Below are positions 1 through 64,000 of a stretch of DNA of 64,000 bases, piece by piece. The DNA lies in assembly GCA_016223145.1 (NCBI GenBank), contig JACRPN010000010.1, forward strand, positions 1-64,000, given 5' to 3'. The number at the start of each line of letters is the position of its first letter. The first letter of the stretch is position 1. Below the pieces are notes generated by a model. That model had not been told where the DNA came from. It saw only the letters and a list, made by a program, of their open reading frames with translations, and did not search any database. The translations under genes and the position numbers were made by a program. Source of the DNA: Armatimonadota bacterium (GTDB lineage: Bacteria; Armatimonadota; Fimbriimonadia; Fimbriimonadales; Fimbriimonadaceae).

Positions 1-51
1 GGCCCGAAGCCCGGCTCTTGAGGATGTAGCAGTAAAACACCCAGAAAGTCC

Positions 52-128
<77 letters not shown>

Positions 129-135
129 ATCCTAC

Positions 136-154
136 GGCCGCATGAACTGCGGCC
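136..154. other. Perfect hairpin just upstream of tRNA-Ile
   Basis: GGCCGCA and TGCGGCC pair perfectly around the loop TGAAC, seven bases before the 5' end of the tRNA on the minus strand. It could be a processing or attenuating structure in the tRNA leader. There is no T-run after it, so it is not a classical terminator. The rest of the 129-345 gap shows only the promoter annotated next. Confidence 0.5.
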
Positions 155-275
155 CCGGCTCGAACAATCTGCGGGAGAGTCTCTCCGCGCCAGTTCGGGG
201 TTCCAAAAGATACCACAAACTCGGCGTGACACTTCCACCATCCCACGCGTCCCAAACTATGCGGGCTCTCCTTGG

Positions 276-305
276 TAGACAGGAGGGGCTCGATGTCGCT
301 ACAAT
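276..305 (+). promoter_or_regulatory. Sigma-70-like promoter for the PQQ-repeat gene
   Basis: A -35 hexamer TAGACA (276-281, five of six consensus bases) and a -10 hexamer TACAAT (300-305, five of six) are separated by 18 bases. The predicted transcription start near 312 gives a leader of about 45 nt before the start codon at 358. Confidence 0.55.
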
Positions 306-357
306 TGAAGCGAAGCGCCAGATGCTTCTTGGTTAGCACCGAAGGATGGATCCAACC

Positions 358-2112
358 ATGCGAATGTCGCACCTCTTGATGGCAACAACGGCGGCTCTTG
401 GGTTAGTGGGCGCGGCCATGGCCCAATTCCCCGGACCCACACCCCTTGCTTGGCGGTGGGCTCACTCGACCCCCGTTTCACCCCTCGGAGCGCCGGTTGT
501 CGAAGGCAATACCGTCTTCGTAGCGGTTGGCAACCGCATGTTCGCGCTCGATCGCGAGACAGGCAACCAGAAATGGCGCTATCCGCTCGTCGAGGGTGTT
601 CCCGGCTATTTCCGCGCCGGCCCCGTGCTCATCGGGCGAACGCTCATGAACATCGCGGACAACAAAATCGTATACGCGGTCGATGCGGACACGGGAGCGC
701 CCAAATGGAGTTACCCCTGCCCGACGTCGGTCACCGGCCAGCCGGTGGCTGCTGGGGGCAAATACGTCTTCCAAATGAGCGACAGTTCGCTCATGGCGCT
801 GAACCCCGAGGACGGCTCTCCGTTCTGGAAGACGCCCTATCGCGTCTATGAAGGGCTGAATTCGGGAATCGCGGCAAAAGGCACGGACGTTTTCTACACC
901 ACCCAAGACGGGCAACTAGTGCAGTTCGACATCAACCTTAGGCAAGCCGGCTGGAAGAAGCGGTTCTCGGTGATCTATGCCGACACCTCGCCCGTCATCT
1001 TCGGCGACTACATTTATCTCAACAACGGTAGCTACTTCACCTGTCTTTCCGCGGTGAACGGCATGGCGCGCTGGGAGCAGAACACGGGGACGCAACTGGC
1101 GTTCTCGCCCGCCGTTTCCGACATCGGCGCGTTCACGCTGTCGATCAGTGGCCAGTGCTTCGTCTTTGACGCCCGAACCGGCGCCCCCAGGCGCTACAAG
1201 ACGCCGGACGGTAAGACCAAGTCGGTTCTCGAGCTTGGCTCCACCCCGGTGGTAAGGCCCTCGATCATCGACAAGTTGTTCCTGGTCCCAACCTCCAACG
1301 GCGCGCTCAATTTTATCGACGCAGCCACCGGCGACATCGTTTGGAGCTACCTCGTTCGGCCGTTGACCAAGGGCCAGCCGGCGTCTTCGACCAACCTCGG
1401 CGGTCCCGGCGGTCCGGGAGGCCCGGGCGGCGGAGGTGACGCGCTGGGTGGCGGCGGAGGCCGAGGCGGCCTAGGCGGCGGAGGCGGCCAAGGCAACAAC
1501 CGCGGCGGCCTGGGTGGCGGATTTGGCCAGGGAAACAACCGTGGCGGCCTGGGTGGCGGCGGACTCTTGGGAGGCGGCCAAGGCAACAACCAAACGGTGC
1601 AGCTCGCGGTACCGGCGTCGGGTCCTGGAACCCTTGTAGGCAAGACCCTTTACGTGCTTTGCCAGGACGGCAGCCTTTTGGCTTTCGATCCGGATGCCGG
1701 GGTCGACAAGACCGGCCCAACGGTCACGATGGCTTGGCCCACGCCCGGCGCCCAGGTTTCGAGCAACCCGCTGGAGATCATGTTCAAGATCGAAGATGAG
1801 TCCACGGGCGTCAAGGGTACGACGATCAAGATCACCGCCAATGGCCAACCTCTCGAATACGAATACGGCCGAGACGGCTATGCGATCGTGAAGCTCTCAC
1901 GAGCCGCGAAGAACCAGCCTCTGGCCGACGGCCGCAAGACTCTCAATGTCACCGTGTCCGACTGGTACGGCAACGTGACGTCGGCAGACTTTGCGCTGAC
2001 GATCGACAACGCCCTGCCTCCTCTACAAAAGCCGGCGGATAACCGCACAGGCGGTCCTGGCGGCGGTGGGCTTGGCGGCGGCGGCCGCGGCGGCCTTGGA
2101 GGCGATGGCTAA
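358..2112 (+). CDS. Exported PQQ-like beta-propeller protein with glycine-rich linkers
   Basis: 584 residues if the second in-frame ATG is used. That start sits 11 bases after an AAGGA ribosome site and leads straight into a signal peptide (MRMSHLLM, a hydrophobic run, cleavage after AMA). The first 340 residues carry repeated blades of the PQQ/quinoprotein type (FALDRETGNQKWRY, YAVDADTGAPKWSY, MALNPEDGSPFW). A low-complexity Gly/Asn region (about residues 348-411) interrupts the propeller, another blade follows (LLAFDPDAGVD), then an Ig-like segment (about 453-555) and a Gly-rich tail. No enzymatic residues can be assigned. The likely role is an extracytoplasmic scaffold or BamB-like protein. 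A start at 346 would only add four residues. Confidence 0.8.
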   Translation: MRMSHLLMATTAALGLVGAAMAQFPGPTPLAWRWAHSTPVSPLGAPVVEGNTVFVAVGNRMFALDRETGNQKWRYPLVEGVPGYFRAGPVLIGRTLMNIADNKIVYAVDADTGAPKWSYPCPTSVTGQPVAAGGKYVFQMSDSSLMALNPEDGSPFWKTPYRVYEGLNSGIAAKGTDVFYTTQDGQLVQFDINLRQAGWKKRFSVIYADTSPVIFGDYIYLNNGSYFTCLSAVNGMARWEQNTGTQLAFSPAVSDIGAFTLSISGQCFVFDARTGAPRRYKTPDGKTKSVLELGSTPVVRPSIIDKLFLVPTSNGALNFIDAATGDIVWSYLVRPLTKGQPASSTNLGGPGGPGGPGGGGDALGGGGGRGGLGGGGGQGNNRGGLGGGFGQGNNRGGLGGGGLLGGGQGNNQTVQLAVPASGPGTLVGKTLYVLCQDGSLLAFDPDAGVDKTGPTVTMAWPTPGAQVSSNPLEIMFKIEDESTGVKGTTIKITANGQPLEYEYGRDGYAIVKLSRAAKNQPLADGRKTLNVTVSDWYGNVTSADFALTIDNALPPLQKPADNRTGGPGGGGLGGGGRGGLGGDG

Positions 2113-2124
2113 GGCCGGAGAGAT

Positions 2125-3186
2125 TTGGCCGACAGCGTGCTGAACCCAGAGTTCGCTTTCTGGCAGTTGGCGGGAGCCTGTGAAATGGGTCCTGTCAAAC
2201 TGGAAAGCGTGATGCGAAGCTTGGGGTCGAGGGGCTATCCCACCGACCCCAAGGCCTTTTTTGAGCACCGTTCAGACCTGACGGAGGCGGAACGCCACAA
2301 GCTCACGGATTCCAGCCTCAAGCGAGCATCCGACGCGGCAAAGGCGGGCGCTTGGTGCCTGCCTCGATCTCGGTTTGGTCCGAGGCTCTCTCATTCAAAG
2401 GTTCCGTGCGTGTTCGGGTGGGGTGATCGAACGTTGCTCGATGGGCCCATCGTTGCGATTGTGGGCACTCGAGGAGCCTCGGTGTATGGCCTTGCAGCGG
2501 CTCAGAAGTTCGCCGAAGCTCTGTCAGACTCGGGAGTCTGCATCGCCAGCGGCGGGGCGCTCGGGATCGATGCCTCGGCGCACGAGGCGGTCCTAAAGCA
2601 AGGGGGCAAGACCCTCGCCGTGATGCCTTGTGGGCTCGACGTGGCGTATCCGGCAGTTCACCGGCCGCTCTACAACCGCATCCGGGAAAGCGGTCTGCTG
2701 CTCTCGCAATTTGCATTTGGAGTGATGCCGCGCAAGGTGTCGTTTCTTGAGCGCAATCGGCTGATCGCCGCACTCTCCGACGGGGTGCTTATCGTGGAGG
2801 CGCCGGAGCATTCGGGTTCGCTTAGCGTGGCCCACGAGGCCGCCGAACTGGGGAAGCAGGTGTTCGTCGTGCCCGCGAATATCTCCATGCTGGGGTTTCG
2901 AGGATCCCATGCCTTGATCCGGTCTGGCGCGGCCCTCGTCGACCATCCCGACCAAATCCTCGCCGACTTGGGGATTGAGAGACGTCCTGCGAGCCGCACG
3001 TCGAAGCCCGATCCAGGTGGGCTCTCTTCGAAGATTCTCAAGGCGCTGACCGTAGAGCCGCAGTCTGCTGAGAAGATCGCGGCGGCATGTGGGCAGGAGG
3101 CGGGCGCGATTCTGGCGGAATTGACCATGCTGGAACTTGAGGGAACGGTCATCCGCGCTCCGGGCGGATACGCCCTCCGACCGTAA
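2125..3186 (+). CDS. dprA: DNA-processing protein DprA (Smf)
   Basis: 353 residues, TTG start with GGAGAGA just upstream, 12 bases after the preceding gene. The DprA Rossmann fold is clear from about residue 100: IVGTRGAS in place of the usual VGSR, then IASGGALGIDASAH, the MPCGLD turn, and RNRLIAALSDGVLIVEA. The C-terminal 65 residues look like the DprA winged helix (SSKILKALTVEPQSAEKIA). DprA loads RecA on incoming single-stranded DNA during natural transformation. No other competence genes are in the window, so competence is a possibility only. Confidence 0.93.
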   Translation: MADSVLNPEFAFWQLAGACEMGPVKLESVMRSLGSRGYPTDPKAFFEHRSDLTEAERHKLTDSSLKRASDAAKAGAWCLPRSRFGPRLSHSKVPCVFGWGDRTLLDGPIVAIVGTRGASVYGLAAAQKFAEALSDSGVCIASGGALGIDASAHEAVLKQGGKTLAVMPCGLDVAYPAVHRPLYNRIRESGLLLSQFAFGVMPRKVSFLERNRLIAALSDGVLIVEAPEHSGSLSVAHEAAELGKQVFVVPANISMLGFRGSHALIRSGAALVDHPDQILADLGIERRPASRTSKPDPGGLSSKILKALTVEPQSAEKIAAACGQEAGAILAELTMLELEGTVIRAPGGYALRP

Positions 3187-3193
3187 GATCGCC

Positions 3194-4255
3194 ATGGCAG
3201 ACCACTTCACCGCATTTGCCTACGGACCACAGGGCTGGGGCGTCTATGAGGTCGTTTTTGAGGCTGCAGGTCCCAGCATGGAGCCGACAACGAAAGCGCC
3301 CGAGCGTTGGCTTGCGCCGGGGTTCGTGGACCTTCACATTCACGGCGCATTTGGGATCGACTTCATGTCCTGCAGCTCTTCTGGCCTGGCGGCGCTCTGC
3401 GAAAAGCTCGCAGGGGTGGGCTATGAGGCATTCCTCCCCACGACCGTCTCGGCCTCGGCGGAGGAGGTGCGAAGGGCGCTCTCAAGCTGGACCAACCATC
3501 CGATGCTTCCGGGTTTTCACTTGGAAGGGCCCTTCATCAGCCCCCAGTTTCCAGGCGCTCAGCCTCCAGGGGCCATCATCGACCCTCCGATACCTGGCAG
3601 CGGCTGGGACGACGTGCTCGATGATTTCCGCCTGCGCTATGTGACCCTGGCCCCCGAACGCCCCGGCGCGGAAGCGCTGATCCGTCGGCTGGCCTCGCGA
3701 GGCGTCGTCGTGAGCATGGGCCACACGAATGCCACCGCTCTCGAAGCGAACAGGGGCATTGCCGAAGGCGCTCGCCACACCACACACACCTATAACGCCA
3801 TGCGCCCGCTGCACCACCGTGAGCCCGGGGTCCTGGGCGTGGCGCTCACGGAGGGTGCGGTTCGGTGCGAGCTGATCTACGATCGGCTCCATGTGTCGAA
3901 GGAGGCTGCCGACCTCCTCCTGCGCGCCAAGGGGTCGGAAGGTGTGATCGCCGTCAGCGACGGAACCGCCGTCTCAGGGCTTGGCGACGGCCACAAGGCG
4001 GGCATGTGGGGCCACGACGTTGAGACGCGCAACGGTGGCGTCTATCTGGCCGGCAGCAGCACCCTTGCCGGAAGCGCCATCACCCTGCTGGACGCGTTTC
4101 GCAACCTATGGGAGGACTTCGGCGCGGAGACTGCGGTCCGGTGCTGTTGCCTGAATCCTCGCCTAGCCCTACCGGAACGGTCCGTTCCCAGGGTATATGT
4201 GGAGTTCGACCGTCGGAAAGAACTCGTGGCGATTCGCAGCGTTGCGGAACCGTGA
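3194..4255 (+). CDS. nagA: N-acetylglucosamine-6-phosphate deacetylase
   Basis: 353 residues. The amidohydrolase metal site is visible: GFVDLHIHGAFG near residue 43, HLEGPFI near 109, GHTNAT near 176, HTYNAM near 197 (HLFNAM in most NagA), and VSDGT near 254. The enzyme deacetylates GlcNAc-6-P to glucosamine-6-P in amino-sugar and wall recycling. The ATG at 3194 is preferred because the frame extension to 3137 would overlap the end of dprA. The gap to dprA is seven bases, so both are probably on one transcript with kimA. No nagB or GlcNAc transporter lies nearby. Confidence 0.92.
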   Translation: MADHFTAFAYGPQGWGVYEVVFEAAGPSMEPTTKAPERWLAPGFVDLHIHGAFGIDFMSCSSSGLAALCEKLAGVGYEAFLPTTVSASAEEVRRALSSWTNHPMLPGFHLEGPFISPQFPGAQPPGAIIDPPIPGSGWDDVLDDFRLRYVTLAPERPGAEALIRRLASRGVVVSMGHTNATALEANRGIAEGARHTTHTYNAMRPLHHREPGVLGVALTEGAVRCELIYDRLHVSKEAADLLLRAKGSEGVIAVSDGTAVSGLGDGHKAGMWGHDVETRNGGVYLAGSSTLAGSAITLLDAFRNLWEDFGAETAVRCCCLNPRLALPERSVPRVYVEFDRRKELVAIRSVAEP

Positions 4256-4270
4256 GCTGACGGCGGCCCT

Positions 4271-6112
4271 ATGTCTACCTACTCAAGGCTGAAAAAGGTC
4301 CTGATCGGAAAGCCGATTGCGACCAAGCACGCGCATCACGAGCGTCTCCCCAAGGTCTTTGGCCTTCCCGTCTTCGCCTCGGACGCGCTTTCTTCCGTGG
4401 CCTATGCCACCGAGGAAGTCCTGCTCGTGTTGGTGATGATGGGGGCCGTCGGCTTCTATCACCTGGTCTCGATCTCCGTCTGGCTCTGCATCCTGCTGGT
4501 GATCGTGGGGTTCAGCTACTACCAGACGATCCACGCCTATCCCCAGGGCGGCGGGACCTACATGGTCTCGACCGAGAACCTGGGTTCCAAAGCGGGCCGA
4601 ATCGCGGGCTCAGCGCTGCTGATCGACTACATCCTCACGGTTGCGGTTTCCATATCATCGGCCGTTAGCTTTGTGGTGTCCGCCTTTCCAGACACCAAGC
4701 CTTACTCCGTCTGGATCGCCTGCGCGGCGATCGCATTACTCGCCATCGCCAACCTGCGCGGCGCCAAAGAGAGCGGAATTCTCTTTGCGATTCCTACCTA
4801 CACCTTTGTCGTTTCGATCCTCGTGCTGGTGGCAGTCGGGCTCTTCAAGAGCGTCGGGGCGCCCCCAATTCCGCCTGATCCAGCCGAGTTTCCACAGCCC
4901 ATACAAGCGGTCGGGTGGTTCCTAATGCTCCGGGCGTTCGCGGCGTCCTGTACGGCACTAACGGGTACCGAGGCCATCGCGGACGGTGTTCAAGCGTTCC
5001 GTCCTCCGGAGGCCAAGAATGCCAGCGCCACGCTCGCGATGATGGTGGGTCTGTTGCTGGCGATGTTCATCGGCATCTCATGGTGCGCCCAACATTTCGG
5101 CATCACTCCGATGCACATTGAAGAAGCGGGCTACAAGACGGTGGTCGCCCAGCTCGCCGAGAGGGTCTTCCCTAGTTGGCCGAGCTACTTCTATCTCGTT
5201 ACGTCTGTGACGGCGCTGATCCTGTTTCTTGCCGCAAACACCGCTTTTGCCGACTTCCCAAGGCTCTCCAGCTTTATCGCGCGAGACGGGTACCTCCCCC
5301 GCCAGCTCATGAGCCTTGGAGACCGGCTCGTGTTCCAGAACGGCATCGTGACTCTGGCAGGCGCGGCGATGCTCTTGGTCATCATCTTCCGCGCCGAGAC
5401 CCACGCCCTGATTCCGCTTTACGCACTCGGCGTGTTCATTTCATTCACCCTCAGCCAAGCGGGCATGGTTGCCCGGTGGTTCAAACGAACCCAGGGCGCA
5501 TGGGCCAACTACCGGATGTGGGTGAGCCTGGTGGGGGCGATCACCACCGGCGTCGTCGCGGTCATCCTCGCAATCACGAAGTTTGCCGAGGGCGCCTGGC
5601 TGATTTTCGTCGCGATGGCGATCATGCTCACCTTCTTCTACCGGATTCGAAAGCACTACGAGTACCTTGCCGGGGAGTTGGGCCTGACCGAAACGGACTC
5701 GGTTCCCAAAATCCAGGGCACGGTCCTGCTGCTGGTTCCACGGCTCCACAAGGGGGTTCTTCAGGCTATTGGCTACGCCAAGTCGATGGCGAAGGACGTT
5801 CGCGCAGTCCACGTGATTCTCGACTCCAAGACCATCGAGGGCGTCCGCAGAGACTGGAACCGGTTCGGCTCCGACATACCACTGGTCATCCTCGAATCGC
5901 CCTATCGCTCGCTCATTGACCCGCTCATCGAGTACATCGACGAGACCATCGCCGAGGAGCCCAACGCCATCGTCACGGTGATCGTGCCCCAAGCTGTGCC
6001 AAAGCGCTGGTACCAGGGGCTGCTGCACAATAACGTCGCCGTGCCGCTCAAGATGGCCCTTAGCGCCCGCAAAAACGTCGTCATCACCAACGTGAGGTAC
6101 TTCCTGAATTGA
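4271..6112 (+). CDS. kimA: KimA-like potassium importer (APC/KUP superfamily)
   Basis: 613 residues with about 12 hydrophobic segments followed by a cytoplasmic tail from about residue 475. Signature stretches closely match Bacillus subtilis KimA (YdaO) as I remember it: KVLIGKP at the start, SDALSSVAYATEE (36-48), YPQGGGTYMVSTENLG, LIPLYALGVFISFTLSQAGM, and a tail with YAKSMAKDVRAVHV. KimA is a high-affinity H+/K+ symporter inhibited by c-di-AMP through its tail. It might be annotated generically as an amino-acid permease. The 15-base gap from nagA leaves no room for the c-di-AMP riboswitch found upstream of kimA in Bacillus. The stop overlaps the next start. Confidence 0.82.
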   Translation: MSTYSRLKKVLIGKPIATKHAHHERLPKVFGLPVFASDALSSVAYATEEVLLVLVMMGAVGFYHLVSISVWLCILLVIVGFSYYQTIHAYPQGGGTYMVSTENLGSKAGRIAGSALLIDYILTVAVSISSAVSFVVSAFPDTKPYSVWIACAAIALLAIANLRGAKESGILFAIPTYTFVVSILVLVAVGLFKSVGAPPIPPDPAEFPQPIQAVGWFLMLRAFAASCTALTGTEAIADGVQAFRPPEAKNASATLAMMVGLLLAMFIGISWCAQHFGITPMHIEEAGYKTVVAQLAERVFPSWPSYFYLVTSVTALILFLAANTAFADFPRLSSFIARDGYLPRQLMSLGDRLVFQNGIVTLAGAAMLLVIIFRAETHALIPLYALGVFISFTLSQAGMVARWFKRTQGAWANYRMWVSLVGAITTGVVAVILAITKFAEGAWLIFVAMAIMLTFFYRIRKHYEYLAGELGLTETDSVPKIQGTVLLLVPRLHKGVLQAIGYAKSMAKDVRAVHVILDSKTIEGVRRDWNRFGSDIPLVILESPYRSLIDPLIEYIDETIAEEPNAIVTVIVPQAVPKRWYQGLLHNNVAVPLKMALSARKNVVITNVRYFLN

Positions 6113-6906
6113 TCGTCGAATCGTTTGAGGACGTCATCAACCTGTCGGGTTCCCTGAAGTACAACTTCTGGGACACCGTCCACACCGCGATCTCGCTGAC
6201 GCTGAAGCGGCACTCGACCGGCGTGATCATTGATTGCTCCGGCATCACCGACTGCACTCACGAGGGCGCTGAGACCTTCCGAGACATTCTGGGATACATC
6301 CAGGAGCATGATGCCCGCGTCATTTGCGTCGCCGTGCCGGCCGGGGTTATGGAGGTGCTCAAAACCACCGCCGAGGTGCGCTCGCAGCTTCCTATCGCGG
6401 CGTCGGTCGAGGAGGCGCGCCATTCGTTGGACCTCCTGGCGAATACCCAAGAAGGCAAAAAGAAGCAGCCGTTTCAGGTGGAGGAATTGACCAAGATCGT
6501 GCTCTACCTGACGGGTGGAGAGCGGGACAAGATCGGCCTAGAGGCCGCCAAACGCATGGCTGGCGGGCTGCATGGGGAGGTGCTGCTGGTTTATGTGATC
6601 GCCGTGCCGCGAGAGCTGCCGCTCCAGGCGCCGCTGACCAAAGAAGAGGACTTGGCTCTCGCTGCCCTGCAGGCCGCCCAACAGAACCTGACGGCGAAGG
6701 GAGTCCCTCATCAGATCTTGGTTCATCGGGGGCGCGACATCGCCAGCTCGCTTGAGGACGTGATGGATGAGCAAAAGGGCGACGTGCTGCTGATCCCACT
6801 CTCTTCCGAGCCGTCGGAATCCGAAGCAGACCTCAAGCTGATCAAGAGCGCGCTGGCAAAGGTCTCGTCTCAGGTGGGGTTCATCCGCGCCCCGATGAAG
6901 AAATGA
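6109..6906 (+). CDS. STAS domain - universal stress protein fusion
   Basis: 265 residues. The TTG start overlaps the kimA stop by four bases (TTGA), so translation is probably coupled. Residues 1-105 form a STAS domain (VIIDCSGITDCTHEGAETF, then RVICVAVPAGVMEVL). After a Lys-rich linker, residues 128-262 read as a UspA-type domain (KIVLYLTGGERDKIGLEAAKRMA, then HQILVHRGRDIASSLEDV, GDVLLIPLSS). The C-terminal GxxG nucleotide motif of ATP-binding Usp proteins is not clearly present. STAS domains regulate many anion transporters and Usp domains bind ATP or c-di-AMP in some families, so I infer a regulator or subunit of the KimA-like transporter. Its function is not established. Confidence 0.75.
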   Translation: MIVESFEDVINLSGSLKYNFWDTVHTAISLTLKRHSTGVIIDCSGITDCTHEGAETFRDILGYIQEHDARVICVAVPAGVMEVLKTTAEVRSQLPIAASVEEARHSLDLLANTQEGKKKQPFQVEELTKIVLYLTGGERDKIGLEAAKRMAGGLHGEVLLVYVIAVPRELPLQAPLTKEEDLALAALQAAQQNLTAKGVPHQILVHRGRDIASSLEDVMDEQKGDVLLIPLSSEPSESEADLKLIKSALAKVSSQVGFIRAPMKK

Positions 6907-6952
6907 TCGGGCATTCCTTTAGATTGCGATGAATTGTCGCCGCTTTTCGCAG

Positions 6953-6971
6953 GGCGGACTTGTCCGCCGTT
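6953..6971 (+). terminator. Hairpin terminator after the kimA operon
   Basis: GGCGGAC and GTCCGCC form a perfect seven-base stem with a TT loop, followed by GTTT. The T-run is short, so strength is uncertain. It lies in the convergent gap between the STAS-USP gene and the PqaA-like gene. Nothing else is recognised between 6907 and 7036 except a weak GCCCG/CGGGC palindrome near 7017-7028. Confidence 0.55.
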
Positions 6972-7036
6972 TCCAGCTTCCCACATATTCGGATTGCAGC
7001 AACAGTGTGGCGCCGCCCGAACGGGCCGCTCACTAC

Positions 7037-8245
7037 TCACTCCCAATAAATTGAGATCTTGGGCGGTGTGAAGAGGCTGAACCGCAGTCCTAAGGAATCA
7101 AACTCCGCTTCGACTGTACTCACTAGCTGGTCTTCGCCCCATCGGTAGATAACTCCGTCCCCTTTCAGGGGTGCCCTCGTCCAGACCGACTTCGAGAAGT
7201 CGGCGGACTTGGAAACTGCGGTCCAGAGCCATTTGTGTCGGGCGCCCTTTAGCTCAGCAGATCCGACAAACAAAGTTGTCGGCATCCTAAACTCGCCGGC
7301 GCAGCTCCTCGCAAACGCCGCGAGCGCATTCTCGGAGTTCTTATCGCCAGGGAAATCGTGGCCCTTGTTTGGCATCACCACGATGGCCTTTGGAGACTTG
7401 ATTTTGCCCCAGTAGAGACCCGTCGCATCGACGGCCCAGAACGGGTCGCTCGAACCGATGACGTTGAGCACCGGCACCTTCAGCCGCCCAATCCGAGCAT
7501 AGGGGTCCACCATCGCGACCAGCCGCTTACCAGGTTCCGTGTTCAGGATGTCCAGCAGCCCCTGATCCTTATAGGCTTCGTACATCGGGCTGTAATGCCC
7601 CCAGAGCTTCTGCTGGTGGGCAAGCTGGGCGGGGATGTTCAAGTTGTCGTAGATGAACGGTGCGATGCCGACGATACGCTTGTCTTGGACGGTCCCCAGC
7701 AGCCACGTCGTCCACCCGCGCTTGCTTTCTCCGGTGATGACGAACCTCTTGATCGGGTTGGGGAGCTTGGCGGAGTCCTTTTGGATCGCGTCCATGGCGC
7801 GAACTGCCGAGTTGGCCATCGGGAAGAGTAGGGGCCAGTTCTCGTCGCCCGTCCTCAAGTACTCGGCGAAGGTGTGGGCGACCAAATCGTCCTCCCATTT
7901 GTCCCAGATCGGCTGGTTGGGCACGTCGAAGAGGCTGAAGACCGGCAGTCCCGCCTTGTCGGCGATGCGCTTGGCCCACGCCTTGTCCTTTGAGTTTTGG
8001 GTCCCTCCCGTGATGGCGAGCACCGCGATGCCCCTATGGCGCAACTTGGAAGGAGTTGCCTCCGTGACGTCGTGATGCCACTCCTTGCCCTGCCACCTCT
8101 GGCTGGTGAGGGCAAGCCCTCCCGAACCCCTGGCCGCGCGAACCAAGGGGTGAGCCTGAATGTAGCGGTCCAGCGCCCCTTCAGGCTTCAAATCACCGGC
8201 GGCCAGGTTCGCAAGGAACGCCGCAGTCAGGGCCAGAACGGGCAT
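7037..8245 (-). CDS. Secreted PhoPQ-activated pathogenicity-related (PqaA-like) hydrolase
   Basis: 402 residues with a short signal peptide (PVLALTAAFLANLAAG). It is an alpha/beta-hydrolase of the PqaA family: nucleophile elbow GESKRGWTTW near residue 171, Asp in NVIGSSDPFW near 263, His in NKGHDF near 291, and the family stretch NIPAQLAHQQKLWGHYSPMYEAY split over 220-245. The substrate is unknown; most members are uncharacterised exported proteins. The start is supported by a -10-like TATGTT six bases before the ATG. It stands alone, convergent with the kimA operon and divergent from the next gene. Confidence 0.85.
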   Translation of the reverse strand: MPVLALTAAFLANLAAGDLKPEGALDRYIQAHPLVRAARGSGGLALTSQRWQGKEWHHDVTEATPSKLRHRGIAVLAITGGTQNSKDKAWAKRIADKAGLPVFSLFDVPNQPIWDKWEDDLVAHTFAEYLRTGDENWPLLFPMANSAVRAMDAIQKDSAKLPNPIKRFVITGESKRGWTTWLLGTVQDKRIVGIAPFIYDNLNIPAQLAHQQKLWGHYSPMYEAYKDQGLLDILNTEPGKRLVAMVDPYARIGRLKVPVLNVIGSSDPFWAVDATGLYWGKIKSPKAIVVMPNKGHDFPGDKNSENALAAFARSCAGEFRMPTTLFVGSAELKGARHKWLWTAVSKSADFSKSVWTRAPLKGDGVIYRWGEDQLVSTVEAEFDSLGLRFSLFTPPKISIYWE

Positions 8246-8251
8246 GAGACG

Positions 8252-8257
8252 AACATA
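8252..8257 (-). promoter_or_regulatory. Putative leaderless -10 element (PqaA-like gene)
   Basis: TATGTT on the minus strand ends six bases before the ATG at 8245, which puts the transcription start at the start codon. No Shine-Dalgarno sequence fits in between. Confidence 0.4.
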
Positions 8258-8315
8258 CCCCGAACCTTCTGGGGAGAAGAACCAACCGAGAATTTCGTCC
8301 CGTCGTGCACATAGG

Positions 8316-8344
8316 TTGACATCCCAGCCAAAACCTGCAAGAAT
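8316..8344 (+). promoter_or_regulatory. Sigma-70-like promoter for the stalk-domain protein
   Basis: A perfect -35 TTGACA (8316-8321), 17 bases, then AAGAAT (8339-8344, four of six). Predicted start near 8351; a strong AAGGAGGA ribosome site follows at 8383-8390, nine bases before the ATG at 8400. Confidence 0.65.
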
Positions 8345-8399
8345 AGGGAAGTTCGCCTAAGACCGGCGGCTTTTTGGGCTGCAAGGAGGATATGCGTCT

Positions 8400-9860
8400 A
8401 TGCGAAAGATAGCCAAAGTGGGGGCTCTCGTGGCCATGGCACTCAGTGCCGTTGCCGCATTCGGCTTCTACGATCAACAAATCCTGATTGAAAGGGCTTT
8501 GAACAGCCCGAATCTGACCGTTCGTTACAGTGGGGCCAAGGTGGCGCTCGTCGAGTTCAAACTGAATGGCGTCAGCCTGGGAACTCGCACCGTCAGCGCG
8601 GCCAAGACCGCTGGTGAGACCACGTTCAACCTGGATCTCGCCATGCTCTCCGATGGGGACAACCTCGTCGAAGTCCGACTGTACGATAAGGCCGGCAAAC
8701 TGGTCGGCACCGAAACGTCCACGATCACGCAGGACGACGGCGCCGCGACCCAGGTGAGAATCACCTACCCCAAAATGGGCCAGACGGTCATGGGCGGGCT
8801 CGACATCAAGGTCGGCTTTGGCAAAGAGCTTCGCAACGCATATGTGAGCTTTTTCGTCGACAACCAGTTCAAGGCCATGACGAACTCGGCCCCGTTCAGC
8901 TTCTCGTGGGATACCACCCGAGAGGCCAACGGTTGGCATGAGATCGAAGCCATGCTGGTGGACGACTCCAGCACCACCTTCAAGACCAAGAAGGTCAAGG
9001 TCCTGGTGAACAACCCTGGCGGACAGACGCCTCGGCTCACAAACCCCGTCCAGCCGACAACGCCACCATCACAGCCTCCGACCACGGCTCCTAGCAAAAC
9101 CGAGCCGCCGGTGGCCAAGGGCAACCCTTCTACGGCCGCTTCGACAGGAGCGACCAAGGCTGTCAGCGCCGTATCCAATCTGCTTCCTCCCACGCTCTCC
9201 GCGATCACCTCGCCGAACGGGATCAACCCGCAGACCGGTGACCGGGCTGGCGTGAAGTCGGGCAGCTACGGCCATCCCAGCGCGACGGGTACGCGGCTCG
9301 TGACCCCGACCACCCCGGGAGCGGTCAAGTCTGGCAGCGTTACGGCCAAGACGACGCCCTCCAAGATGGTCATCCAGATCTCGCCGTCCAAGACGACGGC
9401 CTCTGGCGCCAGCGCCGTGACCACCGTGCCGAACACGGTCTCGACGGCCGCCACCGGAGCCCCGGCTCGCATGAGCCTGGAGAAGGGCACCAAGATGCCG
9501 TTCAGCGGCAACTTCAAGATCTCGCTCAATGGCAGCCCCATCCGCTTCGACGTCCAGCCCCGCGTGCAAGACGGCGTGGCCATGGCGCCGGTACGCCACC
9601 TCCTTGAGGGCGCGGGCGGCACGGTGGACTGGGACAATCAACTGAAGATGGTGAAAGCTCTTGCCGATGGCAAGCCGATCACCCTCTCCATCGGCGACAA
9701 GATGGCGAAGGTCGGCGACAGCATGATCGAACTAGAGATCAGCCCGTTCCTCGAGAACGGCCGCACGATCATCCCGATCAGCTTCCTGCACGACACGTTC
9801 AAGGTGAACATCGAGGTTGATGCCAAGACCGGCATGGTCCTCATCACCCGCGCGAAGTAA
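8400..9860 (+). CDS. Exported protein with Ig-like repeats and copper-amine-oxidase-type stalk domain
   Basis: 486 residues. A signal peptide (KIAKVGALVAMALSAVAAFG) is followed by two Ig-like or cadherin-like segments (about 30-115 and 118-205: QVRITYPKMGQTVMGG, then NAYVSFFVDN, FSFSWDTTREANGWHEI). A Pro/Thr/Ser-rich linker (about 205-370) leads to a C-terminal stalk domain of the copper amine oxidase N-terminal type (SLNGSPIRFDVQPRV, APVRHLLEGAGGTVDWDN, GRTIIPISFL). That domain is common in wall-associated proteins of Firmicutes and Armatimonadota and does not bring amine oxidase activity. The likely role is cell-surface binding or structure. It is monocistronic, with its own promoter and terminator. 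Confidence 0.85.
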   Translation: MRKIAKVGALVAMALSAVAAFGFYDQQILIERALNSPNLTVRYSGAKVALVEFKLNGVSLGTRTVSAAKTAGETTFNLDLAMLSDGDNLVEVRLYDKAGKLVGTETSTITQDDGAATQVRITYPKMGQTVMGGLDIKVGFGKELRNAYVSFFVDNQFKAMTNSAPFSFSWDTTREANGWHEIEAMLVDDSSTTFKTKKVKVLVNNPGGQTPRLTNPVQPTTPPSQPPTTAPSKTEPPVAKGNPSTAASTGATKAVSAVSNLLPPTLSAITSPNGINPQTGDRAGVKSGSYGHPSATGTRLVTPTTPGAVKSGSVTAKTTPSKMVIQISPSKTTASGASAVTTVPNTVSTAATGAPARMSLEKGTKMPFSGNFKISLNGSPIRFDVQPRVQDGVAMAPVRHLLEGAGGTVDWDNQLKMVKALADGKPITLSIGDKMAKVGDSMIELEISPFLENGRTIIPISFLHDTFKVNIEVDAKTGMVLITRAK

Positions 9861-9880
9861 AGCCTATCCTCCAATAACAC

Positions 9881-9918
9881 ACGGGCCGGATGCCACCAGG
9901 CACCCGGCCCGTTTTGTT
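9881..9918 (+). terminator. Rho-independent terminator
   Basis: ACGGGCCGG-TGCC and GGCA-CCGGCCCGT form a 13-pair stem with one mismatch and an ACCA loop, followed by TTTTGTTGTG. It closes the stalk-domain gene. Confidence 0.9.
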
Positions 9919-9962
9919 GTGTCGTCAGAGGAGTGCCAACTGCTAGCGCCGAACCTTCATCC

Positions 9963-11237
9963 ATGCTCTCACGCCGAGAAGTCCTTGCCATGGCCACGGT
10001 GGCCGGCGCCTATCGTAACGACACCCTGAACCTCGTCGAGCGGATCGTCGGCCGGTACGCCGCCAGACCCGAGGAGGCCGCGCAGGATGAGGCGTTCTGG
10101 ACCCAGATCCAGGAGGCGTTCACCCTCGACCGGACGATGACCAACTTCAACAACGGCGGCTGCTGCCCGAGCCCGCGTGTGGTCGAGGAGACGCTCAAGC
10201 GCTACATCGACTACAGCAACCAGGCGCCGAGCTTTTATATGTGGCGGCACCTTGAGCCCGAGGTCGAATCGGTCCGCCGCCGTCTGGCCGGGGTGTTTGG
10301 CGTGGACGCCGAGGAGATCGCGATCACCCGAAATGCAAGCGAATCCTTGGAGACCTGCCTGCTTGGCTTCGACCTGGAGCCGGGCGACGAGATTCTGACC
10401 ACCAACCTCGACTACCCGCGCATGATCACGACCATCAAGCAACGCGAGCGCCGCGACGGAGTGAGAATGGTGCAGGCCAAGATGCCGGTCGCCCCGCCGA
10501 AGCTCAGCGACCTGATCGATCCGATTCGCGCGGCGATCACGCCGAAAACCAAGGTCATCCTGGTCAGCCAGGTTTCGTTCTTGAACGGCCAGATCTTCCC
10601 GATCAAGGCGATCTGCCGCATGGGCAAGGAGCGCGGCATCCCGGTCATCGTGGACGGCGCGCATGCCTTCGCCCACCTCGACTTCACGCACAAGGACCTG
10701 GAGTGCGACTACTACGGGTCCAGCCTGCACAAGTGGCTGATGGCGCCCGTGGGTACGGGAATGCTCTATGTGAAGAAGGACAAGATCGAGAAGCTCTGGG
10801 GCATGTACGCTTGCGACGTCGCGCAGTCGAAAGACATCCGTAAATACGAAGAAATCGGCACGCATCCGGCGGCCAACCACAATGCCATCGCCGAGGCGAT
10901 CACCTTCCACGAGTTGATCGGGCAGACGCGCAAGACCGCCCGCCTGCGCTACCTGAGGAGCCGCTGGGCCGACCGCATCAAGGAGCACCCGAAGGTTCGG
11001 TTCCACACCAACCTTCACCCAGAGCACTCCTGCGCGCTGACGACGGTGCAGATCGACGGCATCGAACCCGCCAAGTTGGCTGAATGGCTGTGGGAGAAGC
11101 ACCGCATCTTCGTGACCGGTATCGGACATGAGTCGTTCAACGGAATCCGGGTCACACCGAACGTATACACAACGTTACAGGAGATCGATCGGTTCGCCGA
11201 CGCGATGTTGAAAGCTGCGCGCGAGGGGATTGGCTGA
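9963..11237 (+). CDS. Class V PLP aminotransferase, isopenicillin-N-epimerase-like
   Basis: 424 residues from ATG 9963; the frame is open to GTG 9933. The N-terminus MLSRREVLAMATVAGA resembles a twin-arginine signal whose second arginine and hydrophobic core are short, so export is uncertain. Fold-type I features: FNNGGCCPSP, ITRNASESLETCL, LVSQVSFLNGQ, VDGAHAFAHLDF, and the Schiff-base lysine in SSLHKW near residue 256. Closest family by memory is CefD/isopenicillin-N epimerase-like or cysteine-desulfurase-like enzymes that are often Tat-exported. The substrate is unknown; no beta-lactam genes lie nearby. Confidence 0.82.
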   Translation: MLSRREVLAMATVAGAYRNDTLNLVERIVGRYAARPEEAAQDEAFWTQIQEAFTLDRTMTNFNNGGCCPSPRVVEETLKRYIDYSNQAPSFYMWRHLEPEVESVRRRLAGVFGVDAEEIAITRNASESLETCLLGFDLEPGDEILTTNLDYPRMITTIKQRERRDGVRMVQAKMPVAPPKLSDLIDPIRAAITPKTKVILVSQVSFLNGQIFPIKAICRMGKERGIPVIVDGAHAFAHLDFTHKDLECDYYGSSLHKWLMAPVGTGMLYVKKDKIEKLWGMYACDVAQSKDIRKYEEIGTHPAANHNAIAEAITFHELIGQTRKTARLRYLRSRWADRIKEHPKVRFHTNLHPEHSCALTTVQIDGIEPAKLAEWLWEKHRIFVTGIGHESFNGIRVTPNVYTTLQEIDRFADAMLKAAREGIG

Positions 11238-11260
11238 GGTGGGATTGTGCGCCACCGGCT

Positions 11261-11407
11261 GCATGAGGAGGCGCCCAAACGTCCCATCGAAACCTTTTTC
11301 GAAGGCTGCGCGAACAGGAATGTTCGCGGACCTTGTGCGAACGTGGACGTTCGCGTTCCGTCTCGTCTCTGCGCAGTCCCAACGATGCAAAGGGACGCCT
11401 CCTATGC
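11261..11407. repeat. Nested inverted-repeat element in a convergent gap
   Basis: Outer arms GCAT-AGGAGGCG (11261-11273, one extra base) and CGCCTCCTATGC (11396-11407) enclose two smaller perfect hairpins: CGCGAACA/TGTTCGCG with GGAA loop (11309-11328) and GCGAACGT/ACGTTCGC with GG loop (11337-11354). The two inner hairpins share the arms GCGAAC/GTTCGC. The right outer arm runs into the last codons of pabBC. It may be a bidirectional terminator, a small palindromic mobile repeat or a structured RNA. Confidence 0.6.
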
Positions 11408-13183
11408 AGAGTGTTGGGTGCAAGGCAAAGCGTCTCTTACATGTTTCAGTGGAATCGGTTCACTCTTTCCCCGAACAGAGTTGAAGAACTGAACGGCCGT
11501 TTCTGGGCTGAGTCGATCAAGCCGGATCACGGCTTCTGACAGAGCGCCGGACGCGATGAGCTCGGAGCGCAAGACCCCCGGGATCGCACCTGAGCCGATA
11601 GGAGGGGTCAACCAAGCACCGTCAATGAAAACGGCGACGTTGGAGATCGTGCCATCGGCAAGCTCGCCGCGCGAGTTCGGCAGGAGTACTTCGTCGCAGT
11701 CCGGATGCTCCGTCCTGGCCCAGTCATAGGAGTCCCTGCGGTCGGTCTTGTGGCGGGTCCAGAGGGTGTCGGCATCGAGCCGCTGGGAGGCTACCGCGAC
11801 CCGCAGTGGCCGATCCACGGGCCACGGAACAAACGGCCGGGCCGCGATTTCCAGCTTTCCGGCAGTGTCAATCGCCAGTCGAACAACTTGCTCCTCAGCA
11901 TCAAAGCCGGCCGTCGCCGCCAGCAGAGTCTCGCGGATCATCTCTTCCCGCAAGGGCCAATCGAAGTAAGTCGCTGAACCAAGCAGGCGGGCAAGATGAC
12001 CTTCGAGCATCGCGTAGCCTTCGTCTCGCGACCACTTGAGGGTCTCGATCAGCCTGAAATCGGGCAGCGATGAAATCAGGACGGCCGCTTTGGTTTGAGT
12101 CTCTTTGAGTTCGAGTTCGGGTTGAGAGTCCCAAACGATTCCCCCGCCAACGCCGTATTCCCAGTTCCCTGTTGCCTTGTCCAATACGGCGGTTCGTATG
12201 GCAACTCCAAACCTGGCCCGGCGTCCCGGTCCCACGACACCGATGCATCCCGAATAGATTCCGCGCGGCGAGGACTCGAGCTCGCGGATGATCTCCATCG
12301 TGCGGCGTTTCGGCGCGCCCGTCATCGAGGCCGCAGGGAAGAGCGCCCTGAAGATCTCGGCGAGCGAAGCATGGGTCGTGGCCTCGGCGGTCGAGGTCAT
12401 CTGGTGGAGCGTCGCAAATCGCTCGATCCTGAAGGGTTCGACCACACGGACGGACCCGATGTTGGCGATCTTGCCGAGGTCGTTGCGCGCCATGTCCAGG
12501 ATCATCAGGTTCTCGGCGCGGTCCTTTACCGAGTTGAAGAGCGCTTCAGCCAGGATGGCGTCCTCCCTTGAGTCGAGCCCTCGGGGAGCGGTGCCCTTCA
12601 TCGGACGGGTGCGGATCGCGTTTCCCTCGAGTTCGAAAAAGAGCTCAGGAGAGGCGCAGCAGATGGCAAGGTGGCTGGTTTCAAGGTACGCCGCGAAAGC
12701 CGTTCGCCGACATTCCGACATGTTTCGAAACAGGTCTGCCGGGAGTGTACGGTCTTCGGAATGCAGCCGCAAGGTGAAGTTCACCTGGTAGGTGTCTCCA
12801 GCGGCGATGAGACCGCGGATTCGCCTGATGGCGGCGGCGTGTTGCTCGGGTTCGGTGTCTGGAAGCCAATTCAGGGGGGCCTTAGGGCCAGGATTCCCGA
12901 TGGGCAATTCGGCAGAATCCATCCAGCCTTCGTAAACCCCAAAGTGAACCAGCGGGAGGTTTGGCTTCGGGGGGTAGGTGACAAGAGCAGGGCTTAGGGT
13001 CGAGGCGGCTTCATACGCTACCCAGCCCACGCATGCCAGGCCCTCGTTCGCCGCCAATTCAACCTGCTCGAGGACCTCGCGCACCTCGCAAGCCGAAGTC
13101 GCCGAGAGGGTCCGCTGCAGCCCCAGATAGCGCCGCCAGACGAGCTGGCCTCCTGACTCAACCCTCAAGATCGCCTCGCGCAT
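11402..13183 (-). CDS. pabBC: Bifunctional aminodeoxychorismate synthase component I / 4-amino-4-deoxychorismate lyase
   Basis: 593 residues from ATG 13183. Residues 1-370 are PabB: GDTYQVNFT, RPMKGTAPRG (the Lys that marks PabB; TrpE has Ala there), DMARNDLGKI, MTGAPKRRTMEII, YGVGGGIVWDS. From about residue 371 a PabC-type fold-IV PLP lyase follows, with RHKTDRRDSYD carrying the probable lysine and LADGTISNVAVF. The pair makes p-aminobenzoate for folate from chorismate together with a PabA amidotransferase, absent here. The frame is open to 13561, but those 126 codons consist of intergenic repeat sequence and are not typical of PabB, so the inner ATG is chosen. It has no clear ribosome site. 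Confidence 0.9.
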   Translation of the reverse strand: MREAILRVESGGQLVWRRYLGLQRTLSATSACEVREVLEQVELAANEGLACVGWVAYEAASTLSPALVTYPPKPNLPLVHFGVYEGWMDSAELPIGNPGPKAPLNWLPDTEPEQHAAAIRRIRGLIAAGDTYQVNFTLRLHSEDRTLPADLFRNMSECRRTAFAAYLETSHLAICCASPELFFELEGNAIRTRPMKGTAPRGLDSREDAILAEALFNSVKDRAENLMILDMARNDLGKIANIGSVRVVEPFRIERFATLHQMTSTAEATTHASLAEIFRALFPAASMTGAPKRRTMEIIRELESSPRGIYSGCIGVVGPGRRARFGVAIRTAVLDKATGNWEYGVGGGIVWDSQPELELKETQTKAAVLISSLPDFRLIETLKWSRDEGYAMLEGHLARLLGSATYFDWPLREEMIRETLLAATAGFDAEEQVVRLAIDTAGKLEIAARPFVPWPVDRPLRVAVASQRLDADTLWTRHKTDRRDSYDWARTEHPDCDEVLLPNSRGELADGTISNVAVFIDGAWLTPPIGSGAIPGVLRSELIASGALSEAVIRLDRLSPETAVQFFNSVRGKSEPIPLKHVRDALPCTQHSA

Positions 13184-13547
13184 TGAGGGGAAAAGGGTAC
13201 CGGCTTTGTAGGTCTGCCGGCGGGCTGGAGAGCCCATCCTTTGGTTTCGCGTAGTGAAACTCCTTCCGAGTCCCGATCCATCGGGAAGGGAGGCTTTGGG
13301 GTGGGAGACCCCGGAAGGAACCGTAGCCGCAGGTTCCGTGCCTGCACAGATTGGGCAGTAGCAGAGCCCTCTACCGGACCTCTCGCAAAGCCGCGATGAC
13401 GCCAAGGAACGCAAAGACCCCCTCACCCGGTTCACTTCGTTCACCAACCTCCCCCTCCAGGGGGGAGGTGGTTCATCACCATCCGCGAGCCGCGAACCCC
13501 AGACCCCAGACCCCAAGCCCCAAACCCTGCCCTCCGCCCCTCCATGC
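13184..13547. repeat. Intergenic repeat cluster upstream of pabBC
   Basis: This gap is built of modules seen elsewhere in the window: TTCCGAGTCCCGA with its palindromic partner TCGGGA (about 13264-13288, again at 28268-28297), a degenerate REP (13321-13347, like those at 37.5 kb), copy A of the CCCTCACCCGGTTC element (13418-13471), and direct GACCCCA words (about 13498-13528). Nothing here looks like a conserved protein in any frame. Confidence 0.6.
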
Positions 13548-13553
13548 CAGAAT
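13548..13553 (+). promoter_or_regulatory. Putative leaderless -10 element (UroD-family gene)
   Basis: CAGAAT (four of six consensus bases) ends six bases before the ATG at 13560, and no ribosome site lies in between. Confidence 0.35.
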
Positions 13554-13559
13554 CGAGCC

Positions 13560-14546
13560 ATGAACTCAAAACAGCGCGTTCAAATGGTTTTGGCGAAGCA
13601 AAAGCCAGATCGCCCACCGGTCTCCTTTTGGCATCACTTTGGCCCAGAAGAGCTGAGGGGCCTGCCGGCCATCGAAGCGCACCTCTACCATTACGACCGA
13701 TTCCAGGTGGACTTTCTCAAAGTGATGAACGACACGGGCTTCCCCAGGCCAAGCGAGACGTGGGTGCTTGAGAAGGCCTCGCAGCTTGCGGAGATAAGAG
13801 AGTTCACCGGGGCCGAACTGGAGTTCGAACTGGAGTACGACATTATTCGGGGCATCCGTGAGCGGGTAGGGCCCGATCTGCCGATGATCGTCACGGTTTT
13901 CAACTCGTGGTCGATTTTGCGACGCATCACCGCCCCGGAGACCGACGTTCACGGCCCGCCCAAGCTCGTGTCGGAAGACGACAAGGACCTCGCTGTTTCT
14001 AGGGTTCTGGAGGAGGACATTGGGGCCGTTCAAGAGGCGCTGGCAAAGATCGGGCGTGGGCAGGCCAAGTTTGCCAAGCGTGCGTTGGAGGCTGGCGCCG
14101 ATGGCGTGTTCTTGTCTGTACGGGATGATTGGGTGGATTCCGCAGCCAACGGCGAGGGAGTCTACGACCGGATCGTCGCCGAGACCGACCATGAAATCCT
14201 ACAGGCCGCGGCCGCCGGCTGGTTCAACATGGTCCATGTGTGCGGCAAGGCGAAGGATTTCACGCGCTTTGGCGGCTACCCGTGCCACGTGCTGAACTGG
14301 GCGGACCGCTATGCCGGCCCAAGCATCGAGGAGGCCAAGGGGATGTCCGATCTACCTCTTTCAGGTGGAGTTGACAACTTGAACACCCTTCCCAAAGGCA
14401 AGCCGGAGGACGTCGAGCGCGAGGTGAAGGACGCGATTCAGCAGGCGGGCTCACGAACGATCATGATTACCCCGGGATGCACCTACGCACCCGAACTCGT
14501 TCCTGAAGCGAACCTGCTCGCGCTGAAGGCGGCGGCCAAGTATTGA
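13560..14546 (+). CDS. Uroporphyrinogen decarboxylase family protein
   Basis: 328 residues. The UroD fold is recognisable from VQMVLAKQKPDRPPVSFW at the start, IVTVFNSWSIL, GADGVFLSVRD, a central MVHVCGKAKDF, LNWADRY, LSGGVDN and the C-terminal IMITPGCTYAPE. The HVCG and TPGC motifs resemble the methyltransferase-type (MtaA/CmuA-like) members, in which His and Cys bind zinc, more than heme-pathway HemE. HemE hallmark RQAGR at the N-terminus is absent. So a role in methyl transfer or an unknown decarboxylation is more likely than heme synthesis. It overlaps the next gene by four bases. Confidence 0.8.
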   Translation: MNSKQRVQMVLAKQKPDRPPVSFWHHFGPEELRGLPAIEAHLYHYDRFQVDFLKVMNDTGFPRPSETWVLEKASQLAEIREFTGAELEFELEYDIIRGIRERVGPDLPMIVTVFNSWSILRRITAPETDVHGPPKLVSEDDKDLAVSRVLEEDIGAVQEALAKIGRGQAKFAKRALEAGADGVFLSVRDDWVDSAANGEGVYDRIVAETDHEILQAAAAGWFNMVHVCGKAKDFTRFGGYPCHVLNWADRYAGPSIEEAKGMSDLPLSGGVDNLNTLPKGKPEDVEREVKDAIQQAGSRTIMITPGCTYAPELVPEANLLALKAAAKY

Positions 14547-15460
14547 GCTCGAAGGGGTTTGTAGTTGAGCTTCCTGAGACGGAGCTCGACCTTGGGCTTT
14601 GTGTCACCAGCGGGCAGGTGTTTCGCTGGGAGCGCCTTGGCGATGCCCGGTACTTGGGAGTGGACGGCGACTTTTGGTACGTGGTCGAGGTTGCCCCGGC
14701 GCGAAGAGGCCGGACGAGCTATCGGATCCAGAGCAACGGCTCAGCAAAGGACTTTGGCTCTTTGTTTCGCCTGGAGACCTCGCTGACAGAAATCGAGGCC
14801 GAAGTTCTAAGGAGAGGGCCGGAGCTGAAGCCATACGTCGAGCGACTGTCGGGGCTACGGGTCTTGAATCCATCGAGCGCGAGCGAAGTGCTGTTCTCGT
14901 TCCTGTGCACGCCTAACAACAACTTGGAGCGGATCACGCGGATGGTGCGCGCGCTGGCCGAGTATGGCGACCCCATTGGCGGGTGGGAGGGGAGGGTTCT
15001 CAAGAGGTTCCCGGACGTTGTGCGCATCGCTTCCATCCCAGAAGCTGAATTGCGCCAGAAGGGTTTCGGCTACCGGGGCGCGACGATTCCGAGCGTGGCC
15101 AGACAGATCTTGTCGAGAGGAGACGATTGGCTCGTCGAGCTTCAGAATCTGCCCTATGAAGAGGCACACGCCGAGCTCTGTTCGCTCAAGGGCGTTGGCC
15201 CCAAACTCGCCGACTGCATCTGCCTTATCGGACTGCGCCACTTGGAGGCGGTGCCGGTGGACACCCACCTGTATCAAGCCGCCTGCCGCGAGTATTTCCC
15301 GGAGTGGCGCGGGAAGGCTCTGACGGGAACGCGTTACCGCGAGATCGGCGGCCATTTTAGGGGGCGGTTCGGTTCCCTTGCCGGATGGGCTCATCAGTAC
15401 CTGTACTATGAGAACCTGCTGCGCCGACGGAGCCGCAGCCCGCATAATGAGCCGAAATGA
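14543..15460 (+). CDS. ogg: 8-oxoguanine DNA glycosylase (OGG1 type)
   Basis: 305 residues, TTG start overlapping the preceding stop. The N-terminal OGG domain (TSGQVFRWERLGD) is followed by the helix-hairpin-helix glycosylase core: FLCTPNNNLERITRMV, LKGVGPKLADCICL with the catalytic Lys near residue 221, and VPVDTHLY with the catalytic Asp near 239. This bifunctional glycosylase/lyase excises 8-oxoguanine opposite C. The eukaryote-like OGG1 form is found in a minority of bacteria, which usually rely on MutM. Both overlaps suggest it is translated in one operon with the UroD-family and propeller genes, although no functional link is evident. Confidence 0.9.
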   Translation: MSSKGFVVELPETELDLGLCVTSGQVFRWERLGDARYLGVDGDFWYVVEVAPARRGRTSYRIQSNGSAKDFGSLFRLETSLTEIEAEVLRRGPELKPYVERLSGLRVLNPSSASEVLFSFLCTPNNNLERITRMVRALAEYGDPIGGWEGRVLKRFPDVVRIASIPEAELRQKGFGYRGATIPSVARQILSRGDDWLVELQNLPYEEAHAELCSLKGVGPKLADCICLIGLRHLEAVPVDTHLYQAACREYFPEWRGKALTGTRYREIGGHFRGRFGSLAGWAHQYLYYENLLRRRSRSPHNEPK

Positions 15461-16368
15461 AGGGGTTCGGGATCTTCCTGCTGGCGATGGTTGCGGCGTT
15501 CGGGGCCTATGTGGGGTTTGCCAGATCGGGCCTTTCCTTAGGTCAGCCGCCAGCGTCTGCAGCCCTTCCGGATCGACGTTTCGGCGAGCCCAAAACGGGG
15601 ATCAAGCTCTCAGACTTGGCGATCGACGAGAGTTCAGGAGTGGCGCGAAGCGCCGCGTTCCCAGGCAAGTACTACACGCACAACGACAGCGGCGATTCCG
15701 CGCGGTTCTGGCGGTTTGGGCTCGATGGCAGGTGCGAGGGGCCCTTCGAAGTTGTCGGCGCCCAAGCGGTGGACTGGGAGGATAGCGCTGGAGCGGCGAT
15801 AGGCAACGCCAAGTATCTCTACTTTGCCGACATAGGCGACAACCAGGAGAGGCGCGCTTCGGTGGTGGTGTGCAGGCTGCCAGAGCCGGGAGCTCAGCCA
15901 GGATCGGTTGGCAAGTTTGATAGGTTTGAGCTGACGTACCCCGATGGCCCCCACAACGCGGAGACGTTTCTGGTTCATCCCAAACGGGGTGAGATGCAGA
16001 TCGTCACCAAAGCGGATTCTGGCGAGTGCCGTGTCTATGGGACCGGGCCGATGCCGGCGCCGGGCAAGATGAGGCTGACCTTTTTGGGTTCGTTCACAAT
16101 GGCGTCGCCACTTCCTCCGGGCAGGCAGTCGACGGGGGGCGACGTTTCGCCCGACGGCAGGTTTGTGGTTGTCCGATCCTATCTGGAGGCCTACGAGTTT
16201 CCCTGCGTGGATCCCCAGAACTGGTTCAAGGCCAAGCCGGTCAAGGTGAAGACGGCGCTCGAACCGCAGGGCGAGGCGATCGGCTATTCACTCGACGGCA
16301 AGATGCTCGTGACGACGAGTGAGCACGCTCCGTGTCAGGTCGCAACGATCTCGATTGCTGAGAAGTAG
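15457..16368 (+). CDS. Membrane-anchored or exported beta-propeller-like protein, unknown function
   Basis: 303 residues, start overlapping the ogg stop by four bases (ATGA). The first 25 residues form one hydrophobic segment (GIFLLAMVAAFGAYVGFA), either a signal peptide or an anchor. The body has repeated strand motifs typical of a six-bladed propeller: SGVARSAAFPGKYYTHNDSG, YLYFADIGDN, GGDVSPDGRFVVVRSY, GEAIGYSLDGKMLV. Similar proteins are found in actinobacteria and planctomycetes as uncharacterised exported proteins. The Asp/Asn-rich turns could hold calcium. Confidence 0.65.
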   Translation: MKGFGIFLLAMVAAFGAYVGFARSGLSLGQPPASAALPDRRFGEPKTGIKLSDLAIDESSGVARSAAFPGKYYTHNDSGDSARFWRFGLDGRCEGPFEVVGAQAVDWEDSAGAAIGNAKYLYFADIGDNQERRASVVVCRLPEPGAQPGSVGKFDRFELTYPDGPHNAETFLVHPKRGEMQIVTKADSGECRVYGTGPMPAPGKMRLTFLGSFTMASPLPPGRQSTGGDVSPDGRFVVVRSYLEAYEFPCVDPQNWFKAKPVKVKTALEPQGEAIGYSLDGKMLVTTSEHAPCQVATISIAEK

Positions 16369-16406
16369 GGGCCGGTGTCCTTGAGGCGTTGGCGTGGTGG
16401 CGTGGT

Positions 16407-16460
16407 GCCTCTCGCCCGGGTCGCTTTGCTCACCGACCGCTCCGCGAGGGGGCGAGGTGG
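16407..16460 (+). repeat. Copy B of the CCCTCACCCGGTTC intergenic element
   Basis: CTCGCCCGGGTCGCTTTGCT, CACCGACCGCTCC, then GGGGGCGAGGTGG match copies A, C, D and E (13418, 28336, 46417, 49069) in order and orientation. The rest of the 16369-16575 gap holds GACCCC words and the ribosome site of the next gene. Confidence 0.6.
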
Positions 16461-16575
16461 AAAAGTGCCCCACCCCTCAGACCCCGGACCCCATGCCTCC
16501 CCCTAAAGATTGCCGGGTGAATCCCCCAAGCTTCAAAAGGCTACGAAATCAAGAAAAAAAAGAGGAGGTGTCCAA

Positions 16576-17271
16576 ATGCGCGCCATAGGCGTAAGAATGG
16601 CTGCCATGGGGCTGATGGTCCTGATCGGGATCGGAGGCGCAACGGCACAACATGGGTCTCCCTTGGGAGTTGGCCGCAAGGAACGCGGCGACCAAGGTGA
16701 GTTCGTTGGAAAGGGAACGGATGCCCGCACAGAGACAAGGGTCGAGCGAAAGCCGATCCCGTTTGAAACTAGATACGAACTGAGTCGAACAGTGGGGGCG
16801 GGCCGCCTCGTGAAGCGCGAGGACGGCCAACCGGGCGCGATCGTGAACACCTACGCCGTCAAGGTGAGGAACGGTGTCGCCGTCTCGAAGGAACTGGTCA
16901 AGACGGAGCGCATCGAGCCGAAAGACGCGTTGGTGCTGATCGGCAGGCAGGGCTTCACCCCATCGCGCGGATCGTTCACCCGGGCGAAGGTGCTGGATAT
17001 GCACGCGTCGGCCTATGATCCGAGCGCGGGCCGTGGCAAAGCCGCTACGGGGCGGACGGCATCGGGCCGAAGAGCGACCTACGGGGTTGTCGCGGTGGAT
17101 ACGCGCGTGATACCGATGGGCACCATCCTCTATATCGAGGGTTATGGGCTTGCCATCGCCGCCGACAGGGGCAGCGCCATCAAAGGCAACAAGATCGACC
17201 TCTGCTATCCCACGAGGTCACAGGCCCTTCGTTGGGGCCGCCAGAGCGTGAAAGTCCACGTTTTGAAGTAA
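16576..17271 (+). CDS. Exported G5 - 3D domain protein (putative cell-wall enzyme)
   Basis: 231 residues. ATG 16576 is fixed by a strong GAGGAGGTG ribosome site at 16562-16570. A signal peptide (AAMGLMVLIGIGGATAQ) is followed by a G5 domain (about residues 55-135: VERKPIPFETRYEL, RLVKREDGQPGAIVNTYAV) and a C-terminal 3D domain with its three Asp residues (VDTRVIPMGT, AADRGSAIKGNKIDLCYP). This G5-3D layout is that of YabE/Rpf-like wall hydrolases of Firmicutes, where 3D is the catalytic lytic-transglycosylase-like fold. Probable role: peptidoglycan remodelling or binding. Confidence 0.85.
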   Translation: MRAIGVRMAAMGLMVLIGIGGATAQHGSPLGVGRKERGDQGEFVGKGTDARTETRVERKPIPFETRYELSRTVGAGRLVKREDGQPGAIVNTYAVKVRNGVAVSKELVKTERIEPKDALVLIGRQGFTPSRGSFTRAKVLDMHASAYDPSAGRGKAATGRTASGRRATYGVVAVDTRVIPMGTILYIEGYGLAIAADRGSAIKGNKIDLCYPTRSQALRWGRQSVKVHVLK

Positions 17272-17325
17272 TCGCCCCAATGCGGGGTTTGATTCCATCC
17301 TCTAGAGCCGTAAAGGGCATTCGGA

Positions 17326-17331
17326 TACAAT
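17326..17331 (+). promoter_or_regulatory. Putative leaderless -10 element of trpD
   Basis: TACAAT (five of six) ends seven bases before the ATG at 17339, so the transcript would begin at or next to the start codon. There is no -35 match, no ribosome site and no room for a trp leader peptide or attenuator. Confidence 0.5.
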
Positions 17332-17338
17332 TTGCCGA

Positions 17339-18355
17339 ATGCCCTATAAGGATTGGATGGAAACGCTGGTTCGGCGTGGCGACTTCGAAGCGCCCGAGGC
17401 TGAGGCGTTCATCACGTTTTTGGTCTCCGGTGAAGCCACTGACGCCCAGATCGGCGGAGCGCTGTCGGCGCTCGCATCCAAGGGTGCAACCTACACCGAG
17501 CTTGCCGCGTTTGCCCGTGTTCTTCGTGCGAAAGCGCTGCAGGTTGGATCGACGGTTCCCAATCTCGTGGACACCTGCGGAACGGGTGGCGGGGCGACAT
17601 CTTTCAACATCTCGACGGCAGCAGCCTTCGTGGCTGCGGCCGCGGGCGCTCACGTCGCCAAGCACGGAAACCGGGCGGTGACCAGCGTTTGTGGCAGCGC
17701 GGACGTTCTGGAAGCCCTCGGAGCGCGTATCGACGGCGACTCGGAGCAGGCGCTGCACCTGATCGAGACCGTCGGCATCGCCTTCCTCTTCGCTCAGGCC
17801 TATCATCCCGCGATGAGGGCCGTCGGAAAGGTCCGGCGCGAGCTTGGGTTTCGCACGGTCTTCAACCAGCTTGGCCCTCTGCTCAACCCGGCGGGCGCCA
17901 AGCGGCAACTTATCGGTGTGTTCGATCCGTCGCTGCTGCTACCGATGGGCCAAGCGCTGCTGGAGATCGGCGCTGAGAGGGCGCTGGTGGTGCATGGGTC
18001 CGACGGTCTGGATGAGATAAGCCCTTGCGAGGAAACCTGGGCGGTGCGCGTTTGGGAGGGAGAGGTGGCCGAGATCACGCTGAAGCCCAGTGATTTCGGG
18101 CTCGACCCAATCAACCGCGACGCGCTTGCACCCGGCGAGTCGGCCGCCGACAATGCGGCCATCTTGAGAGAGGCGATTTCGGACTCGAATTCACCGAGGG
18201 CGAGAGCCATCTTGCCGAGCGCCGGCGCAGTGCTCTGGCTGGCGGGGGTTGCAGAGACGGTCGGCGAAGGCTTTAACCTTGGCTTTGACGCGATCGAATC
18301 TGGCGCTGCCGGCCAAAAGCTGGACGCATTCATCGAGGCGAGCCAAGCGGCATGA
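17339..18355 (+). CDS. trpD: Anthranilate phosphoribosyltransferase
   Basis: 338 residues, full length. Family motifs: ATDAQIGGALSAL in the N-terminal helical domain, NLVDTCGTGGGATSFNIST (PRPP-binding glycine loop), AKHGNRAVTS, GFRTVFNQLGPLLNPA, VVHGSDGLDEIS. It joins anthranilate to PRPP in the second step of tryptophan synthesis. It heads a tight trpD-trpC-trpF set with four- and seven-base overlaps. trpE, trpG, trpB and trpA are not in the window. Confidence 0.97.
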   Translation: MPYKDWMETLVRRGDFEAPEAEAFITFLVSGEATDAQIGGALSALASKGATYTELAAFARVLRAKALQVGSTVPNLVDTCGTGGGATSFNISTAAAFVAAAAGAHVAKHGNRAVTSVCGSADVLEALGARIDGDSEQALHLIETVGIAFLFAQAYHPAMRAVGKVRRELGFRTVFNQLGPLLNPAGAKRQLIGVFDPSLLLPMGQALLEIGAERALVVHGSDGLDEISPCEETWAVRVWEGEVAEITLKPSDFGLDPINRDALAPGESAADNAAILREAISDSNSPRARAILPSAGAVLWLAGVAETVGEGFNLGFDAIESGAAGQKLDAFIEASQAA

Positions 18356-19131
18356 ACCACCTTGAGCACATCTTGGAGGCCAAGCGGCTGGAGGTTCAGT
18401 CGGCCAAAGCTGAAGTGTCTTTCGCTGCGGTTGAGCGTGCCGCGCTCGCCGTCGATGCTCCTCGCGGGTTCCTTCGATCGCTTCGGGCTGCGGCCGACAT
18501 TGGCTTGATCGCCGAGGTGAAGGCGGCGAGTCCGTCGCAGGGGTCCATCCGAGCGGACCTGGACCCTGTTCGTGTGGCGCAAGCTTATGAGCGGGCGGGG
18601 GCGCAATGCCTGAGCGTGCTCACGGACCGGGAGTTCTTCAAGGGCTCGGTGGAGAATCTGGTTTTGGCGCGTGCGGCGACCCGGCTGCCCGTGCTTCGAA
18701 AGGACTTCATGCTCGAGCGCTATCAGGTCTATGAGTCGCGGGCGATGGGCGCGGACGCGATCCTTCTTATTCTCGCTGCCTTGCCCGACGCGGAACTGGC
18801 CGCTTTGAACCAACTTGCGCGGGAATTGGGCATGGACGTGCTGGCTGAGGTCCACGACGCCGCCGAGCTTCGCCGAGCCCTGAACCTGGGATTCGATCTG
18901 ATCGGTGTGAACAACCGGAACCTGTCGACTTTCGAGGTCGATCTAGCCGTCTCGGAGACGCTGATCCCGGGGATCGGGAATGCCGCGCTTGCTGTGAGCG
19001 AGAGCGCACTGAAGACCAGGGAGGACATCGACCGGGTAAAGGCTGCCGGCGCGGGAGCGGTCCTGATCGGGACGACGTTTTGCTCGGCGCCGGATATCGA
19101 GGCCATGGTGCGCGAGGTCATGGCTTGGTAA
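18352..19131 (+). CDS. trpC: Indole-3-glycerol phosphate synthase
   Basis: 259 residues, ATG overlapping the trpD stop (ATGA). A (beta/alpha)8 barrel with all conserved blocks: RGFLRSLR, LIAEVKAASPSQGSI (catalytic Glu and Lys), LTDREFFKGS, VLRKDFMLERYQVYESR, IGVNNRNLSTFEVD, and SESALKTREDIDR before the phosphate-binding GAGAVLIGT. It closes the indole ring from CdRP. Confidence 0.97.
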   Translation: MNHLEHILEAKRLEVQSAKAEVSFAAVERAALAVDAPRGFLRSLRAAADIGLIAEVKAASPSQGSIRADLDPVRVAQAYERAGAQCLSVLTDREFFKGSVENLVLARAATRLPVLRKDFMLERYQVYESRAMGADAILLILAALPDAELAALNQLARELGMDVLAEVHDAAELRRALNLGFDLIGVNNRNLSTFEVDLAVSETLIPGIGNAALAVSESALKTREDIDRVKAAGAGAVLIGTTFCSAPDIEAMVREVMAW

Positions 19132-19739
19132 AGGTCAAGATTTGTGGGCTGACCCGGCAAGAAGACGCCGAACTGGCGGTGGAGCTTGGCGCGTTCGCGG
19201 CTGGGTTTGTGTTCGAGCCGACGAGCCGGCGGTATGTGGGGTCTCAACATTGGAGCCCGGCGTGGCTTAAGGGACTCGCCGCCGAGGTTGTTGCGGTGCA
19301 TGGCACTGCCCCAGCACCGTTGCCCAAACTCCCGTTCTCGGCGGTGCAATCCATCGAATGGCCGCACGGTGTGGCTTGTACCGGCGCTCAGATGCGGATC
19401 AAGGTCGTGCGTCCCCGGGCAGGTCGTGATCTAGCCGCTGCTGTTGCCCAGGCCGAAGGCTTCGACTGGGTCTTGCTCGACGCCTATGATCCCGAGCAGT
19501 TTGGCGGCACCGGAAAGTCCGTTGACTTGGAGCTAGCTCGCGACGTGGTGGCAGGTCTGCGTGGGGCCCATCCGTGCTGCCAGATTGGGCTCGCCGGCGG
19601 ACTAACGCCGGGGAACGTAGCGCGGGCGGCACAATCCGTTCAGCCGGACTATGTGGATGTAGCGAGCGGTGTGGAGTCGTCGCCCGGAGTCAAGGACGCT
19701 GAGAAGATGAGGGCGTTTTTTGGGGCGCTTGGACGCTAG
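19125..19739 (+). CDS. trpF: Phosphoribosylanthranilate isomerase
   Basis: 204 residues from TTG 19125, which overlaps the trpC end by seven bases; upstream codons only repeat the trpC tail in another frame. Motifs: VKICGLTRQEDAELAVELGA (catalytic Cys), LLDAYDPEQFGGTGKSVD (catalytic Asp), LAGGLTPGNVARA, VDVASGVESSPGVKD. It performs the Amadori rearrangement between TrpD and TrpC. Confidence 0.95.
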   Translation: MVKVKICGLTRQEDAELAVELGAFAAGFVFEPTSRRYVGSQHWSPAWLKGLAAEVVAVHGTAPAPLPKLPFSAVQSIEWPHGVACTGAQMRIKVVRPRAGRDLAAAVAQAEGFDWVLLDAYDPEQFGGTGKSVDLELARDVVAGLRGAHPCCQIGLAGGLTPGNVARAAQSVQPDYVDVASGVESSPGVKDAEKMRAFFGALGR

Positions 19740-19754
19740 GACATCATTGCCACA

Positions 19755-19796
19755 GGGCGAAGGGCGAAGGGCGAAGGGCGAAGGGCGAAGGGCGAA
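19755..19796. repeat. Heptanucleotide tandem repeat (GGGCGAA) x 6
   Basis: Six exact consecutive copies. CCACAGG (19750-19756) and CCTGTGG (19807-19813) flank the array as an inverted pair. A second wordy stretch built on CTCAAAT and CAGATTTCA follows at 19829-19876. This starts a 568-base gap without a gene (19740-20307), which otherwise holds the candidate RNA below; nothing clear is seen from 20114 to 20290. Confidence 0.9.
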
Positions 19797-19960
19797 GGGA
19801 GCCGAACCTGTGGGATCCGCGAGTTGGTGATCTCAAATCGCAGCTCTCAAATCTCAAATTCCAGATTTCAGATCTCAAGTTGCGTGTAGTGCTCGCCGAG
19901 CGTCGCTCATGGGGAGCCGAGCATCGCGCATCACCCATCGCGTCAGCAGGGGGCACAAAC

Positions 19961-20006
19961 AAAAAAATGTGGGAAGGCTGAAAGGAGAGCAAAGCACCTT
20001 CCCACA
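19961..20006 (-). terminator. Intrinsic terminator of the candidate small RNA
   Basis: On the minus strand TGTGGGAAGG and CCTTCCCACA form a perfect ten-base stem (20006-19997 with 19977-19968), followed by seven T residues (19967-19961). It faces away from fliM and can serve only a minus-strand transcript. The A-run on the plus strand precedes the stem, so it would not end trpF transcripts in the same way. Confidence 0.85.
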
Positions 20007-20078
20007 AGGCTTCTTCCAAGGCTTGACCTCTAGTCGTTGGGGATAAATCCCATTGCAAGGTCCGAGACTCTTGGCGTG
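19961..20078 (-). ncRNA. Candidate small RNA (unassigned family)
   Basis: On the minus strand an extended -10 promoter (20113-20084) is followed by about 118 nt that end in a strong intrinsic terminator, with no conserved protein inside. Nested pairings are visible: CCAAG with CTTGG, GACCT with AGGTC, and a TGGGAT/ATCCCCA hairpin, which together form one extended arm. A second possibility pairs the 5' AGCAC with GTGCT beside the terminator stem, competing slightly with it. A seven-residue open frame (MGFIPND) begins in the inner hairpin but has no ribosome site. It does not show the SRP GGAA-loop motif, the tmRNA tRNA-like end, or obvious 6S conserved blocks. Confidence 0.5.
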
Positions 20079-20083
20079 CTGTT

Positions 20084-20113
20084 ATTATAGCAGGGGATTT
20101 CCAAACCTGGCAG
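20084..20113 (-). promoter_or_regulatory. Extended -10 promoter driving the candidate small RNA
   Basis: On the minus strand TGCTATAAT (extended -10 with consensus TATAAT at 20089-20084) is preceded at 18 bases by CTGCCA (20113-20108, four of six). Predicted start about 20078. Confidence 0.65.
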
Positions 20114-20307
20114 GAAAAATCAGAAAAACCTGGTAATTCGGGTGTCACACTTTTGCCCACGGCTTCCTGCCTGTGGCCGAGAGCAACCCTGACAATGTCT
20201 GTGAGGTTTGGCTTCCCAAAGCCTAAAGATCGCTTGGACGCCGCCAATAACCAAACTGATGACCCCAAGTGCGCTTGAATCGCACGTGCGGGTTGGCGGA
20301 AGGTGAT

Positions 20308-21324
20308 TTGAGCGACGTTCTATCCCAGGCTGAAATCGAAGCCCTGCTCCATGACGAAGGCGCCGGTCCGGGCGGCCCGTCCACAGATGCCGGCGCTCCC
20401 TTGGGCGCGCGGTCTGCAGTTCCCGTTCGCCGCAGCATCAACTCCGAAAATTCCATCGCCTACGAGCTCTACGACTTCCGAAGGCCGGACAAGCTTAGCA
20501 AGGACCAGTTGCGCACGCTCCAAATCCTCCACGAGACTTTTGGAAGGATGGCGGGCTCTTCTCTGTCGGCGTACCTGCGGTCCCCCGTAACGATCGATCT
20601 GATCTGCTTTGAGCAAGTGCCCTATGAGGAGTACTTGCGCAGCATCAACGAATCGGTCTTCACCATCCTGACGCTCCAACCCCTCAGCGGACAGGCTGTG
20701 CTGGAGCTTGAGTTCGAACTCGCGTTCTCGGTGATCGACCGTATGTTGGGCGGCCCGGGCCGCGCGCTCAAGCGAACCTCGCTGACGGACATCGAGCGTC
20801 CGCTGGTGCGGCAGTGCATCGAGCGGCTGTTCAGCGCGCTGAAGTCGGCATGGGAGGGCGTCGTGATCGTAAACCCGATCATCGAGGGCCTGGAGACCAG
20901 CGCCCAATTCGTGCAGATCGCACCGCCCGACGACATCGTGGTCACGATCCTCTTTGAGGTCAAGGTGGGCGAGCAGCGCGGGGCGATGAGTCTTTGCATT
21001 CCCTACCTTGTACTCAAGCCCATCGCGAGCAAACTGAGCGCCCAGAAGTGGTTCGCCAGCGGCACGCGAAAGCAGAACGTCCAGACCAAACGCCAGATCG
21101 CCACGCAGATTCAGCAAAGCCAGGTGGAGTGCGCAGTCAAGCTGGGCTCGACGCGGATCAGCGTCGAGGACTTCATGGGGCTCGTGCCCGGGAACATCGT
21201 CAAGCTCGACCAGCCCACCTCCCAAGACCTTCTGTTCACCGTCGCCGACCTTCCGAAGCTCCATGGCAAGCCCGCGCTGAACGGATCAAAGCTCGTTTTC
21301 ACCGTCACCAGCACCGCCGAATAG
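20308..21324 (+). CDS. fliM: Flagellar motor switch protein FliM
   Basis: 338 residues from TTG 20308, preceded by GGAAGGTGA. The N-terminal CheY-P binding segment reads LSQAEIEALL as in FliM generally. The middle domain has QILHETFGRMAGSSLSAYLRSPV and VIDRMLGGPG, and the C-terminus a SpoA domain (KLGSTRISVEDFMGLVPGNIVKLD). FliM is the switch-ring subunit that sets rotation direction. The frame is open to 20269, but the extra residues are unlike FliM. It opens a seven-gene flagellar operon. Confidence 0.95.
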   Translation: MSDVLSQAEIEALLHDEGAGPGGPSTDAGAPLGARSAVPVRRSINSENSIAYELYDFRRPDKLSKDQLRTLQILHETFGRMAGSSLSAYLRSPVTIDLICFEQVPYEEYLRSINESVFTILTLQPLSGQAVLELEFELAFSVIDRMLGGPGRALKRTSLTDIERPLVRQCIERLFSALKSAWEGVVIVNPIIEGLETSAQFVQIAPPDDIVVTILFEVKVGEQRGAMSLCIPYLVLKPIASKLSAQKWFASGTRKQNVQTKRQIATQIQQSQVECAVKLGSTRISVEDFMGLVPGNIVKLDQPTSQDLLFTVADLPKLHGKPALNGSKLVFTVTSTAE

Positions 21325-21340
21325 AGAGGCCAAGAACCCT

Positions 21341-22243
21341 ATGCTCCTAACCACTCAAGAGATCATCGTCAGACTTTCCGAATGTCAGGACCGGATTTGG
21401 GAAACCACCACCACGACCGTCACCGAGTCGGGGACCGAGCTCAGCTTCTCGAGTCCGCTCACGGTCTCGTCGAAGCTGACAGATCTGGCGGCCGAGTTCC
21501 CGGGACGCGTGGCGACCATCCAGTTTGCCTTTGCGGAAGACCCAGAAGCCTATCAGATGGTCTTGCTGCCGGTGGACCTAGTGGCGGACATGGTCGCCCT
21601 GGCGACGGGGAACCCGGTGGCCGAGGTCGACGAGTCGTCTCTGGCCTCCATCCGCACCGCGCTCGAAGCCATCGTTCAGGGCATCTGCCTGGCGGTTGGA
21701 ACGATGAAAAGCGCTCCGGTGGTGGCGAGCGGACTGGCGATTCGCCTTCAAGAGCTGTCCTGGCCTCCCAACATGGAAGTTCTGAGCGAGCTCATCCGCA
21801 TGCAGGTGGCCGTTTCCGGGACTGGAGTCGCCGGTTCGCTAACTTGGATGCTCGACCCGCAAACGGCGGCGAGCGTGATCGGCGCCAATGCGGAAGCCAC
21901 AGCAGAGCCAGATTCGCCCTTCTTGCAGATGGCTGCGGGCGGTATGCCGCCGGGAGCCGGACCGGCTGGCGCCTCAAACTCTCTCGACATCTTGCTGGAC
22001 ATCCCGCTGGAGATCAGCGTAGAGCTTGGCCGGATGAAGATGCTCGTGCGCGACGTGATCGAGCTGGGGACCGGGTCGATCGTGGAGATCGACAAGGCCG
22101 CCGGCGAGCCCGTGGACGTGATGGTCAACGGCAGGCTATTTGCCAAGGGCGAAGTCGTCGTCATCGAGGACAACTTCGGGGTCCGCATCACCGAGGTCGT
22201 GTCACCGAACGAGCGGCTGATGCGCCTGGCCGAGGTGGCCTAG
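21341..22243 (+). CDS. fliY: Flagellar switch protein FliN/FliY
   Basis: 300 residues, much longer than a plain FliN (about 100-140). The last 80 residues are the SpoA domain that forms the lower C-ring (IPLEISVELGRMKMLVRDVIELGTGSIVEID, AKGEVVVIEDNFGVRI). Residues 1-190 resemble the CheC-like part of FliY (MVLLPVDLVADMVALATGNPVAEVDESSLASIRTALEAI split over 70-115), but the Asn of the CheC phosphatase motif E-x2-N is not seen, so CheY-P phosphatase activity is doubtful. A Gly/Pro/Ala-rich linker joins the parts. Confidence 0.88.
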   Translation: MLLTTQEIIVRLSECQDRIWETTTTTVTESGTELSFSSPLTVSSKLTDLAAEFPGRVATIQFAFAEDPEAYQMVLLPVDLVADMVALATGNPVAEVDESSLASIRTALEAIVQGICLAVGTMKSAPVVASGLAIRLQELSWPPNMEVLSELIRMQVAVSGTGVAGSLTWMLDPQTAASVIGANAEATAEPDSPFLQMAAGGMPPGAGPAGASNSLDILLDIPLEISVELGRMKMLVRDVIELGTGSIVEIDKAAGEPVDVMVNGRLFAKGEVVVIEDNFGVRITEVVSPNERLMRLAEVA

Positions 22244-22782
22244 TGAGATTTGGATTGGCAGGGGCATGGACCGGGCTGGCCGCATTGGCGCAGGCGGGCG
22301 AGGGGTATCTGGGTACCAAAGCCGACCCCGTCACGATGGGTCGCTCGGGAGGGCCGGGAATGGGGGTCCTGCCTTTGCTGCAGATGGCCGTCGCCGTCTC
22401 CGTAGTCTTCCTTTTGCTCAAGTTCGTCGTTCCCAAAGCCGTCACGAGGTTTGGCAAGGGGCTGAAGACCCCTGTGAGCGGCGGAATCAGGATTGAGGAG
22501 GCCGCACAGTTCGCCGGTGGAACGCTAAACGTCGTCTCCGTGCGGGGCCGAACGCTCCTGCTTAGCGTAGGGACCCAAGGCGTGAGCTGCCTGGCGGACC
22601 TCAGCGAGCCAAACCGTGCCACCGAGCCGCCCACCTTTCAGGAAATGGTCGAATTGGCCTCGACGCATAAGTCCGCTTCGCCGGCACCACAGGCTGTCAT
22701 CGAGACCTCCGGCGCCGAGTCCGAACTCGATCCCGATGAGATTCAGGCCGCCCTCAACCGAGCGCGGCTCCTGGCGATGTAG
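22243..22782 (+). CDS. fliO: Flagellar biosynthesis protein FliO
   Basis: 179 residues from GTG 22243, which shares its first base with the fliN/fliY stop. A signal-like N-terminus (FGLAGAWTGLAALAQAG) is followed by one membrane segment (MAVAVSVVFLLLKFVV), then the small cytoplasmic FliO domain (IRIEEAAQFAGGTLNVVSVRGRTLLLSVG) and an acidic helical tail. FliO helps assemble the FliP core. The long frame that starts at 21382 is only an out-of-frame reading of fliN joined to this gene. Confidence 0.88.
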   Translation: MRFGLAGAWTGLAALAQAGEGYLGTKADPVTMGRSGGPGMGVLPLLQMAVAVSVVFLLLKFVVPKAVTRFGKGLKTPVSGGIRIEEAAQFAGGTLNVVSVRGRTLLLSVGTQGVSCLADLSEPNRATEPPTFQEMVELASTHKSASPAPQAVIETSGAESELDPDEIQAALNRARLLAM

Positions 22783-22796
22783 CGACAACGAGATTC

Positions 22797-23567
22797 ATGA
22801 GATTGAGCCGACCCGCCATCGCAAAGGCCACCCTGGTAATCCTGCTGGGGCTTCTGGGCTGCCTGGCGCTGGCTCAGTCGAGCCTGCCGCTGCCGAAGAT
22901 CACCCTTGGGGCGGAGGGCGCGAACAAGCCGGAAGAGGTGAGCTCGGCGCTGCAGATCATGGCGCTGCTGACGGTGCTGAGCCTTGCGCCGGCGCTGCTC
23001 ATCCTCACGACCGCCTTCACGCGCATCGTGATCGTGCTGAGCTTCGTCCGCAACGCCCTCGGCACGCCGAATATCCCGCCCAACCAAGTGCTGGTGGGGC
23101 TCAGCCTGTTCCTGACGTTCTTCGTGATGGGCCCCACCTATCAAGAGGTCAACGACAAGGCGCTCAAACCCTACTTCAGCAAGAACGCCGCCCAGAAGAT
23201 CAGCCTGGACCAGGCGATCGAGCGGGCTCAGGGCCCCATCCGCAAGTTCATGCTGAAGAACACCTACAGCAGCGACTTAAGGCTGTTTCTGGACGTGCGC
23301 AAGGAAAGGGCCACGCGCGAAAACGTCTCGATGAGCGCCCTGATTCCCGCGTTTGTGATCAGTGAGCTCAAGACCGCCTTCATCATGGGCTTCTATATCT
23401 TCGTGCCATTCCTGATCATCGACCTGATCGTCGCCAGCGGTCTGATGAGCATGGGCATGATGATGCTGCCACCCACGGTTCTATCCCTGCCCGCGAAGAT
23501 ATTGGTGTTCGTCCTGGCGGACGGCTGGACAACCTTGGTGTCCACGATCCTGCAGGGGTATCGCTGA
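22797..23567 (+). CDS. fliP: Flagellar export-gate protein FliP
   Basis: 256 residues with a cleavable signal peptide, as usual for FliP. Diagnostic blocks: FTRIVIVLSFVRNALGTPNIPPNQVLVGLSLFLTFF (split across 75-110), MSALIPAFVISELKTAF, FLIIDLIVASGLMSMGMMMLPP, and PAKILVFVLADGW near the end. FliP pentamers form the export pore with FliQ and FliR. The final base is shared with the fliQ start. Confidence 0.97.
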   Translation: MRLSRPAIAKATLVILLGLLGCLALAQSSLPLPKITLGAEGANKPEEVSSALQIMALLTVLSLAPALLILTTAFTRIVIVLSFVRNALGTPNIPPNQVLVGLSLFLTFFVMGPTYQEVNDKALKPYFSKNAAQKISLDQAIERAQGPIRKFMLKNTYSSDLRLFLDVRKERATRENVSMSALIPAFVISELKTAFIMGFYIFVPFLIIDLIVASGLMSMGMMMLPPTVLSLPAKILVFVLADGWTTLVSTILQGYR

Positions 23568-23836
23568 TGGATACGCGCGCCGCCATCGATATCTCGCAGC
23601 AGGGGTTCCAAGTGGCGCTCATGGTGTCGCTGCCGCTGCTGGCGGTGACCCTATTCGTGGGATTGGCCATCAGCGTGTTCCAGGCGGTTACCCAGGTTCA
23701 CGAAATGACGCTGACCTTCGTTCCCAAGATGATCGCTGCCGGCGTGCTGCTTGCGATGACCGGAAACTGGATGCTGCAGCAGCTTGTCAGCTACACCTTG
23801 CTCTGCTTCGATCACGCTGCCAGGGTCGTGCAATGA
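23567..23836 (+). CDS. fliQ: Flagellar export-gate protein FliQ
   Basis: 89 residues with two membrane helices; typical length. VSLPLLAVTLFVGLAISVFQAVTQVHEMTLTFVPK (25-60, written here in part) is the FliQ signature, including the conserved Q-A-x-T-Q and P-K. It overlaps fliP by one base and fliR by four. Confidence 0.95.
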   Translation: MDTRAAIDISQQGFQVALMVSLPLLAVTLFVGLAISVFQAVTQVHEMTLTFVPKMIAAGVLLAMTGNWMLQQLVSYTLLCFDHAARVVQ

Positions 23837-24603
23837 GGCTCGACTCGGCGTTTCTCTGGGCGTTCTTCTCGGTGTTCGTGCGCGCGTCGGCGATGATGCT
23901 CTCTTCGCCGTTCTTCTCTGCGCGCAGCATCCCCACTTCGATCCGCGTGATGGCGACCCTTTCCATCGCCATGGCGCTCACCTTTGCGCTCAAGCCCTCG
24001 ATCGGCGAATTGCCCGGGGACATGCATGGGTTTGTCTTCGGTCTACTGGGCGAAGCTGTGGCGGGTTTGCTCATCGGCGCCCTGACGACTCTGGCTTTCA
24101 GTGCCTTTGAAGTGGCGGGATCGATGATCGACCTGCAGATGGGCCTGGGGGCGAGCCAGATTCTGAACCCGGTCAACGGCGTCCCGGCGACACTGATGTC
24201 CCAGTACAAGTCGGCGCTGTCCTTGGTCGTTTTCGTTTTGATCGACGGCCACCACATGCTCGTGGACGCGTTCATTTCGAGCTACCGGCTGATGCCCTCG
24301 ATCGGGTCGCGCAACGCCTTGGCGCTGCAAGTGGCCATTCCGGAGCTCTTTGCGCAGACGGGCTTCTTGGCGCTTCAGATCGCGGCGCCCGTGGTGGCCG
24401 TCAGCGTCGTGGTCGATGCGGCGCTCGGACTGGTGAATAAGGCCGTTCCCCAGATGCCGGTGATGCTGGTGGGCATGCCTGCCAAGGTTGGACTCGGGCT
24501 GGTGACGCTCAGCGTAGGGTTGCCCGCGTTGGTTGCCGGAGTGGGCCACGGCACCGAACTCGCGGCGCGCTCGCTCACCCAAGTCTTTCAGGGGGGAGGC
24601 TAG
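23833..24603 (+). CDS. fliR: Flagellar export-gate protein FliR
   Basis: 256 residues, six or so hydrophobic segments. VFVRASAMMLSSPFFSARSIP, GEAVAGLLIGALTTLAFSAFEVAG, IDLQMGLG, and the C-terminal NKAVPQMPVMLVGMPAKVGLG are family blocks. One FliR joins the FliP5FliQ4 gate. The start overlaps the fliQ stop (ATGA). Confidence 0.95.
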   Translation: MRLDSAFLWAFFSVFVRASAMMLSSPFFSARSIPTSIRVMATLSIAMALTFALKPSIGELPGDMHGFVFGLLGEAVAGLLIGALTTLAFSAFEVAGSMIDLQMGLGASQILNPVNGVPATLMSQYKSALSLVVFVLIDGHHMLVDAFISSYRLMPSIGSRNALALQVAIPELFAQTGFLALQIAAPVVAVSVVVDAALGLVNKAVPQMPVMLVGMPAKVGLGLVTLSVGLPALVAGVGHGTELAARSLTQVFQGGG

Positions 24604-24606
24604 GCG

Positions 24607-25683
24607 TTGGCGCAAGATTCCGGCCAAGAAAGGACCGAACAAGCGACGCCAAGACGGCGTCAAGAAGCTCGAAGGAAGGGCACAGTCACCCGGTCCGCCG
24701 ACCTGAGCAGCGCCGTGGCAATCGGCGCGATTTTGGTCGCGCTGCCTGCGGCCGTTACGACGCTTGGCGGGGTGTTCGTGCTCGGCATGAACCAGAGCCT
24801 CGCCGGTTTGCCGACTTCAATGGACCTCACCACCCTCAGTGAGCACGTGTGGAGGATGCTCTTTCCGGCGCTGAGCGGGATCGCTCCGTTGATCTTGGCT
24901 GCGATGGCCGCCGGCATCGCAGCCAACTTCGCGCAGGTCGGATTTGTGCTTAGCGCGGAGCCGCTTACCCCGTCGCTCAACAAGATCAACCCGCTCAACG
25001 GCTTCAAACGGCTGTTCTCCAAGACCGCCGCCATGGAGGGTCTGAAGGCCGCGGTCAAGAGCCTTCTCTTCGGCTGGATTGCCTATTCACTGCTCCTTGA
25101 GCACTGGTCTGAACTCGGGATGCTCTCCTCGCTCAGTCCGACGGCGGCGATGATCACGGTGGGCCAGTTGCTGAAGACGGTGTTCCTAAGAATCGCCATC
25201 GCCTGGGTGGTGCTTGCGGCGTTGGACTATCTGTTCCAGCGGCGGCAGGTCGAAAAGCAGCTCATGATGACCAAGGACGAGCTGAAGCAGGAGATGAAGG
25301 AGATGGAGCAGTCTCCCGAACTGAGAGGCGCCATGGCCCGCAAGCGGCAGAAGCTGGTGAAGGGCAGGATGCGCTCTGCGATGAAGATGGCGGACGCCGT
25401 CATCACAAACCCGACCCACTTCGCCGTGGCGATCCAATATGACCCCAAGAAGATGCACGCGCCGATGGTGGTGGCCAAGGGCATGGACTACATGGCTCAG
25501 CGGATCCGTGAACTTGCGGCGGAAAACAAAGTGCCCCTGATCCCCAACCCGCCGCTCGCCAGGCAGCTCTATAAGAAGTGTGAGGTCGGCGACTACGTGC
25601 CCCGCGAGCTGTTCCAGGCGGTGGCCGAGGTGCTGGCGTACGTGTACACGACGTTGAAGAAAGTGCGCACGCCCGGGGCTTAG
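24607..25683 (+). CDS. flhB: Flagellar export switch protein FlhB
   Basis: 358 residues, TTG start three bases after fliR. RTEQATPRRRQEARRKGTV opens the protein as in FlhB (ERTEqpTpkkleeArkkG), followed by four membrane helices and the cytoplasmic domain with the autocleavage motif NPTH near residue 268 (VITNPTHFAVAIQYD). The tail VPLIPNPPLARQLY is conserved too. FlhB controls the change from rod/hook to filament export. It ends the operon; flhA and flhF are not in the window. Confidence 0.96.
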   Translation: MAQDSGQERTEQATPRRRQEARRKGTVTRSADLSSAVAIGAILVALPAAVTTLGGVFVLGMNQSLAGLPTSMDLTTLSEHVWRMLFPALSGIAPLILAAMAAGIAANFAQVGFVLSAEPLTPSLNKINPLNGFKRLFSKTAAMEGLKAAVKSLLFGWIAYSLLLEHWSELGMLSSLSPTAAMITVGQLLKTVFLRIAIAWVVLAALDYLFQRRQVEKQLMMTKDELKQEMKEMEQSPELRGAMARKRQKLVKGRMRSAMKMADAVITNPTHFAVAIQYDPKKMHAPMVVAKGMDYMAQRIRELAAENKVPLIPNPPLARQLYKKCEVGDYVPRELFQAVAEVLAYVYTTLKKVRTPGA

Positions 25684-25735
25684 GTGATCGTAAGAGTGCC
25701 CTGAGCGTCGTCGTGCCCCATAGCCTAATCGTCCA

Positions 25736-25758
25736 CCAGGCCGGGCCTTCGGCCCTGG
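25736..25758. terminator. Hairpin after the flagellar operon
   Basis: CCAGG and CCTGG enclose GGGCC-TTC-GGCCC, giving a tall GC hairpin 50 bases after flhB. There is no T-run. The remaining gap to 25867 contains wordy sequence (AATGCCTTAATGCCTAAATG) like the other intergenic repeats. Confidence 0.45.
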
Positions 25759-25867
25759 TCCGCAGCCCAATGCCAGATGCCCTCCATCTCTGCTGTTCGA
25801 GATCCCTCGCCCTTCGCCAATGCCTTAATGCCTAAATGTCCTCACGCCTCGCCATCTATAGGGAAAT

Positions 25868-26131
25868 ATGGCAAAGGCTAAGACGACGTTGCTGATCGAG
25901 GAGGACCTCATCTATAGGGCGAAGAAGATCGCTCTCGAGAGGCGCATGACGCTCACGATGGTGGTTGAAGAGGCGCTGAAGTCGTCACTGCATGCTGCAA
26001 AACAGCCCCCCAAACGCAAGAAGATCAAGCTGCCGACGTACGATTTGGGCGGGCTCCTGCCGGGTGTCGATCTCGAGAACCGAGAACAGATTGAAGAGCT
26101 GATGGGCAATAGCGGCTATGCTCCTTTTTGA
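25868..26131 (+). CDS. VapB-type antitoxin
   Basis: 87 residues. The N-terminal half (AKTTLLIEEDLIYRAKKIALERRMTLTMVVEEAL, split) has the ribbon-helix-helix pattern of VapB-family DNA-binding antitoxins. The basic middle (KQPPKRKKIKLP) and the C-terminal LPGVDLENREQIEELM would wrap the toxin. It overlaps the broken toxin gene by 14 bases, the usual arrangement. Such antitoxins repress their own operon. A -10-like TATAGG lies five bases before the ATG. Confidence 0.8.
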   Translation: MAKAKTTLLIEEDLIYRAKKIALERRMTLTMVVEEALKSSLHAAKQPPKRKKIKLPTYDLGGLLPGVDLENREQIEELMGNSGYAPF

Positions 26132-26540
26132 CGTCAACATCTTTGTCTATGCACTTTCGATACGGGACAGCAAGCATGTTCGGGCGCTAGAGCGGGTCGA
26201 GAACGAGTTGTCTGGGACTGAGGAAATTGGTTGGCATCCGCTGACCGGTTCGGCAGCGTAGGGCATCAGGACAAACCCAAAGCTCTACGAACGGCCCTGC
26301 ACCTTTGACCAGTGCTTTCTGCTCTTCGACGCGATAATTGCGTCACCATATGTGAAAAGCCTCTACGAGGACAAGGAGTTTTGGCAGGCCTTTGGGGCCA
26401 TCGTTAAAAAATACAGGGTGGCGGGTCCCGCGATTACCGATGCCTTTATCGCAGCCCTCGCGATTTCGCACGACGCCACGCTCGTCTCGTCGGACCGGGG
26501 CTTTAGCCGCATGAAAGAGCTCCGTTGGCGAGAGTTCTGG
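26118..26540 (+). pseudogene. VapC-type PIN-domain toxin broken by an in-frame stop
   Basis: From ATG 26118 the frame reads LLFDVNIFVYALS (first PIN acidic residue), continues to GWHPLTGSAA, hits TAG at 26259-26261, and then goes on in the same frame with GIRTNPKLYERP, KKYRVAGPAITDAFIAALAIS, and TLVSSDRGFSRM, which carry the remaining PIN acidic residues. Without the stop this would be a normal PIN toxin of about 140 residues (family with TNPR and DAFLAALA motifs). The frame stays open past the domain into the antisense of guaA, so the native end may also be lost. The toxin RNase is presumably inactive, leaving vapB unopposed. A base-call error cannot be excluded. Confidence 0.8.
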
Positions 26541-26616
26541 CCGCTAAGCCTACTCTCACCACTCGTCAGGCCCCTAAAGCGCCCCCCGATCGCTATTCGA
26601 CAAAGGGAAGGGGCAA

Positions 26617-28188
26617 TTACTCCCACTCGATCGTTGCCGGGGGCTTGCTGGTCAGGTCGTAGAGAACTCTGTTCACGCCCTTCACTTCGTTCACGATCCG
26701 CGTGGCGATATGCTCAAGCGCGTCGAACGGGATGTTGACCGCCCGCGCCGTCATCGCGTCCTCGCTCTGCACGGCCCTCAACACGATCGGGTGCTCGTAG
26801 GTTCTCTCGTCGCCCATCACGCCCACGCTCCGCACGTCGAGGAGCGCCGCATAGGACTGCCAAATCCCTTTGTGAAGCCCGCGCTCGCGGAGCACCGACC
26901 GAAAGATCCAGTCGGCCTCCTGGACGATCCTCACGCGTTCCGGGGTGACCTCTCCCAGAATGCGCACGCCGAGGCCCGGGCCGGGGAACGGCTCGCGATC
27001 CACCATCTCCTCTGGCAGGCCGAGCGCCCGGCCGACCGCGCGGACCTCATCCTTGAAGAGCCACCTCAGCGGTTCGATCAGCTTGAGGCGCATCCAGACA
27101 GGCAAACCGCCCACGTTGTGGTGGGTCTTGATTTTGGCGGCGGTCGGCGATCCGCTCTCGATGACGTCCGGATAGAGCGTGCCCTGGGCCAGGAAGTCGC
27201 AGCCCTTGAGCTCGTTCGCGTGGTCCTCGAACACCCGGACGAACTGCTCGCCGATGGTCTTGCGCTTGGCCTCGGGGTCGGTAATGCCGCTGAGCGCGCC
27301 GAAGAACCGGTCCTTTTCGTCGAACGCTTTGAGGTTCGGATGGAAGTGGTTGGTAAACGCTTCGACCACCTGGGCCGCCTCGTTCTTGCGGAGAAGGCCG
27401 TGGTCCACGAACACGCAGACCGCGCGATCGCCGATGGCTTTGGTCAGGAGCGCTGCCATGACCGAGCTGTCCACACCGCCGCTAACGGCGCATAGGACCT
27501 TGCCGTCGTTCCCCACCTCGGCGCGAATCTTCTCAACCTCTTCCTCGATGAAGTTGGCGCTGGTCCAGTCGCCTCTCAAACCGGCCCTATCGAAAAGGAA
27601 CCCGCGCAGAATGGCCATTCCGCTGGGCGTGTGGCTGACTTCGGGGTGGAACTGAACGCCGAAAATGCGCTCGTCGGGGTTCTCGAAAGAGGCCACGGGA
27701 CAGGTCGAGGTGCTGGCGGTCACGGTAAAGCCGGGAGGAGGCGCCATGACTTGGTCGCCATGGCTCATCCAGACGCTATGGGTGGTGCGGGCGGTGCTCA
27801 GGTTGTCAGGTGTTGGTCTGTCAAGGGTGCCGGCCAGGGAGTTGGGATCCAGCACCGTGATCTCTCGGCTCCCGTACTCGCGCTCGCTGGCCTTCTCGAC
27901 CTTGCCGCCGAGGTTCTTGGCGATGAGCTGCTGGCCGTAGCAGATGCCGAGCACAGGCTGCCCCGGCTTGAGGTGGCTGAAATCGAAATCGGGTGCTCCC
28001 TCACCGAGGACCGACATCGGCCCGCCCGAGAGGATGATGGCGTCGGCGCTCCGGACGGTGGCGGCATCCACCTTGGTCCAGGGCACCATCTCACTGTAGA
28101 TATTGAGTTCGCGCACGCGGCGAACGATCAGTTGGGTGTATTGGCCGCCAAAGTCGATAACGATGACACGCTGGTGCCGCTGGGTCAT
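26617..28188 (-). CDS. guaA: GMP synthase (glutamine-hydrolysing)
   Basis: 523 residues, full length. N-terminal class I amidotransferase: [25 protein letters not shown], the nucleophile in GICYGQQL, and FHPEVSHT. The ATP-pyrophosphatase domain has [16 protein letters not shown], and the C-terminal dimerisation domain has [14 protein letters not shown] and [14 protein letters not shown]. It converts XMP to GMP. It is isolated, with a GGAG ribosome site just before the ATG. Confidence 0.98.
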
Positions 28189-28263
28189 GCTCCAGTTTGG
28201 ATGAAAGGGCGGTCCGTTTGCAGAGGGGAGGCTAGCTTCTCCCCCTCCCTTGTCGCGAAGCGA

Positions 28264-28388
28264 TAGGGGGGCTTCCGAGTCCCGACGTGTCGGGAGGGTC
28301 AGGGGTGGAGGTTCCGGACGGTGCCGTTGGAGCTTGCCCCCTCACCCAATTCGCTTTCGCTCACCGATCTCTCCCCCTGGGGCGATGT
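28264..28388 (+). repeat. Intergenic repeats, including copy C of the CCCTCACCCGGTTC element
   Basis: TTCCGAGTCCCGACGTGTCG and GGAGGG (28268-28297) repeat the palindromic module seen at 13264. It is followed by CCCCCTCACCCAATTCGCTT and TCGCTCACCGATCTCTCCCC (28337-28376), copy C of the dispersed element. The whole 28189-28403 gap is of this kind. Confidence 0.6.
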
Positions 28389-28403
28389 GTCTCTCCGATG
28401 GGA

Positions 28404-29237
28404 CTATCCCTTCAAGACCACACGGTGCTTGGTCGCCAGCTTCCGATCCTTTTTTGCGCCGGTTTTCAAGTCCGTCACTTCATCGGCCGCCTTGAGGTCC
28501 ATTTCGATCTTTGTAGCGATCCCACGGTTGATATCGAAGAACACTGTTCCCTTGCCCGTTAGGCGGGTGCTGACGGAGGACGCAGCGCCTTCTTTGGAGG
28601 ATGCGGCCTGCTTCGATGCGGTCTCAAACCAGGTCGCGGTCTGATCGACCGTCACCGCCACTTCGGCCACACCCTCTTTCATCCCGCTGACCTGCGCATG
28701 ATAAGCCATCGGCACACCGTTGTAGGTTCGTGCGAAGGTCCAGGACTTGCCCTCGGCCAGCCCGGCTTCAGGCAGCTCCAACGGTAGAAAGCTAATCTCG
28801 GGGAAGCGCTTGATGTCGAGTCCGGGGAGGCGCACCGGAAGCGAACCGGTCGGGGCGTCGGTCTTGAGTACCTTTCCCAGCGGGCTCAGGCTGACGGTGG
28901 TTTTGGGAAAATAGGTCTGCACGTTCGCCACGCCAAACGGCATCTCGGCGCCGTTGAAGGTCACCTTGACCGCCGTCAGCTCGCTGGATGCCCGGGCGTT
29001 GCCGTCAGCGTCTGGCGTGAGGCCTGAGACCTTGACCCCCAGCGCAAGCTCGGCTTTGGCCTCTTGGCCCCCAAAGATCGGCAGGTAGCCGTCGAGCGAG
29101 ACCGCCATGTCGTACTGCAGGACGCGGCCCTCGGGGAGCGAGTAGGTCCCGGAGGTGAGAACGAGGGAGGCAAAGAGTAGCGCAATCACGTGTATTCTTT
29201 TGACGCCCCAGTTTGGGAAATCGTCGTCTGACAACAA
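28404..29237 (-). CDS. Exported protein of unknown function
   Basis: 277 residues from a TTG at 29237 with AGGA six bases upstream; a GTG at 29189 is the alternative. The N-terminus has a basic pair then a hydrophobic run (KRIHVIALLFASLVLTSGTYS), consistent with a signal peptide. The body is beta-rich (VLQYDMAVSLDGYLPIFGGQE, AELALGVKVSGL, GKGTVFFDINRGIATKIEMDL), resembling the DUF6263-like or LolA-like folds found in Armatimonadota and Planctomycetes, but I cannot name the family. It is divergent from the pseudokinase gene. Confidence 0.65.
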   Translation of the reverse strand: MLSDDDFPNWGVKRIHVIALLFASLVLTSGTYSLPEGRVLQYDMAVSLDGYLPIFGGQEAKAELALGVKVSGLTPDADGNARASSELTAVKVTFNGAEMPFGVANVQTYFPKTTVSLSPLGKVLKTDAPTGSLPVRLPGLDIKRFPEISFLPLELPEAGLAEGKSWTFARTYNGVPMAYHAQVSGMKEGVAEVAVTVDQTATWFETASKQAASSKEGAASSVSTRLTGKGTVFFDINRGIATKIEMDLKAADEVTDLKTGAKKDRKLATKHRVVLKG

Positions 29238-29277
29238 CCGATCCTGTCATCCTAGTCCCACCGGTCTTTCGAGCACC

Positions 29278-31539
29278 ATGCCAACCATCGAGACCCAAAG
29301 CAAGAGGAGCACCGTGCCGGAACCCCTCGCCGAGGGCGCGGTGCTGCAAGGCCGGTTCACGATAGCCTCGGTCCTTGGGCAAGGGGCCTTCACCACGGCG
29401 TACCTGGCGAACGATCAGAGACGCAAGGACCTCTGCGTCGTTTTGGAGCTTGCGCCGATGGGCAGCCGCCGCACGCAGGGCCGACATCTCAGCCTCGAAG
29501 TATTCGGTGCCGGCCACGCCATGCGCCTCAGGCAGCTCTATCAGGACGAGCACCGGGCGGTCAGCACCCTTAACGCCCGTGCACTCAGGGGCGGGAGGAA
29601 CCAGTTTTGCGAGAATGGCACCGCCTACGCGGTGGTCGAGCATGTCGCTGGGGCGAAGCCGCTGTCCGAGCGGATGGCGAGCCAAGTCAAGCTGGACTTT
29701 CGCGCCGTCTCCGAGATGCTGCTGGAACTTGCCACGGCGCTGCGCATGGCGCACTTGAAGGGGCTCCTCCACCTGGACATTCGCCCTGAAAACGTCTTGG
29801 TGACCGATGCGGGGCGCCACTACCTGATCGGGTTTGGGGCGGCCCGGGCCTGGCACGAGGAAGCCACCGGTTGCCCAATTGGCACGTCACGCGAGGGGTT
29901 TCGGGCTGCCGAGATGGCAGAGAGCCGATTGCGGCGTGGCCCCGCCACCGACCTCTATGCGCTCTGCGCAACGGCCTATGCGGCGCTCGCGGGGGGCCCT
30001 CCGCTCGATCCCGTTTCCAGGCAGAAAGGAGGGACGCTCGTCCCGCTTCGAGCGATCCGTCCCGATCTGCCGTTGCCCCTCAGCAAGGCCATCGAGGCAG
30101 GCTTGGCGCTGGATTACGCGGGCAGGCCACGGTCGGCGGACGACCTGCTTGAACTGCTTCATTCGGAGGCGATCGCCGAGGACGCGGACGAGGCGCTCGA
30201 CAGCTTCGACGAGAAGGCCGTCAGGCTGATGAGCTTTCGTTACCAGCGTCGGGAGTGCATGAGTTGCGGCGGCATCCTGGAGAGCGTCCGGCCCCTGCGG
30301 CGGCTCGTCTGCCCGGTGTGCCACGAGGGTACGGTTCGCCAGCGCTCGGTTCTTGCGGGCCTCTGCCCGATCTGTCGCGCCGCCCCACTCAAGAAGCGGC
30401 CCAACCAAAGCCCGATCTCCATCTGTCCCGTCTGCAAGACCGGACTGCTCTCAAAGCACCGTCATGGGCTCCTTTCCAAGGTCTTCGACTACCGCTGCAT
30501 GGAATGTGAGGCGGTGTTTGCCCCTCGCGGGGATCTGCTGGCTCGAGTGGTCCCTGACGAAGAGATGGACGGGGGTTGGCGAGAGGTCGAATATAGGACC
30601 GAACAGGAGTGGCTCGCCGATTCCGGGCGCAGTTCCGAGGTCCAGCTTTGCGACGGGTGCGGCGCTCAGTTCGACGTGAATGCGGACGGGCGCTGGAGCC
30701 TACGGCTCCCCGAAAGGGCCAGCCGCTACGCTGAACTCTATCCCCAGGAGTGGTGCCGAGTGGCAAACGGCCTGCCCCCGTTCGCCGGCAATGCCGAATG
30801 CGATTCGTGCGGGGCGGATTTTGAGCTGGACGCGCTCCGGATGACCTTGCTTGCCGCGTCCCAGGACCCCTATGGCTACTCCGAACGGTTCTCTGGGCGG
30901 CCCGTGCTCATCGAGGACGTCCGGTTCCTGGGAGTCGGGAAGCACACGCAAAACCCGGGCTGCGTGTGTCTGGACTGCGGTACCGAGTTCGACGAGGAGT
31001 CCGGACATCTGCGTCTGATCCAATCGAGTTTCGCGCCCTTGGTCCCCGAGATCGGCAGGCTGCACTCACTGGAAGACTGGAACCGCATTGCGAGGAGAAT
31101 CCCGCTGAAGGGTGAGGAAGGCGCCTTCGAGGCCGACTTTGACAAGGCGCTCGTCAAGGCCTATCGGACCGGAGGAGTGGTGGCCAAGCGCAAGGGCGAG
31201 CGAGAGCTGATCTGGCGTAGCCCGGCCCAGGTGTTCGAAGTTGCGGATACCGAATGGAAGCCGCTCTTCAGGGCCAAACTGGAAGTTTATTCGAGCGAAA
31301 TGACTTACGGTGGGCTTCTTCGGCGCAAGAGGTTTCCGCTGGAGGCCATCCAGTCCGTCGAGTGCCGTGAAAGCCGTCTTCGGCTCACCGTGTATGGGGA
31401 GGCCAACCCCATGGGTATAGAGGTCTCGCCAATGCGATTTGAGAGCAAGCTTCAGTCGGGAAAGCGGTCGGTGGAGCTATCCGCAGGCGACCTTGCGGCA
31501 CGATTGCGGTGGCAGTTAGGGTTGGGCGAAGCCGGTTAG
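29278..31539 (+). CDS. Pseudokinase fused to an eight-CxxC zinc-ribbon array
   Basis: 753 residues. Residues 20-310 have a Ser/Thr protein kinase fold: glycine loop VLGQGAFTTAY, HLDIRPENVLV for HRDxKxxN (Lys replaced by Arg), GTSREGFRAAEM for the APE region. Two catalytic landmarks are lost: the VAIK lysine (LCVVLELAP) and the DFG aspartate (LIGFGAAR). From about 327 to 565 there are eight CxxC knuckles (CMSC, CPVC, CPIC, CPVC, CMEC, CDGC, CDSC, CLDC), enough for four zinc ribbons. The last 150 residues (VFEVADTEWKPLFRAKLEV, LEAIQSVECRESRL) look like a PH-like beta domain. No membrane segment. It is probably a scaffold or sensor rather than an active kinase. ATG 29278 is preferred to the frame opening at 29155, which runs into the divergent gene. 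Confidence 0.78.
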   Translation: MPTIETQSKRSTVPEPLAEGAVLQGRFTIASVLGQGAFTTAYLANDQRRKDLCVVLELAPMGSRRTQGRHLSLEVFGAGHAMRLRQLYQDEHRAVSTLNARALRGGRNQFCENGTAYAVVEHVAGAKPLSERMASQVKLDFRAVSEMLLELATALRMAHLKGLLHLDIRPENVLVTDAGRHYLIGFGAARAWHEEATGCPIGTSREGFRAAEMAESRLRRGPATDLYALCATAYAALAGGPPLDPVSRQKGGTLVPLRAIRPDLPLPLSKAIEAGLALDYAGRPRSADDLLELLHSEAIAEDADEALDSFDEKAVRLMSFRYQRRECMSCGGILESVRPLRRLVCPVCHEGTVRQRSVLAGLCPICRAAPLKKRPNQSPISICPVCKTGLLSKHRHGLLSKVFDYRCMECEAVFAPRGDLLARVVPDEEMDGGWREVEYRTEQEWLADSGRSSEVQLCDGCGAQFDVNADGRWSLRLPERASRYAELYPQEWCRVANGLPPFAGNAECDSCGADFELDALRMTLLAASQDPYGYSERFSGRPVLIEDVRFLGVGKHTQNPGCVCLDCGTEFDEESGHLRLIQSSFAPLVPEIGRLHSLEDWNRIARRIPLKGEEGAFEADFDKALVKAYRTGGVVAKRKGERELIWRSPAQVFEVADTEWKPLFRAKLEVYSSEMTYGGLLRRKRFPLEAIQSVECRESRLRLTVYGEANPMGIEVSPMRFESKLQSGKRSVELSAGDLAARLRWQLGLGEAG

Positions 31540-31551
31540 TGGCCATAAAAC

Positions 31552-31565
31552 GCCCTTACTAGGGC
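31552..31565. terminator. Weak hairpin in the convergent gap
   Basis: GCCCT-TACT-AGGGC lies 13 bases after the pseudokinase stop, without a T-run. Nothing further is seen up to 31709. Confidence 0.35.
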
Positions 31566-31709
31566 TTGGGTCCACCTGGCGCCAAATCCCAGGGCTTCAC
31601 CCGTCGCTTGGTGAGGTGGGCCGACCTGCCCGGGGGCGCGTTACCGCACGTCACCAGGCACCGGGTACGGCGAGGGGCTTTTGCCGATCTGAGGCCAGTT
31701 GCAGGCGGG

Positions 31710-32951
31710 TTATGTGCCGATCCGGTGCCTTAGGGGCACCGTCGGCAACGCGACCACCTCCGAGGTGTACGAGGTCACCCGAATCAGCCGGTCGAGCACG
31801 ACCTTCACCGCGCCCGCCAACGGGAACGCCAGAAGCATCCCCACGAGCCCGAAAAGTGCACCACCGCTGAAGACCACGAAGAAGCTGACGATTGGGTTCA
31901 GGCCGACCGCTTTCCCGACGATCTTCGGGTAGACCGCCATGTCGAAGATGCGGTCCATCAAGACGAATACGGCGGTGATCACGGCTGCGGCCGTCCAAGG
32001 CGAGCTGAAAGCGAGCCCCAAAACCGCCACCTTTCCAGATAGCCCGGTGACGACGAAAAGGGTCGTCCAAGAGATGAGGGGCCCGATGTACGGGATGAGG
32101 TAGAGCGCGCCAAACAGGATGCCGATGAGCACGGCATAGGGCGCTCCCAGGATCGTGAGCAGGAGAGCCGCGATACCCATATAGAGCAAGATCGCTGTGG
32201 TGACTCCACGCAAGTAATTCTCAAAAACCTGTCCGATGTCACGCAACATCTCAAGCGTCTCCGCACGAATGGAGGGCGGTATCCAAGTGGCGCCGCGACG
32301 CTTGAGACGGTCCATGTCCACCAGCATGTAAACCACCAGCAGCGGCGTAATGAACGTGAAGATCGCGAGCATGCCGATGGCCGGAAAAAGCCCAAACGCG
32401 CCTTTGAAGAAGCTCTCGACGTACCCCGCGATCTCAGATTTGTGGGGCGAGACGTACTGATCGACGAATTCCCGCTTGGTGGAGGGCACGCCGAGGTAGT
32501 CGAAGGTTGGCCCCAAAGCCTTGAAGACCTGGTCCACCGCCGTGCCCTCTTTGGGCTTTTGCATCTGAACGGCCGGGTTCCAGCGCAGGAAGTAGTTCTG
32601 ATTGGGATCGGCGCCCCCCATCTGGTTGGTCAACGTGTCAATGGAGGTTCGGAATTGTGATAGCTGCCCTCCGATGACCGGCGTCAGCCAAAGGCCAAGC
32701 CCAATCAAGACCCCAAGGAACACCGCGAACACCATGCCGATGGCCAGCCACCTCGGGTAGCCCCGCATGCGCAGCTTCTTGACCGTAGGGTCAAGAAGGA
32801 CGCTGATGATCATGGCAGCCACGAACGGCAGCAGGATGCTGCGCACAAGGTAGAGGAAGACCAGAGAGAAGAGGACCAGCAGCACCCAGAGCCAGACGCG
32901 CCAATGCCCGGTGGCATCCTTGGACACGCTCGCAGCGGGAGCTTGGCTCAT
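31710..32951 (-). CDS. AI-2E family (UPF0118) transporter
   Basis: 413 residues with about eight membrane helices. The pattern of two N-terminal helices around LVRSILLPFVAAMIISVLLDPTVKKL, a long periplasmic loop, and GVLIGILFGALYLIPYIGPLISW followed by KAVGLNPIVSFFVVFSGGALFGLVGMLLAFPLAG is that of the AI-2E exporter family (written here in parts). Members export autoinducer-2 or act as Na+/H+ antiporters; substrate here is unknown. A -10-like TAAACT lies seven bases before the ATG. Confidence 0.85.
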   Translation of the reverse strand: MSQAPAASVSKDATGHWRVWLWVLLVLFSLVFLYLVRSILLPFVAAMIISVLLDPTVKKLRMRGYPRWLAIGMVFAVFLGVLIGLGLWLTPVIGGQLSQFRTSIDTLTNQMGGADPNQNYFLRWNPAVQMQKPKEGTAVDQVFKALGPTFDYLGVPSTKREFVDQYVSPHKSEIAGYVESFFKGAFGLFPAIGMLAIFTFITPLLVVYMLVDMDRLKRRGATWIPPSIRAETLEMLRDIGQVFENYLRGVTTAILLYMGIAALLLTILGAPYAVLIGILFGALYLIPYIGPLISWTTLFVVTGLSGKVAVLGLAFSSPWTAAAVITAVFVLMDRIFDMAVYPKIVGKAVGLNPIVSFFVVFSGGALFGLVGMLLAFPLAGAVKVVLDRLIRVTSYTSEVVALPTVPLRHRIGT

Positions 32952-32958
32952 GGGTACC

Positions 32959-32964
32959 AGTTTA
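32959..32964 (-). promoter_or_regulatory. Putative leaderless -10 element (AI-2E gene)
   Basis: On the minus strand TAAACT (four of six) is followed by GGTACCC and then the ATG at 32951, without a ribosome site. Confidence 0.35.
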
Positions 32965-33144
32965 GACGAACGGCAGGGCCGCGATGCACCGGTGTGGGTG
33001 ATGCATCAGGCGCCTGGCTACATGGGGCGGACACGGAAAGGCCGCGGCGCCCGTGCGCCTAGGAGCGCGCGTGAAAAGACCCTAGTGCGACTCAGGCGGG
33101 ATCGAGCCGAGGGGGCTGTGAATCAGCCAATCCAGGGAGCTTGC

Positions 33145-33375
33145 TTAGGCCCCGAGCTCTTCGACGACCGACTTGGTCGATCGCTTGGCCTTCTGTTCGG
33201 AGATCCACTCCTCGGTCTTGCCCTTCAGTTCTTTGAACTTGTTGGCGATATCCTCTCGCGTCTCGGTGCCCGCTTTTGGCGCGAACAGCATCCCCGCCGC
33301 CAGACCGATAATCGCACCGAGTCCAACGCCGGCCAGCAAGTAAAGCATCGCATTCTTTTCGTCGTGTTCGCTCAT
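33145..33375 (-). CDS. YtxH-like small membrane protein
   Basis: 76 residues. A GAGGATG ribosome site precedes the ATG. One membrane helix (AMLYLLAGVGLGAIIGLAAGMLFAP) ends in the FAPKAGTETRE motif of the YtxH/GvpP family, followed by a charged helical tail (KFKELKGKTEEWISEQKAK). These proteins are general-stress associated in Bacillus but their function is unknown. The 32952-33144 gap contains only GGCGCC and GCGCG palindromes. Confidence 0.8.
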   Translation of the reverse strand: MSEHDEKNAMLYLLAGVGLGAIIGLAAGMLFAPKAGTETREDIANKFKELKGKTEEWISEQKAKRSTKSVVEELGA

Positions 33376-33445
33376 GATTCATCCTCAATAGGGTCGTGGC
33401 AGGCCCTATTCCTTCCTACGTCCTGCAACCTTCATATTACTTGGT

Positions 33446-34540
33446 CTACGGGACAATTGCCCCACCGCCGACCACGGTCTGGCCCTTATAGGCGACGGCG
33501 AACTGGCCTGGAGTCACAGCGCGCACGGGCCGTTTGAAGACCAGGCGGCCGATGGCGCCGGGATAGAGAACCGCCGGCTGTGGGTCCATGTTATAGCGGA
33601 TTTTGGCCAGGACCTCCACAGGTTCATCACCCGTGAGGACCCCGTGCCAGGTCGGGTTCTCGAAGCACACCTCGCGCCTGAGCAGGTCGCGGTCATGCCC
33701 AACGACGACCCGGTTGTGGGCTGGATCAAGCTTGAGCACGTAGAGCGGCCTACCGTCGGGTGAGGGCATTCGCACCCCCCGGCGCTGGCCCACAGTGAAG
33801 TCGGCAACGCCGCCGTGCTTTCCCAGGACTTCGCCGCCGGTATCGACGATCTCACCTTCCTCGAAATCCTCCGGGCGCACGCGGCGCAGGAACTCGCGAT
33901 AGCCCCCTGCTTCGCTGACGAAGCAGATCTCCTGGGAGTCGGGCTTATCGGCGAGGTGCAGGCCCAGCTCTTTCGCGAGGCCACGTGCGTGGGCCTTGCT
34001 GGGGACTTCACCCATCGGGAACAGGGTTGCGTTCAACTGATCTTGGCCAAGCATATAGAGAACGTAGCTTTGGTCCTTGTCTTTGGCCCTCGCTCTCATC
34101 AGCCGCACATGTCCGGTTTCGCGGTTCGTGCGGGTCCTCACATAGTGGCCGGTCACGAGCTTCCGGCACCCGAACTCGCGCATCTTGTCGAGCAGCACTT
34201 CAAACTTCACTTCCTTGTTGCATTGCACACACGGGTTCGGGGTTCGTCCGGCCAGGTATTCCGAGATGAAATTATCAATAACGGATGTGCGGAAGGCGTC
34301 TCGGAAGTTCAGCACGTAGTGGGCGATGCCCAGCTTTCGGGCTACTCGGCGTGCATCCTCAACGGCTCCGAGGGAGCAACATCCGGAGTGCCGCGGGTCG
34401 GTCTGGCTCTCCTGCCAAATCTGGAGGGTGACGCCAATGACCTCATAGCCGCGACCGACGAGGAGGGCTGCAGCGACGCTGCTGTCCACGCCGCCGGACA
34501 TCGCGACCAAAACGGGGCCCTTGCTTCTACTTGGCGCCAT
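33446..34540 (-). CDS. mnmA: tRNA-specific 2-thiouridylase MnmA
   Basis: 364 residues from ATG 34540, with AAGGGC just upstream; the frame is open to 34561. [18 protein letters not shown] is the PP-loop, GRTPNPCVQCNKEVKFEVLL carries the first catalytic Cys, and ATLFPMGEVPSKAHARGLA, SQEICFVSEAGGYREFL the second Cys region. It makes 2-thiouridine at the wobble position of Lys, Glu and Gln tRNAs. Its start lies inside the end of the VKOR-DsbA gene, so the two are co-transcribed. With miaB next door there are two tRNA thiolation enzymes here. Confidence 0.96.
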   Translation of the reverse strand: MAPSRSKGPVLVAMSGGVDSSVAAALLVGRGYEVIGVTLQIWQESQTDPRHSGCCSLGAVEDARRVARKLGIAHYVLNFRDAFRTSVIDNFISEYLAGRTPNPCVQCNKEVKFEVLLDKMREFGCRKLVTGHYVRTRTNRETGHVRLMRARAKDKDQSYVLYMLGQDQLNATLFPMGEVPSKAHARGLAKELGLHLADKPDSQEICFVSEAGGYREFLRRVRPEDFEEGEIVDTGGEVLGKHGGVADFTVGQRRGVRMPSPDGRPLYVLKLDPAHNRVVVGHDRDLLRREVCFENPTWHGVLTGDEPVEVLAKIRYNMDPQPAVLYPGAIGRLVFKRPVRAVTPGQFAVAYKGQTVVGGGAIVP

Positions 34541-35705
34541 TGCCCTTGAGGACCCTGCCATAGGGCTCGGCCTCCAGCTTGGTGAACAAGTCCTGGCCCG
34601 TCAGGACGGCCGGCGGCTGCCCCTCCATCATCACGATGAAACTGGGGGTCACGGTGAGACCCATTTGGTTGGCCGCCTTGAGGTCCTTGTACATGCGGTT
34701 CCAGGGCTCGCTCTCCTGGTTCTTGACGTCCAACATGGCGTCGTCCGTGTCCAGACCCAGGTTCTTCAAGACGTTCAAGTAAAAGTCAATGCTTTTGACC
34801 TCTTTCGGGGCCACTGAATAGACCTGGTCGATGTATTGCCAGAACTTGTTGTTCTTGCCGGCAAACTCGGCGAGGATCGCCGCCGTTGCCGCGTAAGGGT
34901 GACGTTCGTGAAGCGGAAAATGCCGGAAAACGTAGCGAATATTGGGCTTGTGCTTCTCGATGAACTGTTCAATGACCGGGTACATCTCTTGGCACATATC
35001 GCAGCAAAGATCGCCGAACTCGATAAGCGTGATCGGCGCCTCTTTCGGCCCGCTGATGTGGGCGTATTCGGGCACGAGGAATTTCACGGGGTCTTCGCCG
35101 AGCTTGGAAGGTTCGATGACGACCGTGTCGCCCTTGCCAAGGTTCGAGGCGCTGAACCATAGGGCGCCGACGAGAGCGATGCCAAGCGCTCCTACGACCA
35201 CGACGTCGGTCTTGGAGCGGGGCGCTGCGGCGGCCACAGGCTCTGAATCCGCCTCCGGCGCGCGCGCGCCCTTTCGCGCGGCGTTGGACCACTGCTGCCA
35301 CTGAACCCCGTAGAGCAGGAAGATGACGGTGATCGTCACTGCGTGGGCGAAGCACCAGGGGCAGAATAGGTGGACCGAGGCCGTGTAGATCTGAAGCCCG
35401 ATGCTCATCAAGGTGGCCAACGCAGAAAGCGCATAGCCGATCTTGAGCGAGGCTGCGGCTTGCTCCGGCTGCCGCCCGCGAAGGAAAGCCATGGCGCCGA
35501 GCACCAGGTAGAGGCCTACTCCCAAGAGGGCTATGGGGATGGGGCCGACTTGGGAAATGGGCAGTTGGGCGACCTGTTCGCAACCGCTCGAAACACCGCA
35601 CGGGAGCTTGATCTTGATGAGGTGCTCAAGGCTGAGCATGCCGGTGATGAACAATCCGGCAAAGCACAGGATGAGATTGATGCGATTGAGAAGGGCCTGC
35701 TTCAC
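34527..35705 (-). CDS. VKOR - DsbA fusion, periplasmic disulfide-forming system
   Basis: 392 residues from GTG 35705. The first 140 residues are a vitamin-K-epoxide-reductase domain with four to five helices, the loop cysteines in CGVSSGC and the active-site CPWC near residue 115. After another helix (VVVVGALGIALVGALWF) comes a DsbA-type thioredoxin fold (ITLIEFGDLCCDMCQEMYP, with C-x-x-C as CDMC, and the cis-Pro region TVTPSF). Such fusions couple disulfide formation to quinone reduction and replace DsbB in several phyla. Stray N-terminal starts are unlikely, because a perfect TATAAT lies eight bases before the GTG. Confidence 0.92.
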   Translation of the reverse strand: MKQALLNRINLILCFAGLFITGMLSLEHLIKIKLPCGVSSGCEQVAQLPISQVGPIPIALLGVGLYLVLGAMAFLRGRQPEQAAASLKIGYALSALATLMSIGLQIYTASVHLFCPWCFAHAVTITVIFLLYGVQWQQWSNAARKGARAPEADSEPVAAAAPRSKTDVVVVGALGIALVGALWFSASNLGKGDTVVIEPSKLGEDPVKFLVPEYAHISGPKEAPITLIEFGDLCCDMCQEMYPVIEQFIEKHKPNIRYVFRHFPLHERHPYAATAAILAEFAGKNNKFWQYIDQVYSVAPKEVKSIDFYLNVLKNLGLDTDDAMLDVKNQESEPWNRMYKDLKAANQMGLTVTPSFIVMMEGQPPAVLTGQDLFTKLEAEPYGRVLKGNGAK

Positions 35706-35713
35706 GGCGAATG

Positions 35714-35719
35714 ATTATA
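35714..35719 (-). promoter_or_regulatory. Leaderless -10 element of VKOR-DsbA/mnmA
   Basis: Perfect TATAAT on the minus strand, followed by CATTCGCC and the GTG start. A good -35 is not visible. This is the strongest of the start-proximal -10 elements in the window. Confidence 0.6.
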
Positions 35720-35884
35720 GCTCCTGTAGGGTGTGGAGGCTGGTGAGCCACTCCCACCGAATAACCGGTGGCGCGCCGTACAGGTTCCCGTCGGGGCGCG
35801 GAAAGGTATCCTCTGTTGGCTCAAACGCGGTCCCAATTGAGGATGTCCACGCTGATCTCACCAGGTTCGATAGCGGCACGCGCC

Positions 35885-37501
35885 ATGCCAAAGGCAAAGC
35901 GAGGCACGTACTACGTGCAGACCTGGGGCTGCCAAATGAACGAGGAGGACAGCGAGCAGCTCGCGCTCAGGCTGGAGAGCATCGGGTTCGTTCCGGCCGA
36001 GGGCATCCTGGACGCACACGTGATCCTGCTGAACACTTGCAGCGTGCGCAAGAAGCCCGAGGACAAGGCGTTTTCCATGCTCGGCGAGCTGGCGATGCTC
36101 AAGGCCCGGCGGCCGGAAGTCATCATCGGGGTGTGCGGCTGCATGGCTCAGATTCGTAGTGACGAGATCAGGAGGCGCGCGCCCCATGTGGACTTCGTCG
36201 TCGGCACCGCTCAGATCGAGAGCGTGCCGGGGTTGGTCGAGGAGGTCGCCCAGCTTCGGAAGTTCCAGACTCGGCTGGATCTTCCCGAGCGCAAAGGCGC
36301 CGTGGTTGAGAACGTGCCGCAGAGGTTGTTTGGGGCTGTCGAGGGACAAATGGACCAAGGGACCGAGGGACGGGGAGAAGGTCCGAGGTCCGAGGTCCGA
36401 GGTCGGGACGAAGAGGGACGGAGGGACGGAGGGACGGAGGAGCCGGAAGAGGGTCTGGGGGCCGGGGTCTGGGGTCTGGAGGAAAAGGGACAAAGGGACG
36501 GAGGGACGGTCGGACTGGGACTGGGCATTTCGCACTCCGAAATCCGCAATCCGCAATCAATACGGTCCGACTGGCTGGCCAACCGCCACCCGCAAGCCTC
36601 GAAGCGCACAGGTTCAAAGAAGCTCAAGGCGTTCGTGCCCATCCAATACGGCTGCGACAAGTTCTGCACCTTTTGCATCGTGCCGACGACCCGAGGCCGC
36701 GAGCGTAGCCGCCCCGCCGAGCACATCGTCGCCGAGGTCCGAACGCTCGCCGCGCAGGGGACCAAAGAGATCACCCTGCTGGGCCAAACCGTCAACAGCT
36801 ACGGCAAGAACCTGGCGGAGGGTCGTGTGCCATTCAGCAAGCTGCTCTGGCTGCTGGAGGGCATTCCCGGCTTGGTGCGGATCCGCTACACGTCGCCCTA
36901 TCCGCGCGACTTCAAGGAAGATCTTGTCTCCTGCATTCGCGATAATCCGAAGGTCATGGAGCACGTTCACTTGCCTCTTCAATCGGGAGACGATGAGGTC
37001 CTCCAGGCGATGAAGCGCGTGTATTCGGTGGAAGGGTTCTTGGAGATTGTGGCGTCGCTTCGAGAGGCGGTCCCGACGATCGGCATCACGACGGACATCA
37101 TCGTTGGATTCCCGGGTGAGACCGAGGAGCAGTTCGAGCGGACCCTAGAGATCGTCCGCGAGGTTCGGTTCGATGGCGCGTTCATGTTCGCCTATTCGCC
37201 GCGTCCGGGCACGCCGGCTTCGAAGATGCCCCAGGTACCGGCGGCGGATAAGCGCACCCGGCTTCATGAGCTCGTCGCTCTACAGACCGAAATCACCGTT
37301 CAGCAGAACTCAGCCTGGATCGGCAAGACGATGGAGGTGCTGGTCGAGGGGCCGTCACCCAAAAATCCCAACCTGCTTCAGGGTTACTCGCGCGAGTTCA
37401 AAATGGTGCACTTTGAGGGACCACAATCCTGGAAAGGCGATCTCGTGCAGGTGGTCGGCGTTGAAGCGCATTTGTGGGGATTGACGGGAAAGGCGGCGTA
37501 G
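35885..37501 (+). CDS. miaB: tRNA-2-methylthio-N6-dimethylallyladenosine synthase MiaB, with an insertion
   Basis: 538 residues from ATG 35885 (ATG 35843 also possible), against 440-480 for most MiaB. N-terminal domain: VQTWGCQMNEEDSE, NTCSVRKKPEDKAF, VCGCMAQ, the three Cys that hold the auxiliary Fe-S cluster. Radical-SAM domain: PIQYGCDKFCTFCIVPTTRGRE, IGITTDIIVGFPGETEEQF, then a TRAM tail. Between them, about residues 155-230 are a low-complexity stretch rich in Gly, Glu and Arg without family counterpart (see the repeat entry). All catalytic residues are intact, so the enzyme may still work. It methylthiolates i6A37 in tRNAs. Confidence 0.92.
   Translation: MPKAKRGTYYVQTWGCQMNEEDSEQLALRLESIGFVPAEGILDAHVILLNTCSVRKKPEDKAFSMLGELAMLKARRPEVIIGVCGCMAQIRSDEIRRRAPHVDFVVGTAQIESVPGLVEEVAQLRKFQTRLDLPERKGAVVENVPQRLFGAVEGQMDQGTEGRGEGPRSEVRGRDEEGRRDGGTEEPEEGLGAGVWGLEEKGQRDGGTVGLGLGISHSEIRNPQSIRSDWLANRHPQASKRTGSKKLKAFVPIQYGCDKFCTFCIVPTTRGRERSRPAEHIVAEVRTLAAQGTKEITLLGQTVNSYGKNLAEGRVPFSKLLWLLEGIPGLVRIRYTSPYPRDFKEDLVSCIRDNPKVMEHVHLPLQSGDDEVLQAMKRVYSVEGFLEIVASLREAVPTIGITTDIIVGFPGETEEQFERTLEIVREVRFDGAFMFAYSPRPGTPASKMPQVPAADKRTRLHELVALQTEITVQQNSAWIGKTMEVLVEGPSPKNPNLLQGYSREFKMVHFEGPQSWKGDLVQVVGVEAHLWGLTGKAA
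36350..36575 (+). repeat. In-frame repeat-derived insertion inside miaB
   Basis: The stretch is a chain of short tandem words: GAGGGACGG-type units (three successive GGACGGAGG near 36415-36438), GTCCGAG three times (36381-36402), GGGTCTGG twice (about 36468-36480), and AATCCGCAATCCGCAATC (36541-36558). The same words occur in noncoding gaps (GACCCCA at about 13500, GTCCCTCGTCC-like at 46565-46625, GGACCTCGGACC at 49250). The insertion keeps the frame and adds about 75 residues between the two MiaB domains. Confidence 0.8.
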
Positions 37502-37521
37502 CTGCCGACGTGGCATTCAGA

Positions 37522-37679
37522 CCGCAGCCGCCGGTTCCGTACCGGCGCAACCGATGCTGAATCACAAAGAACGCAGACCGTAGCCGCCGGTTCCGTGCCG
37601 GCGCAACCGATGCTGAATCACAGCGCCACCGGTGCTCAATAGTGCAATAGCCCCGTAGCCGCCGGTTCCGTGCCGGCGC
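37522..37679. repeat. REP palindromes, left cluster (three copies)
   Basis: Copies begin at 37522, 37578 and 37652. Each has CCGCCGGTTCC and GTGCCGGCG (GTACCGGCG in the first), an imperfect palindrome. The first two also share the 20 bases that follow (CAACCGATGCTGAATCACA), so they are direct repeats of about 45 bases. They lie directly beside the transposase-like gene. Confidence 0.85.
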
Positions 37680-37681
37680 TG

Positions 37682-38185
37682 TCACAACCTCATGCTTGCA
37701 TTGATCACTAATTCTTGGAGGTTGTGTCCGATGCTCCCCATGTGTGGATGATCTTCCCAGTGATCAACGATTCCCGCCCGGACCGGATTGGCGCAGATGT
37801 ACAACAGTCTTCGGTCCCAATCTTCGGCATCTCTTAAGATATGGTCCCAATAGCCTTTCTGCAGCCGCTCGGCACGGGAGCTGAGGTACAGCCATGTTCC
37901 GGCCTTCTGCTTGAACCCGTCGATTGCCTCTTTGGGAGATGCGGCCGCATCGCGTCCCATGACGATGAGGTGCAGATGATCGGGCATGAAGCAGTAGATC
38001 GGCGCGGAGCAGTGATGGTCGGCGAGGACCTGTTCAAGCAATGAAATGAATGCGCCAACCACGATGGGGTCGCTAAAAAGGGGTCTCCGCTTGGAGACGC
38101 AGATCGTGAAGGAAACCGATCGTTTGCCGACGTAAGCTTCAGCAATCAATCGGTGCTTTGTAGCACGAATCCGTTGAGCGTTCAT
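37682..38185 (-). CDS. REP-associated tyrosine transposase (RAYT, HUH Y1 family)
   Basis: 167 residues. The HUH motif is YCFMPDHLHLIVMG (His-x-His); the catalytic tyrosine is probably in KAGTWLY or KGYWDHI in the following helix region; the C-terminal LYICANPVRAGIVDHWEDHP is typical of TnpA_REP proteins. RAYTs are domesticated IS200/IS605 relatives that move or maintain REP palindromes. The gene sits between inversely oriented REP copies (37652-37679 and 38204-38229), the usual REPtron layout. The coding sequence seems complete, so it may be active. Confidence 0.9.
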   Translation of the reverse strand: MNAQRIRATKHRLIAEAYVGKRSVSFTICVSKRRPLFSDPIVVGAFISLLEQVLADHHCSAPIYCFMPDHLHLIVMGRDAAASPKEAIDGFKQKAGTWLYLSSRAERLQKGYWDHILRDAEDWDRRLLYICANPVRAGIVDHWEDHPHMGSIGHNLQELVINASMRL

Positions 38186-38203
38186 TTGCTACATCAGACC
38201 TTT

Positions 38204-38229
38204 CGCCGGCACGGAACCGGCGGCTACGG
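38204..38229. repeat. REP palindrome, right flank (inverted copy)
   Basis: CGCCGGCACGGAACCGGCGG then CTACGG is the exact reverse complement of the copy at 37652-37679 over about 25 bases, on the other side of the RAYT gene. Confidence 0.88.
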
Positions 38230-38238
38230 TCCAGGCTC

Positions 38239-39297
38239 CTAGAAATCAAACTTCCCAATATTCGCTTTGTCGAACACCGTCATCGGGCCCGCGACAATCA
38301 CGTTCTTCTCGCCGATCTTGCGCTTGCCGAGCGGGCCCGCATCGAACTCCACTCCGGGCTCCGCCTTGATCGTGCCCTCCTTCAGGGCTTTGCCCAGATA
38401 AGCCGCGATTGTGCCCATGTCGCGCGGGGACCAGAGCGCGAAGCTCTTGACGACGCCCTTCTCTACAAACTTCTTGAGCTGGTTCGGGGTGCTGAGCCCC
38501 GTCAGGAAGAGACCAGGTCCCTTGGCGTTCGGTCCGCCGGGATACGCGCCTGAAAGCTCCAGGCTTTGTGCTGCGGCGGCGAGGCCCACGCTGGTCGGCG
38601 CGATCACCCCCCTCAGATCCGGATGCTTGGCCATCAGCGCCTCAAACTCGGTCGTGCTCTTTTGCGGCTCGTCGTTGCCGTACACGATTTCGATCAGCTT
38701 CATCTTCGCGTACTTGGGGTCCTGGAGCGCCACCTTCATGCCCGCGATCCACTTGTTCTGGTTCGGGGCGTCGGTGGTCGCGCTGAGGATAGCGATGTCG
38801 CCCGAGTAGCCAATCTGCGAGCCGAGAAGCTCGACCTGCTGCGGCCCGACCTCCTCAGAATCGACCGAGAGGATGCCCGCGTCACGGTGGGACTCGTTAC
38901 CGGTCAGGTCGGAATCAATGGCGATGATGATCACGCCTTTCTTGCGGGCTTCATCGAGCGTCGCGTTCAGCGCGTCGGGGCTGTTAGCCGAGATGGCGAT
39001 GACGTCCACCCCCTGCTGAACCTGATCTTGAATGAACGAAATCTGCGAAGTCGCCTCGGCCTTGTCCGGCCCGGTGGTCAGAAAGTCCGCGCCGATCGCC
39101 TGGCAGGCCTCCTCGAACCCCTTGTTCACGTCGTCGAAATACGGGTTGCCCGTGTTCTTGGGGATAAACACGATCTTCAGCTTCTTCCCGCTGTCGGCCT
39201 TGGGTCCGGCGGCCGCGCCCCCGCCTTCATCCTTCGAGCATCCGGCAAGGAGGACAAGAGAAAGGGCTGCGGCGAGGGCAAAGGGTTTCCAGAGCAT
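38239..39297 (-). CDS. rhaS: Rhamnose ABC transporter substrate-binding lipoprotein RhaS-like
   Basis: 352 residues from ATG 39297; the frame is open further but the upstream part lies antisense in frame to the permease. A lipoprotein signal with lipobox LLAGC is followed by a type I periplasmic sugar-binding fold: KIVFIPKNTGNPYFDDVNKG, GVDVIAISANSPDALN, IAILSATTDAPNQNKWIAGM (the AILSATTxxxNQNxW stretch matches rhizobial RhaS as I recall it), GVIAPTSVGLAAAA, FALWSPRDMG. Rhamnose specificity fits with the GH78 gene upstream; AI-2 binding (LsrB) is a weaker alternative. Confidence 0.85.
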   Translation of the reverse strand: MLWKPFALAAALSLVLLAGCSKDEGGGAAAGPKADSGKKLKIVFIPKNTGNPYFDDVNKGFEEACQAIGADFLTTGPDKAEATSQISFIQDQVQQGVDVIAISANSPDALNATLDEARKKGVIIIAIDSDLTGNESHRDAGILSVDSEEVGPQQVELLGSQIGYSGDIAILSATTDAPNQNKWIAGMKVALQDPKYAKMKLIEIVYGNDEPQKSTTEFEALMAKHPDLRGVIAPTSVGLAAAAQSLELSGAYPGGPNAKGPGLFLTGLSTPNQLKKFVEKGVVKSFALWSPRDMGTIAAYLGKALKEGTIKAEPGVEFDAGPLGKRKIGEKNVIVAGPMTVFDKANIGKFDF

Positions 39298-39341
39298 GGT
39301 TTCGAGTTCGCCGCTGAAGCGGGGATTCCTTCCGGGAAGGA

Positions 39342-40286
39342 CTATCGCTGTGCTGTGCTCGATTTTCTGGCGAACCCGTTCTGCGCAGCGACCGTGGCTA
39401 CCAGCAGCGTGCCTACTATCGCAAGCTGGTATTCCGACTTCACATTCGCGACGCCCATGCCGATGCGCAGGATCGCCATCAGCAGCAGCGCCAGCATCGA
39501 GCCGAGCACCGTGCCCTTGCCGCCAAAGATCGAAGCGCCGCCCAGCACCACCGCCGTGATGGCGTCGAGCTCCAAACCCGTAGCGTGGTCGAACCGCGCA
39601 TAGCCCAGCCGCGAGCCGATATGGAGTCCTGCCAGGCCTGCCATCAAGCCTGAGAGGCCGAACACCAGGATCGTCGTGCCTCCGACCGGCAGCCCCGCGT
39701 ACCGGGCGGCTTCGGGGTTCGCACCACAGCTCACGACCCAGCGTCCGAGAACCGTTCGGTGCAGCACCAGCGCCACCAAAATGGCCACCCAAAGCAGTCC
39801 CACAAGCGATACCGGCAGCGGCCCCAGCTTCCAAAGGTCGATGCCCTTCAGCCCTTCGGGCAGCGCCAAAGAACCGGGTCCAAGCTGAATCTGCGCCACC
39901 CCGCGAAAGATCGCCATCGTGCCAAGCGTGACCACGAACGAAGGCAATCGGCTCTTGACGATCACGTACCCGTTGAAGAATCCGAGAAGAGCCCCGAGGA
40001 AAGGCGTGAGCAAAGCGCACAGCAACGGTGGGAGACCCGCTTCAGCCATCTTGGCGCAGAGGCAGGCGCAAAGCGTGAGGTTTGCGGCGACCGAGAGATC
40101 GATGTTCCCGCTGACGATGACGAACGTCATCCCGAGCACCAGCAGCCCGGTCTCGACGTAGAGCGTCGAGGACTTGAGCAGGTAGACCGAGTCCAGGAAA
40201 TAGGGCGAGCTCTTCGCAGCGATCGCAAAGGCGACAAGGAGCAGCACTGTCGTGATCGCTTCGGGCCTGCCGAGAAGCCGTTTCAA
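39342..40286 (-). CDS. rhaQ: Rhamnose-type ABC transporter permease
   Basis: 314 residues, about nine helices of the BPD_transp_2 family. LVLGMTFVIVSGNIDLSVAANLTLCA and the EAA-like LELDAITAVVLGGASIFGGKGTVLGS are diagnostic for ribose/xylose/rhamnose-type permeases. The ATG overlaps the stop of the second permease by four bases. Assignment to RhaQ versus RhaP is by order only. Confidence 0.8.
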   Translation of the reverse strand: MKRLLGRPEAITTVLLLVAFAIAAKSSPYFLDSVYLLKSSTLYVETGLLVLGMTFVIVSGNIDLSVAANLTLCACLCAKMAEAGLPPLLCALLTPFLGALLGFFNGYVIVKSRLPSFVVTLGTMAIFRGVAQIQLGPGSLALPEGLKGIDLWKLGPLPVSLVGLLWVAILVALVLHRTVLGRWVVSCGANPEAARYAGLPVGGTTILVFGLSGLMAGLAGLHIGSRLGYARFDHATGLELDAITAVVLGGASIFGGKGTVLGSMLALLLMAILRIGMGVANVKSEYQLAIVGTLLVATVAAQNGFARKSSTAQR

Positions 40287-41254
40287 GCCTTCGCCTCCCG
40301 ACGGTTTCGCACCGCGGAGTCGGCGATCAGAGCGACAAGGATGATCGTGCCAAAAGCGGCAAGCTGCCAGGTGGCGTCAATGCCCATCACCGAGAGCGCC
40401 ACGTTCACGGTGCACAGCAGCAGGCACCCGAGGAACACTCCAAGCGCGGTCCCAGACCCGCCAAGAATGCTCGCGCCGCCGATCACCACGGCGGCGATCA
40501 CGTCGAGTTCGAAGCCGCGCCCCGCCGTCGCCGGGTTGACGAAGCCGTACCGTGAGGCATACAGCAGAGCCCCAAACCCAGAGAGGCCTCCTGCAGCGGT
40601 GTAGGCGGCGATCTTCATGCGGGTCACGTTGATGCCGCTCAGCCTCGCCGCGTCTTCGTGTCCCCCTATGGCGTAGAGGTAGCGGCCGGGCCGGGTTCGT
40701 GAGAGGAACAGCCAGGCCAGCAACGCGATTCCAGCCGCCATCGCAAGGGTCCAAGGAATATTGACGTTGCCGATGCGGAGCGGGCCCTCGAGCGACCAGC
40801 GAGTGAGCGCGTCGGGCAGATTGTACGAGTCGATCTGCTTGGCGCCGCTGACGATGTAGCAGAGCCCCCGATAGGCCGTCAGGGCGCCGAGCGTGGCGAT
40901 GATCGGGGGCACGCGCGCCAGCGCCACCAAGAGGCCATTCACAAGGCCAAGGAGCGAGCCGATCAGCAACGCCAGCCCGGCTCCGGCCGCGACCCCGATC
41001 CCCGGATGGTCTCGGAAGGTGAGACCGACGATCATGCCTGTGAGGCCCAACATCGAGCCGACGGAGACGTCGATTCCGCGGGTCAGTAGAACCAGGAGCT
41101 CACCCAGGGCCACGACGAGAAGGATCGGGAGTGCGAGGAGGATCGAGTTGATGCTGGTGGGCTCCAGCATCCTGGGCTGCTTGAGCCAGGTGAGCGCAAC
41201 AAAGACGACGAGGAGGGCGAAGACGGCAAATTCTCGGCTTCGCAGGGTCTTCAT
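40283..41254 (-). CDS. rhaP: Rhamnose-type ABC transporter permease
   Basis: 323 residues from ATG 41254; upstream codons to 41377 are inverted-repeat sequence. The same family as its neighbour: LVVALGELLVLLTRGIDVSVGSMLGL and FELDVIAAVVIGGASILGGSGTALGV. Two non-identical permeases suggest a heterodimeric channel, as in the RhaSTPQ system. The ATPase (RhaT) that should accompany them is not in this window: the upstream neighbour is a secreted rhamnosidase. Confidence 0.82.
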   Translation of the reverse strand: MKTLRSREFAVFALLVVFVALTWLKQPRMLEPTSINSILLALPILLVVALGELLVLLTRGIDVSVGSMLGLTGMIVGLTFRDHPGIGVAAGAGLALLIGSLLGLVNGLLVALARVPPIIATLGALTAYRGLCYIVSGAKQIDSYNLPDALTRWSLEGPLRIGNVNIPWTLAMAAGIALLAWLFLSRTRPGRYLYAIGGHEDAARLSGINVTRMKIAAYTAAGGLSGFGALLYASRYGFVNPATAGRGFELDVIAAVVIGGASILGGSGTALGVFLGCLLLCTVNVALSVMGIDATWQLAAFGTIILVALIADSAVRNRREAKA

Positions 41255-41292
41255 ACCAGAGCACCAAGCGCCCTCCATAGAGGCGGTCTTTG

Positions 41293-41377
41293 ATGCCTCC
41301 GCCCCTTCAGGGGTGGAGGCTTTGGCAAGGAGGAGTCCGGCATCCCGTAGCCTCCACCCCGGAAGGGGCGGAGGCAT
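41293..41377. repeat. Long near-perfect inverted repeat with palindromic arms
   Basis: Arms 41293-41321 and 41349-41377 are 29 bases long with one mismatch and a 27-base spacer. Each arm is itself a hairpin: GCCTCC-G-CCCC-TTCA-GGGG-T-GGAGGC. The structure lies 39 bases before the rhaP-like start. It could be an operator, a transcript structure or a palindromic mobile repeat. Confidence 0.85.
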
Positions 41378-41449
41378 ACGTTGGGCATTCCCTCGTCCCT
41401 CCTCACGCGCCTAATCTACCGCTTTGGGGACAGTTGAGAATGGTGTAGC

Positions 41450-41468
41450 CCAGGCGTCCCGCCTGGGT
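41450..41468. terminator. Perfect hairpin downstream of the rhamnosidase
   Basis: CCCAGGCG-TCC-CGCCTGGG, 47 bases after the rhamnosidase stop on the minus strand. There is no T-run. It resembles intergenic palindromes common in high-GC genomes. Confidence 0.45.
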
Positions 41469-41514
41469 GACCCGGTCCTGCAACTGAAACGACCAGACGC
41501 GGAGCGTTCATGTC

Positions 41515-44500
41515 TCAATGAGCACCTTTTGGAGCGGCCGCCTCAAAGTGGTAGGTGCCGCCTCCCACCAGAACCGTTGCCGTATCGAACTTCGAATACA
41601 CCAGCACCGGCTTCTTCTTAAGCTGGCCTTTGCCCTGGTCCAGGTTGGGAATGGCCTTTCCACCCTCCGTGACCTTCTCTGGCTCTGGGGTCGCGAAGAT
41701 GACTTCGGCCCAGGTGTTCGCCGGGATGGTGACGTCCAGGATGAACTTGCCGCCCTCCAGCTTCCACGAAGAAGAGACCTTGCCGTGGATCGTGTCCAGC
41801 GACCCCTTGGCCCAGGTGAGGCCGCCGCCGACCACAGGGTTGATCTTGAGAACCCCATAGGCCGGCTCAACGCCCGCCAGATCGATGCCTGCCACGCGGC
41901 TGTACATCCATTCGCCGATCGCGCCGAAAGCGTAATGGTTGAACGAGTTCATCCCCGCGTCCTGGAAGCCCTTGGTGTCGGTCCAGCCGTCCCAGCGCTC
42001 CCAGATGGTGGTTGCGCCGTGCTTGATCGTGTAGCCCCAGCTCGGGAACTCCTCGTTCAGGAGCAGCTTGTACGCCGCGTCGTGCTGCTGAACGTCGCTG
42101 AGCGTCGGCGCCAGGATGCCGGTTCCGACGAAACCCGTGCTCAATAGGCCGTTGCGGCTGGCGATGTCCTCGGTCAGGTACTGCACCGCCTTCTCCCGAA
42201 GGCTCTCGGGCAGCAGTTCGAAGCGCAGCGCCATCACGTAGCAGGTCTGCGTGTTGCCGTGGATGCGGCCGTCCGGCTGGACGTATTTGGCGTTCCAGGC
42301 GTCCCGAATCTGGCCGAAGAGCTTTGCGTACTTCGTCTCATCGGCCTTTTTGCCGAGAACCCCGGCAATCTTCGAGAGCAGTTGGGTCGAATGCGCCCAG
42401 TAGGCGGTCGCCAGCACGTCGCGGGGCGTGTCGGCCTGGATCGAGAGCCAGTCGCCGTAGTTCGCGCCCGATCGCTTGACCCAGATGAAGTCGGGGTTCT
42501 CCTCGAGCAGGTAGGCGATCCACTTCTTCATCGAGTCGTAGTGGCGCTCCAGAACCCGCTTGTCGCCGTAGCAGCGATAGATGGTCCAAGGCACGATGAT
42601 GCCCGCGTCGCCCCAGGCCGGCGAGCCCGAATTGCCTTCGCCGAGCGCGTTCGGCGAGACGTCGCGATAGGCGCCGGCCGCGGATTGGGCGTCGCGCACG
42701 TCGCGGATCCACTTGGTCATGAAGGGCGCGATATCGAAGTTGAAGCACCCCGTCCGCACGAACACCTGCGCGTCGCCCATCCATCCCAGCCGCTCATCGC
42801 GCTGCGGGCAGTCGGTGGGCACCTCCAAGTAGTTGCCCATCATGCCCCACACGATGTTGTGCTGGAGCTGGTTGACCATGGCGTTCGAGCACTCAAAGGT
42901 GCCGGTCGGAATGTTGGCGCTGGAGAGCACGACACCGGTGATGGCATCGGGACCGCAGAGCCCCGGATAGCCGGCGACCTCGACGTACCGGAACCCGTGA
43001 AACGTGAACTTGGGCTCCCAGATCTCCACGCCCTTTCCGCTCAGGACGTAGGTGTCGGTCTGTTTGGCGGAGCGGAGGTTCGTGACGTAAATGTCGCCGT
43101 TGGGCTCCAGGACTTCGGCAAAGCGCAATCTGACCGTGGTTCCAGCCGGGCCCCGCACCTTGAGCCTTGCCCAGCCCACCATGTTCTGGCCAAGGTCGAA
43201 GACGGTCGCTCCGTTTGGCGACTGGTAGACCTTCTGCGGCTTGAGTTCCGTGATCTTCCGAACCTGGGCGTCGTTTTGTGGGACGAGCGGAACGCTGCCA
43301 ACGGGCTCTGCCGCGACGGTGCCCCAGCCTGAATCTTTGAAGCCCGCCTTGTCCCATCCCGGCATCTCCAAGCGGGCGTCGTGGTCTTCACCCATCAGGG
43401 TGTCGTTGAGAAGGATTGGACCCGTGCTGGACCTCCAACTCGCATCGGAAACGACCGTCTGCTTCGTGCCATCGTCGAACTCGATCTCAAGCTGCGCGAG
43501 GCCCCTGGGTTTGGGGCCGTAGAGGTTGCGCCCGAACCAGCACACGTTGCCGCAGTACCAGCCGTCACCGAGCACCAGGCCCAGGGCGTGCTTGCCGGGC
43601 TGGAGGGCCGCCGTGACGTCGAACACTTGATACTGGATGTGCTTTGCGTAATCGGTCCAGCCGGGGGTGAAGTAGGCGCTGCCGAGGCGCTTCCCGTCGA
43701 GCGAGGCCTCGTAAAGGCCGAGCGCGCTGACATAGAGCCGCGCCGCCTTCACCTTCTTAGTGGTGGCGAAGTCCTTGCGAAGGTACGGCGACGGGTCCTG
43801 CGGAAGGCTGAAGCGCGGCGTCCCCCAGGGTCCTGAGCCCATCTTGGCGACCACTTTCGGGGGTACGAAGCCCGTCGGCGTGCCGGCCATGTTCTTCCAG
43901 TCCTCCGTAGAGTCGAGCGCTGAAATCCAGGAGCCATCGGTGACGACCCGAGTCTCCTTGGCGCCCTGCCGAACCCTCAGCACCACGGCCAGACCGGCAG
44001 GGCCACCCGAATTGTTCGCCACCACGGCGAGCACGTTTCGGCCGGCTTTGAGCTTGCCCTTGACGTCCAGAGACTTGATTGAGGAAAAGCTGTTGCTCGT
44101 GCCGACTTCAACCCCGTTGACGAACACCTGACACGAGTTGTCGGCCGCCGCCAGCAGGATGGCCTCGGTGACCTTTCCAGAACCGAGCTCGAACTCCTTG
44201 CGATAGATGCTGGGGCCGGAGGGCGAATCACCCTTTTCGTCCTGGTCGGGGTACCAGATCCAGCTCGCGTCGTCCATGTGGTTGGCCTCGCCGGGGGCGC
44301 TGGGCATGCCGATCCACTGCGCCTTCCAGTCCGAGTTCTTGAGGAGGGCAACTTCAAAGCTGGCAGACTTGCTCCAGCTCGACGCCGTGCCCTCGTCGTT
44401 CCATACGCGGACCTTCCACCACGCCCTCTGACGGGAGGCGAGGGGCTTGCCGCCGAATTCGACGTGGGCGGTCTCGCTGCTCGCCACCTTGCCGGAATCC

Positions 44501-44754
44501 CACAGGTCGCCCTTTCCATTGGCCAGAAGCGCCGGCGAGCTTGCGACGAGGATCTGATAGGCCTTCTGGAACTGGCCGCGGTCGGGCGATTCGACGATCC
44601 AATAGAACCTGGGGACGGACTCGCCGACCGCAATAGGGTTCACGGCGTACTCGGTCTTGAGCCGGGTCGGGGAAAGGGAGGCTTTGGGCGCAGCCTGGGC
44701 GGCAGCGGCAAGCACAGCGAGGAGAAGGGCAAACAGGAGGGTCGTCATACGCAT
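41515..44754 (-). CDS. Secreted alpha-L-rhamnosidase (GH78)
   Basis: 1079 residues from ATG 44754, which begins a clear signal peptide (TTLLFALLLAVLAAAAQA). Domain order fits GH78: Fn3-like N-terminus (AYQILVASSP, RAWWKVRVWND), Bac_rhamnosid_N (RLYVSALGLYEASLDGKRLG, TPGWTDYAKHIQYQVFDVT), concanavalin-like (VFDLGQNMVGWARLKVRG, FTFHGFRYVEVAGYPG), then the (alpha/alpha)6 catalytic domain with VPTDCPQRDERLGWMGDAQV and GATTIWERWDGW, where the acidic residues act as general acid and base. It releases rhamnose from plant or microbial glycans. The adjacent RhaS-type transporter supports the substrate. Confidence 0.95.
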   Translation of the reverse strand: MRMTTLLFALLLAVLAAAAQAAPKASLSPTRLKTEYAVNPIAVGESVPRFYWIVESPDRGQFQKAYQILVASSPALLANGKGDLWDSGKVASSETAHVEFGGKPLASRQRAWWKVRVWNDEGTASSWSKSASFEVALLKNSDWKAQWIGMPSAPGEANHMDDASWIWYPDQDEKGDSPSGPSIYRKEFELGSGKVTEAILLAAADNSCQVFVNGVEVGTSNSFSSIKSLDVKGKLKAGRNVLAVVANNSGGPAGLAVVLRVRQGAKETRVVTDGSWISALDSTEDWKNMAGTPTGFVPPKVVAKMGSGPWGTPRFSLPQDPSPYLRKDFATTKKVKAARLYVSALGLYEASLDGKRLGSAYFTPGWTDYAKHIQYQVFDVTAALQPGKHALGLVLGDGWYCGNVCWFGRNLYGPKPRGLAQLEIEFDDGTKQTVVSDASWRSSTGPILLNDTLMGEDHDARLEMPGWDKAGFKDSGWGTVAAEPVGSVPLVPQNDAQVRKITELKPQKVYQSPNGATVFDLGQNMVGWARLKVRGPAGTTVRLRFAEVLEPNGDIYVTNLRSAKQTDTYVLSGKGVEIWEPKFTFHGFRYVEVAGYPGLCGPDAITGVVLSSANIPTGTFECSNAMVNQLQHNIVWGMMGNYLEVPTDCPQRDERLGWMGDAQVFVRTGCFNFDIAPFMTKWIRDVRDAQSAAGAYRDVSPNALGEGNSGSPAWGDAGIIVPWTIYRCYGDKRVLERHYDSMKKWIAYLLEENPDFIWVKRSGANYGDWLSIQADTPRDVLATAYWAHSTQLLSKIAGVLGKKADETKYAKLFGQIRDAWNAKYVQPDGRIHGNTQTCYVMALRFELLPESLREKAVQYLTEDIASRNGLLSTGFVGTGILAPTLSDVQQHDAAYKLLLNEEFPSWGYTIKHGATTIWERWDGWTDTKGFQDAGMNSFNHYAFGAIGEWMYSRVAGIDLAGVEPAYGVLKINPVVGGGLTWAKGSLDTIHGKVSSSWKLEGGKFILDVTIPANTWAEVIFATPEPEKVTEGGKAIPNLDQGKGQLKKKPVLVYSKFDTATVLVGGGTYHFEAAAPKGAH

Positions 44755-44880
44755 GGCACCGGGTCCGTTAAGGAAAGTTGGACACCGGCGCGCGAAAGTC
44801 CTGCGGGGATTGGGCAAGGGAATTGGGGTGCGGGGCTCTTGAGGCGGGGAGAGCCGCCTCGGGACCAAACCGTAGAGGTG

Positions 44881-44924
44881 AAGGCGGCGCGTCAATCAGC
44901 GATTCGCTGTCGACGCGCCGCCTT
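44881..44924. terminator. Large perfect hairpin between PEP-CTERM gene and rhamnosidase
   Basis: AAGGCGGCGCGTC and GACGCGCCGCCTT form a 13-base perfect stem; the loop carries a second palindrome (CAGCGA/TCGCTG). It lies 46 bases after the PEP-CTERM stop on the minus strand and before the rhamnosidase start. It lacks a T-run. Confidence 0.65.
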
Positions 44925-44969
44925 CAGACTTGTCTCCACAGCCACGTCCGTGGAGAAGGTGTTAGCATG

Positions 44970-45743
44970 CTATTTCCGGCGTCGGCGCAGGACTGCCATT
45001 GCGCCCAAACCAAGTACGGCCAACGTGCCAGGCTCGGGAACGGGGACCACATCGAGACCATTGACCCAGCCTCCGGCAAAGAACGAGCTCGTTAGCGTCC
45101 CACCAGTGGTGTATGAGCGGATGGTTTTGTCGCCAAAGCCCATGGATACCCAGACCGTGCTAGCGCCCGAATCGAACCCCAGGCCCGATAGAGCGAACGC
45201 GGAGCCCGCAGAGAACGAAGACTGAACGGATCCCCCATTGTCGAGCTCATAGACGTTGCCGTCGCTGTAGTTGGCAACCCACATGCGCGATGCTGTGCCA
45301 TCAATGCCCGTGCCGCCGCTCAATATCCCGGTTCCGCTCACAAAGGAGCCACCCGTGGTGTGACGGTCCACATTTCCCGAGCTCCAATACAAAGCCAGCA
45401 AGTTGGTTCCATCGTCACCGAGACCTTCATTCGAGTGACTACTGAAGATGTTAAACATGGCTCCGGTCGTTAGGTTGACTTCACCCACGTTGCCGCCCAC
45501 GTCGGAAATGAACACACGACCGCCGATGATCGCAACACCGACTCCAGTACTCGGCAGGCCCGAGATCGCCAGAGATTCCTGAACATTGCCAGCAAAATCC
45601 CACTCGATCAGCTTAGGAGCACCGCTAACCTCCAATCCAACAAGAGTTCCGGGAGTGACGCTAAACCCTATCGCCTGAACTCCACCGATTGCCACGAACG
45701 AAAAGGCCGCAAGGCTGCGGCCGATATTGCCTCTCATTTCCAT
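44970..45743 (-). CDS. PEP-CTERM exported beta-propeller-like protein
   Basis: 257 residues. Signal peptide (SLAAFSFVAIGGVQA) and C-terminal sorting signal VPEPGTLAVLGLGAMAVLRR followed by basic residues, that is, Pro-Glu-Pro, one helix, Arg cluster. The body has strand repeats (GRVFISDVGGNVGEVNLTTG, TASRMWVANYSDGNVYELDN, STVWVSMGFGDKTIRSY) like a small propeller. PEP-CTERM proteins are cleaved by an exosortase and sent to the surface or matrix; exosortase is not in the window. A GGGAG site lies before the ATG. Confidence 0.88.
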   Translation of the reverse strand: MEMRGNIGRSLAAFSFVAIGGVQAIGFSVTPGTLVGLEVSGAPKLIEWDFAGNVQESLAISGLPSTGVGVAIIGGRVFISDVGGNVGEVNLTTGAMFNIFSSHSNEGLGDDGTNLLALYWSSGNVDRHTTGGSFVSGTGILSGGTGIDGTASRMWVANYSDGNVYELDNGGSVQSSFSAGSAFALSGLGFDSGASTVWVSMGFGDKTIRSYTTGGTLTSSFFAGGWVNGLDVVPVPEPGTLAVLGLGAMAVLRRRRK

Positions 45744-46026
45744 TCAACTCCCAGGGCTACAAAAGTACGCAGAAGCGCGTGCCCGTGCTGGTAATTGTCT
45801 CAAGGACCCAACAATGTGACAACAAAGTAGAGATTCTCTTCTCTGAAGCTCAGATTGCGCAGGGAATATTCGTGGCGCCGGCAAAGGCGCCTCCATTCCC
45901 GGAGCTTCCTTCAACAGGCAGTAGAGCCTGAATGATTGTCCTCCTGGTTTTGTCCGGTCCTGTTCGGGGTGTCTCCTGGCCCTCGTGGCTGCATTGAGTG
46001 GCGGTCGGCCACGTAGAAGTGTAAGG
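45744..46026. other. Gap with one palindrome
   Basis: Contains an inverted pair GGCGCC/GGCGCC (45874-45891) and probable promoter material for the divergent genes on both sides, but no -12/-24 pattern and no convincing -10 could be fixed. No gene is seen. Confidence 0.4.
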
Positions 46027-46401
46027 ATGGCCTGGAAACTCTTTTACGATGCAAGCTGCCAGCTCTGCCACGAGAGCCAGTTGCGCGTGGAGGGCTGGGC
46101 CAAGGCTGCCGGGCAGCCGCTGGAGGTTCACGCCCTTCATAGCCCAGAAGGGCAGTTGCTCGGGCTGACGACCAAAGACATCGTTCTAATCGTCGACCGA
46201 ACTTACGTTGGGTCGGATGCCTGGATCAAGCTCTGCGAGATCGCACCCTGGCCGCTCCGGTGGGTGTCTGTCGCTGGAAAGGTCCCCGTAGCCCGGTGGG
46301 CTGTGGCGGTGGTCTATCGTTTCGTTGCGGCGACGCGCCATCGCTGGCGCGGGCAGAGGGAGTGCCCGGTGCCGTCCAATGAGAGCAGCGCCAAGGGCTA
46401 G
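46027..46401 (+). CDS. DCC-family (DUF393) thiol-disulfide oxidoreductase-like protein
   Basis: 124 residues from ATG 46027, after GTAAGG. KLFYDASCQLCHESQLRVE carries the D-x-x-C-x-x-C motif that defines the DCC family, and YVGSDAWIKLCEIAPWPLRWV is the second conserved block. The fold is thioredoxin-like; no physiological role is known for most members. Short for the family, but both conserved parts are present. Confidence 0.85.
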   Translation: MAWKLFYDASCQLCHESQLRVEGWAKAAGQPLEVHALHSPEGQLLGLTTKDIVLIVDRTYVGSDAWIKLCEIAPWPLRWVSVAGKVPVARWAVAVVYRFVAATRHRWRGQRECPVPSNESSAKG

Positions 46402-46416
46402 GCTCTCTCGCCTGCC

Positions 46417-46630
46417 GCCCCCTCACCCGGTTCCCCCGACGATCGGGGTCACCGCCTCTCCCCGATGGGGCGAGGCGAGACGCCCCTTCACTTCGTTCAC
46501 CGGTCCCTTTTGCAAGCTCAAGGCAGGCTTCTTCCACGAGGATGAGGCGGTTCAACGGACTCCGATCCCCTATCCACTATCCTTTGTCCCTTATCCCGCT
46601 GTTCCCTCGTCCCTTCGTCCCTCTTCCTCC
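46417..46630 (+). repeat. Copy D of the CCCTCACCCGGTTC element and GTCCC word tract
   Basis: CCCCCTCACCCGGTTCCCCC and GGTCACCGCCTCTCCCCGAT match the other copies, but here the middle has a GCTTCG-like part replaced by the palindrome CCCCGACGATCGGGG. From 46565 to 46625 the tract repeats CCCT-TAT/CGTCCCTTCGTCCCTC, the reverse complement of the words inside miaB. No gene in 46402-46676. Confidence 0.6.
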
Positions 46631-46676
46631 AAACCCCGGCGCGTCATAGGTATCTTCCGGCTAGAGGGTCAATCCA

Positions 46677-49022
46677 ATGCTTTCGCGTCTTCGCCTTGTC
46701 TTGCCAGTCGCCGCTGCGCTGCTGCTTTCTGCTTGGTGCAACGCCGATCGTTTCGAACTCAAGTTCACGTTTGGTGGGGCGCCCGCCGACCAGGAGGTCG
46801 TCGAGACAAAGCCCGACGGGAGCTTCGAATCCAAATCCTCGCTGTCCATTGCCGGAACGACCATCGAGAGCGCAATGACCGGCAAGATCGTTGGCGGAGT
46901 GCTCACCGAATTCGTTTTGAAGGAGAGCCGCGGCCCGCAGTCCTACACGCTCTCGGCCTCCGGCGAAAAGATGAAGGTGGAGGCAGGAGGAAAAACCCAA
47001 GAAGTCCCCTACAAGGCCCCAACCGTCTTCTTTGCCAATTTCCACCCGTGGCTTTCCTCTTCCGTAACGAAGGTCTATAGCATCCCGAAAGGTGGTGCGC
47101 AGGACGTTCAGGTCTACGTCATCGAGGCGGGTACGGCTCTAAAGTGCTCTGTGACGTTCAAGAAGTCCCGTGTCGTGCCCGTCGACGGCAAGAACCGCCT
47201 GGTTCAGACCTTCAGCCTTCGCTTCCCTACGATGGTCGAGATGGATCTGTCGGTCGTGGAGAACGGCCCCTTGGCGGCGTGGGACGTGCCTGCGCAGCGC
47301 ATTCAGGCCGTCCTCAGGGGCTACGAGACATTGACCGTCGATCCGACGACGCTCATGAAGGAATTGAGCCAGCCGACCTATGGGGTCAAGGTGGACAAGG
47401 GCGTCAAGGTCAGGATGCGCGACGGCGTGACGCTGGTGGCCGACGTGATCCGGCCCGATGGCGAAGGGAAGTTCCCGGCGATCTTGGTTCGCACGCCTTA
47501 TGGCCGTGCGGCGGCCGGCGCCGAAGGGGATTGGTGGGCCAAGCGCGGCTATGCCTATGTCGTGCAGGACGTTCGCGGCCGGTTCGATTCTGAGGGCAAT
47601 TTCGAGCCGATGATGCGGGAGAAGAAGGACGGCTACGACACCTTGGATTGGGTTGCCAAACAGCCTTGGTCGGACGGCAAGGCGGGGATGATCGGAGGCA
47701 GCTATCTTGGATTTGTGCAGTGGGCTGCCGCCGTGACCAAGCACCCGGCGCTCAAGTGCATCGTGCCGCAGGTTTCACCACCGGACATGTTCTTCAACAT
47801 CCCCTACGACCACGGCGTGTTCATGCTGTTTGGCGCGGTGTGGTGGGCCAACGTGGTCAAGGATAGAAGCTCCGTCGAGGTGGCCCTGAGCGGGCTCAAG
47901 GGCGCGGAGAAGCTGACGACGCTGCCGCTCTCGAAGGTGGACGACGCGATCTTCGGAAGGAGCATTCCCTTCTATGACAAGTGGCTGAAAATGGACACCT
48001 GGGCAGCCTTCAAAGACTCGAACTACCTGGAGGACCTGAAGGGCGTGACGATTCCTGCGCTGCATATCTCGGGCTGGTGGGATGGCGACGGGATCGGCAC
48101 CAAGATGAACTGGGCCAAGATGCGTGAGCTTGGGCGCAAGAACCAGTGGCTGGTTTATGGTCCGTGGACCCATTTCTTCAACTCCAGTACGCGCCTTGGC
48201 GACGTGGATTACGGGCCGACGGCGGTCATCGATTTGCAGAGCCTGTATCTGCGCTGGTTCGACACCTGGCTAAAGGGCAAGAAGGTCGGGCTGGAAAGCG
48301 TGCCGAAGGTGCAGGCGTTCCTGATGGGCGCGAATGAATGGAAGACGCTTTCCGATTGGCCTGCACCCACTGCCAAGAAGACGACCTACTACTTCGCTTC
48401 GAGCGGGTCCGCCACGACCACGAAGCCCGGAAGGCTCTCGACGACCCGGTCGAACCGAGGGGCCAGGTCCGACAAATACACCTATGACCCCGCGATCGCA
48501 AAGGTCACTGGCAAAGAGGCCGACATTTCGGCGGCCACGACCGTTGCCGACCTCAGGGACGAGTCGGGCGGCGTGTTGATGTACCAGAGCGAGCCGATGA
48601 AGAAGTCGCTCGATATAATAGGGCCAATTCAAGCAAAGCTGTACTTTTCAACGAGCGCAAAGGACACCGATTTCTTCGTTACCTTGCTGGACATCGATGC
48701 GAAGGGCGTTGCCCGGGTGATTGGCCAACCAGGCAAAATCCGCGCGAAGTACTTGAAGGATTGGAACAAGCCCCAACTTCTGAAGCCGAACGCGATCTAC
48801 AGCTTGGACGTAGAGCTTTGGGACACGGCGCACCGGTTCCTGCCTGGACACCGGATGGCGGTGCTGGTCAATAGCTCTGCCTTTCCGGGTTATGCCAGGA
48901 ACCTAAACACTGGAGAGAGCTATGAGACGGGCACGAAGATGGTGAAAGCCACACAGACGATCTACCACTCTGTGAAACGCCCCAGCGGGATCACGTTCTA
49001 CGTGCTGCCGAGCGGGAAATGA
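46677..49022 (+). CDS. Secreted CocE/NonD family hydrolase (X-Pro dipeptidyl-peptidase-like)
   Basis: 781 residues with signal peptide (LRLVLPVAAALLLSAWCNA). A unique beta-rich N-terminal 230 residues precede the alpha/beta-hydrolase: VRMRDGVTLVADVIRPDG, ILVRTPYGR, VVQDVRGRFDSEGNF, the nucleophile in GMIGGSYLGFVQW near residue 342, HISGWWDGDG, and GPWTHF with the probable His. The C-terminal jelly-roll (LYFSTSAKDTDFFVTLLDIDAKG, RMAVLVNSSAFPGYARN) completes the CocE layout. Members cleave X-Pro peptides, acyl esters or beta-lactams; the substrate is not predictable here. Confidence 0.9.
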   Translation: MLSRLRLVLPVAAALLLSAWCNADRFELKFTFGGAPADQEVVETKPDGSFESKSSLSIAGTTIESAMTGKIVGGVLTEFVLKESRGPQSYTLSASGEKMKVEAGGKTQEVPYKAPTVFFANFHPWLSSSVTKVYSIPKGGAQDVQVYVIEAGTALKCSVTFKKSRVVPVDGKNRLVQTFSLRFPTMVEMDLSVVENGPLAAWDVPAQRIQAVLRGYETLTVDPTTLMKELSQPTYGVKVDKGVKVRMRDGVTLVADVIRPDGEGKFPAILVRTPYGRAAAGAEGDWWAKRGYAYVVQDVRGRFDSEGNFEPMMREKKDGYDTLDWVAKQPWSDGKAGMIGGSYLGFVQWAAAVTKHPALKCIVPQVSPPDMFFNIPYDHGVFMLFGAVWWANVVKDRSSVEVALSGLKGAEKLTTLPLSKVDDAIFGRSIPFYDKWLKMDTWAAFKDSNYLEDLKGVTIPALHISGWWDGDGIGTKMNWAKMRELGRKNQWLVYGPWTHFFNSSTRLGDVDYGPTAVIDLQSLYLRWFDTWLKGKKVGLESVPKVQAFLMGANEWKTLSDWPAPTAKKTTYYFASSGSATTTKPGRLSTTRSNRGARSDKYTYDPAIAKVTGKEADISAATTVADLRDESGGVLMYQSEPMKKSLDIIGPIQAKLYFSTSAKDTDFFVTLLDIDAKGVARVIGQPGKIRAKYLKDWNKPQLLKPNAIYSLDVELWDTAHRFLPGHRMAVLVNSSAFPGYARNLNTGESYETGTKMVKATQTIYHSVKRPSGITFYVLPSGK

Positions 49023-49068
49023 GGGGTTGTGGTGGGAGACTCTGAAAGAAGAGGAACAAAGGGGCGAA

Positions 49069-49112
49069 GCCCCCTCACCCGGTTCGCTACGTGCACCGGC
49101 CTCTCCCCTTTG
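49069..49112 (+). repeat. Copy E of the CCCTCACCCGGTTC element
   Basis: GCCCCCTCACCCGGTTCGCT then GTGCACCGGCCTCTCCCC, same order and strand as copies A-D. GGACCTCGGACCC words follow at about 49250. The remaining 49113-49304 sequence shows no gene. Confidence 0.6.
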
Positions 49113-49304
49113 GTGCGCGGCGGTGTGGGCCCCCACGCACCCTCCCGCACCTTCATGCGCCTTCGTGCTGAGCATCACAGCAATAAGAGCTCGGCCGGAG
49201 CCTCGCCCTCTAGAAGCGACCTTATTTCAGGCACCAGGCCCCGCGCCTCGGACCTCGGACCCAAGACCACTTCCCCAGGAGTCCAAGTGATTTGGGAGAA
49301 AAAG

Positions 49305-49380
49305 TGGAGGCGCCGAGCGGATTCGAACCGCTGAATGAGGGTTTTGCAGACCCTTCCCTTAACCACTTGGGTACGGCGCC
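49305..49380 (-). tRNA. tRNA-Cys (GCA anticodon)
   Basis: Minus strand: acceptor GGCGCCG with CGGCGCC, anticodon stem AGGGT/ACCCT around CTGCAAA giving GCA, T loop TTCGAAT, discriminator T (as usual for Cys), and CCA encoded at 49307-49305. A run of five T follows shortly after the 3' end. No gene is seen between 49381 and 49579; a CATAAT at about 49532 may serve the next gene. Confidence 0.96.
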
Positions 49381-49579
49381 GAGATGCAGATTGTATCCGA
49401 AATGCGGTGCGTTCTGGGGCTTCTCCGACGTCCTCAAGGCTAAGCCCACGGCTTAAGGCTCAAGGATGAGGGACGGAGAGCGAATTGGCTGAGATGACGT
49501 CAGGAAACGTCGTGACTTTGAGGAGGGGATGTCATAATTCTCGGCGCGGAGCCGTTTCGGCTCATGCGAGCGGCCACCG

Positions 49580-50971
49580 ATGATTCAACCCACGGCGTCG
49601 AGCAGTGAAGCCCTCGCGGCGCCGTTGGCGTCGGCATCCGCGAACCCCTTTGCCAGCTTACCGGCCATCCTTCCGAACCCCCACAGAGGCGCTCTTGCCG
49701 CTCTTGGCGATTGGCGGCTGATCGCCTGGAACCTCGCGCTGATCGTGGCCGCACCGGTGTTGCTCTGTATGAAGCTGCGCAAGTACCTCAAGAAGCGGTT
49801 CAACTACGAGTTCAACCCAAAGCGGTGGTTTTTGAGCCAGGCTTCGCGCATTGAACCCGGCAAGCCGCACATCCTTTTTGTCGGCGCGACGTATGGCGAG
49901 GTCCGGCTTTGCGAGCCGCTGATCGAGGGCCTGCGCAGCGACCATCCTGAACTGCAGATCACGATCGCCACGCGAGATCGGCACACGATGGAGCAGTGGG
50001 CCATGCGCAGACCGGGCGACCGAATGGTGCTGTTGCCGTTTGATTTCATCTGGCCCGTAGCCAAGTTCCTCACCAGGGAGCGCCCGGACTATGTCGTCTT
50101 CTCCGAGATGTATTCGTTTCCTAACCTGGTGGTCGGGGCGAAGAGAATGGGCTCGAAACTGGCGGCGATCAACGCTCGCGCGAAGGACTTCGCCGGGCCG
50201 TCTCGCTATGAGCGCGGCTACTACCGCTGGATTCTGGGCCACTTCGACGCGATCGGTGTGCAAACGCAGAGCTATCGTGACCGGATTCTCAGGCTCTCGC
50301 GGAAGTTCGAGCCTGTGGTGACCGGCAATCTCAAGTTGGGCTTGGATACGCCCTCGCTCAGCGGCAAGGCCAAGCCATCGCTCCAAGCCTGGCTGCGCAA
50401 GGCGACGGGACTGCCGATCCTTGCCGCCGGCAGCAGCAGCACCGATGAGGAAGATGACTTCATCTTGAATGCCTTTGAGGAGGTCCGTCTGGCGGTGCCT
50501 TGCAGGCTGCTGTTTGCGCCAAGGAACTTGGCCCGCGCGCCCAAGCTCTTGCGCGATGCCGCCGATCGAGGCTTGACGATCAGCCGCAGGTCGCACGACG
50601 AGGCCGCCGGGGACTTGCTTCTGCTCGACACGATGGGCGAGCTGTCTCACGCATATTCGTTCGCGGTAGCGGCCTATGTTGGGGGTTCGCTGAACGGCAT
50701 GGGCCACAACGTCCTCGAGCCCGCGCTCCACGGCATTCCGGTTTCGTATGGACCGCGGCGCGGGCACTTTGAGGACATTCAGAAGGCCTGTGAGGAGGCC
50801 GGCGTGGGGTTCCGGCTCAGCACATCGTCCGAGTTGGCGGCGCACTGGAAACAGGTTCTGACCGATGGGCCGTTTCGGGAAGCGGTCCGGGAGCGGGCGC
50901 CGCAGCTTATGCACGGGCGAAGGGCGCCAGTGGACAGCACCCTCTGGGTGCTGCGGCAGCTCTTTGTTTAG
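49580..50971 (+). CDS. waaA: WaaA-like 3-deoxy-D-manno-octulosonic acid (Kdo) transferase, paralog 1
   Basis: 463 residues, about 40 more than Escherichia coli WaaA. An N-terminal anchor helix (LIAWNLALIVAAPVLLCMKL) precedes GT30-type domains: HILFVGATYGEVRLCEPL with the conserved Glu, FSEMYSFPNLVV (usually ETELWPN), VGVQTQSYRDRI, AAGSSSTDEEDDFILNAF, and VGGSLNGMGHNVLEPALHGIPV, one Gly short of the standard GGSFxxxGGHN. WaaA adds Kdo to lipid IVA at the inner membrane. The altered motifs leave acceptor and donor uncertain. It stands next to a second paralog. Confidence 0.82.
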   Translation: MIQPTASSSEALAAPLASASANPFASLPAILPNPHRGALAALGDWRLIAWNLALIVAAPVLLCMKLRKYLKKRFNYEFNPKRWFLSQASRIEPGKPHILFVGATYGEVRLCEPLIEGLRSDHPELQITIATRDRHTMEQWAMRRPGDRMVLLPFDFIWPVAKFLTRERPDYVVFSEMYSFPNLVVGAKRMGSKLAAINARAKDFAGPSRYERGYYRWILGHFDAIGVQTQSYRDRILRLSRKFEPVVTGNLKLGLDTPSLSGKAKPSLQAWLRKATGLPILAAGSSSTDEEDDFILNAFEEVRLAVPCRLLFAPRNLARAPKLLRDAADRGLTISRRSHDEAAGDLLLLDTMGELSHAYSFAVAAYVGGSLNGMGHNVLEPALHGIPVSYGPRRGHFEDIQKACEEAGVGFRLSTSSELAAHWKQVLTDGPFREAVRERAPQLMHGRRAPVDSTLWVLRQLFV

Positions 50972-51044
50972 GGGATTGTGGAGAGCAAGCCTGTCTCCTC
51001 TTCGGGCATCGACTCTGTCGGGCGCCGGCACTCATGAACCGGCC

Positions 51045-51812
51045 CTATCGCCAAAGCCGTTCGATTTCGTCAGAGAGATAGCGCCAGTCTCGGATTCCCC
51101 AGATGGGGCTGCGCTTGAGGTGCCAGCGCCAGTAGCCCGGGTCTGCAAGCTGGTCGGGGCGAGGCTTTCCGTGAAATTTGAGGATCGCCGCCTCGGCCAG
51201 TTTCCTAGATGCCTGTGTTGGGTGAAGCCGCCGGAGCCTGCGAAGGCCCTTGTAGGATGCCACCATGCCCTTGGGCCAGGTGGCCACGAGCCGTTCGAGC
51301 CCATTCGCTTTGATCGCCGCGTCGGCGAAGTCTTGATCGCCTTTGAGCCGCACAGGATACTGCTTGCCCAAAGAGAAGTCGGAGAAGATCGCCGCGAGGC
51401 CCGCGTCTCGCCGAATGCGCATCACCGAAGTGTTGATGGTGTCCCACTCCCAGTCGTCGACCGCGATCAGGGGCTCGGGCCTGCCTTGAGCGAAATCGAG
51501 CAACGGAGAGAGGCTTGATTGGATCACGAGCGTCGTATCCAGGAAGAAGAACTCCGGATAGGGCCAACCTCCCTTGCGAAACAGCTTGAGCTTGTGCTGG
51601 GTGACGCGCATCTCGGTTCGCCAGGCAGCGTCTTGCTCGACCTCGATCTGCTCGATCGGCTCCTCGAATCGGCGCTCCCGGTCAGTGAGGCACGTGAGGC
51701 GAAACGGCTGCGGACAGTGCCTCTGGAGCATCCGATAGAGCCGCTCCACATAGAGGTCCGGAAGGCCCTCGCCCACCTGCAGGCACACAAACTCCGGGCC
51801 GGGCTCGGGCAT
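51045..51812 (-). CDS. Putative glycosyltransferase between the two WaaA paralogs
   Basis: 255 residues from ATG 51812. FVCLQVGEGLPDLYVERLYRML and RLTCLTDRERRF at the start, FFFLDTTLVIQSSLSPLLDF with an Asp-containing strand end (LDTT in place of DxD), VDDWEWDTINTSVMRIRR and the Trp-rich end resemble small GT8-like or capsular transferases of bacteria. I cannot fix a family. The start is supported by TATACT six bases upstream. It is divergent from waaA paralog 2 and convergent with paralog 1, and so probably belongs to envelope glycan synthesis. Confidence 0.65.
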   Translation of the reverse strand: MPEPGPEFVCLQVGEGLPDLYVERLYRMLQRHCPQPFRLTCLTDRERRFEEPIEQIEVEQDAAWRTEMRVTQHKLKLFRKGGWPYPEFFFLDTTLVIQSSLSPLLDFAQGRPEPLIAVDDWEWDTINTSVMRIRRDAGLAAIFSDFSLGKQYPVRLKGDQDFADAAIKANGLERLVATWPKGMVASYKGLRRLRRLHPTQASRKLAEAAILKFHGKPRPDQLADPGYWRWHLKRSPIWGIRDWRYLSDEIERLWR

Positions 51813-51818
51813 AGGGCC

Positions 51819-51826
51819 AGTATACT
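51819..51826. promoter_or_regulatory. Palindromic bidirectional -10 (AGTATACT)
   Basis: The eight-base palindrome reads TATACT on both strands. On the minus strand it ends six bases before the glycosyltransferase ATG (leaderless). On the plus strand it would start a transcript near 51833, 24 bases before the paralog-2 ATG at 51857. Confidence 0.55.
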
Positions 51827-51856
51827 TTCGGCCCTCATACACCCCGGCGCCCAAGC

Positions 51857-53209
51857 ATGCAAGACCCCGAGCCAGCCCCAAAGTCACCCAGGACCGGCGA
51901 TGCCGGAAGGCTGCGCGCCGTTTGGAGGGACCCTTGGCTCTTGGCGTTTTGCGTCGCGGAGGTCGTTTTGGCGCCAGTGCTTCTTGCCAACAAGCTGCAG
52001 CGCTACTTTCGCGGAAGGAAGCGCTATGAGTTCGACAGGGTGCGCTGGAGCTGCAAGAGCCCGAGCCCAGAGGCTACACGGGTCTGGCGCGAGTCAGCGG
52101 GACCGAGAGTCGTGTTCGCCGGGGTGAGCTTTGGCGAACTGCAAATCATGGAGCAGGCCGCGCGGGCGCTCGTGGCGGCTCGGCCCGACGTTGCCGTCGC
52201 TTACTGCGTGCGCGACCCCGCGTCTCGGGAAGGGCTGGCGAGGCGTTCACCGCCGATCCCCGTGCTGCCCTGGCCCTATGAAAACCCTCTCTCGATCTCT
52301 ATTTGGCTTGAGCAATTCGATCCGAGCCTGGTGGTGTTCACTCAGAGTTTCCGGAACAGGCCGTTAGCGGTGGCGCTCAGGCGTTGGGGCTCGAAAGTGG
52401 CGCTACTGGATGGGATCGTGCATCCCCGGAGGTCGCTCTCGCATCGGCTTGGGATCGGGCTCTATCGGCACATTTTCCGTTCGTTCCACTTGATCCTGGT
52501 GCAGAACCGGAGCTCTCTGGAAGCCGCAGTGCCGTTCTTGGAGAAGGGGGCCCGGGTCGTGCTGGCTGGCGACATGAAGTTCGACGTGTCCATAGAGGCG
52601 CCTGATCGAGTCAGACTCGAATCCTTGAGGGAGTGGCTTTGCGCCGGCAATGATCCGGTTCTTGCGGCCGGAAGCACGGAGAGCGAGGCGGAGGAAGCAA
52701 TGGTTCTGGAGGCGTTTTCAGTGATTCGGGCCAAGCGTCCAGCGCGCCTCCTCCTCGCCCCTCGGAAGGTGTCGCGGGGGCCCCGAATCGCCGAAATGGC
52801 CGCCGAGCTGGGGCTTTCCGCGAGCCTGCGCAGGTCCGAACAGCCCGGTGCGGAAGTGTGCGTACTTGACACCCTTGGAGAACTCAAAACGGCCTACTCC
52901 ATGTGCTCCGCGGCCTACGTCGGCGGGAGCTTCGACGGCCACGGCCACAACATCCTGGAGCCTTTGGTTCACGGTGTGCCAACCTGTTACGGCATGAGGC
53001 GCGGGCACTTTGGGGTGATGCAGATGGCGTGTGAGCGAGAAGGTTTGGGACACAGGGTGCAAGGCTCAGCGGACCTCTTGTCTTTTTGGGAGAAGTGTTT
53101 GGATGAACCTGGCATGGCCATGGTGACCAAAGTCACGGTGGAGGGGCTCTTGGAGCGGGAAAGGGGCGCAACCGAACGCTCCGTACAGGAACTCCTCGCC
53201 CTTTTGTAG
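51857..53209 (+). CDS. WaaA-like Kdo transferase, paralog 2
   Basis: 450 residues, same layout as paralog 1: anchor helix (LLAFCVAEVVLAPVLLANKL), VVFAGVSFGELQIMEQAARA with the Glu, VVFTQSFRNRPLAVALRRWG in place of the ETELWPN region, LAAGSTESEAEEAMVLEAF, VGGSFDGHGHNILEPLVHG. Both paralogs share the shortened GHN motif, so they are closer to each other than to standard WaaA. The missing acidic residue in the TQS segment suggests changed specificity. Duplication followed by divergence is likely. Confidence 0.78.
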   Translation: MQDPEPAPKSPRTGDAGRLRAVWRDPWLLAFCVAEVVLAPVLLANKLQRYFRGRKRYEFDRVRWSCKSPSPEATRVWRESAGPRVVFAGVSFGELQIMEQAARALVAARPDVAVAYCVRDPASREGLARRSPPIPVLPWPYENPLSISIWLEQFDPSLVVFTQSFRNRPLAVALRRWGSKVALLDGIVHPRRSLSHRLGIGLYRHIFRSFHLILVQNRSSLEAAVPFLEKGARVVLAGDMKFDVSIEAPDRVRLESLREWLCAGNDPVLAAGSTESEAEEAMVLEAFSVIRAKRPARLLLAPRKVSRGPRIAEMAAELGLSASLRRSEQPGAEVCVLDTLGELKTAYSMCSAAYVGGSFDGHGHNILEPLVHGVPTCYGMRRGHFGVMQMACEREGLGHRVQGSADLLSFWEKCLDEPGMAMVTKVTVEGLLERERGATERSVQELLALL

Positions 53210-53233
53210 TCAATCCTGATTCTCGGGTACACC

Positions 53234-54505
53234 TTGGGTGTGCGCATCTTCCGACACAGAGACTTTGCCGTTCTCTGGACCGGAGCGCTCCTTTCCTTCT
53301 TCGGGTCCTCCATCCAGACCTTGGCTCAGGGCTGGTTCGTTTATGACCTGACCGGCGACAAGTCGAAGCTTGCGCTGGTCATGTTCTTCAACTTCCTGCC
53401 GATTTCGCTCATCGGGCCGTTCATGGGCGCTGTCGCCGACATGGTGGACAAACGAAAGGCCCTTATCGCGTGCCAGTTGGTGTTTGCCTCGACGGCGCTG
53501 TTTCTGGGTCTGGCGACGGCGTTCAAGTTCGTCACTTACGAGCAGATCCTCGCGATGGCGCTGATCAACGGCGTGGTGCAGTCGATCGAGATGCCTACGC
53601 GCCAGTCGATCGTCGGACGCGTGGTGCCGTTCGACGAGATGCCGAAGGCCGTACCGATTCAGGCGATGACCTTCAACATTGCGCGCATCGCGGGGCCGCT
53701 CGTTGGGGGCTATTTACTGTCGTGGTACGGCGTTTCGTTCTGTTACTTCGCGAATACCTTTACGTATACGGCGCTAATCTTCGCGGTCTTGGCGATTAGG
53801 GCAGACCTTCGGGCACACACGCGCGAGCCCCAGCCCATCAAGGACCTCATCACCGAAGGTGCTCGATACACGTGGGGCAACAAAGGGCTGCGTGTGCTCT
53901 TCATCCTCGAGGCCTCGGTGGCGGCGTTCGGGCTGCAATACGTCATGCTGATGCCGGCATTGGCGCGCGACCTTTGGCATCTCGACGAGCGCGGTTTGGG
54001 CCGTGTCACCGGCCTGATAGGCGTGGGCGCGATTCTCGGGCTCTTGATGGTTGCAAACATCCCCAAGCTCACCCTCAGGGTCCAGGCGATCCGCACCGCC
54101 ATCACGCTCATGGGGGTCGCTCTGATCACGCTCGGGCTGACGAACGTGGTCTGGCTCTCCTACGCGATGGTGTTCGTGGCGGGCATGTGTACGCTGGTGC
54201 AATTCAACACCACCAACACCCTGTTCCAGGTTCTCTCGCCGCCTAGGCTTCGCGGCCGAGTACTGGCGATGCACATGTGGGGCCTGACGGGCCTCAGCCC
54301 GTTCGGATCACTCTTCTTCGGATGGCTGGCGCAGAGGTCCAGCATTCACGTCTCGCTGGTGAGCGGCGGCATTCTGGTGCTGGTCTGCAGTCTGTTTGGC
54401 TGGAGCCAGTCGCGGGTGCTGATGGCCACCGCGCAGGAGCACGAGGCCGACCCGAGCGGAGGCGATGAATTCGTGTTGGCGCAAGGCGGGGCCGCGGGAA
54501 GATAG
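53234..54505 (+). CDS. MFS transporter (EntS/MFS_3-like)
   Basis: 423 residues from TTG 53234, about 11-12 helices. FRHRDFAVLWTGALLSFFGSSIQTLAQGWFVYDLTG at the start and VADMVDKRKALIACQ as the loop 2-3 motif are those of the drug or siderophore exporter group; IVGRVVPFDEMPKAVPIQAMTFNIARIAGPLVGG is its strongly conserved middle block. Substrate unknown; the location after the envelope glycan genes is suggestive only. Confidence 0.88.
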   Translation: MGVRIFRHRDFAVLWTGALLSFFGSSIQTLAQGWFVYDLTGDKSKLALVMFFNFLPISLIGPFMGAVADMVDKRKALIACQLVFASTALFLGLATAFKFVTYEQILAMALINGVVQSIEMPTRQSIVGRVVPFDEMPKAVPIQAMTFNIARIAGPLVGGYLLSWYGVSFCYFANTFTYTALIFAVLAIRADLRAHTREPQPIKDLITEGARYTWGNKGLRVLFILEASVAAFGLQYVMLMPALARDLWHLDERGLGRVTGLIGVGAILGLLMVANIPKLTLRVQAIRTAITLMGVALITLGLTNVVWLSYAMVFVAGMCTLVQFNTTNTLFQVLSPPRLRGRVLAMHMWGLTGLSPFGSLFFGWLAQRSSIHVSLVSGGILVLVCSLFGWSQSRVLMATAQEHEADPSGGDEFVLAQGGAAGR

Positions 54506-54509
54506 GGAG

Positions 54510-54666
54510 CAGGTTCTCAGGTGTTCAGGTTGTCAGGTTTTCGGGTGGTCAGGTGTTCAGGTTTTCAGGTGTTCAGGTGATCAGGTGGACAGGATCGGGA
54601 GTCTAGATCAGCAGCCGATATCCCGACAACCCTGCAACCTGACCACCTGAAAACCCGAAAACCTCC
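54510..54666. repeat. Octanucleotide tandem repeat with an inverted arm
   Basis: Ten consecutive eight-base units of the form CAGGTNNT (one CGGGTGGT) run from 54510 to 54589. From about 54622 to 54666 the reverse complement of the same units appears (ACCTGACCACCTGAAAACCC and so on). The outer ends TAGGGAG and CTCCCTA also pair. The whole forms a hairpin of about 150 bases in the convergent gap between the MFS gene and the lipoprotein gene, where it may act as a two-way terminator. Confidence 0.85.
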
Positions 54667-54669
54667 TCC

Positions 54670-56361
54670 CTAGTCCTCCAGCTTCATTCGGGCGCATTTG
54701 AGCTTGTTGAGCGCGGCTTCATAAAGTCCTTTGACCTCGATCGTCGAGCCCACCTTGACGAGTTCGAAGAAATCTGCCCTTCCGATAGACTCCCCATCGG
54801 CGTTCTTGAAGGCCGTTCCTTCCAGAGCGATCGCGTTCACGTTCTTCCCGCTGAAAGCCTCGAACCCGCTCCACTCGGCAAGCGCAAACTCGAGCCTTCC
54901 ATTCTCTGCGTCCACGTGGACCACGGTCCCACGCGCTTCGGCATCCTGGGCGCCGGCATCCTTAAGGCGAGCTTTGAGGGCGATGAGCGTGTCGCCGTCG
55001 AACGAACCCTTGACGGCCACTTTTGCGCCCACGCCTAATGCCTGGAAGAAGGCGGCCTTCTCCATGGCGGCGCCATCGGCGTTGAAGTACCGGGTGTCGT
55101 CGTTCGTTCCGATCGGCAACTGCTGGCCGGACGACCCCTGGAATCCCTCCCACTCCTTGAGTGACAGGACCCAGCTTCCGGCATCGGGGTTGGCGCTGAC
55201 GACCAAGCCGAAAGCCTCGGCTTCCTCATGGCCATCTTCATCTTTGACGCGGACGCTCTTGGCCTCAAAGACCGCGTCTTCACCGCCCGAGTAGCTGCCT
55301 TCCGCGCCGACCTCGATGCCCGGATGCTGGGCGAGAATCGCGAAGAACTCGCCTTGGGTGAGGACCTGGCCGTGCCGCGACGTGAAGCGGGTGGCCAACG
55401 GGTCCACGTGGACTTTCACAGAATCGGAGCCCGGCATGAAGCCTTCGACCTCGCGGATCTTGACGAAGAAGGTCCCCGCGTCGCCGTTCCCATCAAACGA
55501 ACTGCCCACGACGTGCTGAGGCTCGTCGTCCTCGTCCTTCTTGATCTTGACGGCCGTCGCGAGCACCGCACCCAATTCGGGTGAGAACACGCCGTCGACC
55601 TTCACGCGGTCTCCGTCCGCCAGCTTGGGGTTGGCGCTGCCGTCCCCGTTGAAAAACGCCGTGTTAGCGTCGGTGCGCACTTCGGTGCGCCAGCCGTGCT
55701 CGCCGTTCAGGGTGAACGCGAGGTTCGGCGCCTCGCCGCTGAGACCGGAGACGACGCCCTTGTATTCGTCGTGATCGTGCCGGTCGGGATCGTCGAGGCC
55801 GTTCTTGCTCCCTTCGACGACCTTGGCGCCCTGCACCAGCGCGCCGTCATCCCACCAATCGGAGAGCTTGAAATCGAGCACGATGTGGTTCTCGCCGTTC
55901 GACACGTCGACCGGGGCCGAGAAGGTCACGTCGAGGACCTTGTCGCCGCCCGCGTTCAGGTCGGCGAACTCCCTGTTCAAGCCGGTGGGCGAGCCGGTCG
56001 GGAAAAGCACGACCTCTTTGGCTAGCGTGATCCTGACTCCGGTGTAGGTCCCGTTGGGGAGCTTGTGCTCGCCAAGGAACATAAACCTGGACTGCCCGTT
56101 TTTGCTGAGGGCGCGCACGTTGACCTCTCTGCCGGCGGGGTCTTCAAAGGCGACCGTGGAGCTCGAGGCTCCAATCGCTTCGACCTTCTTGACGCTGACC
56201 CACACGCCGTCGTAACCGGCGTTGAGGTCATCGGTGAGGAACAGGCTGGCTTCGGCCGAGGCTGTGCCACCGCCTCCTCCGCCGCATCCGGCGAGGACGA
56301 GCGCCGACAAAACGGCGAAAGCGACGGCAAGGAGCCGCAGAAGTGGGGGGATTTTCGTCAC
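54670..56361 (-). CDS. DUF4382/DUF5666-type lipoprotein, paralog 2
   Basis: 563 residues from GTG 56361 with AAGG eight bases before (TTG 56379 also possible). A lipoprotein signal ends in LVLAGC followed by six Gly. Residues about 25-170 match DUF4382 (ASLFLTDDLNAGYDGVWVSVKKVEAI, LPNGTYTGVRITL, VLDFKLSDWW). Then five OB-like repeats of DUF5666 type follow, each with a phrase such as LADGDRVKVDGVFSPELG, VGAKVAVKGSFDGDTLI, VGSTIEVKGLYEAALN and FFxALG. Very acidic. Likely surface or periplasmic; function unknown. The adjacent gene is a close paralog. Confidence 0.8.
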   Translation of the reverse strand: MTKIPPLLRLLAVAFAVLSALVLAGCGGGGGGTASAEASLFLTDDLNAGYDGVWVSVKKVEAIGASSSTVAFEDPAGREVNVRALSKNGQSRFMFLGEHKLPNGTYTGVRITLAKEVVLFPTGSPTGLNREFADLNAGGDKVLDVTFSAPVDVSNGENHIVLDFKLSDWWDDGALVQGAKVVEGSKNGLDDPDRHDHDEYKGVVSGLSGEAPNLAFTLNGEHGWRTEVRTDANTAFFNGDGSANPKLADGDRVKVDGVFSPELGAVLATAVKIKKDEDDEPQHVVGSSFDGNGDAGTFFVKIREVEGFMPGSDSVKVHVDPLATRFTSRHGQVLTQGEFFAILAQHPGIEVGAEGSYSGGEDAVFEAKSVRVKDEDGHEEAEAFGLVVSANPDAGSWVLSLKEWEGFQGSSGQQLPIGTNDDTRYFNADGAAMEKAAFFQALGVGAKVAVKGSFDGDTLIALKARLKDAGAQDAEARGTVVHVDAENGRLEFALAEWSGFEAFSGKNVNAIALEGTAFKNADGESIGRADFFELVKVGSTIEVKGLYEAALNKLKCARMKLED

Positions 56362-56491
56362 GACAGCGGCCTTATGCAACTATGGGACCCTCAATCCCCA
56401 GGGGTTAATGCGGGATTGGGGCGCGTGAGGGTGCGTGAGGAGGGTGAGAGTGGTGAGGGTGCGTGGGAGGGAGACGTCGGGCTATGAGAGA

Positions 56492-56527
56492 GCCGCTGCC
56501 TTGCCGTTCTCACGGCAAGGCAGCGGC
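56492..56527. terminator. Perfect 16-base hairpin after paralog 1
   Basis: GCCGCTGCCTTGCCGT and its exact complement around TCTC, five bases from the paralog-1 stop on the minus strand. No T-run follows (TCTCTCATAG). The gap 56380-56491 otherwise holds GTGAGGGTGCGTGAGGAGGG-like words. Confidence 0.75.
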
Positions 56528-56531
56528 GCGA

Positions 56532-58223
56532 TCAGTCGTCCATCTTCACACGGACGGCGGTGATCGTCTGAGTGGAGCTGCTGTAGGTGCCTTTGACCTC
56601 GACCGTGTCCCCGGCGCCCACCAGCGCGAAGAACTGGTCTCTCGTCACGGTGTTTCCGTCCTTGTCCCGGAAGTTCGTGGTTGCGCCGGCGTCCACGTGA
56701 ACTGCCAACCCGTGCGAACCGGAGAAGCCGAACCACTCCATCAGTGAGATGTCGATCACGAACGAACCGCCGTTGACCGCCGTGACCGTCCCCTTGGCTT
56801 CGGCCTCGTTCGATCCCAGGTCTTCGATCTTGATTCGCATCGCCGCAATCGTTCCGGCAGTGTAGTCACCCTTGACCTCGATCTTCTTGCCAACCGTCGC
56901 CGCCGCGAAGAACTGTTCCTTCGTCAGGCTCGCGCCGTTGTCGTCCATGAAGTGCGTGTTGCCGTCGGTGGTGATCGCGAGGACCGCGCCGGAAGAACTC
57001 TGGAAGCCCTCCCACTCGATGACGCTGATGTTCATCGTTCCCGCGGCTCCGTCGGCCGCCGTCACCGTTCCCTTGGCCTCGGCCTCGCCCGATTCGTCCT
57101 CGTTCTCGTCCTCGATCTTCAGCGACGTGGCTTCGAGGATGGTCTCAGCTCCGTTGGACACGGTTCCCTCGGCCTCAACCTCGATACCGGGGTTCGCTGC
57201 GAGAACCGCGAAAAACTCCGCCGAGGTGAGCACCAGGCCGCCGTGAGAACGGAACCGGGTCGTGGCCGGGTCGGCGTGCACCTTGATCGTTGAGGAATCG
57301 GGGACGAACCCCTCTGACTCGCGGATATCCACGACGAGCGTGCCATTGGCCTCGTCGAGGTTCGAACTCGGGCCCTTGACTTGGTGGGGATCTTCAGACT
57401 CGGAGCCCTTGATCTTGATCGAAGCGGCCGCCAGAGATGAGGTGCCGGGATCGAAGACGCCGCGAACTTCGACGCGCTTGCCGTTGGCGAGCGAAGGGTT
57501 CGTGGCGCCGTTGCCGTTATAGATCGCCGTCGAAGCATCGGTGGTGACGGTGATCGTGTTTCCAGCCCGGCTGTTCAGCGTAAAGGTGAGCGCGGGCGCC
57601 GTTCCGGTGAGCCCGGTGATCGTGCCGTGATAGTCGTCCTCCTCGTGGCGGGCAGGATCGTCGAGGCCCGAGGTGGAGCCATCGTCGATCGAGGCGCTCT
57701 GGACCTTTGTGCCGTCATCGGTCCACTTCGAAAGATCGAAGTCGAGGACCATTCGGGTCTTTGCGGCGCCCACCGACTTTGAGGCTGAAAACACCACGTC
57801 GATGACTTTTAGGCCAGACCCGTTCAGGCCGGCAAACTCGCGGTTCTGTCCAGTGGTTGCACCGGTGGGAAAGAGCACGAGGTCCTTTTTCATCGTCACG
57901 CGCGCCCCGGTGTAGTCCCCTGCGGGAACCTTGTCGTCGCCAAGGTGAAGGAACTGCTGCGTGCCCGATTGGTTCAGCGCGCGAACGTCCACAACCTTGC
58001 CCGTCGAGTCGTCGAACACGACCGTCGAGCCGCTCGCAGAGATCAGTTCGACCCGGGTGATGGCCACCCAGACCGAGTCATACCCCGCGTTGAGATCGTC
58101 CGTCATGAACATGCTGACCGCGCCCGAGACGGCGCCGCCCCCGCCTCCGCCTCCACCGCAGCCGGCGATCAATGCCACCACCACGAGGGATAGCAGCCAG
58201 CCAATAAGGGTTCTGAGTTTCAC
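56532..58223 (-). CDS. DUF4382/DUF5666-type lipoprotein, paralog 1
   Basis: 563 residues, GTG start with AAGGAGA ten bases upstream. Lipobox ALIAGC followed by Gly-rich linker. The DUF4382 part (VSMFMTDDLNAGYDSVWVAITRVELI) and the DUF5666-type repeats (LANGKRVEVRGVFDPGTS, VGKKIEVKGDYTAGTI, AGDTVEVKGTYSSSTQ) align with paralog 2 along the whole length, so the pair arose by tandem duplication and has diverged widely in sequence. Repeats with FQSSSGAVL and EWEGF phrases occur in both. Confidence 0.8.
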   Translation of the reverse strand: MKLRTLIGWLLSLVVVALIAGCGGGGGGGGAVSGAVSMFMTDDLNAGYDSVWVAITRVELISASGSTVVFDDSTGKVVDVRALNQSGTQQFLHLGDDKVPAGDYTGARVTMKKDLVLFPTGATTGQNREFAGLNGSGLKVIDVVFSASKSVGAAKTRMVLDFDLSKWTDDGTKVQSASIDDGSTSGLDDPARHEEDDYHGTITGLTGTAPALTFTLNSRAGNTITVTTDASTAIYNGNGATNPSLANGKRVEVRGVFDPGTSSLAAASIKIKGSESEDPHQVKGPSSNLDEANGTLVVDIRESEGFVPDSSTIKVHADPATTRFRSHGGLVLTSAEFFAVLAANPGIEVEAEGTVSNGAETILEATSLKIEDENEDESGEAEAKGTVTAADGAAGTMNISVIEWEGFQSSSGAVLAITTDGNTHFMDDNGASLTKEQFFAAATVGKKIEVKGDYTAGTIAAMRIKIEDLGSNEAEAKGTVTAVNGGSFVIDISLMEWFGFSGSHGLAVHVDAGATTNFRDKDGNTVTRDQFFALVGAGDTVEVKGTYSSSTQTITAVRVKMDD

Positions 58224-58378
58224 TTGCTTGGTTCTCCTTGTGCCCTGCCCGCCGCCCCTGCGCCGCCTCTGTGGGTACCAGCGCGCCGGATCCAGGATAA
58301 GGGCCTACAGCTTCAAGAAGGACGTGGCGAGGGCGCCTGATACAAGCACGCTGGGAATAGCTGAATGTGAGCGGTTCA

Positions 58379-58419
58379 CCGGCACGGCTTCGGCCCATGG
58401 AACCGGCGAGCGGTAGAAT
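58379..58419. promoter_or_regulatory. REP-like palindrome and start-proximal -10 of hsp20
   Basis: CCGGCACGGCTTCGGCCCAT, GGAACCGGCG (58379-58408) is a degenerate version of the REP at 37.5 kb. TAGAAT (58414-58419) ends eight bases before the hsp20 ATG at 58428, again without a ribosome site. No CIRCE or other heat-shock operator is seen. Confidence 0.4.
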
Positions 58420-58427
58420 GAACCGGC

Positions 58428-58856
58428 ATGGCGCGCAAAGAACTCGAGGATTGGTTCTGGCAAGTCGATTCGAGCCTCAAGAAGCTCGCCGATGCGGTGG
58501 CGCAGTCGTCCGCGCTGAACGCGAACAGCCGCTGCTGGGCGCCGAGGGTTGACCTTGTCGAGCTGTCCGACCGCTTCGAGATTCGCGCCGAACTCGCCGG
58601 CGTTTCCCAGAGCGCGGTGCAGGTCCTCTACCTTCCCGACCGGCACACCGTCTTGATTCGGGGAGTGCGCGACCATGTGGCTGCGGAATCGGAGCCGATA
58701 TTCTATGGCGCGTTTTCACGGGAGATCCAGTTGCCCGATGCTCCCGTCGAGGCCGACGCCATCTCCTCCCAATTGGGAAACGGCGTGCTCTGCGTGACCG
58801 TGCCCAAAGCGCGCGTACGAGTGGCCCATACTCGGATCACCGTTAGAAAAGTGTAA
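58428..58856 (+). CDS. Small heat-shock protein (Hsp20/alpha-crystallin)
   Basis: 142 residues. The alpha-crystallin domain spans about residues 38-140: PRVDLVELSDRFEIRAELAGV, HTVLIRGVRD, FSREIQLPDAPVEADAI, and LGNGVLCVTVPKA as the AxxxNGVL-type signature. No I-x-I tail; the C-terminus is ITVRKV, in which I-T-V may play that part. It holds unfolding proteins. The stop overlaps the lon start by one base, so chaperone and protease form one operon. Confidence 0.92.
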   Translation: MARKELEDWFWQVDSSLKKLADAVAQSSALNANSRCWAPRVDLVELSDRFEIRAELAGVSQSAVQVLYLPDRHTVLIRGVRDHVAAESEPIFYGAFSREIQLPDAPVEADAISSQLGNGVLCVTVPKARVRVAHTRITVRKV

Positions 58857-61297
58857 TGTCAGATATAGAAGATCCCATAGAACAGTTCGAGGACCCGGTT
58901 GAAGAACTCGAAGGCGATTTCCCCCTACCGGTCTCGCTCGATCAGCAGCCTGACGAGGGCGCGCGCCCCTCGGTGCCCGAGATCATCAACATCTTGCCGC
59001 TTCGCGACTCCGTGATCTACCCGATGCTTATCGCACCGTTAAGTGTAGCAAGAGAGTCCAGCATTCAACTGATCGATGAGAGCATTTCTGGCACCAATCG
59101 CGTGATAGGCGTCATCGCCCAGCGCAAGCCCCACATCGAGCAGCCCAAGTTTGAGGACGTCTTCGAGTGCGGCTGCGCCGTGATCATCCGCACGCTGGTC
59201 AAGATGCCCGATGCCGTGCGCCTGATCGTTCAGGGCGTCCAACGCTATCGCATCATCGAGCGGCTGCAGGAGACCCCGTACCTTCGCGCCCGCGTCGAAA
59301 TCATCGAGGACGAGCTCCCGCCGGAGGAGGAAGCAGAGAAGACCGAGGCCCTGCGCCGAAACGTTGCGGGACTCTTTGAGCAGGCGATCCGGCTGCATCC
59401 GCAACTGCCGGAGGAGCTTCGCAGCCTCACGCAGGCGGTCACCGAAACCAACGTGATGTGCGACCTGGTGGCCGCCCACATGACCCTGAGCCTGGAAGAC
59501 AAGCAGAAGATTCTGGAAACCGTCAGCGTACAGGAGCGGCTGAGGGTGCTGCTGGAGATGCTGGGGCGGGAGGTCCGGGTCCTGGAGCTGACATCCAAAG
59601 TGCAGAGCGAGGTCAACGTCGAGCTCAGCAAGTCCCAGCGCGAGTATTACTTGCGCGAGCAGCTCAAAGCGATCCAGCGAGAGCTTGGCGAAGTGGACGA
59701 TCGCGCAGAGGAGCTTGACGAGCTTCGCGAGAGGATCGACAAGTCCGGGATGACCGCCGAGGCCCTCCGCGAGGTCAACCGCGAGTTCGATCGGCTCAGG
59801 AGGATGTCTCCTGGCGCGCCGGAGTACACGGTCGCGAGAACCTACATCGATTGGGTTCTGTCGCTCCCGTGGAGTGTTTCCACCGAGGATAGCCTGTCGC
59901 TGCCTGAAGTCAAGGTGGTTCTCGACCAGGACCATTACGGGCTGGAGAAGATCAAGCAGCGCATCGTCGAGTTTCTCGCGGTGCGCAAGGTGAAAAAGGA
60001 CGGGCGGGTTCGTCAGCCGATCCTGTGTTTCGTGGGCCCGCCAGGCGTGGGCAAGACCTCTTTGGGCCGCTCGATCTCCCACGCGATGAACCGGAAGTTT
60101 GTTCGCATTTCTTTGGGCGGCATGCGCGATGAGGCGGAGATCCGCGGCCACCGCCGCACCTACATCGGCGCCCTCCCCGGCCAGATCATCCAGGGCCTGC
60201 GTCGCGCTGAATCGAACAATCCGGTCTTCATGCTTGACGAGATCGACAAGCTCGGCGTGGACTTTCGCGGCGACCCAGCATCCGCGCTCTTGGAGGTTCT
60301 CGATCCCGAGCAAAACGTCTCGTTCCGGGACCACTACGTCGATGCGCCGTTCGACCTAGGGCAGGTGTTTTTCATCACCACCGCCAACCGTTTGGACACC
60401 ATCCCACCCCCATTGAGGGACCGAATGGAGGTCATCGAGCTGGGCGGCTACACCGAAGAAGAGAAGTTGGAAATCGCCAAGCGCCACCTGGTGCCCAAGC
60501 AGATCGCCGAGCACGGGCTACGGACGACGCAGATCGAGTTCCGCGACGAGGCGCTCAAAGCGCTGGCGCGCAACTACACGCGCGAGGCCGGGGTGCGCAA
60601 CCTGGAGCGCGAGATCGCCAGCGTGACGCGCCGCGCGACCAGGCAGTTTGCCGAAGGCCGCAAAGGCAAAGTCAGCGTAGGTCTTGGGTATGTGACACAG
60701 GCGCTCGGCGCTCCGCGCTACTCCCATGATGAGGTCGAGGACCGAGAGCTGACTCCCGGGATCGCTGTAGGGCTGGTCTGGACGCCAGTTGGCGGGGACG
60801 TCGTCTTTATCGAAACGGCCATGATGCACGGTTCGAAGAACCTCATTCTTACGGGCCAGCTTGGCGACGTGATGAAGGAAAGCGTGAGCGCTGCGCTGAG
60901 CTACATTCGAAGCAACGCCAAGCGACTTGGCCTTTCGCCGGACTTCTTCGAAAAGTGCGAGCTTCACGTCCACCTTCCTGCGGGCGCAGTGCCCAAAGAT
61001 GGGCCCAGCGCGGGAATCACGATTCTGTCGGCTCTGGTCTCACTCCTGACCGGGAAGCGAGTACGCAAGCGGCTTGCGATGACAGGCGAGCTCACGCTGA
61101 GCGGCCAGGTGCTTCCGGTAGGAGGCGTCAAAGAGAAGGTGCTGGCGGCGCATCGCGCCGGCGTGACGATGCTGCTCCTGCCCGTGGACAATAAGAAGGA
61201 CTACCTAGAAGAGGTTCCCGAGGAAATTCGGGCCTGTCTGGAGGTCCACTTCGTCACCAAGGCCGACCAAGTGCTCAAGCTGGCGTTTGATGCTTGA
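58856..61297 (+). CDS. lon: ATP-dependent protease Lon
   Basis: 813 residues, full length. Acidic N-terminal extension of about 40 residues, then LON substrate domain (ILPLRDSVIYPMLIAPLSVAR), coiled-coil SQREYYLREQLKAIQRELGE, AAA+ domain with GPPGVGKTSLGRSI near residue 392 and FMLDEIDKLG, and the protease domain with the catalytic Ser in VPKDGPSAGITI near 719 and Lys in PVGGVKEKVLAAHRAG. It degrades misfolded and regulatory proteins in the cytoplasm. Confidence 0.98.
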   Translation: MSDIEDPIEQFEDPVEELEGDFPLPVSLDQQPDEGARPSVPEIINILPLRDSVIYPMLIAPLSVARESSIQLIDESISGTNRVIGVIAQRKPHIEQPKFEDVFECGCAVIIRTLVKMPDAVRLIVQGVQRYRIIERLQETPYLRARVEIIEDELPPEEEAEKTEALRRNVAGLFEQAIRLHPQLPEELRSLTQAVTETNVMCDLVAAHMTLSLEDKQKILETVSVQERLRVLLEMLGREVRVLELTSKVQSEVNVELSKSQREYYLREQLKAIQRELGEVDDRAEELDELRERIDKSGMTAEALREVNREFDRLRRMSPGAPEYTVARTYIDWVLSLPWSVSTEDSLSLPEVKVVLDQDHYGLEKIKQRIVEFLAVRKVKKDGRVRQPILCFVGPPGVGKTSLGRSISHAMNRKFVRISLGGMRDEAEIRGHRRTYIGALPGQIIQGLRRAESNNPVFMLDEIDKLGVDFRGDPASALLEVLDPEQNVSFRDHYVDAPFDLGQVFFITTANRLDTIPPPLRDRMEVIELGGYTEEEKLEIAKRHLVPKQIAEHGLRTTQIEFRDEALKALARNYTREAGVRNLEREIASVTRRATRQFAEGRKGKVSVGLGYVTQALGAPRYSHDEVEDRELTPGIAVGLVWTPVGGDVVFIETAMMHGSKNLILTGQLGDVMKESVSAALSYIRSNAKRLGLSPDFFEKCELHVHLPAGAVPKDGPSAGITILSALVSLLTGKRVRKRLAMTGELTLSGQVLPVGGVKEKVLAAHRAGVTMLLLPVDNKKDYLEEVPEEIRACLEVHFVTKADQVLKLAFDA

Positions 61298-61357
61298 CGG
61301 AACTGTATAGGTTGCACTAGAGAACGCGTAGGATGCTTCCGAGAATATTCACGTGGG

Positions 61358-62260
61358 ATGCGTTTGGCCATGAGCAGAGTTGGCCTTAAGTTCTTTTCGG
61401 CAAAGACGCCGATCGGGGTTGCGCTTCGCGTTGCTGGACTCTACGGTGTGCTGGGAATCGTCTGGATCGTCTATTCAGATCGAGCGGTCGAGTGGTTTAT
61501 TACCAGCCCTGAGACCCAGACCCACGTTCAGACCTCCAAAGGGCTCTTCTGGATTCTGCTTACGACCGCTATCATCTATTCGGTGAGTGCGTACCTTGTC
61601 GCGAACTTGGTCCGCGAAGCCGAGGGCCGTCGCAAGATGGAGTATGAGGTGATCGAGCGCCTGAGCATGGCGGCCGAATACCGCGACGACGAAACGGGCA
61701 ACCACGTGCGCCGCGTCGGCGCCTATTGCGCGATCTTGGCGCGGGGTCTGGGCATGAGCGAGGAGCGCGCCAAGCTCATCGAGATGGCCGCCTGCCTGCA
61801 CGACATCGGCAAGATCGGCATCCCAGACGACGTTCTGCTCAAGTCTGGACCTTTCAACGATGAAGACCGCCAGATCATGCGGGCGCACACCCTAATCGGG
61901 TCCAGCCTCCTTGCGGGCGGAGAATCTGAAGTGCTGCGGCTTGCGGAGACCATCGCCCTTACCCACCACGAACGGTGGGATGGCACGGGCTACCCCGCCG
62001 GAATGGTAGGGGAAGAGATCCCCATCGAGGGCCGAATCTGTGCCATTGCGGATGTGTTCGACGCTCTTGTCACCAAACGCCGGTACAAGGACGAATGGTC
62101 CACAGAGGATGCGGTCGAGGAACTGCGATCGTTGAGCGGCATCCAGTTCGATCCTCAGCTCGTGGCGTTGCTCGAGTTGAAGCTGCCAGAGATCGAGGCC
62201 GTTCGCGAGGCGTTCCCAGACTTCGAAGTCTGCAGCGTCCGCTATCAGCGCGCTGCATAG
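61358..62260 (+). CDS. Membrane-bound HD-GYP domain protein
   Basis: 300 residues. Two hydrophobic helices (about 22-42 and 64-86) flank a short periplasmic loop. The cytoplasmic HD-GYP domain has HVRRVGAYC, CLHDIGKIGIPDDVLLKSG (HD near 147), AHTLIGSSLL, LTHHERWDGTGYPAG with the GYP motif, and ADVFDALVTKRRYK. Metal ligands appear intact, so c-di-GMP or a related nucleotide may be hydrolysed. No separate sensor domain other than the loop. Possibly connected to motility control, given the flagellar genes in the genome. Confidence 0.9.
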   Translation: MRLAMSRVGLKFFSAKTPIGVALRVAGLYGVLGIVWIVYSDRAVEWFITSPETQTHVQTSKGLFWILLTTAIIYSVSAYLVANLVREAEGRRKMEYEVIERLSMAAEYRDDETGNHVRRVGAYCAILARGLGMSEERAKLIEMAACLHDIGKIGIPDDVLLKSGPFNDEDRQIMRAHTLIGSSLLAGGESEVLRLAETIALTHHERWDGTGYPAGMVGEEIPIEGRICAIADVFDALVTKRRYKDEWSTEDAVEELRSLSGIQFDPQLVALLELKLPEIEAVREAFPDFEVCSVRYQRAA

Positions 62261-62343
62261 GCTCGCCATCTGAGGCCCGTGCTCCATGGTCTGCCGGGCC
62301 GACGGCTCTTCGCCCTCGCCGTTTATGCGAAACTAGTACGTTC

Positions 62344-63306
62344 ATGGGAGATGGCGAGACCACCGTTCGAACCGTCGTCTGGGACAAAGCCCAGACGGTT
62401 CCGCGGCTGGTCGTCGGCCAGGTAGTCTCGGCCGCCCTTACGTGGACCCACGTGGTGGCGGGCAGCCGGGCGTCGGCAACCCAAGTGCTCGCCGAGGATT
62501 TTGGGTTCCATGAACTCGAAATCGAGGACGCGCTCTCTGAGGGCGAGCGGCCCCACCTCCATGAGAGCCCCGATCACCTGTTCTTCACGGTTCCGGCGGT
62601 CTCCGTTCGAGAGGAGAGGCTCTATTTCCAAGAAATTGGAATTTTCATTACTAAATCGAAGCTTGTGACCGTCTCCGTGGAGAGCTGCGACCTCCTGGAG
62701 ACGATCCTGCAACGGATGCCCGAAAGGCCGTCAAACGGCACACGCACGGCTTCCAGGATTGCCCACGGCATTATCGACACGATCATCGACGACTACTACC
62801 CGGTCCTCGACCTTCTGGAGGAGCGGGCTGAGGACCTGGAAGCCGATGTGTTCGTCGGACGGCCGGTGGCCATCAAGGACCTCTTGCGGATCAAACGAAG
62901 GCTTTTGGAGCTTCGCCGCCGGCTGACTCCATTTAGGGACATCCTGAATGGCCTTTTGCGTCATGACGTACCCGTCATCGCGCGCGCCGACCACCCCTAT
63001 TTCCAGGACGTCTATGACCACGTGCTGCGGGTCTTGGAGCGAGCCGACCTCAACCGCGACATCCTGGCCTCGGTGCTGGATGCCAACCTTGCCACCGTCA
63101 GCAACCGGCTGAACCAGGTGATGAAGGTGATGACGGCGCTGGCCACGATTCTCATGTCGGTGACCTTGGTGGCGAGCATCTACGGGATGAACTTCAAGTT
63201 CATGCCCGAACTGGGTTCGCCCTGGGGGTATCCGGGTGCTTTGATGGCGATGCTGCTGGTCGCGGGCGTGGAGTTTGTGATTTTTCGCAAGAAGGGGTGG
63301 TTTTAG
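62344..63306 (+). CDS. corA: CorA-family magnesium/cobalt transporter
   Basis: 320 residues from ATG 62344; the frame to 61975 only overlaps the HD-GYP gene. The N-terminal cytoplasmic domain (FGFHELEIEDALSEGERPHL, YFQEIGIFITKSKLVTV), the long stalk helix (RIKRRLLELRRRLTPFRDIL) and the end with two helices and YGMNFKFMPEL (GMN near 281) are those of CorA. It forms a pentameric Mg2+ channel gated by internal Mg2+. The stop overlaps tail to tail with mgtE. Confidence 0.93.
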   Translation: MGDGETTVRTVVWDKAQTVPRLVVGQVVSAALTWTHVVAGSRASATQVLAEDFGFHELEIEDALSEGERPHLHESPDHLFFTVPAVSVREERLYFQEIGIFITKSKLVTVSVESCDLLETILQRMPERPSNGTRTASRIAHGIIDTIIDDYYPVLDLLEERAEDLEADVFVGRPVAIKDLLRIKRRLLELRRRLTPFRDILNGLLRHDVPVIARADHPYFQDVYDHVLRVLERADLNRDILASVLDANLATVSNRLNQVMKVMTALATILMSVTLVASIYGMNFKFMPELGSPWGYPGALMAMLLVAGVEFVIFRKKGWF

Positions 63307-64000
63307 AAGCCTTTTGGCAGCAGGCGCAGCGCGGTTTCGAAGAAGATAACAAGTCCTGTGGCGTCGACGAGCGTGGCGATGAAGGGCGCACTCATGACGG
63401 CCGGGTCGATGCCCACCCTCTTGGCGGCAATCGGAAGCAAACTCCCAACACACGCCGCCCACATGATGATGGCCGGCAGGGCGATGGCGACGGTCAGGCT
63501 GATCGGCATCCCGGAGCCCCAGAGCAAGGCGCGGCCAAACCCCACAACTCCCAGCGCCGAGCCGATGCACAGCGACAGGACAAACTCCCGCTGCAGAACC
63601 ACCCATGCGTCGGCAGCTTTTATTTCGCCGATGGCAAGGGCGCGGGTGATGGTGGTGGTCACCTGGGAGCCCGAGTTTCCGCCCGCTCCGATGAGCAGCG
63701 GGATGAACACCATGAGTTGAGCCAGGGTCGTCTTGCCGCCCTCCTCCGCGACCCCGGTGTAGTGCCGGAGCACCATGGCCGTCAGGAACTCTGCCACGAA
63801 CAGGATCATCAACCAAGGCAGCCGCCTGCGCACAAGCTGGCCGAGACCCAAGGACAAGTAGGGCTCTGCCGGGCCGATGACCGCGCCCATCGCCAGCACG
63901 TCCTCGGTTTCCGATTCCTGCAGAACCTCTTGCGCGTCGTCACCGGTGAAGAGGCCGACCATGCGCCCGGCCCAGTCGAGCACGGGCAAAGCGTAAAAGC
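63303..64000 (-). CDS. mgtE: MgtE magnesium transporter, C-terminal part (cut by window end)
   Basis: About 232 codons are visible; the frame is open to the right edge (FYALPVLDWAGRMVGLFTGDD is the end of a CBS domain). The five-helix channel domain follows: RRLPWLMILFVAEFLTAMVL, VFIPLLIGAGGNSGSQVTTTI (the conserved GGNxGxQ), MPISLTVAIALPAIIMWAACVGSLLPI, GIDPAVMSAPFIATLVDATGL. The start and N-domain lie beyond the window. MgtE is gated by Mg2+ through its N and CBS domains. Confidence 0.95.
   Translation of the reverse strand, partial: FYALPVLDWAGRMVGLFTGDDAQEVLQESETEDVLAMGAVIGPAEPYLSLGLGQLVRRRLPWLMILFVAEFLTAMVLRHYTGVAEEGGKTTLAQLMVFIPLLIGAGGNSGSQVTTTITRALAIGEIKAADAWVVLQREFVLSLCIGSALGVVGFGRALLWGSGMPISLTVAIALPAIIMWAACVGSLLPIAAKRVGIDPAVMSAPFIATLVDATGLVIFFETALRLLPKGF

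Follow-up and report, generated by a model that had tools for sequence, protein, structure and literature searches.

A candidate small RNA family of Armatimonadota with a near-invariant, anti-Shine-Dalgarno-like loop on its terminator

Results

A predicted small RNA convergent with trpF

On the minus strand of the window, by which we mean the whole 64,000-nucleotide stretch of DNA analysed here, a promoter, two nested helices and a Rho-independent terminator hairpin lie convergent with trpF and together outline a predicted small RNA. The features are as follows.

19080-19739, plus strand: trpF (Pfam PRAI), convergent neighbour of the sRNA
20113-20084, minus strand: promoter, read directly (-35 CTGCCA at 20113-20108, 18-nt spacer, TG-extended -10 TATAAT at 20089-20084)
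19961-20077, minus strand: predicted sRNA, type A, about 117 nt, with its 5' end (about 20077) inferred from the promoter
20074-20070, minus strand: helix P1, 5' strand CCAAG, pairing with 20020-20016
20062-20057, minus strand: inner helix, 5' strand GACCTT, pairing with 20030-20025
20030-20025, minus strand: inner helix, 3' strand GAGGTC, pairing with 20062-20057
20020-20016, minus strand: helix P1, 3' strand CTTGG, pairing with 20074-20070
20006-19996, minus strand: terminator stem, 5' strand TGTGGGAAGGT, pairing with 19978-19968
19995-19979, minus strand: loop GCTTTGCTCTCCTTTCA, near-invariant, containing the anti-Shine-Dalgarno-like CTCCTTT; proposed pairing seed
19978-19968, minus strand: terminator stem, 3' strand GCCTTCCCACA, pairing with 20006-19996
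19967-19961, minus strand: T7 terminator tail, proposed as the U-tail contacting Hfq (T run of at least five in 86 of 90 instances)

An earlier note on this DNA had described an extended -10 promoter on the minus strand with CTGCCA at 18 bases, and this is what is read directly at those positions; it is one of two such promoters in a 5-kb scan, where 0.6 would be expected from shuffling. The span of about 118 nt given there between promoter and terminator agrees with the predicted transcript of about 117 nt, and the ten-base stem with seven T proved to be a stem of 11 pairs (10 Watson-Crick pairs and a closing U-G) around a 17-nt loop, followed by T7. A terminator scan missed this hairpin for the sole reason that its loop is longer than 8 nt. 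The placement between trpF and fliM is likewise correct, but only the trpF side is conserved: the convergent linkage of the sRNA with trpF is kept in most family-1 (f1) and several f5 genomes, whereas fliM adjoins the RNA in the window genome alone and was therefore dropped as a functional clue. A little beyond trpF, at 19754-19799, the window also holds a perfect tandem array of the 7-mer AGGGCGA (6.6 copies).

Covariation supports the structure

Because the folding energy of the window RNA is only modestly low (z = -2.0) and weak evidence by itself, the case is carried by comparison with relatives. Compensatory changes in related genomes, which the earlier note had proposed as a check, were found in its helices. 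In 24 diverse terminator hairpins, 9 of the 11 pairs show two-sided compensatory changes, and none of 500 shuffles was as good; when the partner strand was slid by 1-3 columns, the share of paired cells fell from 97% to about 37-52%. Aligned over their full length, 19 type A sequences support the terminator as well as P1, the inner helix and a short helix of two pairs, with two-sided changes in 17 of 23 pairs (4 of 5 in P1 and 5 of 5 counted pairs in the inner helix) and again no shuffle in 500 as good. Sliding the partners by 1-3 columns also destroys pairing support here, a control biased in favour of the structure since the structure was derived from the same 19-sequence alignment on which it was tested; the compensatory counts are unbiased. 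The nested pairings CCAAG/CTTGG (20074-20070 / 20020-20016) and GACCT/AGGTC (20062-20058 / 20029-20025) that had been seen by eye are thus real and covary in relatives. An alternative AGCAC/GTGCT pairing proposed alongside them was rejected as a switch, since AGCAC (20080-20076) straddles the predicted transcription start and the pairing is not kept in relatives.

The family is essentially confined to Armatimonadota

Conservation in relatives, whose absence the earlier note had regarded as telling against the RNA, is present across the family and the order. BLAST detected conservation outside the window genome with E values down to 1e-22, and a DNA search of 61 related genomes placed the RNA in two genomes of the same genus and in many further members of the family and order, the similarity of these copies dropping away outside the terminator. 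A covariance model of the terminator hairpin (R1) matched 80 of the 113 class genomes and 100 of the 291 phylum genomes, with 1-6 matches per genome, and found none in the other 33 genomes of the class; these genome counts are approximate, since several matches of about 31 bits and below were unconvincing on inspection (for example L102, L136, L137, L143, L150 and L151). Most f1 genomes hold one R1 copy and f2 genomes up to six. A second model, R2, matches the window at 98.9 bits, the window sequence itself being part of the model. Most relatives' loci share one layout, in which the loop GCUUUGCUCUCCUUUCA sits on a terminator hairpin, the 5' domain varies and a TATAAT-like box precedes the loop by about 91-101 nt; among 41 type A relatives, 76% carry a -10 element with at least 5 of 6 matches upstream, against 17% of shuffles.

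In 84,980 named genomes, a search for this loop with a T-run behind it returned 79 stretches. Stems of 10-12 pairs lie on contigs labelled Armatimonadota or unnamed bacterium, except in three metagenome-assembled genomes, and one Armatimonadota copy (L223) has a single mismatch in its stem. Pattern matches in other phyla form stems of 0-6 pairs and seem to be due to chance. With long stems found nearly only on Armatimonadota, the family appears essentially confined to that phylum. The three exceptional contigs are labelled Methanoregulaceae (L219), Anaerolineales (L177) and Patescibacteria (L166). The first label looks wrong, as the L219 sequence is the same as that of an Armatimonadota genome, G013; the comparison offers no such explanation for L166, and we consider that the three labels are probably wrong or the bins mixed.

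None of the known families tested accounts for the RNA

A search with all Rfam models, likewise proposed earlier, gave no family at the gathering threshold of Rfam 15 for this RNA, either in the window or among its relatives. Its exclusion by eye as SRP or 6S RNA held up under testing, since SRP, 6S and this RNA occupy separate loci. The best SRP match of the window genome lies elsewhere, on contig C12 (37.5 bits, below the Rfam cut-off), and in the relative G038 this RNA lies apart from a full-score SRP gene; 6S RNA (RF00013) has no match at the locus, and G038 carries its 6S gene on contig C3 and this RNA on C22. Identity with cyanobacterial Yfr1 was rejected as well, because the undecanucleotide ACUCCUCACAC between two stem-loops is absent and the loop here is CUUUGCUCUCCUUUC on the terminator. 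Phage records gave no match to the sRNA. By descent, the Armatimonadota RNA is none of the known families tested.

With promoter, covarying structure and terminator conserved across the phylum and no Rfam match, the idea of an undescribed small RNA that has a promoter and terminator of its own is borne out as far as sequence comparison reaches. A conserved structured RNA exists at this locus almost certainly, and the locus is very probably transcribed as an independent sRNA. We consider it very likely that the candidate is a real small regulatory RNA and the first-seen member of an undescribed Armatimonadota family.

The terminator loop is near-invariant and resembles the anti-Shine-Dalgarno sequence

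While the earlier note's small RNA is supported, its most telling part had been missed there, namely a near-invariant, anti-Shine-Dalgarno-like loop. The 15-nt loop CUUUGCUCUCCUUUC, which contains CUCCUUU, is nearly invariant among instances: positions 8-14 (CTCCTTT) are essentially fixed in 90 instances and the ends vary slightly, an invariance that is overstated to the extent that these instances were partly ascertained by loop sequence. The variable stems of the same 90 instances offer a fair contrast to the fixed loop. Variants relax the UUUG side first, and the flanks are nearly as fixed as the anti-Shine-Dalgarno core. Invariance over 15 nt goes beyond the need of generic Shine-Dalgarno pairing, for which the flanks are unneeded.

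The relative G041 has CTCCTTT at its 16S 3' end as well (GGATCACCTCCTTTA), a reading made outside the window genome's home family-1 set. Allowing one mismatch, no 16S 3' end was found in the window genome with the pattern GGCTGGATCACCTCCTTT, and the 16-nt pattern TGGATCACCTCCTTTC matched none of the relatives G001, G002, G009 and G012; either the 16S gene is missing from the window's metagenome-assembled genome, or the family has a different tail.

In the consensus, the conserved loop is unpaired and complementary to ribosome-binding sites. In 316 start regions the complements of the loop core (AAGGAG, AGGAGA and GGAGAG) are 5-11 times commoner upstream of starts than inside genes, on small counts, and hexamers complementary to the loop flanks, such as AGCAAA, show no enrichment upstream of starts.

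Hfq and candidate targets

Of 31 genomes checked, the window genome included, 29 encode hfq; Hfq was not found in the assemblies G039 and G045, both of which carry the sRNA. The T7 terminator tail is compatible with binding to Hfq. Searches for loop complements with GAAAGGAGAGCAAAG, AAGGAGAGCAA-N0-7-ATG and AAAGGAGAG-N1-9-ATG each returned few sites, mostly before different genes, and in these pattern searches no gene had a conserved, extended complementary ribosome-binding site. The few repeats included an orthologous exported protein in G001 and G002 (L269, L270) and a pair of small membrane proteins that resemble each other (L249, L266) and are DUF1328-like by eye. A single highly complementary target was rejected because sites are rare and mostly non-orthologous. 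For leaders of flgM-like genes, pairing with the loop is roughly level with that of the top 5-6% of start regions, which is not significant.

Two forms of the RNA and a possible link to sigma-28

Type A, the window's form, occurs in families f1, f3 and f5. Type B, found in f2, f3, f4, f5 and other classes, is shorter, has a conserved CGAGUUCACCUUCCUUCC segment before the same hairpin and carries a second anti-Shine-Dalgarno-like segment, UCACCUUCCUUCC. Type B copies have a TAAAG-N15-GCCGATAA-like promoter, with 67% reaching a score of 10 of 13 or higher, compared with 6% of shuffles; for type A, a sigma-28 promoter (TAAAG-N~15-GCCGATAA) was rejected, as this score is reached by 2% of copies, which does not exceed the shuffles. 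In f2 the sigma-28-type motif is enriched over a reversed control and precedes a Pfam-confirmed flagellin (L304), and at L305, L311, L315 and L320 it is followed by a c-di-GMP-I riboswitch and then by a small gene that is flgM-like by eye; Pfam gave no flgM confirmation for the gene after these leaders. For type B the sigma-28 assignment has support but falls short of proof, and it does not extend to the RNA of the window itself. The type B promoter suggests that at least some members of the family are probably made together with flagella.

The f2 genomes hold further elements. Paralogues with slightly changed loops occur at L099, L104, L105 and L110. At L306, L310, L313, L314 and L318, a conserved leader (GCGACAGGGTACAGGTTGACC...TTGGTCGCACCTCCCCTACCCC) follows a sigma-28-type motif, in several cases upstream of a cysS-like gene; most copies contain a CCCCCTGCGG/CCGCAGGGGG-like hairpin, the leader has no Rfam match, and it is possibly another undescribed RNA. 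Near-identical small hairpin RNAs recur two or three times within one f2 genome (L100/L101, L106/L107, L111-L113), with a loop region CTTTGATCCTCCTTT and with GGAAAGC...GCTTTCC AAGGGCGAAATA; they share upstream sequence and are perhaps further anti-Shine-Dalgarno RNAs or a mobile element.

Discussion

Our reading starts from the conserved locus, the covarying structure, the near-invariant loop, the recurrent promoters and the presence of hfq, and from these we infer transcription, Hfq binding, repression and targets. We think it probable that this is a family of trans-acting, probably Hfq-bound sRNAs whose terminator loop would pair with ribosome-binding sites and block translation. A free-standing type A sRNA of about 117 nt would be transcribed from its own sigma-A-type promoter and end at a Rho-independent terminator, and this terminator hairpin would double as the working part, presenting the loop CUUUGCUCUCCUUUC single-stranded on top of a covarying stem. 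Through its core CUCUCCUU, the loop could then pair with AAGGAGAG-type sites in the Shine-Dalgarno region of its target mRNAs, probably with the RNA bound to Hfq by its U-tail, so that ribosome binding would be blocked and chosen messages switched off. The same loop-on-terminator module sits on different 5' domains, both within one genome and across the phylum. The anti-Shine-Dalgarno mechanism itself, drawn from the anatomy of the RNA, seems to us rather likely.

The loop may also have a protein or one dedicated RNA as its partner, given that Shine-Dalgarno pairing does not account for the invariance of its flanks. It is this feature, the conservation of all 15 loop positions beyond the anti-Shine-Dalgarno core, that speaks for a protein ligand or sponge, in which the pyrimidine-rich loop would titrate one protein in the manner of 6S or CsrB-type RNAs without pairing to mRNA, as does the failure of the pattern searches to find a conserved mRNA target with extended complementarity. 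We nevertheless judge such a role unlikely, given that the most fixed part of the loop is the anti-Shine-Dalgarno-like core, that its variants yield on the UUUG side first and that no candidate protein is known. The CTCCTTT common to the loop and the G041 16S 3' end, together with the second such segment of type B, would also suit mimicry of the 16S anti-Shine-Dalgarno tail, by which the RNA would compete broadly with ribosomes for Shine-Dalgarno sites rather than act on chosen mRNAs; with one to a few copies per genome this would need very high abundance against ribosomes, and the invariant UUUGCU flank has no 16S counterpart, which makes mimicry quite improbable.

The position a short way downstream of trpF in most family-1 genomes raises the question whether the hairpin is merely a convergent terminator of the trp operon, conserved since termination matters. 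A terminator would not need a fixed loop sequence, only the minus strand carries a T-run (just 5 of 90 copies have an A run on the opposite side), a minus-strand promoter and a covarying 5' domain are present, and the same loop is found away from trpF in type B and others; we hold this explanation to be very improbable. Hardly any weight falls on a repeated mobile hairpin of the REP kind or on chance similarity, which the several copies per genome in f2 might suggest, since the RNA is single-copy and syntenic in family 1 and has promoters, covariation and different 5' domains.

The regulatory reading, pairing of the terminator loop with ribosome-binding sites, has parallels in other phyla. Yfr1 of cyanobacteria is a phylum-wide sRNA with an ultraconserved unpaired motif containing UCCU, 5'-ACUCCUCACAC-3' (PMC2190773), and in Yfr10 this motif occupies a hairpin loop of RNAs that are little conserved elsewhere (PMC6778093), much as one loop recurs on different 5' domains in Armatimonadota. 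The Yfr1 motif lies between two stem-loops, whereas the Armatimonadota motif is the terminator loop itself; motif and phylum differ, and the likeness is functional, with no claim of homology. The rhizobial sRNAs SmelA075 and SmelA099, whose CCUCCUCCC hairpin loops form a conserved anti-Shine-Dalgarno motif on variable stems (PMC3927594), resemble the present RNA in this combination of loop and stem, but have three to four hairpins per RNA and another loop sequence and belong to the alphaproteobacteria. Small RNAs under flagellar control include UhpU, MotR, FliX and FlgO of E. coli and CJnc230 and CJnc170 of C. jejuni, of which CJnc230 has a putative anti-Shine-Dalgarno stretch and represses flgM (PMC10578931, PMC11187230). 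Type B, with its sigma-28-type promoter, is comparable to these, whereas the type A of the window has a sigma-A-type promoter; a sequence relationship is lacking. Judged by sequence and structure, the sRNA family appears to be genuine and undescribed, and to belong to a functional kind already known from Yfr1/Yfr10 and the rhizobial CCUCCUCCC-loop sRNAs.

A wider view can be put forward tentatively, as a possibility we would still bet against: an anti-Shine-Dalgarno terminator loop on several unrelated 5' domains, under housekeeping and flagellar sigma-28 promoters, may be a phylum-wide module of a shared-seed network that couples motility to translation, and a common further partner may preserve all 15 nt of the loop.

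Armatimonadota are a phylum known mostly from metagenomes, and a search of the open literature, which was not exhaustive, found no paper on their sRNAs. As far as could be found in Rfam 15 and that literature, this would be the first described regulatory sRNA family of the phylum, with a distribution that parallels that of Yfr1 in cyanobacteria. With a seed in the terminator loop, several forms per genome and one of them apparently wired to the flagellar sigma factor, the family would offer a concrete and testable entry into post-transcriptional control in Armatimonadota.
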